This document shows positions 1-28,669 of a stretch of 28,669 nucleotides of DNA, piece after piece. A program made the translations under genes and the position numbers. Source of the DNA: Rhizorhapis sp. SPR117 (lineage in GTDB: Bacteria > Pseudomonadota > Alphaproteobacteria > Sphingomonadales > Sphingomonadaceae); assembly GCF_021742065.1 (NCBI RefSeq), contig NZ_JAKKIE010000047.1, forward strand, positions 1 to 28,669, given 5' to 3'. The notes beneath the pieces are model-generated. The model ran no database searches. It saw nothing but the letters and a program-made list of their open reading frames with translations, and had not been told where the DNA came from. The stretch's first letter is position 1. Each line of letters begins with the position of its first letter.

Positions 1-1
1 T

Positions 2-73
2 GCCGACCTAGCATTGTTCATCTCCTCAAAGAGGCGTGAATCAATGAGGTGGATTACAGTTCCGGGTGACTAG
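2..73 (+). CDS. possible 3' end of a convergent gene (partial)
   Basis: A plus-strand frame is open from the window edge to a TAG at 71-73. It would encode a short, charged C-terminal tail with an SKRRES segment. Its stop lies tail to tail with the stop of the minus-strand HD-GYP gene (70-72), because CTAG serves both strands. Only about 23 residues are visible and I do not recognise the family. It could equally be a chance open frame, so this is a weak call that needs the sequence upstream of the window. Confidence 0.25.
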   Translation, partial: ADLALFISSKRRESMRWITVPGD

Positions 74-702
74 GTCGCCTCCACATCAGGATGATGGCTG
101 TCGAACACGGCGCGAATCTGTTCGTGATTTTTCGCCATCGCGTTCAGGACGGCAGGATCAAACATTGACGGCTTGGTGCGGTCATCGCCACAGGTGATCA
201 CCTGCATCGCTGCATTGTGGCCAATTTTGGTCCGGTATAGGCGATCTTCCCGTAAAGCATCGTATACATCACATATCGAAACGATCCGACTTTCAGGGGC
301 GATCGTGTCGCCGGACAGCCCGAACGGGTAGCCCGTACCGTCGAATTTCTCATGATGCTGAAGCGCGATAACGGCCGCCAGCTTCAGCATTGGCGTCTGT
401 TTGAAGGCGCAAAGGTGGGCATGTCCGAATATCGGATGCTGATGCATGGCCAGAATTTCGTTCAGATCGTGGGGGCCGCATTTGTCATTGACCAAAGCAG
501 AAACATACAGCTTGCCCACGTCGTGCAACACGGCAGCTTTCCCTATGAGGCGGCAATGCGCTTCATCCAGCCCCAGCGCCGCCGCAAGAACCTTGCTCAG
601 CGCGCCGACGCTGCATTGATGTTTGCCCACCCGCAAACGGCTGGCAGCATCCATGATCGGCACAGCTTGAGCATCGGCAGTGATGATCGGATTCAGGAAC
701 AA
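70..702 (-). CDS. stand-alone HD-GYP domain protein (probable cyclic-di-GMP phosphodiesterase)
   Basis: The 210-residue protein is essentially one HD-GYP domain. Visible are the early metal-site His (GKHQ, about residue 28), the HD pair in HDVGKL (60-61), HQHPIFGH (88-94), and the diagnostic HHEKFDGTGYP block (116-126) followed by DVYDAL. All expected metal and signature residues appear present, so it is probably an active enzyme that hydrolyses the second messenger c-di-GMP. No receiver, PAS or membrane segment is seen, so how it senses signals is unknown. The start is TTG at 702: an AAGGAG lies six bases upstream, while the first ATG (654) would remove 16 residues and has no comparable site. 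It is a monocistronic-looking gene, with an 88-bp gap to arfB. Confidence 0.85.
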   Translation of the reverse strand: MFLNPIITADAQAVPIMDAASRLRVGKHQCSVGALSKVLAAALGLDEAHCRLIGKAAVLHDVGKLYVSALVNDKCGPHDLNEILAMHQHPIFGHAHLCAFKQTPMLKLAAVIALQHHEKFDGTGYPFGLSGDTIAPESRIVSICDVYDALREDRLYRTKIGHNAAMQVITCGDDRTKPSMFDPAVLNAMAKNHEQIRAVFDSHHPDVEAT

Positions 703-790
703 AGGACACTCCTTTTGTGTCTTTCACCCTAAAGAAGTTAAATGAATAAATGATTTAGGTGCGGGGGAGGCGGACTAATCCTGCGCGGTT

Positions 791-1204
791 TCAGTCTGGC
801 TGCACCCGGGCGCGGCCTTTCTTGACTGTGCCGCGAGCGACCTTGCTGTCGACCCGCTTTGCCTTGGCCGTGCGGCTGGGTTTGGTTTTAACGCGCCGCG
901 CCTTGCGTTCATGCGCCTTGGCGATCATGTCCATCAGGCGTTCACGGGCATCCTGCCGGTTGGCGTCCTGCGTCCGGTATTTCTGCGCCGTCAGCACTAA
1001 TATACCTTCGCTTGTCACGCGCGATCCCGCCAGCGCCTTCAACTGGTGAAAGGCATAGGGCGGCAGGCCCAAACGATACAGGTTGATCCGCAACTGGACG
1101 GCGGTTGCGACCTTGTTGACATTTTGCCCGCCTGGACCGCTCGCGGTTATGAAGCGTTCTTCCAGCGCATCAGCCGGTATGTCGAAGGACGCCGGGTCAA
1201 ACAT
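791..1204 (-). CDS. arfB: peptidyl-tRNA hydrolase ArfB (ribosome rescue)
   Basis: The 137-residue protein has the class I release-factor catalytic motif, with GPGGQNVNK at about residues 23-31 (GGQ at 25-27). It lacks the codon-recognition domains of RF1/RF2. A long basic tail follows (ARERLMDMIAKAHERKARR and a Lys/Arg-rich end). This is the layout of ArfB/YaeJ, whose tail is known to enter the empty mRNA channel of a stalled ribosome so that the GGQ loop can release the nascent chain. The gene starts 8 bases inside the end of the upstream rluA-like gene, so the two are probably translated from one transcript. Length is normal for the family. Confidence 0.92.
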   Translation of the reverse strand: MFDPASFDIPADALEERFITASGPGGQNVNKVATAVQLRINLYRLGLPPYAFHQLKALAGSRVTSEGILVLTAQKYRTQDANRQDARERLMDMIAKAHERKARRVKTKPSRTAKAKRVDSKVARGTVKKGRARVQPD

Positions 1205-1877
1205 TGCCGCCTGTCAGATATTCACTGCCGAAACCCGCGGCAGCAAAGCGTTCCGGCAGGGGCGCAGTCGCCTCCACCGGCGGTTTGCCTTCGCGCGTGA
1301 GCGACAGGAAATGGCTGTGGAGGAGCATGGACCCTGCTTTGGGGCTGCCATTGCCATAGACGGGATCGCCAACGATCGCCGCGCCAAGGCCATAGAGCGC
1401 GTGCGCCCTGATCTGATGCGTGCGCCCGGTTTCGGGGAAAAAGCGGATCATGCTGCGTCCGTCCTTTTCGGCCAGTTTTTCCCATGCCGTCCGCGCGGAT
1501 TTGCCGCGTTCATCGACGACCATCCGCCAGCCTTCCTCTGCGCTGCTGACTTTGAAGAGCGGCAGGTCGATCATCCCGGATGTTTCGTCGGGAACGGCCT
1601 CGATCACCGCGATATAGCCTTTGGTCACCTTGCGCGCTTCGAAAGCGGCGGCGAAGCGCTTGTGCGCCTTTGGGTTACGGGCGAGCAGCAGGCATCCGCT
1701 GGTGTCCCGGTCAAGGCGATGCACCGCGACCGGCCACCGCTGAAAACCAAAGGTCAGGCTGGCCAGATGATTTTCGAGGCTGAGCCCCCCATTCCGGGGT
1801 GGATCGACCGCAAGCCCCGCAGGCTTGTCGAGTATGATGGCCTCACCATCGCAAAAGATTACATGATCGGAAAGCAT
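1197..1877 (-). CDS. RluA-family RNA pseudouridine synthase
   Basis: The protein has the catalytic signature HRLDRDTSGCLL (about residues 53-64), in which the Asp of RLD (D56) is the expected nucleophile. It also has the N-terminal LDKPAGLAV strand typical of RluA/RluC/RluD-type enzymes and the late GRTHQIRAH motif. Such enzymes isomerise uridine to pseudouridine in rRNA or tRNA; the exact site cannot be read from sequence. There is no S4 domain, and 226 residues is short, closer to RluA or TruC-like members. I chose the ATG at 1877; a TTG at 1898 would add seven residues and neither start has a strong ribosome-binding site. The end overlaps arfB by 8 bases, pairing two genes that act on translation RNA. 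Confidence 0.9.
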   Translation of the reverse strand: MLSDHVIFCDGEAIILDKPAGLAVDPPRNGGLSLENHLASLTFGFQRWPVAVHRLDRDTSGCLLLARNPKAHKRFAAAFEARKVTKGYIAVIEAVPDETSGMIDLPLFKVSSAEEGWRMVVDERGKSARTAWEKLAEKDGRSMIRFFPETGRTHQIRAHALYGLGAAIVGDPVYGNGSPKAGSMLLHSHFLSLTREGKPPVEATAPLPERFAAAGFGSEYLTGGNV

Positions 1878-1957
1878 GGATCTGCTGTGGCACTGCAAGA
1901 CGCCAAGGGCAAGAGACGCATGCGCCGCGCCGATTCAACCTTTTCGAAGTGAGGCTG

Positions 1958-2086
1958 TCATAAAACGTCCCCGAACATGAGCCACAGCATGATAAACCAT
2001 GCGATCAGGCCGACGACGCCGATGATGTAGGCCGTTTTTTCCCGGATCGCATCGATAAACCGGCTTGGCTCATGATCATCAGACAT
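1958..2086 (-). CDS. 42-residue single-span membrane peptide
   Basis: A short frame starts with ATG at 2086, eight bases inside the 3' end of the FAD-dependent dehydrogenase gene, whose TGA is at 2079-2081. It ends with TGA at 1958-1960. It encodes a charged N-terminus (MSDDHEPSRFIDAIREK) and then one hydrophobic span (YIIGVVGLIAWFIMLWLMF) ending in GDVL. The overlap suggests translational coupling to the gene above. The clean polar-then-transmembrane layout and ordinary codon use argue for a real gene rather than chance. I do not recognise a named family and infer no function beyond an inner-membrane peptide. Confidence 0.6.
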   Translation of the reverse strand: MSDDHEPSRFIDAIREKTAYIIGVVGLIAWFIMLWLMFGDVL

Positions 2087-3722
2087 AGAGGGAATGATCC
2101 TGGGTTTGGGTCAGGCTGAGCGCAACCGCCTCGGCAACCTTGATGCCGTCAACCGCAGCGGACAGGATACCGCCAGCATAGCCCGCGCCTTCGCCTGCCG
2201 GGAAAAGGCGCGCGGTGTTGAGGCTTTGAAAGTCCTTGCCGCGGGTGATCCGCACGGGTGAGGATGTGCGCGTTTCCACGCCAGTCAACATCGCGTCGGG
2301 ATGATCGTAGCCGGGGATCTGACGGCCAAAGGCGGGTAGGGCTTCACGGATCGCTTCCACCGCGAAATCGGGCAGACATTGCGCCAGATCGGTCAGGTGC
2401 ACGCCGGGTTTGTAGGACGGCATGACCGCGCCCAACTCGCTTGATGCCCGTCCAGCCAGAAAATCACCGACCTTTTGTCCCGGCGCGGCATAGCTGGAAC
2501 CGCCCGCCGCATAGGCCAGCGATTCCCAATGGCGTTGCAGGGCTATGCCCGCCAGCGGATGGCCCGGATAATCCCGACCGGGGTCAATGCCGACAACGAT
2601 GCCGCTATTGGCGTTGAATTCCTGACGCGAATATTGGCTCATGCCATTGGTGGCGACGCGGCCCTCTTCTGACGTCGCAGCTACCACTCGCCCGCCCGGA
2701 CACATGCAGAAGCTGTAAACCGTGCGACCGTTGCTGCAATGATGGGACAGGCTATAGGCCGCAGCACCGAGGTCGGGATGACCGGCACAGGCGCCAAAGC
2801 GTGCCTTGTCGATCCAGCTTTGCGGGTGTTCGATGCGCAGGCCGATGGAAAATGGCTTGGCTTCGATATGCACGCCACGGTCGTACAGCATGTGGAACGT
2901 GTCGCGTGCGCTGTGGCCGACAGCCAGTACAACATGATCGGCCTCCAGATGGTCGCCGGTTTGCAGATGCAGGCCTCGTACTTGCCGCGTGCCGTCGGGG
3001 CGGGTTTCGATGTCGATATCCTCAACCCGGTGCTGCCAGCGATATTCGCCGCCCAAAGCCTCAATCGTCTCGCGCATGCTTTCGACCATTGTCACCAGAC
3101 GGAAGGTGCCGATGTGCGGATGGGCTTCGGTCAGTATCTCGGGCGGCGCGCCAGCCTTGACGAATTCGGTCAGCACCTTGCGGCCCAGATAGCGCGGGTC
3201 CTTGATCTGGCTGTATAGTTTGCCGTCGGAAAAAGTGCCTGCGCCGCCTTCGCCAAATTGGACGTTGGATTCGGGGTTGAGAACGCCGCGTCGCCACAGG
3301 CCCCATGTGTCCCTGGTCCGCTCCCGCACCACCTTGCCGCGATCCAGAATGATCGGGCGGAACCCCATTTGCGCGAGTATAAGTCCGGCGAACAGGCCGC
3401 AGGGCCCAGCGCCGACGATGACGGGGCGCTTGAAATCGGGACAGGCGGGGGCTGTCGTGACAAAGTGATAGCTGGTGTCGGGCGGGGGCTGGACATGGCG
3501 ATCCCCCGTGAACCGGGCGAGTACCGCTGCTTCGTCCTTCAGCGACACATCGACCGAGTAAACCAGCAGGATCGCGGATTTTCTGCGCGCGTCATTGGCC
3601 CGGCGAGCGATGGCATAGTCGATCAGCGCATCCGGCGCGATGCCCAGCCGCGTACAGATTGCGGCGGGCAGAGCATCTGGCGCATGATCGAGCGGCAGCT
3701 TCAGTTCGGTGAGGCGTAACAT
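2079..3722 (-). CDS. FAD-dependent dehydrogenase, COG2509 type
   Basis: The 547-residue protein has an N-terminal region of about 95 residues that is typical of this uncharacterised group. An FAD-binding Rossmann fold follows at about 101-130 (VIVGAGPCGLFAGLILAQMG, then an acidic LDRG end). Further motifs include GEGGAGTFSDGKL, the LAVGHSARDT segment and a C-terminal FPAGEGAGYAGGILSAAVDG block that closes the flavin site. Homologues are annotated as uncharacterised NAD(P)/FAD-dependent oxidoreductases, so the substrate is unknown. No signal peptide is visible and it should be cytosolic. Its stop overlaps the start of the 42-residue membrane peptide. The start is the ATG at 3722, without an obvious strong ribosome-binding site. 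Confidence 0.88.
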   Translation of the reverse strand: MLRLTELKLPLDHAPDALPAAICTRLGIAPDALIDYAIARRANDARRKSAILLVYSVDVSLKDEAAVLARFTGDRHVQPPPDTSYHFVTTAPACPDFKRPVIVGAGPCGLFAGLILAQMGFRPIILDRGKVVRERTRDTWGLWRRGVLNPESNVQFGEGGAGTFSDGKLYSQIKDPRYLGRKVLTEFVKAGAPPEILTEAHPHIGTFRLVTMVESMRETIEALGGEYRWQHRVEDIDIETRPDGTRQVRGLHLQTGDHLEADHVVLAVGHSARDTFHMLYDRGVHIEAKPFSIGLRIEHPQSWIDKARFGACAGHPDLGAAAYSLSHHCSNGRTVYSFCMCPGGRVVAATSEEGRVATNGMSQYSRQEFNANSGIVVGIDPGRDYPGHPLAGIALQRHWESLAYAAGGSSYAAPGQKVGDFLAGRASSELGAVMPSYKPGVHLTDLAQCLPDFAVEAIREALPAFGRQIPGYDHPDAMLTGVETRTSSPVRITRGKDFQSLNTARLFPAGEGAGYAGGILSAAVDGIKVAEAVALSLTQTQDHSLYV

Positions 3723-3817
3723 GTCGGCGGCTCTAGCGGAGATGATGAAGGTTCGCCACTGTCAGGATGCGGACCGGGCAATCGCGATGCCGTGAAGAAA
3801 ATGGCTCTTATATCATG

Positions 3818-6800
3818 TCACAAATTCATCAGCGCGGGATCGCCGCCCTGCGCGGTGATATTGACGGAAAGGGCACGCTCGGTGGCGTAGCGGAGCAGGG
3901 CATGCGGCCCCCCTGCCTTGGGGCCGGTCCCCGACAATCCCTCTCCGCCAAAAGGTTGCACCCCGACCACCGCGCCGGTCATCGAGCGGTTGACGTAGCA
4001 ATTGCCCGCCGGAACCAGTGCCCGGATTTCGCGGACGAAACTTTCGACCCGGCTGTGCACGCCAAGCGTCAAGCCATAGCCGCGCGCGGCAAGGGCGCTG
4101 GCCGCCTGGGCAAGTTCGGTACGTTTGTAGCGATAGATGTGGAGGATAGGGCCGAATACCTCGCTTTCCAGAAAGTCGGGTGAAGGGATTTCGGCAATGG
4201 TCGGTGCGAAAAATTGCCCCTTCAGGGATGGTAGTTCGCAACGATAGAGAATCTTCGCCTCTCGCTTCAACCGTTCGATATGGGCATCAAGCGTGGTCCT
4301 GGCTTCGGCGTCGATGACCGGGCCGATGTCGGTTGCCGGGTCCGCTGGATCGCCGATCACCAGTGCCTCAGCCGCCCCGATCAACGTCTTGACGAGCATG
4401 TCGGCGGACTCTTCAGGCAGGAACAAGATGCGCAGCGCGGAGCAGCGTTGACCCGCCGAACCGAAGGCGGAGAGGATCACATCGTCGACGACTTGCTCCC
4501 TGAGTGCGGTCGTATCCACGAACATCGCATTGAGACCGCCCGTTTCCGCAATGAAGGGCATGATGGGTCCGGGGCGCGCGGCGAGACTGCGATTGATGCT
4601 CCAGGCTGTTTCGGTGCCGCCGGTAAAAGCGACGCCATCAATGCCGGGATGCGCGGTGAGCAGGGGACCGATGTGGGAGCCCTCGCCCGGCAGCAGGGCA
4701 AGCAGATCGGGCGCCAGCCCAGCCGCATGAAATAGACGCACCGCACGCGCGGCAATGAGCGGCGTCTGTTCAGCAGGCTTGGCGATGACCGCATTGCCAG
4801 CCGCGAGCGCGGCGGCAATTTGCCCGGTGAAGATGGCGAGAGGGAAGTTCCAGGGAGAGATGCAGGCGAATACGCCGCGCCCGCGAAGCTCCAGCTCGTT
4901 GGTTTCTCCGACCGGGCCGGTCAATGTTTTCAGTCCCGAAAACTGGTTTTCGGCAAGGCCCGCATAATAGCGGCAGAAGTCGATAGCCTCTCGCACCTCG
5001 GCAACGCCATCGTTCAACGTCTTGCCTGCTTCCCGGGACAGGAGCGCGATAAGGTCGTCCATCTGATTTTCCAGCATGTCGCCCATCGCACGCAATATGG
5101 TCGCACGGCCGGGGCCGCCCAGCGCATCCCATGCCGGTTGCGCCTTGCGAGCATGGGAAACAGCAGCATCTATATGCGCGGCAATGGTCACATGCACCGT
5201 GCCGACCGGCTGATTGTCGACCGGGCTGATGACTGGCTGAACCTTGCCGCCTGGTAGCAACTGCCCGCCGACGAGCGGTCCGGCGACATGGGTTTGGCCG
5301 TCGCTTGCCGTGCGATGACGAGCGATGATTTCGCGTTCTTTGGTGATGCTGTAATCGCGTCCCGACGGGTTGATCCGTCCAGCCCCATATATATTGCGAG
5401 GCAGCGGAATGCGCGGGTGGCGATCGGGTTGTGCTTCGACGCTGATGATCGGGTCAGCGACCAGTTCCCGCGCGGGCACATCCTCATTCAGCAGCGCATG
5501 AACGAAGCTGGTGTTCGCGCCGTTCTCGAGCAGGCGCCGCACCAGATAGGGCAATAGTTCCTCATGCCCGCCGACCGGCGCATAGGCGCGCAGCCATAGC
5601 ATGCCATAGCGTTGGCTGGCCGCCTTATACAGCGTCTCACCCATGCCATGCAGCCGCTGATGTTCGACCGCGACACCCTTTTCCACCGCCATTGTCCGCA
5701 CGGCGGCGAGGGTATGCGCATTATGGGTGGCGAACTGGGGATAGAGCATTGGAGTCGCATCGATCAGCGCACGGGCGCAAACCAGATAGCTCAAATCCGT
5801 CGCGGCCTTGGTCGTAAACACCGGATAGTCGGGCCGCCCCGCTATTTGCGCGCGCTTTACCTCGCTATCCCAATAAGCGCCTTTGACGAGGCGCACCATG
5901 ATGCGCCGGCCAGTCGCGCGGGCGAGCGCGGCCAGTGCCTCTATCACCGCAAGGCCACGCTTTTGATAGGCCTGAACGACGATGCCCAAACCCTGCCATT
6001 CCGCCAGATCCGGCTCACACGCCAATCGTTGGAACAGTTTCAGGGAGATGACGAGTCGATCCGCTTCCTCGGCATCAATGGCGAAGTTGAGGTCATATTG
6101 TGCGGCGATCCGCGCAAGGCGCAGCACGCGGGGATAAAGCTCTGCCCACACCCGCGCTTCCTGCACCGCTTCATAACGAGGGGACAGCGCCGACAGCTTG
6201 ATCGAAATGCCATGCCCGGTTTCCGGTCCCGCGCCGTCCGCCGCCTTGCCTACCGCCTTGATCGCTTTTGCATAGATGCGTTCGTAGCGTTCGGCATCCG
6301 CTGCGGTACGCGCGCCTTCGCCGAGCATGTCGAACGAACAGAGCATGTCTTCCCTGTCAGCACGTTTCAGGGCTGCCTCAATGGTTCGTCCCAATACAAA
6401 CTGTTCGCCCATGATGCGCACGGCGGTCATCACCGCCTGCCGCACGACCGGTTCGCCAACGCGCCTGGTGAGCCGCCTTACCCAGCCTGCGACATCCTGT
6501 TTCGCTTCAGCATCGACATCGATCAGCTTGCCGGTCAGCATCAAGCCCCATGTCGAGGCATTGACGAACACACTCTCGGATTGCCCCAGATGGCTTGCCC
6601 AGTCTGCGCTGCTGATCTTTTCGGCAATCAGCCTGTCGCGTGTCGCGGCATCCGGTGTCCGCAGCAGCGCTTCGGCAAGGCACATCAGCGCCAGCCCTTC
6701 CTGTGTTCCGAGCGAAAATTCGGAGAGGAAGCTCTCAACCACGCCTTGTTTGCGGGCGGCCTTCCGAGTCGCTTCGACAAGGGCCGCCGCTTCGCTCACG

Positions 6801-6931
6801 ACGGCCTCACGCTGCCCGTCATTCAGCGAATGCGCCGCCAGCAGTGCCGCCACGGCCTCGCCTTCTATGCGATATTTGCCCGTGTCCAGCCTGTCCCAAT
6901 CGAAAATGCTGCCGTCCATATAAAACCCCAT
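3818..6931 (-). CDS. putA: bifunctional proline dehydrogenase / L-glutamate gamma-semialdehyde dehydrogenase PutA
   Basis: The protein oxidises proline to pyrroline-5-carboxylate with FAD and then to glutamate with NAD. The N-terminal half holds the PRODH barrel (for example LVKGAYWDSEVKRAQ). The C-terminal half is an aldehyde dehydrogenase with FTGGTE, the general base in ETGG (about E796), the catalytic cysteine in GQRCSA (about C830) and the GPKAGG end. At 1037 residues it is a short PutA: no ribbon-helix-helix DNA-binding domain precedes the barrel, so unlike E. coli PutA it should not repress its own gene. The start is uncertain. An ATG at 6919 has GGGG six bases upstream; the ATG at 6931 is the longer reading. 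No regulator gene lies beside it. It should attach peripherally to the inner membrane. Confidence 0.95.
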   Translation of the reverse strand: MGFYMDGSIFDWDRLDTGKYRIEGEAVAALLAAHSLNDGQREAVVSEAAALVEATRKAARKQGVVESFLSEFSLGTQEGLALMCLAEALLRTPDAATRDRLIAEKISSADWASHLGQSESVFVNASTWGLMLTGKLIDVDAEAKQDVAGWVRRLTRRVGEPVVRQAVMTAVRIMGEQFVLGRTIEAALKRADREDMLCSFDMLGEGARTAADAERYERIYAKAIKAVGKAADGAGPETGHGISIKLSALSPRYEAVQEARVWAELYPRVLRLARIAAQYDLNFAIDAEEADRLVISLKLFQRLACEPDLAEWQGLGIVVQAYQKRGLAVIEALAALARATGRRIMVRLVKGAYWDSEVKRAQIAGRPDYPVFTTKAATDLSYLVCARALIDATPMLYPQFATHNAHTLAAVRTMAVEKGVAVEHQRLHGMGETLYKAASQRYGMLWLRAYAPVGGHEELLPYLVRRLLENGANTSFVHALLNEDVPARELVADPIISVEAQPDRHPRIPLPRNIYGAGRINPSGRDYSITKEREIIARHRTASDGQTHVAGPLVGGQLLPGGKVQPVISPVDNQPVGTVHVTIAAHIDAAVSHARKAQPAWDALGGPGRATILRAMGDMLENQMDDLIALLSREAGKTLNDGVAEVREAIDFCRYYAGLAENQFSGLKTLTGPVGETNELELRGRGVFACISPWNFPLAIFTGQIAAALAAGNAVIAKPAEQTPLIAARAVRLFHAAGLAPDLLALLPGEGSHIGPLLTAHPGIDGVAFTGGTETAWSINRSLAARPGPIMPFIAETGGLNAMFVDTTALREQVVDDVILSAFGSAGQRCSALRILFLPEESADMLVKTLIGAAEALVIGDPADPATDIGPVIDAEARTTLDAHIERLKREAKILYRCELPSLKGQFFAPTIAEIPSPDFLESEVFGPILHIYRYKRTELAQAASALAARGYGLTLGVHSRVESFVREIRALVPAGNCYVNRSMTGAVVGVQPFGGEGLSGTGPKAGGPHALLRYATERALSVNITAQGGDPALMNL

Positions 6932-7076
6932 TGTCAGAGGGTATATCCTAGCGGTCGTTCCTGTGGTGTTCTGCCTCTATAGAATCATAAGCAACCTGTT
7001 TTGTCGATGGAGCCTATAGGGGCAAGGCAGATCAAAGCTGCATCCCTATGTCCCTGTCAATAAAAGCAAAAAAATG
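6932..7076. promoter_or_regulatory. divergent control region between putA and the efflux operon, with two short palindromes
   Basis: This AT-richer gap separates the diverging putA and efflux genes and must hold both promoters. Two perfect 8-bp palindromes with a shared TATA core stand out: TCTATAGA at 6976-6983 and CCTATAGG at 7013-7020, with centres 37 bases apart. They could be paired operator half-sites or promoter -10 regions. I could not place a convincing -35/-10 pair for either direction. Confidence 0.3.
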
Positions 7077-7109
7077 TGCGTTGCATCTTGCAATTTATAT
7101 TGCAACGCA
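7077..7109. promoter_or_regulatory. inverted repeat, candidate operator of the efflux operon
   Basis: TGCGTTGCA (7077-7085) is repeated perfectly as TGCAACGCA (7101-7109), giving 9-bp arms around a 15-bp AT-rich spacer that holds another TTGCAA (7088-7093). It ends 14 bases before the chosen adaptor start at 7123. Efflux operons of this type are commonly repressed by TetR- or LysR-family proteins bound to such palindromes beside the promoter. No regulator gene is present in the window, so the binding protein is unknown. Confidence 0.5.
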
Positions 7110-7122
7110 GCAAATAGCCGTG

Positions 7123-8313
7123 ATGCGTATCTCCCTTGCCTTCATTGCTGCTGCCACAGCCATTCTTTCTGCTTGTGCAGACAAAGAACCGCCGGTCCCC
7201 CCGCCCACCGCGGTCTCTGTAGCGGTTCCGCTGCAGCGCGACGTTACGGATTGGGACGAATATATCGGGCGATTTGAGGCGATTGAGGATGTGGAGGTTA
7301 AGCCCCGCATTTCCGGCACCGTCACGGCCATCGGGTTTCGTCCCGGTGTGGAAATAAAAAAAGGCGCGATGCTTTTTCAGATTGATCCACGCCCCTATCG
7401 TGCTGCTTTGGAACAGGCGCGGGCCGAATTGATGCGGGCGCGTGCGGCATTGACCAACGCGCGTAGCGAACGTGATCGCGCCGCCGAATTACGCAAATAT
7501 GAAGCGGTCAGCAAAGAGGAATATGAAAGCAAGCAGGCTGCCTTGCGTTCTGCCGAGGCGAATGTCGCCGCTTCGCAGGCGGCAGTCGAGGCACGCCGGC
7601 TCGATCTGGAATTCACGACGATCCGGGCGCCGATTGCCGGGCGCATTTCCGACAAGCGCGTGGCACTGGGCGATTATGTTTCCTCTGGAGAAACGCTGTT
7701 GACGCGCGTCGTGTCGCTCAACCCGATCTGGTTTTCCTTTGAAGGGGCCGAAAGCTTTTACCTCAAATATATCCGGCAGGCGCAGCAAGGCGAACGGCGG
7801 TCATCGCGCTATGCGCCCAATCCGGTCGAGATCCAGCTTGCCGACGAAAGCGGCTATCCCTGGCGTGGACGCATGACCTTTGTCGACAACGCCATCAACA
7901 CCAATTCAGGGACAATCCGCGCCCACGCGGTCGTCGCCAATCCCGACGGCTTTCTGGTCCCGGGCATGTTTGGCCGTGCGCGTCTGTTGGGGTCGGGCAC
8001 GTACAAGGCGTTGCTGGTGCCTGATGAGGCGATCCTTGCCGATCAAAACCGTAAATTGGTGTATGTCGTTGGCAAGGACGGCAAGAGCGCCACGCGGGTG
8101 GTTGAGACCGGACCGATGGTCGAAGGGCTTCGTGTCATTCGTCAAGGACTGGCGCCCACCGAAAGGGTGATCATCGACGGCCTTGCCCGTATTCAGCCGG
8201 GGATGCCGGTCAAGCCTCATCAAGTGAAAATCAAGCCTCGTGCTGAAAACACCGGCCCGAATTCCATCCCTTCGGAGGCGCCTGCTCCTGTTGATGTGAA
8301 AGCGACGCGCTGA
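7123..8313 (+). CDS. RND efflux periplasmic adaptor (membrane fusion) lipoprotein
   Basis: The 396-residue protein begins MRISLAFIAAATAILSAC, a lipoprotein signal with an LSAC lipobox, so it should be anchored by a lipid in the inner membrane. The membrane-fusion fold follows: a barrel-lipoyl half (VKPRISGTVTAIGFRPG), a helical hairpin (about residues 80-150, rich in Ala, Arg and Glu), the second lipoyl half (TTIRAPIAGRISDKRV) and beta-barrel and membrane-proximal parts (VPGMFGRARL, VIIDGLARIQPGMPV). It bridges pump and outer-membrane channel. I chose the ATG at 7123 because it gives a proper signal peptide; a longer frame from 7048 would add 25 residues, and its coding would run through the inverted repeat. 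Its stop overlaps the pump start by one base (TGATG). Confidence 0.92.
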   Translation: MRISLAFIAAATAILSACADKEPPVPPPTAVSVAVPLQRDVTDWDEYIGRFEAIEDVEVKPRISGTVTAIGFRPGVEIKKGAMLFQIDPRPYRAALEQARAELMRARAALTNARSERDRAAELRKYEAVSKEEYESKQAALRSAEANVAASQAAVEARRLDLEFTTIRAPIAGRISDKRVALGDYVSSGETLLTRVVSLNPIWFSFEGAESFYLKYIRQAQQGERRSSRYAPNPVEIQLADESGYPWRGRMTFVDNAINTNSGTIRAHAVVANPDGFLVPGMFGRARLLGSGTYKALLVPDEAILADQNRKLVYVVGKDGKSATRVVETGPMVEGLRVIRQGLAPTERVIIDGLARIQPGMPVKPHQVKIKPRAENTGPNSIPSEAPAPVDVKATR

Positions 8314-11300
8314 TGCGGTTGCCGCATTTCTTCATCGACCGCCCGATTTTCGCGGCCGTCCTGTCGATCCTGATCGTGATTGCGGGAATGGTCGCCTATC
8401 CGATGTTGCCGGTCGGGCAATATCCTGAAATCGCCCCGCCCACAGTGGTCGTGTCAGCCACCTATCCCGGTGCGACAGCCGAAACGCTTTCCGAAACGGT
8501 GGCCGCCCCGCTGGAGGAGTCCATCAACGGCGTCGAGGACATGATTTATATGTCCTCATCCTCCACCGCTACCGGCGTTCTCAGTATCACCGTCACGTTC
8601 GCGCAGGGAACGGACGTCGATCAGGCGCAGGTGCTGGTGCAGAACCGGGTGGCGACCGCCGAACCGCGCCTGCCCCAAGAAGTGCGGCAGATCGGCGTCA
8701 CAGTCCGCAAGGATTCGCCCGACCTGCTCATGGTCGCAATGCTCTATTCCCCCGACAAGAGCCTTTCACAGCAATATATCTCCAACTATGCGACCTTGCA
8801 GATCAATGACCGGTTGGCGCGAATTCCCGGCGTGGGCGGTATTCGCAGCATCGGTGGCCGCGATTACGACATGCGCGTCTGGATCGATCCCGATCTCGCC
8901 GCCGAACGCAATTTGACTGTTGATGAAATTACCAGTGCGATCCGCGGGCAAAATATGCAGGTCGCTGCCGGCGCGGTCGGTCAGCCCCCCTTCAACACCG
9001 GCGGCACCGCATTCCAGCTTGGCGTGCGGGCGCAGGGGCGACTTTCGACGACCGACGAATTTGGTCAGATCATCGTCAAGCGAGACGATCAGGGGCGCAT
9101 GACACGCTTGCGTGATGTCGCCCGCATTGAACTTGGTGCGCAAGATTATAGCACCAACGCCTATTTCAACGGCGGTCCGGCTATTCCGGTCGTGGTCACG
9201 CAATCACCAGGTTCCAATGCGCTGGAAACGGCCGGGGCCGTAAAGCAGGAACTGGCGCGGCTGGCGGAGAATTTTCCATCCGGGCTTACCTATGAAATTC
9301 CTTATAGCCCTACCGAATATATCTCTGCGTCCATTGACGCGGTGAACCATACGCTGGTCGAGGCACTGATTCTTGTCAGTCTGGTGGTGCTGCTTTTCCT
9401 GCAAAGCTGGCGCGCGGCGATCATCCCCATTCTTGCCATCCCGGTTTCATTGGTCGGCAGCTTCGCCATGATGGCCGCCTTTGGCTTTTCGTTGAACAAT
9501 CTTTCCCTGTTCGGTCTGGTTCTGGCCATCGGCATTGTCGTCGATGACGCCATCGTCGTCGTCGAAAATGTCGAGCGGTTGATGGAGGAAGAGGGGCTTT
9601 CGCCGCTGGCCGCCGCGCACAAGACGATGGACGAAGTATCGGGCGCGCTGATTGCGATCGCGCTGGTGCTGTGCGGCGTTTTTATTCCCACAGCCTTTAT
9701 TCCGGGAATTTCCGGAGCCTTCTATAAGCAGTTCGCTCTCACCATTGTTGGCGCGACGGCAATTTCGGCTTTTGTTTCATTGACCCTGTCGCCCGCTCTG
9801 GCAGCGTTGATCCTGAAGCCCAAACAGGAACGTGAAATACCCGCTGGGTGGCATGGCTATCCCGTGCGATTTGCACGTGGGTTCAATCGCGGGTTTACCT
9901 GGCTTGCCGACCGTTATGGCCGGGTGACGGCGCGTACCGTTCGCATGCTGGGCATTGTTGGTCTGTGCTATTTATTGTTGCTGGCTTTTGCAGGGTGGCG
10001 ATTTACCCAGACGCCGACGGGATTCATACCGGCACAGGATCAGGGCTATCTGATCGCGGTCGTACAGATGCCGCCAGGTACGGCCCTGCAGCGGACCGAT
10101 GAAACCCTGCGGCAAGTGATTGCCACGGTGCAGAAAGACTCTGGCGTTCAAAGCACCGTCGCCTTTGGCGGGTTCGATGGATCCAGCTTCACCAATGCAT
10201 CCAACAGCGGCACCATTTTCGTGACACTGAAGCCGCATGGCGAGCGTTTGTCCGCCACTGAAATGACGAAGGAACTGGAAGGAAAGCTGTCGAAAATCAC
10301 CGCAGGAAGCGTTTTCATCATCGCGCCGCCACCCGTCCGCGGCCTTGGCACCGGCGGCGGGTATAAAATGATGATAGAGGACCGCGGCGGCGCAGGTTTT
10401 CGGGCACTGGAAGAGGCCGCCACCAAGATGATGATGGCGGCTAACCAGACCGAGGGGCTTACCTCTGTCTTTACCAGCTTCAATACAAAGACGCCGCGCC
10501 TTTACGCCGATATAAACCGGGAGAAGGCCGAGCAAATGGGCGTGCCCGTCGAAAATATCTTCGCCACGCTGGGCACCTATCTGGGGTCGAGTTATGTCAA
10601 CGACTTCAACTATCTTGGCCGCACCTATCGCGTGACGGCTCAGGCCGATGCGCCGCATCGCGATGATCCCGACGATATCGGCCGGCTGAAGACGCGCTCG
10701 GCGAGCGGCGCCATGGTTCCGCTGGCGGCTGTTCTGCGCCTGGACAATGACAGCGGGCCTTACCGCGTGGTGCGTTATAATCTCTATCCCTCCGCAGAGC
10801 TTCAAGGCGATACGGTGCGAGGCTATTCGAGCGGTCAGTCATTGGCTGCCATGGAAAAACTGGCGGAGGAGATCTTGCCGTTGGGCTTTACGTTTGAATG
10901 GACGGACATCGCCTTTCAGGAACAACAAGCCGGCAATACCGGGATGGTGGCGTTCGGTCTGGCCGTCATCTTCATCTTTCTGCTGCTTGCGGCGCAGTAT
11001 GAAAGTCTGGTGCTTCCCCTGGCTGTCATCCTGATTGTGCCGATGTGCCTGCTCGCGGCAATTCTGGGCGTCAATCTGATGGGGAGCGATAACAATATCC
11101 TGACCCAGATCGGCCTTGTCGTGCTGATCGGGCTGGCCGCGAAAAATGCGATCCTGATCGTTGAATTCGCGCGGCAGGGGGAAGAGGAAGGGCTGAGCCT
11201 GCGCGAAGCGGCGGAGCGCGCGGCGCACCAGCGTTTGCGGCCGATCCTGATGACGTCCATCGCCTTCATTCTGGGCGTGCTGCCGCTCGTCATTTCATCC

Positions 11301-11489
11301 GGCCCCGGTTCGGAAATGCGGCAGGCGCTGGGTATCGCCGTCTTCTTTGGCATGATCGGCGTTACCCTGTTCGGACTGCTTTTCACCCCGGCCTTCTATG
11401 TGGCCACGCGCATGGCGGGCGACAGGGTGAGGGATTGGGTTGCGCGGCGCACGACCCGCGAACCAAAACCGGCGGAGGGCGAAGCATGA
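8313..11489 (+). CDS. RND multidrug efflux permease, HAE1 family (MexF/OqxB/AcrB-like)
   Basis: The 1058-residue protein starts with the typical FFIDRPIFAAVLSILIVIAG first membrane helix and has the expected two-fold layout of twelve membrane segments and two large periplasmic loops. The proton-relay residues are present: the Asp pair in VVDDAIVVVENVER (about residues 411-412) and the Lys in GLAAKNAILIVEF (about 944). The N-terminal region (RPIFAAVLS, GETVAAPLE-like and MSSSSTATG segments) resembles MexF and OqxB more than AcrB. It should pump hydrophobic or amphipathic drugs, dyes or solvents out using the proton gradient; substrates cannot be read from sequence. Length and motifs are intact. 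The end overlaps the channel gene by four bases (ATGA). Confidence 0.95.
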   Translation: MRLPHFFIDRPIFAAVLSILIVIAGMVAYPMLPVGQYPEIAPPTVVVSATYPGATAETLSETVAAPLEESINGVEDMIYMSSSSTATGVLSITVTFAQGTDVDQAQVLVQNRVATAEPRLPQEVRQIGVTVRKDSPDLLMVAMLYSPDKSLSQQYISNYATLQINDRLARIPGVGGIRSIGGRDYDMRVWIDPDLAAERNLTVDEITSAIRGQNMQVAAGAVGQPPFNTGGTAFQLGVRAQGRLSTTDEFGQIIVKRDDQGRMTRLRDVARIELGAQDYSTNAYFNGGPAIPVVVTQSPGSNALETAGAVKQELARLAENFPSGLTYEIPYSPTEYISASIDAVNHTLVEALILVSLVVLLFLQSWRAAIIPILAIPVSLVGSFAMMAAFGFSLNNLSLFGLVLAIGIVVDDAIVVVENVERLMEEEGLSPLAAAHKTMDEVSGALIAIALVLCGVFIPTAFIPGISGAFYKQFALTIVGATAISAFVSLTLSPALAALILKPKQEREIPAGWHGYPVRFARGFNRGFTWLADRYGRVTARTVRMLGIVGLCYLLLLAFAGWRFTQTPTGFIPAQDQGYLIAVVQMPPGTALQRTDETLRQVIATVQKDSGVQSTVAFGGFDGSSFTNASNSGTIFVTLKPHGERLSATEMTKELEGKLSKITAGSVFIIAPPPVRGLGTGGGYKMMIEDRGGAGFRALEEAATKMMMAANQTEGLTSVFTSFNTKTPRLYADINREKAEQMGVPVENIFATLGTYLGSSYVNDFNYLGRTYRVTAQADAPHRDDPDDIGRLKTRSASGAMVPLAAVLRLDNDSGPYRVVRYNLYPSAELQGDTVRGYSSGQSLAAMEKLAEEILPLGFTFEWTDIAFQEQQAGNTGMVAFGLAVIFIFLLLAAQYESLVLPLAVILIVPMCLLAAILGVNLMGSDNNILTQIGLVVLIGLAAKNAILIVEFARQGEEEGLSLREAAERAAHQRLRPILMTSIAFILGVLPLVISSGPGSEMRQALGIAVFFGMIGVTLFGLLFTPAFYVATRMAGDRVRDWVARRTTREPKPAEGEA

Positions 11490-12907
11490 AGCGCTCTGTT
11501 ATTCTTGCCCTGCCTTTGCTGATCAGTGCCTGCGCTGTGGGACCGGATTATGCGCCGCCGTCACCGCCGCCCCCTGCCGCGTTGCAGCTTCAGGAGGCGG
11601 TGAACAATCCGCTCGTGACACAGGGCGATCCCGCTGGCCACTGGTGGCGGCTGTTCGACGACGCCGTGCTCGACCGGCTGGTGGAAAAGGCGCTTGTGCA
11701 CAATAGCGACGTGCGCATCGCGGCGGCCAATCTGCAACAGGCGCGCGCCCTGCTGTCAGAGGCGGGGGCGGCGCGTCTGCCCACCAGCGACGCCAGCGCC
11801 AGGGCGACGGAAAGCCGCAGCTCGGCCTATTCTAGCAGCAGCGGCACCAATGTCCGTACCGATTATTATAGCGTGGGCTTCGATGCGTCCTATGAAGTCG
11901 ACCTGTTCGGTCGCGTTCACCGCTCGGTCGAGGCGGCGAGGGGCGATGTCGGGGCGGCGGCGGCCGGGCTTGACGCGGCGCAGGTTTCGGTCGCGGCGGA
12001 AACCGCGCGCACCTATGCCGTGGCATGCGGATTTGCCGCACAGGCAAAGACAGCGCGTCAGACGGTGGAATTGCAGCAAAAGACTCTCGACCTGACGCAG
12101 CGCATGTTCGCGGGCGGACGCGGCACGCGGCGCGACGTGGATCAGGCAAGCGTGCTGGTCGAACAGGCCAGGGCACAGATCGCCACGTTCGAGGCGGAGC
12201 GTCGGGCGGCCATCTATGCGCTGGCGGTGCTGACGGGTGATCCGCCCGCCATGGCCGACAGGCAGGCGGCTGCTTGCGATACGCCGCCGTCCGTCGAACA
12301 AACCATTCCTGTGGGCGATGGTCAGGCGCTGCTTGCCCGCCGTCCCGATGTGCGTCAGGCGGAAAGGCAACTCGCCGCCGATACCGCCCGGATCGGGGTA
12401 GCGACGGCGGCGCTCTATCCCTCGATCAATCTGCTGGGTTCAGTGGCGCTGGGCGCGCCGGATGTGGGCAAGCTGGGGACGAGTGACAGCCTGTCCTGGT
12501 CCGCCGGACCGCTGATCAGCTTTAATTTCCCCTTTAACGGCGCGGCGCGGGCAAAGGTGCGGCAAAGCAAGGCGGTGGCGGCAGGGTCGCTGGCCGCATT
12601 CGACAAGGCGGTGCTGACCGCGCTGGGCGAAACCGAACAGGCGCTGGCGCGGCTTGCAGGCGCGATGGATCGGGAGGCCGCGCTTGGTCGTGCCTTGAGC
12701 GCCAGCAACAGCGCGGCAAGCATTTCCGAACGCCGCTTTCAAAATGGGGCGGACAGCTTCCTGCAACTCCTGGATGCGCAGCGCAGCCGCGCCACCGCGC
12801 GCTCTGCCCTTGCGGAAGCGCAAACGGCACGCGCACAGGCGCAGGTCAGTCTGTTCAAGGCGCTTGGCGGCGGTTGGGAAGATGCGCCGCAACCGGAGGG
12901 CACGTAA
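11486..12907 (+). CDS. efflux outer-membrane channel lipoprotein, NodT/OprM family
   Basis: The 473-residue protein starts MKRSVILALPLLISACAVG, a lipoprotein signal with a LISAC lipobox, followed by the family hallmark VGPDYAPPSPP. Two outer-membrane factor repeats follow, rich in Ala, Arg and Gln coiled-coil helices (for example LVEKALVHNSDVRIAAANLQ, and LLARRPDVRQAERQLAA in the second repeat). It forms the trimeric outer-membrane tunnel for the adaptor and pump. I chose the ATG at 11486, which overlaps the pump stop as ATGA and has GGAGGGC upstream; an earlier in-frame start would lie inside the pump gene and spoil the signal peptide. It completes the three-gene operon. Confidence 0.93.
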   Translation: MKRSVILALPLLISACAVGPDYAPPSPPPPAALQLQEAVNNPLVTQGDPAGHWWRLFDDAVLDRLVEKALVHNSDVRIAAANLQQARALLSEAGAARLPTSDASARATESRSSAYSSSSGTNVRTDYYSVGFDASYEVDLFGRVHRSVEAARGDVGAAAAGLDAAQVSVAAETARTYAVACGFAAQAKTARQTVELQQKTLDLTQRMFAGGRGTRRDVDQASVLVEQARAQIATFEAERRAAIYALAVLTGDPPAMADRQAAACDTPPSVEQTIPVGDGQALLARRPDVRQAERQLAADTARIGVATAALYPSINLLGSVALGAPDVGKLGTSDSLSWSAGPLISFNFPFNGAARAKVRQSKAVAAGSLAAFDKAVLTALGETEQALARLAGAMDREAALGRALSASNSAASISERRFQNGADSFLQLLDAQRSRATARSALAEAQTARAQAQVSLFKALGGGWEDAPQPEGT

Positions 12908-12953
12908 TGGCGGGTGTGCCGGGTAGGGGCGCCGAAGTTTGATGACTATAAAG

Positions 12954-13052
12954 CCCCTCTCCTTCAGGGGAGGGGTTGGGGTGGGGCTTCCCACACGAAA
13001 GCACGGCGGGCTGACATTCCCCACCCCCGTCCCCTCCCCTGAAGATGAGGGG
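12954..13052. repeat. dispersed-type long palindrome (possible bidirectional terminator)
   Basis: Two G- and C-rich arms face each other. CCCCTCTCCTTCAGGGGAGG and the following GGTTGGGGTGGGG (12954-12986) pair with the CCCC-ACCCCC-G-CCCCTCCCCTGAAG-GAGGGG stretch at 13019-13052, around a spacer of about 32 bases. The first arm also folds on itself (CCCCT...AGGGG). It lies between two convergent genes, so it could stop transcription from both sides. Short palindromes of this style occur in many copies in proteobacterial genomes, but copy number cannot be judged here. Confidence 0.65.
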
Positions 13053-13074
13053 TGATAAGGAGTCCGCCCGTTAG

Positions 13075-13551
13075 CTATTTCGCAAACGTATCTTCCTCCA
13101 GCGCAAAGTCGCGTAGGGCGCGGGCGTCGTGCAGGGCGTTGTGCGGCACGCTGCTGTTCGCGGCGGTGCTGAAACCCGGCGTGCGCATCATCAGGAACGC
13201 GATGGAGCCGACAGGAACGATCTCACCAGGGCTGGGCGTCAGCAGGGAACAGAAATAGGCGATGTCATCGGGCCAATCCGCCACGATGACCGGCTGCGCA
13301 TCATGGGCCAGATAGCGCGCCAATTCCGCGCCCGCGTCAAGGAACGACATTTGCTGATGCATGCTCGGCGGTACGGTTTGCAGGTAGGGCACGACATGCC
13401 TGACCACCCAGGGATGCAGGTCGTCAGGCAACGGGAATGTCGCATAAAATTCCTGATCGCCATGTTCGGGAGCCAGCGCAATACTGAGCAATTGTCCGCC
13501 AAAGCCGTTATATTCAGTGTCCAGAAAATATCGCATGACGGGCCTGTACAT
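13075..13551 (-). CDS. DEDD-type 3'-5' exonuclease-like protein
   Basis: The 158-residue protein has the RNase H-fold exonuclease acidic residues in order: DTE in FLDTEYNGFGG (near the start), Asp in VADWPDDIAYF (about residues 91-101) and HNALHDARAL near the C-terminus. This is the DEDDh pattern of proofreading-type and RNA-processing nucleases. It is shorter than RNase T or oligoribonuclease and fits the small uncharacterised exonuclease group in Proteobacteria, so substrate and role are open. The start at 13551 has GGGCGGA five bases upstream; an ATG at 13536 (MRYFLDTE) would match the usual beginning of the domain and is a fair alternative. It converges on the efflux operon and follows the O-antigen ligase-like gene on the same strand. 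Confidence 0.78.
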   Translation of the reverse strand: MYRPVMRYFLDTEYNGFGGQLLSIALAPEHGDQEFYATFPLPDDLHPWVVRHVVPYLQTVPPSMHQQMSFLDAGAELARYLAHDAQPVIVADWPDDIAYFCSLLTPSPGEIVPVGSIAFLMMRTPGFSTAANSSVPHNALHDARALRDFALEEDTFAK

Positions 13552-13575
13552 CTATTCCGCCCTGTCATGAAACCC

Positions 13576-14880
13576 TCAATCCCGATGATTTGCAGGAAGC
13601 GGAGATGCATCTTCGTCGGGGCGGCCCAATATGGCGGCGATGCAGAAGACGGCCATCATGATGGGGTAAGGGTAGAACAGGGCAGCGTCATACAGGGAAT
13701 AGACCAGAATCGCGGTGACGATCAAAAATGCCGGAATCGCCTCTTCCCCAATCCGTATCGCCTTGCGGTAAAAGGCGGCGCACAACATGGCTACCATCGA
13801 AAAGAAACAGGCCGCGCCCACAAGACCCCATTGCAGGGCGATTTGCAGGAGGACGTTGTGGGGTTGGATCAGGCCCTGTTGTTGATGCAGGACAACATAA
13901 TTGAACTGCCGCTCTCCATAGCCAAACCAGGGCCTTTCAGCTACCTTTTGCGCGGTTGCTGCCCATAGTGCAGTTCTACCAGAACTCAGTCGTCCGGGGT
14001 CCGTTTGCTGCGAGGCAGTAATGACGCGAAACAAGCCGAAAGAGCTAGCTGGTGGAATATAAGCTAGCGAGAGAGACGTGCCGCCCAAACACGTCAAAAT
14101 GAGCCATCTGAGTATTTGACGATTCCGTAGCGATGGGAAAGCAATGAAAGCCAGCAACATCGCTACAATGATAGCGAATAGCGCTCCACGCGTACCTGAC
14201 CAGATACCGAGTCCAATTCCGATGGACCCCAGAAGGACGCCCAACCAATATCTTGAACGATGAAGGGAGATACCAGCCAAAGCAAAGGCAGCCAGAAATC
14301 CAGTCAAGGCATATGGACCAATATGTCGAACGAAAGGTAATCCCGGCAACATTCCTTCCCAACGATATAAATCTCGATTGGGCGTAAACCAGATGAAAAT
14401 GGCCAGCATTGCCGCATAGGCCGCCACTCCCAATGACAAGACAAACCATGTCTGTGCGTTGACAGTTAGAATTTTCCTTTTTGCCAAATATACAACGCTA
14501 AAAGCGAAAAGAAGGTGGATCATCCAAGTAAGCCCACTCAGGAATGATTGGACGACTATATGTGCCACCAGAAAAGTTGTTGCAGCCGCAATGAGTAATA
14601 GAACTATCAGACCGACTTTAGCCCATATCGGGAGTGCGGCAATGGCTGAAAAGGGGCTGAATTGATTGCGAAAGGCAAACAAGATGACTGCCAACTCTAC
14701 CACAAGGATCGGAATTGAGTAGGCCAGAAGAAAGGTCCGCGCCGGCGGCAAATCCGGACCAAAATCCCATGGCAGGATAGCCATCAAAACGGGCGCCGCA
14801 GCTATCAGCAACAGGAGAAACAGACCGAGACCGTTTTGTCCGGCGGTATCCCGCTCCTTACGTAACAATTGCGCCTGCAT
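13576..14880 (-). CDS. O-antigen ligase / polymerase family membrane protein (Wzy_C)
   Basis: The 434-residue protein is almost wholly hydrophobic, with about ten to twelve predicted membrane spans. Toward the C-terminus it has the Wzy_C-type periplasmic loop: SSGRTALW, then AERPWFGYGERQFNYV and QPHNVLLQIALQWGLVG. This family includes WaaL O-antigen ligases, Wzy polymerases and related exopolysaccharide proteins, which cannot be told apart by sequence. The start is the ATG at 14880, seven bases after AAGGGGGA; an ATG at 14886 is too close to that site. Base composition is lower than the flanks (sample lines about 37-57% GC). The gene diverges from the PAP2-type gene across 69 bases, which hints at a shared role in surface lipid or glycan assembly. 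Confidence 0.82.
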   Translation of the reverse strand: MQAQLLRKERDTAGQNGLGLFLLLLIAAAPVLMAILPWDFGPDLPPARTFLLAYSIPILVVELAVILFAFRNQFSPFSAIAALPIWAKVGLIVLLLIAAATTFLVAHIVVQSFLSGLTWMIHLLFAFSVVYLAKRKILTVNAQTWFVLSLGVAAYAAMLAIFIWFTPNRDLYRWEGMLPGLPFVRHIGPYALTGFLAAFALAGISLHRSRYWLGVLLGSIGIGLGIWSGTRGALFAIIVAMLLAFIAFPSLRNRQILRWLILTCLGGTSLSLAYIPPASSFGLFRVITASQQTDPGRLSSGRTALWAATAQKVAERPWFGYGERQFNYVVLHQQQGLIQPHNVLLQIALQWGLVGAACFFSMVAMLCAAFYRKAIRIGEEAIPAFLIVTAILVYSLYDAALFYPYPIMMAVFCIAAILGRPDEDASPLPANHRD

Positions 14881-14949
14881 GATCATGTCCCCCTTGTTTG
14901 CTTATAGATAATTTAATTTTGATAATCCAATATTGACGGGACCAAAGAC
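14881..14949. promoter_or_regulatory. divergent promoter region between the ligase-like and PAP2-type genes
   Basis: This gap is very AT-rich (about 33% GC over the 14881-14940 line). On the minus strand a -10-like TATAAG (14901-14906) lies 18 bases from a weak -35-like TTGGAT (14925-14930), in the right place for the ligase-like gene. A plus-strand pair was less clear. Confidence 0.35.
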
Positions 14950-16008
14950 ATGCAGGGGGGTAATGGGGTGGTTCGAAAATTTCCATATGATACCGCGCCT
15001 ATCGCCCTCATCACAATTTTTGTTGTCATTACCAGCATAGTTCGATGGCATCTGGGCGTCAGTCAACTTAGCTTTGGGTCCGTTCTCGCCAATGCCAACT
15101 TGATGCTTATCTCTCTTATATTCGCCGGTGGATTCTATATTTTGTGGGTGCTCGCTGCGCATCGTCCGGATATGCCAATAGCGTTTTTACGGAGCATGGC
15201 CCGTGAACATGATTTGCCTGAACGCTTACTTCGGGCCGCACCACTGTTGTTGGCTACAGCTGTTTTCATGCCCGCTTTTTCAGGCATAAAGGCCTCCATT
15301 CCATATATGAATGCATTTACATGGGACCCCGCTTTCACGAGGTGGGATTCAATGATCCACGGCGGCGATGCATGGAAATTGCTGTATCCCATCTTGCAAT
15401 CCCCATTTGCTACCTTTCTCATCTCCATGGCTTATCAATCGTGGCTCTTGCTGGTCTGCCTTGGCGTTCCGCTCATCATCCTTTGGCACGAAGGGGGTCG
15501 TTTGCGGGCTCAATTCCTTCTGTCATATTTTCTGAGCTGGCTGATACTGGGTACTGTCTCGGCCTTGGCTTTTGCCTCCGTTGGGCCATGTTTTGTGGAT
15601 TATTTTTACGGGAGCGCCCACTTCCAGCCGCTCATGGATCGTCTTGTCGAAATCGACCGTCATTATCCCTTGCTGGCGCTTGATGTGCAGAATGAACTTA
15701 TTGCGTGGCAGCAACAGAATAGCACCGGGCTGGGTCGGGGCATTTCCGCCATGCCGTCCATGCATGTCAGCATTGCAACCTTGTTCGCCATATTGGGCTG
15801 GCAAGTGTCGAAATCGGCGGGACTGGCCCTTACAGCCTTTTTGCTGGTCATTCAGACCGGATCGGTGCTGCTTGGCTATCATTACGCAATTGACGGTTAT
15901 GTATCGGCAGTCGGCACCCTGATTATCTGGTGGTTCTGCGGCAAAATGGTGGCTGTCAGCGATGAATTGCGGCGTCCAAAGTCATTGGGAGAAGTGAAAC
16001 CGGCATAG
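14950..16008 (+). CDS. PAP2_3-type membrane phosphatase / phosphotransferase
   Basis: The 352-residue protein has several membrane spans and the lipid-phosphatase catalytic blocks AMPSMHVS (His about 272) and GYHYAIDGY (His about 311, Asp about 315). The first phosphatase block (KxxxxxxRP) is not obvious. That pattern fits the Aur1/PAP2_3 branch, which includes inositolphosphoryl-ceramide synthases as well as phosphatases. A role in dephosphorylating undecaprenyl or phosphatidic lipids, or in transferring a head group to a (sphingo)lipid, is plausible but inferred. The start is unclear: the ATG at 14950 has a weak site, while a GTG at 14968 follows a GGGGGG run. The first half has lower GC than the second. 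Confidence 0.75.
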   Translation: MQGGNGVVRKFPYDTAPIALITIFVVITSIVRWHLGVSQLSFGSVLANANLMLISLIFAGGFYILWVLAAHRPDMPIAFLRSMAREHDLPERLLRAAPLLLATAVFMPAFSGIKASIPYMNAFTWDPAFTRWDSMIHGGDAWKLLYPILQSPFATFLISMAYQSWLLLVCLGVPLIILWHEGGRLRAQFLLSYFLSWLILGTVSALAFASVGPCFVDYFYGSAHFQPLMDRLVEIDRHYPLLALDVQNELIAWQQQNSTGLGRGISAMPSMHVSIATLFAILGWQVSKSAGLALTAFLLVIQTGSVLLGYHYAIDGYVSAVGTLIIWWFCGKMVAVSDELRRPKSLGEVKPA

Positions 16009-16242
16009 GATATATGTCCATGATGACTTGAACATATTTTGTGCGTTACCGTAATATTAATGACATCCGTGAAGTAATATGAAAATCTTGTTTCCTATAT
16101 AGGTGGCTGTATTTGAAAATTTCTGTCGTTACGGGTATAAAACGATAAGGAAAATACATGTATATATCGCCATATACCGAAAGTTATATTTGATTTGATT
16201 CGGATTAATCTGTCGGGAAAATTTACGAGTTTTCTGATATGG

Positions 16243-16258
16243 TTAACAAAATTTAAAC
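16243..16258 (+). promoter_or_regulatory. weak CtrA-like site (TTAAC-N5-TTAAAC)
   Basis: TTAAC at 16243-16247 and TTAAAC at 16253-16258 resemble the alphaproteobacterial cell-cycle regulator site TTAA-N7-TTAA, but with a spacing of six instead of seven. In Caulobacter the pilin gene is under CtrA and sigma-54 control, which makes the position about 45 bases upstream of the -24 element suggestive. In a stretch this AT-rich, TTAA pairs also arise by chance. Confidence 0.25.
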
Positions 16259-16300
16259 ATAAACCATTGTAAATAAAGCGTTAAAAATGTGCCATTGACT

Positions 16301-16315
16301 TGGCACGCCCTTTGC
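16301..16315 (+). promoter_or_regulatory. sigma-54 (RpoN) promoter of the pilin gene
   Basis: TGGCACGCCCTTTGC matches the sigma-54 consensus TGGCAC-N5-TTGC exactly. The invariant GG (16302-16303) and GC (16314-16315) are ten bases apart, as required. Transcription would start near 16326, giving a leader of about 137 bases before the flp ATG at 16463. Sigma-54 promoters need an enhancer-binding ATPase that acts from upstream, so pilin expression is probably conditional. Confidence 0.85.
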
Positions 16316-16462
16316 GAGTTACGTTGCGTCAATTCTTTGGGCATAGCCTTTTCCTGATAGTTGCAGAACAGCAACAACAGGGTCGCAGAAGGTCCAGGCC
16401 CCATCCCGAAGAATGACGGCAAGAGGCCGGGCATGCTGTCCGGTGAGCATAGGGGAATTACC

Positions 16463-16651
16463 ATGACTGTTCTTAAGAATCTTTGGAATGATGAATCTGG
16501 CGCTTCGGCTGCCGAATATGCACTGATCCTGGCCATTGTCGGCACGGGCATCGCTGCGGCTGCTTTTGCCCTTGGTGGCGCCATCAGTGGTGCGATGAGC
16601 AGCGCTACATCCTGCATTGAAAATGGACCGACTGCTGGTAGCTGCTGGTAG
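16463..16651 (+). CDS. flp: Flp/Fap type IVb pilin precursor
   Basis: The 62-residue prepilin starts MTVLKNLWNDESG. The prepilin peptidase should cut after that Gly, leaving ASAAEYALILAIVGTG: Glu at position +5 followed by Tyr is the Flp hallmark, and a single hydrophobic helix follows. This is the main subunit of the pilus made by the downstream tad genes. AGGGG lies seven bases before the ATG; a longer frame starting at 16361 has no such site. The C-terminus holds two cysteines (SCIENGPTAGSC), which could close a disulphide loop. The last codons lie in a 10-bp tandem repeat. Confidence 0.93.
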   Translation: MTVLKNLWNDESGASAAEYALILAIVGTGIAAAAFALGGAISGAMSSATSCIENGPTAGSCW

Positions 16652-16656
16652 CTGCT
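16632..16656 (+). repeat. 10-bp tandem repeat (2.5 copies) at the pilin stop
   Basis: CTGCTGGTAG occurs at 16632-16641 and 16642-16651, followed by a partial CTGCT to 16656. It encodes the final AGSCW and the TAG stop of flp. Loss of one unit would end the protein one residue earlier at a TAA, and gain of a unit would leave it unchanged, so slippage here would be nearly neutral. Confidence 0.8.
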
Positions 16657-16667
16657 AAATCTACTCT

Positions 16668-16705
16668 GAAGCCCCTGCCGGGGCCCCGAACTCCGGCAGG
16701 GCTTC
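16668..16705 (+). terminator. GC-rich hairpin between flp and cpaB (partial terminator or RNA stabiliser)
   Basis: GAAGCCCCTGCCGG (16668-16681) pairs with CCGGCAGGGCTTC (16693-16705), with one unpaired base and a short loop. The downstream AAATTTACG is not a clean T-run, so termination should be incomplete. Such a hairpin after a pilin gene would allow much more pilin than assembly protein to be made from one promoter. Confidence 0.65.
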
Positions 16706-16749
16706 AAATTTACGAATGAAGACTTGGGCCATTGGGGGGAACCACGGCC

Positions 16750-17658
16750 ATGACGCAGACACGTTCACTCATCATCCTGGGCCTTGCAATATTGCTGGGT
16801 CTTGCCGCGGTATTCATCGCCAACAGCTATCTGACCGGCGTTGAAAAGAAACAGGCGGTGGTTCAGGAAGGGATGGTCAAAGTCGCCGTCGCGCGTGTGC
16901 CCCTGGAATATGGCATGCCGGTTACGGCGGATAAAATCCGCTTCGTCGACTGGCCGCGCAGTTCGATCCCCGAAGGGACGTTCAACAACGCAAACCAGTT
17001 GACCAGCCTGGGCAAGGCCCGCGTGGCGTTGCGCCCTGTGGCGGTCAACGAACCGATTTTGAAATCCAGATTATCGGGCGAGGGTGGACGCGCCAGCATC
17101 TCCGCCGTCCTGCGCCCTGAAATGCGCGCAACCGCCGTTCGCGTCAGTGACGTGTCCGCCGTGGGTGGCTTTGTCCTGCCCGGCGACAGTGTCGATGTGC
17201 TGATCACGCGCACTGAGGGTGAGAACAGCGGCCAGATCACCGACGTGCTGTTGCAGAATGTCCGCGTGATCGCGATCGACCTGGACGCCAACGACAATAC
17301 GAGCAACCCGAAGGTCGGCAAGACCGCGACGCTGGAAGTCAGCCAGGTGGATGCGCAAAAACTGGCGCTGGCGCAACAGATCGGCAGCCTGTCGCTGGTG
17401 CTGCGCAATGTCGCCGATCAGGATAATCCCGTCGTCGCCACGGTCGCGACCGATGACTTGCGCGATGGCGCTTATGTCGGGGCCTATTCAGGACCGCGTG
17501 CAGGCTATGCCTCCGCCGGATATACCGCGGGCTCGGTCACGCCGCGCTGGCGTCCCGCCCGACGGCGTGCGCCTTCGGTCCCCAAAACTGCCAAAGTGGA
17601 GATCGTCCGCGGTCTCACAGGTTCAAGCTATGAGGTAAAGCGCCATGCGGGTTTCTAA
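16750..17658 (+). CDS. cpaB: Flp pilus assembly protein CpaB (RcpC)
   Basis: The 302-residue protein starts MTQTRSLIILGLAILLGLAAVFIANSYL (described by its ends: a basic tip and one hydrophobic anchor). A SAF-type domain follows (VARVPLEYGMPVTADKIRF), then the RcpC/CpaB core with LRPEMRATAVRVSDVSAVGG, FVLPGDSVDVLITR and LLQNVRVIAID. The C-terminus is basic (RWRPARRRAPS). CpaB is a periplasmic partner of the secretin in Tad systems. The ATG at 16750 lies nine bases after GGGGGGA. The gene overlaps cpaC by 14 bases. Confidence 0.92.
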   Translation: MTQTRSLIILGLAILLGLAAVFIANSYLTGVEKKQAVVQEGMVKVAVARVPLEYGMPVTADKIRFVDWPRSSIPEGTFNNANQLTSLGKARVALRPVAVNEPILKSRLSGEGGRASISAVLRPEMRATAVRVSDVSAVGGFVLPGDSVDVLITRTEGENSGQITDVLLQNVRVIAIDLDANDNTSNPKVGKTATLEVSQVDAQKLALAQQIGSLSLVLRNVADQDNPVVATVATDDLRDGAYVGAYSGPRAGYASAGYTAGSVTPRWRPARRRAPSVPKTAKVEIVRGLTGSSYEVKRHAGF

Positions 17659-19162
17659 AGCCATCGCGCCGATGATGGCGCTGCTTCTCGCCGGGGTTGC
17701 AACGCCCCTGTCGGCTCAGGTCCATGTCGCCGCCGTTTCCGCCGATAACGCCATGCATGGCGGGCAACTGGACGTGCCGCTGAACAAGAGCCAGATCCTG
17801 AATGTCGACCGCGCCTTTACCAAGGCACTGGTCGGCAATGACGAGATCGCTGACGTCCTGCCCATGTCCAACCGCTCGCTTTATGTGCTGGGCAAGAAAA
17901 TGGGCACGACCAGCCTGACGCTGTATGACGGCAAGGGCAATTTGATCGCCGTTGTCGACGTGGCGGTGGGGCCGGATGTCGTGGGTTTGCGGCGGCAACT
18001 GTCCGAATTGATGCCCAGGGAGAAAATCGGCGCGCGCGTGTCCAATGACGCGGTCGTGCTGACCGGCGTCGTGTCGGCTGCACCCGTCATCGACCGCGCG
18101 GTGCAGGTCGCCCACACCTATGCGGGTGACAAGGTGGTCAACATGATGTCGCTGGGCGCATCGCAGCAAGTGATGCTGGAAGTGCGCTTTTCCGAAATGA
18201 GCCGCAGCGCGGCCAAGCAGATCGGGGTCAGCAACGCTTTTATCTCCAATGGCGGGACTTTTCAGGGCGGAACGGGTACTGGCGCACCCACAACCGCCTT
18301 GTTGACCAACAAGAATGGATCGCCGACAATCGATATCAGCGGCCTGTTGAACAGTTTCGGCATTGTATCGGGCAGCCTGAATATTGGTGACATCAACCTG
18401 TTCACAGCGCTGGACGCACTGGAACGCAAGGGCGTTGTCACCACGCTGGCCGAACCGACATTGATCGCGCTATCGGGCGAAACCGCGTCTTTCCTCGCGG
18501 GCGGGGAATTCCCCATTCCGGTGTCGCAGAGCAGCAGCGGTGGCGGCACAGATGGCGGCAACAACATCACCATAGAGTTCAAACCCTTCGGCGTGAGTCT
18601 GGGGTTCACGCCGACGGTGCTGGAGGATGGGGTCATCAACCTTGTGGTCGAGCCAGAGGTCAGCTCGATCGATCCTTCGGCATCGGTGACCATCAACGGC
18701 CTTGTCATTCCGGGATTGCAGACGCGCCGGGCCAGTACGACGCTGGAACTGCGCGATGGGCAATCGTTCGCCATTGCCGGGCTATTGCGCAAGGATTTTC
18801 AGGATACGGTGCGGCAATTCCCGATATTGGGTTCGATCCCGATCATCGGGTCGCTGTTCCGTTCTTCCGGTTTTCAGAAAAGCGAAACGGAACTTGTCAT
18901 CATCGTGACGCCGCGTCTGGTGCAGCCGGTGAAGGCGGACCAGATCGCCCTGCCGACCGACCGTGTGCTGCCGCCGCATGAGCTGGACCTGTTCCTGATG
19001 GGGCGGACGGACAAGGCGGTGGGCATCAACCCGCTCGACCCCAACGCCATGCCGCCCGAAGCGTCGAAAGCGCCCAGGGCAGCGCCTGCCGCCGCGCCGA
19101 CAGCCCCGGCAGAGGGTGAGCCTGCGACCGGCTTTACCGGCCCCAATGGCTATGAGCTTTAA
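17645..19162 (+). CDS. cpaC: Tad/Flp pilus outer-membrane secretin CpaC (RcpA)
   Basis: The 505-residue protein has a signal peptide ending in PLSAQ. It then has the pilus secretin N-terminal domain (LNKSQILNVDRAFTKALVGN, SLYVLGKKMGTTSLTLYD), a BON-like segment (RVSNDAVVLTGVVSAAPVIDRA) and the secretin core (VTTLAEPTLIALSGETASFLAGGEFPIPV, ending with the LFRSSGFQKSETELVIIVTPRLV block). It forms the outer-membrane ring through which the pilus emerges. The tail is rich in Ala and Pro and looks disordered. GAGGT lies upstream of the ATG, inside cpaB. Its TAA stop overlaps the ribosome-binding site of the next gene. Confidence 0.94.
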   Translation: MRVSKAIAPMMALLLAGVATPLSAQVHVAAVSADNAMHGGQLDVPLNKSQILNVDRAFTKALVGNDEIADVLPMSNRSLYVLGKKMGTTSLTLYDGKGNLIAVVDVAVGPDVVGLRRQLSELMPREKIGARVSNDAVVLTGVVSAAPVIDRAVQVAHTYAGDKVVNMMSLGASQQVMLEVRFSEMSRSAAKQIGVSNAFISNGGTFQGGTGTGAPTTALLTNKNGSPTIDISGLLNSFGIVSGSLNIGDINLFTALDALERKGVVTTLAEPTLIALSGETASFLAGGEFPIPVSQSSSGGGTDGGNNITIEFKPFGVSLGFTPTVLEDGVINLVVEPEVSSIDPSASVTINGLVIPGLQTRRASTTLELRDGQSFAIAGLLRKDFQDTVRQFPILGSIPIIGSLFRSSGFQKSETELVIIVTPRLVQPVKADQIALPTDRVLPPHELDLFLMGRTDKAVGINPLDPNAMPPEASKAPRAAPAAAPTAPAEGEPATGFTGPNGYEL

Positions 19163-19172
19163 GGAGATGATG

Positions 19173-19559
19173 ATGGGCAACATGCTAAAATCATTCCGTC
19201 ATTCCCGCGAAAGCGGGAATCCATCTCCTGAGCGCTCCGCTGGATACAATGGCGGGAGATGGATTCCCGCCTGCGCGGGAATGACGAAGGTGGGGATAGG
19301 CGCGGCCATCCTCGGCCTGTCCCTTTCCGCCTGCACACCCAATGATCCGACGCTGGGCGCGGCGGTCAAGCACAATTACGCATTGCAGGTAATCGACCCC
19401 GATCCGCAATATTCGGGTGAACCGATGGAAGGTTCATCAGGGGACAAGGCCGTGGCGGCCGTGGAACGCTATCGCACCGACAAGGTGAAAGCGCCCAAGG
19501 GCATCCGCACGACCAGCGGGATCAGTGGTGGCAGCGGTTCCGGCGGCGGATCGAATTAG
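19173..19559 (+). CDS. small Tad-locus lipoprotein with an in-frame palindromic repeat
   Basis: The frame encodes 128 residues. From the ATG at 19173 (AAGGAG six bases upstream) it reads MGNMLKSF, then about 30 residues translated from a palindromic repeat (including HSRESGNP and WIPACAGMT). A lipoprotein signal follows (KVGIGAAILGLSLSAC, lipobox LSAC), then a short, mostly polar mature part ending in a Gly/Ser-rich tail. The mature protein is only about 80 residues and does not look like the longer CpaD lipoprotein, but it occupies the cpaD position. An ATG at 19281, supplied by the repeat itself, would give a normal signal peptide (MTKVGIGAAIL). It is either an extended leader or a re-set start. 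Confidence 0.72.
   Translation: MGNMLKSFRHSRESGNPSPERSAGYNGGRWIPACAGMTKVGIGAAILGLSLSACTPNDPTLGAAVKHNYALQVIDPDPQYSGEPMEGSSGDKAVAAVERYRTDKVKAPKGIRTTSGISGGSGSGGGSN
19198..19285. repeat. 88-bp nested palindromic repeat inside a coding frame
   Basis: The arms 19198-19228 (beginning GTCATTCCCGCG) and 19255-19285 (ending CGCGGGAATGAC) are inverted copies that differ by a few bases in the inner loops. Each arm is itself a small hairpin (ATTCCCGC facing GCGGGAAT). The middle, about 26 bases, contains TGAGCGCTCCGCTGG. This is the form of dispersed palindromic elements whose translations (HSRESGNP, WIPACAGMT) recur in many proteobacterial genomes. Here it sits in frame in the lipoprotein gene. Confidence 0.85.
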
Positions 19560-19569
19560 GAGACATGAC

Positions 19570-21105
19570 ATGTCCGGCGGATTGTTTGGCAAGTTACTGA
19601 AGGCCCAACGGGCCGCAGTCGCGCCGACGGTCGGCCTGTCGCTTTTCGCGCTGATCGGTGTCGGCGGCATCGCGTTCGACTATGCACGGCTGGCGTCGAT
19701 GGACAGCGAGTTGCAGAATGCGGCAGATCAGGCGGCTTTGGCAGCGGCGACGCAGTTGGATGGGCAGACGGACGCCCGTGCGCACGCCACTAGTGCGGCG
19801 CAATCACTGATCGCCAATCTGACGCGTATGTCCAATGATGGTGGGACGACTGCCATCACAGTCCCTACGATCATCTTCTATGTTGATAAGCCCAAGACTA
19901 CGGTGGCAACGACTGACGCCGACGCTAATTTTGTGCTGGTGACAGTGGGTGCGCGTCAGGCATTTTATGCCCTGACGCCAGTGGTCGCAGCCTTTTCGTC
20001 AGGCAATATTGCTGCAAGTGCCTATGCAGGTGTTGGTTCGGCAATATGCAAGGTGCCGCCGGTCATGATCTGCAATCCCAGCGAGCCTACCAATAACACC
20101 AATCCGGATTATGATTTCGATGCGAATGCGTTGAGTGGGGCGGGCCTGAAGTTGATTACAGGCAATGCTACCGCACCGGGAAATTTCGGTTTCCTGGAAA
20201 CAGGTTTTGGCAGCGGTGCGGCCAATCTGTCGCGTGCACTGGGGTATAACACGCCACCGGGAGAATGCCTGCCGACTGACGGTGTAACGACGAAGCCGGG
20301 TCTTAATGCTTCGGTGATGGACGCGCTTAACACGCGTTTTGATCTGGATACCAACGGGTCATCCACCTGTCCTTCAGGCGGTACCTGTTCACCCTCTCGC
20401 AACGTCCGCAAGGATTTGGTCAAGGGTAATAATTGTGGCACTTCCGGCAATCAGGGATGGCAAGAGTCGCCCAATCCCTATCGTCCCACGACAGCTGCGC
20501 CCCTGACTTCTGGCTACCCTGACATCATGGGACACCCGCGTGATCTGTGCCACGCGATCAGTAACAGTCTGTCGGATAGTATTGCTGCAGGGTGTACATC
20601 GGGCGGCGGCCGCATTGGTAATGGGCAATGGGACCGGGATGCCTATTTTCGGGTCAATTACGGATGGACAAGTGCTTCCACCTGGCAGACGAATACGAGT
20701 CTTCCTGCCAATGCGACACGATATCAGGTTTATGAATGGGAGTTGGCGCATACAGCAACCAGCGATAAGCATCAGGTGATTGGCTCAAAGGATGGCTATA
20801 GCTATCCTGTATGTCGCGGAACTGGCATCACGCCCGGCGGCACAAATGTCGATCGGCGCAGGATTTCGGCAGCGGTACTCAATTGCGAGGCGCTTGGTCT
20901 CAATGGTCAGGAATCGAACGTTCCGGTTCTCAAATGGGTGGATTTGTTCCTTGTTGAGCCATCCTATCAGCGTCGGCGCGGAAGTACGGTCGTTACCGAG
21001 GCGACCGACGTCTATGCAGAACTGATCGGTGAAACCAGCAGCGGCACGGCGGGCAATACCGCAGGGCAAGTGGTACGGCGCGATGTGCCGTATTTGATCG
21101 AGTGA
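19570..21105 (+). CDS. TadG-like Flp pilus assembly protein
   Basis: The 511-residue protein starts with the putative Tad-like Flp pilus-assembly domain: a hydrophobic helix APTVGLSLFALIGVGGIAFD, then MDSELQNAADQAALAAATQL. A long periplasmic or surface part follows with about twelve cysteines (for example KVPPVMICNPSEP, CPSGGTCSP, DLCHAIS, CRGTG), so disulphide bonds are likely. No von Willebrand factor A motif (DxSxS) is visible, unlike full TadG proteins. It is probably a minor pilin-like or anchoring component. The ATG at 19570 follows GGAG by seven bases. GC content is lower than in cpaE/cpaF. Confidence 0.82.
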   Translation: MSGGLFGKLLKAQRAAVAPTVGLSLFALIGVGGIAFDYARLASMDSELQNAADQAALAAATQLDGQTDARAHATSAAQSLIANLTRMSNDGGTTAITVPTIIFYVDKPKTTVATTDADANFVLVTVGARQAFYALTPVVAAFSSGNIAASAYAGVGSAICKVPPVMICNPSEPTNNTNPDYDFDANALSGAGLKLITGNATAPGNFGFLETGFGSGAANLSRALGYNTPPGECLPTDGVTTKPGLNASVMDALNTRFDLDTNGSSTCPSGGTCSPSRNVRKDLVKGNNCGTSGNQGWQESPNPYRPTTAAPLTSGYPDIMGHPRDLCHAISNSLSDSIAAGCTSGGGRIGNGQWDRDAYFRVNYGWTSASTWQTNTSLPANATRYQVYEWELAHTATSDKHQVIGSKDGYSYPVCRGTGITPGGTNVDRRRISAAVLNCEALGLNGQESNVPVLKWVDLFLVEPSYQRRRGSTVVTEATDVYAELIGETSSGTAGNTAGQVVRRDVPYLIE

Positions 21106-21611
21106 GCTTTATGCGTGCTCCTTATCTCACCTCGATTATATCTTGTTCGAAAGCGAGTTCCGCTGCCGAGATGGCTTTGGTGACGCCATTGCTGATCATC
21201 CTGATGTTTGGCGCGTTTGAATTGGGCAATTATTTTTTAAGCGAGCATGTGGTGGTGAAGTCGGTTCGCGACGGTGCACGTTATGCCTCGCGGCAGGGAT
21301 TTTCCAATTTTACCTGTCCGAGTACCATCTCGTCCGGGGCTGTAGCCAATATTCAGAATGTAACTCGCACCGGAAAGGTTGCCGGAGGTTCAGCACGTCT
21401 GGCGGGGTGGACGAATAATGCGACCGTGACGGTAGCACTCACCTGTACCGCAATCGGCAGCTATTCCGGCATTTATAAAGGGATGACAAACATACCGGTT
21501 GTGACGGTGTCCGCGACCGTTCCCTATAACTCCCTGTTCAACAGTCTTGGCTTTAGCAGCAGTTCACTCTCGCTGAATGCTGAGTCCCAGTCAGCGGTCA
21601 TGGGGATATGA
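21102..21611 (+). CDS. TadE-like pseudopilin
   Basis: The 169-residue protein has the TadE domain near its start: SSAAEMALVTPLLIILMFGAFELGNYF, a prepilin-like Ala-Glu before one hydrophobic helix, then a periplasmic part (VVVKSVRDGARYASRQG). TadE-type proteins are processed by the prepilin peptidase like Flp and act as minor pseudopilins. The start is uncertain: a GTG at 21102 overlaps the previous stop (GTGA), while the ATG at 21111 would drop three residues. The stop overlaps the next gene by four bases. The helix region is AT-rich (about 40% GC). Confidence 0.85.
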   Translation: MSFMRAPYLTSIISCSKASSAAEMALVTPLLIILMFGAFELGNYFLSEHVVVKSVRDGARYASRQGFSNFTCPSTISSGAVANIQNVTRTGKVAGGSARLAGWTNNATVTVALTCTAIGSYSGIYKGMTNIPVVTVSATVPYNSLFNSLGFSSSSLSLNAESQSAVMGI

Positions 21612-22231
21612 AGGCGCGTATCTTCCCTCTGGGCCGTGACGACAGGGCCGGGACAGCCGCCGAATTTGCGCTTGTGCTGCCATTGTTGCTGATATTTTTG
21701 CTTGGCATACTGGACATTGGTCGCCTGATGTGGACCTGGAATCGTGCGGAGAAGGCGACGCAGATGGGTGTGCGTTATGCCGTTGCGACCGACATGGTGC
21801 CGGCTGGTCTTGCCAGCTACAGCTTTACCACCAGCGGAGGCATTCCTCAGGGTGATCCAATCCCGGAAACTGCTTTTGGCGGTGCCACATGCCAATCGCC
21901 TTCGGGAACCGCGACATGTGCGTGCAATACCGGGGCCACCTGCCCATCGCTTGGAACGGCGGATAATACCGCCTTCAACAATATCGTGAACCGGATGCGT
22001 CTTTTTCTGCCGGAACTTTCGGCAAGCAAAGTTACCGTTGAATATGGCTACTCAGGTTTAGGCTACGCGGGCGATCCCAATGGGTCGGATGTTTCGCCAC
22101 TGGTTACCGTACGCATACGGAATATGACGTTTCAACCAATCACCCTTATCCTGTTCAACTCATCGATCACCTTGCCCAGTTTCAGCGCCGCACTGACGCT
22201 TGAAGACGGGCAAGGCAATGTTTCAAACTGA
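21608..22231 (+). CDS. second TadE-like pseudopilin
   Basis: The 207-residue protein has a TadE domain: GTAAEFALVLPLLLIFLLGILDIGR, again Ala-Glu before a hydrophobic helix, then TWNRAEKATQMGVRYAVA. The mature part has a short cysteine-rich loop (CQSPSGTATCACNTGATC). The ATG overlaps the previous stop as ATGA, so translation is coupled. With its neighbour it makes a pair of minor pseudopilins (TadE/TadF-like), thought to aid pilus initiation. Confidence 0.85.
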   Translation: MKARIFPLGRDDRAGTAAEFALVLPLLLIFLLGILDIGRLMWTWNRAEKATQMGVRYAVATDMVPAGLASYSFTTSGGIPQGDPIPETAFGGATCQSPSGTATCACNTGATCPSLGTADNTAFNNIVNRMRLFLPELSASKVTVEYGYSGLGYAGDPNGSDVSPLVTVRIRNMTFQPITLILFNSSITLPSFSAALTLEDGQGNVSN

Positions 22232-22245
22232 AGGAATGCTACGCC

Positions 22246-23451
22246 GTGGGAATTGTCATGAAAGCTGATGGACCGGCCGGGGACTGGATCCTGAATGTGG
22301 GTGAGAATTGCGTGCATCTGATCCTGTCAGAGGCCGAGATCGCGGCGGCGGACATGATTGTTGGCGATGTGGCGGGGTTTTCGGTGGCGCTGACGATGCT
22401 TTCGACCGGAACGCCGGTGCCCACGCAACTGTTGGCCAAGGCGAAGGCCGCCGTGGTGGAGGTGGAGCCGGGGCTTGAGACCTCGATGAAGCGGCTGGCG
22501 ACGTTGCGGGCGGACTATCCCGACTTGCCGTTGATCGCCGCGATACGCGATGCGGAAATTCCGCTGGTCCGTGCGCTGTTGCGCAGCGGGATCGACGATG
22601 TCATCGCTTTGCCGCTGGTGGCGGACGACCTGACGGCGGTGCTGACCGAAACGAAGGAAAACATTGCCCAGGCCGCCGAATTGCAGGTGAAGTCGGGCAA
22701 GCTGGTTTCCGTCATCAAGAGCGTCGGCGGTGTTGGCGCAACGACACTGGCAACGCAGGTGGCGAGCATGGAGGCGCGGCTGGGGCGGGAAAGCGGCGAG
22801 CAGGTGTGCCTGTTCGATATGGACCTGCAATTTGGCAATGCGACGACGTTCCTTGGCATGGCATCGCCCTTGTCGCTTTCCGACCTGCTGGAAGCGGGAA
22901 ACCGAGTGGATGCCGAACTGTTGCGGTCGGTCACGATGGTAACGCCCAGCGGCCTGCACCTGGTAGCCGCTCCGGACGAGATTTTTCCGATCGAGGCCGT
23001 CAATTCCGAACAAATCTATCGGATTATCGATCTGGCCACGCGGGAATTCGATACGGTTTGGCTGGACTTGCCGGGCAACTGGACCAACTGGTCGCTGTCG
23101 CTGGTCGCGCGGTCGCAGGTCGTATTGCTGGTGGTCGAAATGACCATCCCCAGCCTGCGTCAGGCCCGGCGGCAACTTGCGCTGTTGAGCAGTCAGGGCA
23201 TTGCCGGCAGCCATATCCAGATCGTTGCCAACCGCGTGGAAAAGAAGCTGTTCCGTTCTATCGGGCTGGATGAGGCGCAGGAAGCGATTGGCCATCCCAT
23301 CGCCTTTACCATCGCCAACGATTTCCCGCTGGTCAACGCGGCGCTCGATCAGGGCGTGCTGATCGACGATCTGAAACACAAGAGCAAGGTTTCGAAGGAT
23401 TTTGGCGTCATCGTCGATGGCTGCAAGGCATTATTGAAGGGCGGAGACTGA
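22246..23451 (+). CDS. cpaE: pilus assembly protein CpaE (ParA/MinD-like localisation protein)
   Basis: The 401-residue protein has an N-terminal receiver-like domain (about residues 20-130, PLIAAIRDAEIPLVRALLRSG) and a C-terminal ParA/MinD-like domain with VIKSVGGVGATTLATQ (about 156-171), VCLFDMDLQFGN and VWLDLP. The Walker lysine is replaced by Ala (GGVGATT), as is common in CpaE, so it probably binds but may not turn over ATP normally. CpaE places the pilus machine at the cell pole in Caulobacter. Start is uncertain: GTG at 22246 is ten bases from AAGGA, while ATG at 22258 follows GGGA by six bases. Confidence 0.9.
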   Translation: MGIVMKADGPAGDWILNVGENCVHLILSEAEIAAADMIVGDVAGFSVALTMLSTGTPVPTQLLAKAKAAVVEVEPGLETSMKRLATLRADYPDLPLIAAIRDAEIPLVRALLRSGIDDVIALPLVADDLTAVLTETKENIAQAAELQVKSGKLVSVIKSVGGVGATTLATQVASMEARLGRESGEQVCLFDMDLQFGNATTFLGMASPLSLSDLLEAGNRVDAELLRSVTMVTPSGLHLVAAPDEIFPIEAVNSEQIYRIIDLATREFDTVWLDLPGNWTNWSLSLVARSQVVLLVVEMTIPSLRQARRQLALLSSQGIAGSHIQIVANRVEKKLFRSIGLDEAQEAIGHPIAFTIANDFPLVNAALDQGVLIDDLKHKSKVSKDFGVIVDGCKALLKGGD

Positions 23452-23454
23452 TCC

Positions 23455-24834
23455 ATGTGGCAGATCAACAAAAGCGGCCCGTTAAGAAAATTCGCATCGG
23501 ATGCCGATCGCGTCAGCACGCTCGACGGCAGGGCGGCCAACGGCATCGATGAGGCAGCCGAGGAACGCAACACCAATTTGAAGGTCGAACTGCACAAACG
23601 ATTGCTGGACCTTATCAACCTGTCCGCGCTTGACACCATGTCGCGTCCGCAGGTCGAAACCGAGGTGGGCGAGATCGTCCATGAGCAGCTTGCGCTGCAA
23701 AAACATGCGCTCAACCATGAGGAGCGCAAGCGGCTGGTGTCCGATGTGCTGGATGAGCTGTTGGGTCTTGGTCCGCTCGAACCCTTGCTGAAAGATCACA
23801 GCATCACCGATATTCTGGTGAACACGCATGATCAGGTCTTTGTCGAACGCGGCGGCCGGTTGGTGGAAACCCCGACGCGGTTCAAGGATGAACGGCATTT
23901 GCTGCGCATCATTCAAAAGATCGTAGGGGCGGTGGGACGTCGCATCGATGAATCCTCGCCCTATGTCGACGCGCGCCTCGCCGACGGGTCGCGCATCAAC
24001 GCGATCATTCCGCCGCTGGCCGTCGATGGCGCACTGCTGTCCATCCGCAAATTCGCCAAGGTGCCGATCAGCATGGCGCGCCTGACCGAATTGCACAGCG
24101 TGCCCGCGCAAATGGCGCAAGTGCTGGAAGCCGTGGTTGCGGCGCGGCGCAACATCCTGATTTCCGGCGGTACGGGTTCAGGCAAGACGACGCTGCTCAA
24201 TGCCATGTCGGCCTATGTCGACGATGGCGAGCGCATCGTGACCATCGAGGATTCGGCAGAACTGCAATTACAGCAGCGCCACGTTGCCCGTCTTGAAACC
24301 CGCCCGGCCAATATCGAGGGCAAGGGCGAAGTGACGCAGCGCGATCTGGTGAAGAACGCATTGCGTATGCGCCCCGATCGCATCATCGTCGGCGAAGTGC
24401 GCGCCGGTGAAGCGTTCGACATGTTGCAGGCGATGAACACCGGCCATGACGGATCGATGACGACGGTACACGCCAATACGCCACGCGATGCTCTGTCGCG
24501 CATCGAACAGATGATCGGCATGAGCGGCATCGAAATCTCTCCTCGTTCAGCCCGCGGCCAGATCGCTTCGGCGCTCAATGTCGTGGTGCAGGTGGGGCGG
24601 CTGGCCGATGGCCGCCGCAAATTGCTGAGCCTGTCGGAAATCACCGGCATGGAAGGTGAGGTCATCACCATGCAGGAAATATTCCGCTTCCGCATGACGG
24701 GCAGATCAGAGGACGGAATGGTGCTCGGCCATTTCGAAGCGACGGGCATCAGGCCCAAATTCATGAGCGAACTGGCGGATCGGGGTATTTCCCTGCCTGT
24801 TGAACTGTTCCGGCCCGACGCAAGGATCGAATGA
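23455..24834 (+). CDS. cpaF: Tad pilus assembly ATPase CpaF (TadA)
   Basis: The 459-residue type II/IV secretion ATPase has the Walker A motif ISGGTGSGKTTLLNAM (about residues 236-251), the Asp box DDGERIVTIEDSAELQL, Walker B at RPDRIIVGEVRAGE (about 306-319) and the His box TGHDGSMTTVHANTPRDALSRIE. It drives pilus extension (and in Tad systems also retraction) from the cytoplasmic side of the inner membrane. GGAG precedes the ATG by eight bases. The end overlaps tadB by four bases. Confidence 0.96.
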   Translation: MWQINKSGPLRKFASDADRVSTLDGRAANGIDEAAEERNTNLKVELHKRLLDLINLSALDTMSRPQVETEVGEIVHEQLALQKHALNHEERKRLVSDVLDELLGLGPLEPLLKDHSITDILVNTHDQVFVERGGRLVETPTRFKDERHLLRIIQKIVGAVGRRIDESSPYVDARLADGSRINAIIPPLAVDGALLSIRKFAKVPISMARLTELHSVPAQMAQVLEAVVAARRNILISGGTGSGKTTLLNAMSAYVDDGERIVTIEDSAELQLQQRHVARLETRPANIEGKGEVTQRDLVKNALRMRPDRIIVGEVRAGEAFDMLQAMNTGHDGSMTTVHANTPRDALSRIEQMIGMSGIEISPRSARGQIASALNVVVQVGRLADGRRKLLSLSEITGMEGEVITMQEIFRFRMTGRSEDGMVLGHFEATGIRPKFMSELADRGISLPVELFRPDARIE

Positions 24835-25835
24835 TGAACCCGGATTATATCCGTTTCCTGCTGCTCGTTCTGGTTTTTGCCGCCACCATGTTGGCGGTCG
24901 AAGGGCTGGTGAGCTGGATCGGCAACAGGCAGGGCGTAGGCCGTGCAATCAACAAGCGGTTGCAGATGATCGCCAGCGGCTACGAACGGGGGGCCATATT
25001 ATCCAGGCTCCGCCGGGACACGGGCGATGATCTGTTCCTTTCGATGGGCGTTATTGGACAGTTCGGTATAAAGATCGAGCGCATGTTGCACGCCACGGGT
25101 ATCGGCATTCCGGCGCGTGTGGTGTTGATCGGCATGATTGCGGGGACGTTGTTCGTTTTCTTTCTGACGATCCTGCTGGCGGCGCTTTCGGGTTACAGTG
25201 TCAATCTGGGTCTGATCCTGATGGTCGGCGCCTTTGCTTTCAGCATCGGCATTGCCTTGCCGATGATGATATTGGCGCGGCTGGGTCAGCGTCGGCGCAA
25301 GAAAATTCAGGAGCAGTTCCCGGTGGCGCTGGACGTTTTTGTGCGCGGCCTGCGCGCGGGGCACCCGATCGCCGCCGCGCTGGACCTGTTGACTGTCGAA
25401 ATGCAGGACCCGATCGGCACGGAATTCGGCATTGTCGTGGATGAAGTCACCTATGGTGCGGAATTGCGCGATGCATTGCAGCGCATGGCCGACCGCTGGG
25501 GACTGGAAGACATGCACATGTTCGTCGTCTGCCTGTCGGTGCAAAGCGAAACGGGAGGCAATCTGGCGGAAATCCTGGAAAATCTTTCCGGTGTGATCCG
25601 TGAACGGGCCAGTCTGTTCATGAAGGTGCGCGCCTTGAGTTCCGAGGGCCGGATGACCGCCGTGATCCTGACCGCGCTACCCGTACTGGCGTTTACCGGC
25701 TTGTTCCTTTTGAACCCGAAATTCTATCTGGACGTCGCGGCCGATCCCGTTTTCATCATCGGGTTTACCGGTTTGGTGGGGCTCTATGTGATTGGTTTCA
25801 TCACCATTCGCCGCATGATAGATTTGAAGGTGTAG
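24831..25835 (+). CDS. tadB: Tad pilus inner-membrane platform protein TadB
   Basis: The 334-residue protein has an N-terminal hydrophobic segment (FLLLVLVFAATMLAVEGLVSWI), two more in the middle (LIGMIAGTLFVFFLTILLAAL and a following one), the type II secretion F domain (FPVALDVFVRGLRAGHPIAAAL, VQSETGGNLAEILENLS) and two C-terminal spans. It pairs with TadC as the platform that CpaF turns. The ATG overlaps the cpaF stop (ATGATGA). Confidence 0.93.
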   Translation: MMNPDYIRFLLLVLVFAATMLAVEGLVSWIGNRQGVGRAINKRLQMIASGYERGAILSRLRRDTGDDLFLSMGVIGQFGIKIERMLHATGIGIPARVVLIGMIAGTLFVFFLTILLAALSGYSVNLGLILMVGAFAFSIGIALPMMILARLGQRRRKKIQEQFPVALDVFVRGLRAGHPIAAALDLLTVEMQDPIGTEFGIVVDEVTYGAELRDALQRMADRWGLEDMHMFVVCLSVQSETGGNLAEILENLSGVIRERASLFMKVRALSSEGRMTAVILTALPVLAFTGLFLLNPKFYLDVAADPVFIIGFTGLVGLYVIGFITIRRMIDLKV

Positions 25836-25838
25836 GCC

Positions 25839-26810
25839 ATGTTCGATATTCCACTGACAGGCATACCCCGTCTGGCCTTCCTCATCATCGTCTTCCTGGT
25901 GGTGGTGATGGCTGTGGTTGTGATCAACGGTTTGGTCGCCAATCGCGTCGCTGTTCGCCGTCGGCTGGACACGATCGCTCATGCAGGCGAGCCGGCGCTG
26001 CTTCAGGGCGGATCGTTGCGGACGCAGAAAAGCAACAGTGCCTGGGTAAAGCTGATCGACCAGATCGAAAAGCGCGGCATATCGCTGGTCGATACCAATC
26101 AGGAAAGCCTGCGCGTCAAAATGCTCGCGGCGGGCTATACTTCGAAAGAGGCTCCGCGCTTTTTCACATTGATCCGGCTGGTCATGACATTGCTTTTGCC
26201 AGGCATATTTCTGACCTTCAGCATGCTCAGCTCTGAACCGCCCAGCGTGATGAAGCTTTATATCTTCGGCGCAGCGCTTGCCTGCTTTGGCCTTTACGCA
26301 CCCAATCTGTTCATTTCGGCGAAAACGGCGCGGCGGCAGGAAGAAGTCGTCAACGGTTTTCCCGATGCGCTGGACCTGATGCTGGTTTGCGTCGAAGCGG
26401 GTCTAGGCCTGGAGGCCGCATTCGACCGGGTGGGGCGGGAAATGTCGTTGTCGCACCCGTTGGTGGCCGACATGCTTGGCACGGTCGTGCTTGAACTGCG
26501 CGCGGGGCGTTCGCGGGAGGAGGCCCTGCGCCGTATGGCGGACCGTATTCAGGTCGATGAGATCCGGGCCTTTGCGACCCTGCTGATCCAGTCGGAAAAA
26601 CTGGGATCGAGCGTGGGCCAGACGTTGCGCGTCTATGCCGCTGAAATGCGGGAAAAGCGTCGTTTGCGTGCGGAGGAAAAGGCGCACCGCCTGCCGGTGC
26701 TGCTCTCCATTCCGCTTGTGACGTGCATGTTGCCGGTGATGATCGGGGTGTTGATGCTGCCTGCGGTGATCCGCGTCATCCGTGTCTTGTTGCCGGCCAT
26801 GGCGAATTAG
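25839..26810 (+). CDS. tadC: Tad pilus inner-membrane platform protein TadC
   Basis: The 323-residue protein has the same layout as TadB: an N-terminal span (LAFLIIVFLVVVMAVVVING), two central spans and a type II secretion F domain (FPDALDLMLVCVEAGLGLEAAF, LIQSEKLGSSVGQTLRVYA) with C-terminal spans near the end. It starts three bases after tadB and follows it in the usual cpa/tad order. Confidence 0.93.
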   Translation: MFDIPLTGIPRLAFLIIVFLVVVMAVVVINGLVANRVAVRRRLDTIAHAGEPALLQGGSLRTQKSNSAWVKLIDQIEKRGISLVDTNQESLRVKMLAAGYTSKEAPRFFTLIRLVMTLLLPGIFLTFSMLSSEPPSVMKLYIFGAALACFGLYAPNLFISAKTARRQEEVVNGFPDALDLMLVCVEAGLGLEAAFDRVGREMSLSHPLVADMLGTVVLELRAGRSREEALRRMADRIQVDEIRAFATLLIQSEKLGSSVGQTLRVYAAEMREKRRLRAEEKAHRLPVLLSIPLVTCMLPVMIGVLMLPAVIRVIRVLLPAMAN

Positions 26811-26832
26811 AAGAAACGAGGGGGGAATGAGC

Positions 26833-28074
26833 ATGAAAGCTGGACTGATGGGAGCGTCCCTGATGGTGGCGCTGGTCGGCTGTTCCTCGCAACATGCCGA
26901 ATTGCAGATCAAGCCGATTGGCAAAGAGCAGGCAATGTCGGGGAATGAAGCGCTGGCGAAAGCCGAATTGCTGCTTTCGCGCGGGGAATATGCCCTTGCC
27001 ATCGATGCCTATCGCAAAGCCGTCCGATATGATCCGGCCAACGCAGCAGCGTATAATGGGCTGGCGGTCAGTTATGATCAGTTGGGCCGCCATGACCTGA
27101 GCCGTCGTTACTATGAACTGGCGTTGGCGCGGGCGCCAAGGGAAGGCAAATATTACCGCAATCTTGCACGCTCGCTGGAGAGCCAAGGGCGGCGGGATGA
27201 AGCGAAAATGGTGCTGGCGCAGATGACGGCAGCCGAAAAGGGGCTGGCACTCGCAACGCCTGCCCCATCGGCCCGACCTTTGCATGCGTTGGCCGATCTT
27301 GCCAAGGGCGGGATTGCCACCGTCACCGACGCGGCGGCGGACATGATCGGGCCGCGCCTGGAACGATTGTCGATGGGCGAAATGTTGCTGTCCACCGAAA
27401 AGGATGGTGCTGCGCGTCATGAAAAGCCCCGGATGGCGGGCCATTCGATCACGGTTCCGATTCCCGCGGTTCCGGCGCGTCCGGCCGTGGTGGAATTGGC
27501 AAGCAGCAGCCCGATTGGACATTCGATAACTGTCGAGATTCCTCCTGCGGAGCCAATTTCGGCACCCGAAGAAGCCGGAGTGCGGCATGCTGAGGCAGCC
27601 GTTGATGTGCCGCTTGCCACGTTGGATTCCGTTCAGCCTGTTCGACCGGAAGGCGGCATTATGCTTGCGGCGGCGGCAATGGACCCGGAGGCGCTTCTTG
27701 CCATGGCTGTGCAGCCTGTGCCTCAGGCCGCGCAAGATCCGGCCACCGAGAAAACGACAGAGTTTGCCTCTGCATGTGATGTGTCCATTCACGCGGGGTT
27801 GATGACGGAATATGATACTGCCCCGTCGGGAGATGCGACCCTGTTGGTTTTCACGGGCGATTTCGCGCCCATGCGCCTGGGGAGCAGTGGCTTGGCTATC
27901 GATTTGCCGTTGCTGTATCCGGCGTCATCCAATTTGCCCCGCCAGCGCAATGTGGTTTTCGCCAGTGCGGCGGGAACAGGATGCAACGTTCAGATGGCCG
28001 ATGCTCCGCCATCCTTTGATCCATCGTTCAGCAGCCTGTGGCGTGATTGGCGCGATGAGGGCGGAACCGCATGA
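26833..28074 (+). CDS. TPR lipoprotein of the Tad locus (TadD-like) with an unrecognised C-terminal domain
   Basis: The 413-residue protein begins MKAGLMGASLMVALVGC, a lipoprotein signal. Residues about 35-145 carry tetratricopeptide helices (ALAKAELLLSRGEYALAIDAY, AYNGLAVSYDQLGRHDLSRRYYELAL), the TadD feature. A Pro/Ala-rich linker contains GHSITVPIP (about residue 203) and GHSITVEIP (about 229). A final domain (about residues 315-413) has two cysteines (ACDVS, GTGCNV) and no family I recognise. TadD proteins help the secretin reach the outer membrane. I chose the ATG at 26833, seven bases from GAGGGGGG; the ATG at 26827 is too close to it. Confidence 0.82.
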   Translation: MKAGLMGASLMVALVGCSSQHAELQIKPIGKEQAMSGNEALAKAELLLSRGEYALAIDAYRKAVRYDPANAAAYNGLAVSYDQLGRHDLSRRYYELALARAPREGKYYRNLARSLESQGRRDEAKMVLAQMTAAEKGLALATPAPSARPLHALADLAKGGIATVTDAAADMIGPRLERLSMGEMLLSTEKDGAARHEKPRMAGHSITVPIPAVPARPAVVELASSSPIGHSITVEIPPAEPISAPEEAGVRHAEAAVDVPLATLDSVQPVRPEGGIMLAAAAMDPEALLAMAVQPVPQAAQDPATEKTTEFASACDVSIHAGLMTEYDTAPSGDATLLVFTGDFAPMRLGSSGLAIDLPLLYPASSNLPRQRNVVFASAAGTGCNVQMADAPPSFDPSFSSLWRDWRDEGGTA

Positions 28075-28625
28075 TGCGATGGCGGACGTGCGCCGCCGCG
28101 CTGGTCATTGCGTTGGCATATCCGGCGATGGCCCAGGATAAGGCGCCGGTCGCCGATTATGCCTTGATCGATCAGGCTATCGACGGCGGAAGGCTGGTTC
28201 AGGCCCGCGCCATGCTTGCCAATCAGCGGCTGTCTGAAGGCAATCAACCCTCTACGGAGTTCGAGATCTTGAGCGCGCAACTGGCGCTCGCGGAGCGGCG
28301 CGATGCGCAGGCGCTGGTAGCCTTTGGCGATCTGAAAACACGCGGTGTTGCCGACTGCCGCGTCGATGCAGGACTGGGCGCTGCGCTTGTGAAGCATCAG
28401 CGCGCGCGCGAGGCCGTGGCGTTTCTTGATAGCGCAACACAGACGTGCCCCGACCGCTGGGATGCCTGGAATGCCCTGGGCGTGGCGCGCGACCTGACGG
28501 GAGACTGGAAGGAAAGCGAGAGCGCTTATGAAAGGGCGTTCAGCCTATCCGACAACAAGGCGGGCATCATGAACAATTATGGTTTCTCGTTGCTTATAAA
28601 CGGCGGAGTAAAAATGTACCACTGA
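28071..28625 (+). CDS. secreted TPR protein, 3' end cut by a mobile-element end
   Basis: The protein starts with a signal peptide (RWRTCAAALVIALAYPAMAQD). Tetratricopeptide-like helices follow (QAIDGGRLVQARAML, LAERRDAQALVAFGDL, DAWNALGVARDLTGDWKESESAYERAF). The frame breaks after NNYGFSLL, where TadD-type proteins normally continue through another helical repeat. Here the final residues (INGGVKMYH) and the TGA at 28623-28625 belong to the inserted element. Its ATG overlaps the previous stop. It may still make a shortened protein, but the last repeat is lost. Confidence 0.8.
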   Translation: MMRWRTCAAALVIALAYPAMAQDKAPVADYALIDQAIDGGRLVQARAMLANQRLSEGNQPSTEFEILSAQLALAERRDAQALVAFGDLKTRGVADCRVDAGLGAALVKHQRAREAVAFLDSATQTCPDRWDAWNALGVARDLTGDWKESESAYERAFSLSDNKAGIMNNYGFSLLINGGVKMYH

Positions 28626-28669
28626 CGGGTCTTTTGGGGTCCGTTCATTTCGGAGTAAAAGTGTACCGG
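28590..28669. mobile_element. end of an insertion element (IS21-like), running off the window
   Basis: Two direct 17-bp repeats that differ at one position, CGGAGTAAAAATGTACC (28604-28620) and CGGAGTAAAAGTGTACC (28651-28667), lie 47 bases apart immediately after the TPR frame breaks. Multiple short terminal repeats with an AAAA-TGTACC core are, from memory, a feature of IS21-family ends, where IstA binds. The exact left boundary (about 28590-28604) and the target duplication cannot be fixed because the other end lies outside. Confidence 0.55.

Follow-up and report, generated by a model that had tools for sequence, protein, structure and literature searches.

REPs of the CGTC-1 class, as described in the accessible text of Di Nocera et al. 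2013 (PMC3733652), carry a CGTC tag, an AT-initial stem of 8 bp, a loop of 4 nt and a CCA tail, form inverted pairs, are dispersed, and have been reported from sphingomonads, with intragenic copies also reported; the class is said there to include dRS3 of Neisseria and RPE-6 of Rickettsia conorii. The element described here is alike in tag, stem, loop, tail and inverted pairing, with dispersed matches in related genomes, and differs in recurring in one gene and in its place, the n-region of a lipoprotein signal. RPEs, too, are palindromic repeats in frame within genes, and according to the same paper RPE-1 copies at the NH2 ends of R. conorii proteins are expressed in vivo; RPEs differ from the present case in host group and in the genes concerned, and in that the residues added here would go with the leader. 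In recB of Xanthomonas campestris and X. oryzae, different REPs occupy approximately the same site of one gene (PMC3733652, accessible text), whereas here it is leader genes in which repeats recur, those of an unrelated family among them (homologue P0167; FlgI of genome G003). MITEs, according to the accessible text of PMC10969869, are likewise small non-coding elements able to fuse in frame with genes; for our element, the divergence of the signal region in the REP-free relative allows no clean target duplication to be read. Intragenic REPs and RPEs are known, and the accessible text of PMC3733652 reports intragenic REPs in several species, which does not bear out the view of an earlier note on this DNA that in-coding insertions come mainly from Rickettsia. 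No link between REPs and cleaved leaders was found in that text, and a literature search that reached few subscription papers found none between REPs and leader peptides; within this scope the leader pattern, recognized post hoc, is new to us.

A REP pair in the leader of a short Tad lipoprotein gene

The analysed DNA (the window, the whole stretch of 28,669 nt from Rhizorhapis sp. SPR117) contains a Tad pilus cluster in which a short lipoprotein gene lies between cpaC, encoding the secretin (stop codon at 19160-19162), and a TadG-like gene (Table 1). The motif TAAGG(G)AG at this gene is the same in two relatives, R. suberifaciens DSM 7465 (L001) and a MAG contig (L002). From each of four ATGs (19167, 19170, 19173 and 19182) the frame runs uninterrupted across the repeat and ends with the stop codon at 19557-19559. 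A simple hydropathy window combined with a motif search finds a positively charged n-region, a hydrophobic core and a lipobox cysteine. Pfam gives no match for this short lipoprotein, and the CpaD profile TIGR02522 matches it weakly and at the profile's end only (positions 154-197 of 198), scoring 16.4 bits where the curated cut-off is 94.45; it may be a reduced CpaD.

Table 1 Features of the lipoprotein gene and its surroundings in the window
Feature	Positions	Strand	Remarks
Tad pilus cluster holding the lipoprotein gene	16361..28074	+	Pfam matches for 9 of 10 proteins scanned; lipoprotein without match
GGAG, likely ribosome-binding site	19163..19166	+	Directly after the cpaC stop
Native start and 8-codon leader MGNMLKSF ahead of the repeat	19173..19196	+	Further ATGs at 19167, 19170 and 19182
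First REP	19197..19223	+	CGTC tag, stem ATTCCCGC/GCGGGAAT, loop GAAA, CCA tail
Stretch between the REPs	19224..19259	+	Outer parts pair mutually
Second REP, opposite direction	19260..19286	-	Tag reads GACG on the + strand
In-frame ATG from the repeat, rival start codon	19281..19283	+	No ribosome-binding site seen
Lys, hydrophobic core and lipobox (LSA, then Cys)	19287..19331	+	Lipoprotein signal
Mature part of the short lipoprotein, Cys onward	19332..19556	+	Identity to relatives taken over 61 residues

The palindrome that the earlier note had placed at 19198..19285 (88 bp) is real and extends one base further at each end, so that the whole element spans 90 bp (19197-19286). Its two 32-nt arms (19197-19228 and 19255-19286) are 94% complementary and spaced 26 nt apart, and the RNA of 19140-19320 folds at -93.2 kcal/mol, compared with -64.65 on average for shuffled sequences (sd 4.55; z -6.27), none of 200 shuffles folding as low. 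With up to three mismatches, ATTCCCGCGNNNGCGGGAAT matches the window five times, against 0.47 expected by chance; four of these matches are the element's two half-sites on both strands and the fifth is a 3-mismatch site at 11165. The element is a REP pair in inverted orientation, with CGTC at 19197-19200 and GACG at 19283-19286 as outward tags, AT-initial 8-bp stems (ATTCCCGC-GAAA-GCGGGAAT and ATTCCCGC-CTGC-GCGGGAAT), and CCA at 19221-19223 and TGG at 19260-19262 as tails. On these sequence features it fits the CGTC-1 class as the text of PMC3733652 describes it. No Rfam family reached its gathering score anywhere in the window.

The supposition that this palindrome is a dispersed repeat is supported by related genomes: dispersed matches occur in 14 of 17 sphingomonad genomes. 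Searched with its own copy, R. suberifaciens (G001) gives 52 matches over both strands. With regard to the CGTC-1 trait that no transposase gene adjoins the repeats, matches to Y1_Tnp were found in 4 of the 17 genomes, none of them G001 or G002, a genome-level count that disregards position relative to the repeats. The sequence AAGGTGGGG that follows the repeat was considered as part of the element and rejected, as the flanks of other R. suberifaciens REPs differ. A megablast search with 17600-21000 gave no match among 72,556 plasmid records that would point to a plasmid origin, and of the 23 stretches of viral contigs that fit a pattern, none codes for a relative.

Presence and absence of the repeat among homologues

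The closest relative found, L002 (CpaC 92% and mature lipoprotein 88.5% identical, the latter over 61 residues), has no repeat at its lipoprotein gene, despite 26 matches elsewhere in its genome. By contrast, in R. suberifaciens DSM 7465 (CpaC 80% and mature lipoprotein 82.0% identical, again over 61 residues) a REP pair occupies the same place between similar flanks, and the frame is open. The repeat of the window resembles an RPE-like in-frame insertion in that it lies within an open frame and is absent from an orthologue. The signal region of L002 is too different for a clean empty site or a clean target duplication to be read. The DNA evidence for the repeat at this gene consists of the window and L001, and the other repeat-bearing homologues were judged from their peptides.

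We read the N-terminal 60 residues by eye in 190 proteins, namely that of the window and 189 listed homologues (the best 120 of 132 matches and the best 120 of 1016), and found a REP-derived front in ten, including the window's. Among these proteins, the segment is not conserved as protein sequence in distant orthologues. A polar, repeat-derived stretch ahead of the signal, which the earlier note had called unusual for export, recurs in R. suberifaciens and in nine other homologues of this gene, and such repeats are found also in the FliP, FlgI and GspG leaders of relatives (see below). One homologue, P0167, bears a different and unrelated palindrome at the same place (HPEPVEG...LRQAQPER). The half-site of this second repeat, CTGAGCYTGTCGAAGG, is present in 13 of the 17 genomes, the pattern read backwards in none of the 17; 1 of 14 genomes in the genus of G012 matched P0167. 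In the family-level set, 99 of 397 genomes gave 100 matches to the lipoprotein, and among the 90 of these N-termini read by eye the REP was seen in R. suberifaciens only. The order-level sample yielded matches in 40 of 396 genomes, mostly as match coordinates; that of G601 begins at model position 5 and contains a stop. A protein search with the repeat peptide returned three matches, one of them P0004, and was uninformative.

A tree built from 37 mature parts, which are short, needs six changes of the REP label, at least two of them forced by well-supported branches; the count of six may be too high, since five rows taken without their upstream part were scored as REP-free. P0005 has the repeat and the near-identical P0018 does not, and the mature parts of P0004 and P0007 are identical up to their ends, with repeats that are unlike. 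P0021 is closely related to the R. suberifaciens protein but is a different protein. As side observations, P0006 and P0014 carry two REP-like peptides in tandem, and in P0005, P0006, P0013 and P0014 the REP is followed by short unit repeats of (A/D)GMTK(V)G.

Translation start and competing explanations

In the reading that we favour, with a probability of about 0.6, the native ATG serves as start, the repeat is translated in frame, and the insertion persists because the leader that holds it is discarded, leaving the mature lipoprotein unchanged. Specifically, ribosomes would start at the native ATG after GGAG, the 30 extra residues would lengthen the positively charged n-region, and the protein would still be exported, with signal peptidase II removing the whole leader and the mature lipoprotein equal to the repeat-free version. 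A REP inside a gene would usually be harmful, but an in-frame copy in a cleaved leader, placed after the start and ahead of the core, would only extend the n-region, and such leader insertions would therefore survive and recur. All 12 leaders examined keep a net positive charge, the hydrophobic core and the lipobox.

Two start codons can be envisioned for this gene. The repeat could itself supply the start, ATG 19281 being used alone or together with the native one, in which case the rest of the repeat would be untranslated leader RNA. This ATG is in frame and gives MTKVGIGAAILGLSLSAC, whose 18 residues ahead of the cysteine resemble the fronts of REP-free homologues (15-24 residues); in the protein records P0002, P0015 and P0021 the annotated start is the repeat's Met, a REP ATG is apparently the start in FliP of G010 and G014 and in PrmC of G006, and the accessible text of PMC3733652 considers most NH2-terminal REPs possibly extragenic. 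We nevertheless regard a repeat-supplied start as rather unlikely, and less likely here than the native one. The native ATG lies 6 nt after GGAG and has a predicted opening energy of 10.5 kcal/mol, whereas no ribosome-binding site precedes ATG 19281, which a strong hairpin encloses at an opening cost of 36.2 kcal/mol; the corresponding values are 9.0 versus 30.5 kcal/mol in L001 and 13.3 versus 13.4 kcal/mol in the REP-free L002. The native ribosome-binding site and start are retained in the window as they are in L002, and the nine other REP-bearing homologues are in frame from an upstream Met. Judged from the peptides, P0005, P0007 and P0012 read the left half of the repeat in another frame and regain the frame by its end, and P0011 has a repeat shortened in frame. 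That such unlike repeats are still in frame suggests that the frame is kept, an argument limited by the preference of protein databases for in-frame cases and by the fact that 16 of 22 REP-pair orientations leave this frame open. A binomial test assuming one-third per frame (7e-4 for 11 of 14; 4e-3 for 11 of 16), in which the group of P0021 was counted loosely, was discarded as proof, since gene calling is biased towards in-frame cases and the sequences tested are relatives of one another.

Two further explanations concern the gene as a whole. Misassembly at the repeat, or a decaying gene whose lipoprotein no longer works, is the least probable of all. Many homologues come from short metagenome contigs, in which repeats can mislead assembly; against this, the frame, core, lipobox and mature part are all intact in the window, and R. 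suberifaciens DSM 7465, a named strain, shows the same arrangement. It is also improbable, if slightly less so, that the repeat is retained as an RNA hairpin tuning the expression or stability of the Tad transcript, with its position in the frame incidental. The strong hairpin (z -6.27) does lie inside an operon, and RNA roles for REPs have been proposed (PMC3733652, accessible text), but the sister contig L002 lacks the repeat, and the same place is held by different repeat families, as in P0167, which argues that no particular sequence is kept.

REPs in other cleaved leaders

Around the listed REP matches, 87 loci reduced to 78 distinct places (G001, 28; S. chlorophenolicum G014, 20; S. fuliginis G010, 16; S. 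bisphenolivorans G006, 12; G005, 2), a sample that leaves out G002 and most of G005. A coding-like frame starts right after a REP at 39 strand-places; of these junction genes, 26 were run against Pfam, 24 with a match, and the remainder were named by likeness. Eight encode proteins with cleaved leaders (FliP 3, FlgI 2, GspG 3), all of them open through the REP and with no ATG between the REP and the hydrophobic core. By contrast, 29 of the 31 other junction genes have an in-frame ATG no more than 23 codons after the REP, the exceptions being a Mur ligase that contains the REP (L216, G014) and PrmC of G006 (L243), which seems to use the REP's ATG. Fisher p values for this contrast are 7.3e-7 and, on a stricter count of genes read from an upstream start (6 of 8, setting aside FliP of G010 and G014, versus 1 of 31), 5.7e-5, with the grouping set after the data had been seen and with orthologues that are non-independent. 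A family-level Fisher test was discarded, as it included two genes chosen by eye and relied on other families counted by hand.

In-frame ATGs also occur within these repeats. Five of the six leader genes counted as upstream-start have one in the second REP half (L198, L211, L218, L221 and L234, the last being GspG of G006, also covered by L268), and L198, L211 and L218 have in addition a GTG or TTG after the REP; no well-spaced ribosome-binding site was seen for any of these internal or after-REP starts. The probability given above for read-through, and our confidence in the general leader reading below, were set with these ATGs in mind. Two genes of G001, those for FliP (L148) and for a multihaem cytochrome (L147, found by eye; it has CxxCH motifs and, at 1e-8, no Pfam match), are the only ones without any ATG from the repeat up to the core, and in both an ATG start must therefore precede the REP. 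REPs also lie inside proteins, as in L195, which we take to be NuoF/FdsB-like. The junction scan passed over the lipoprotein gene itself (L139), L147 and the polymerase L140, and since the scan for internal cases missed L140, internal REPs are undercounted. In L140 (981-3089), a REP pair lies in frame inside the DnaE-type polymerase of R. suberifaciens, between the PHP and polymerase domains; REPs in DnaE2 genes of other species are described in the accessible text of PMC3733652.

Orthologues of these leader genes were sought in the 17 genomes. GspG was matched in 15 genomes, with a REP in the leader of G014, G006, G010 and G009 and a remnant, judged by eye, in G007. For FlgI (16 matched, 14 N-termini read), G010 and G014 carry a REP and G003 the second repeat type (L287, half-sites checked), and no repeat was seen in the remaining eleven N-termini read. 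For FliP (17 matched, 15 N-termini read), REPs are present in G014 and G010, a degenerate one in G001 and, by eye, a right half in G006. REP-free and REP-bearing orthologues share the same start in FlgI, in Sphingobium GspG and, comparing G001 with G002, in FliP, and in FlgI and GspG of relatives the native start is retained ahead of the REP. In FliP of G010 and G014 (L222 and L210) the REP closely follows the upstream gene, and from the sequence its own ATG is likely the start; a repeat-supplied start thus seems to occur too. In PrmC (L243), likewise, the REP's ATG looks like the start codon.

The lipoprotein case would be one instance of a wider tolerance of leaders for in-frame repeats. More generally, cleaved leaders of the Sec, lipoprotein and prepilin types might form a safe harbour for palindromic repeats, which unrelated families would enter and leave repeatedly, leaders being rebuilt from mobile DNA while mature proteins remain unchanged and the export machinery accepts long and odd n-regions; we advance this generalization tentatively, at somewhat less than even odds. 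If true, it would explain where repeats survive inside genes and provide one route of fast leader change, and it would warn annotators that the real start may precede a repeat. It would also offer natural test cases for how long or odd the front of a signal peptide can be, and make testable a question left open in the accessible text of PMC3733652, whether NH2-terminal REPs are translated or misannotated.

Some leaders show further repetitive structure. The GspG leaders L269, L270, L271 and L277 contain tandem units of RRSAEHGF(T/M)..., which include the GF of the prepilin cleavage site, ahead of the true GFTLVEL. By eye, seemingly other repeat types are present in GspG of G003 and G004 (L273 and L272) and in FliP of G012 and G011 (L261 and L262), and L273 has one variant half-site of the second repeat.
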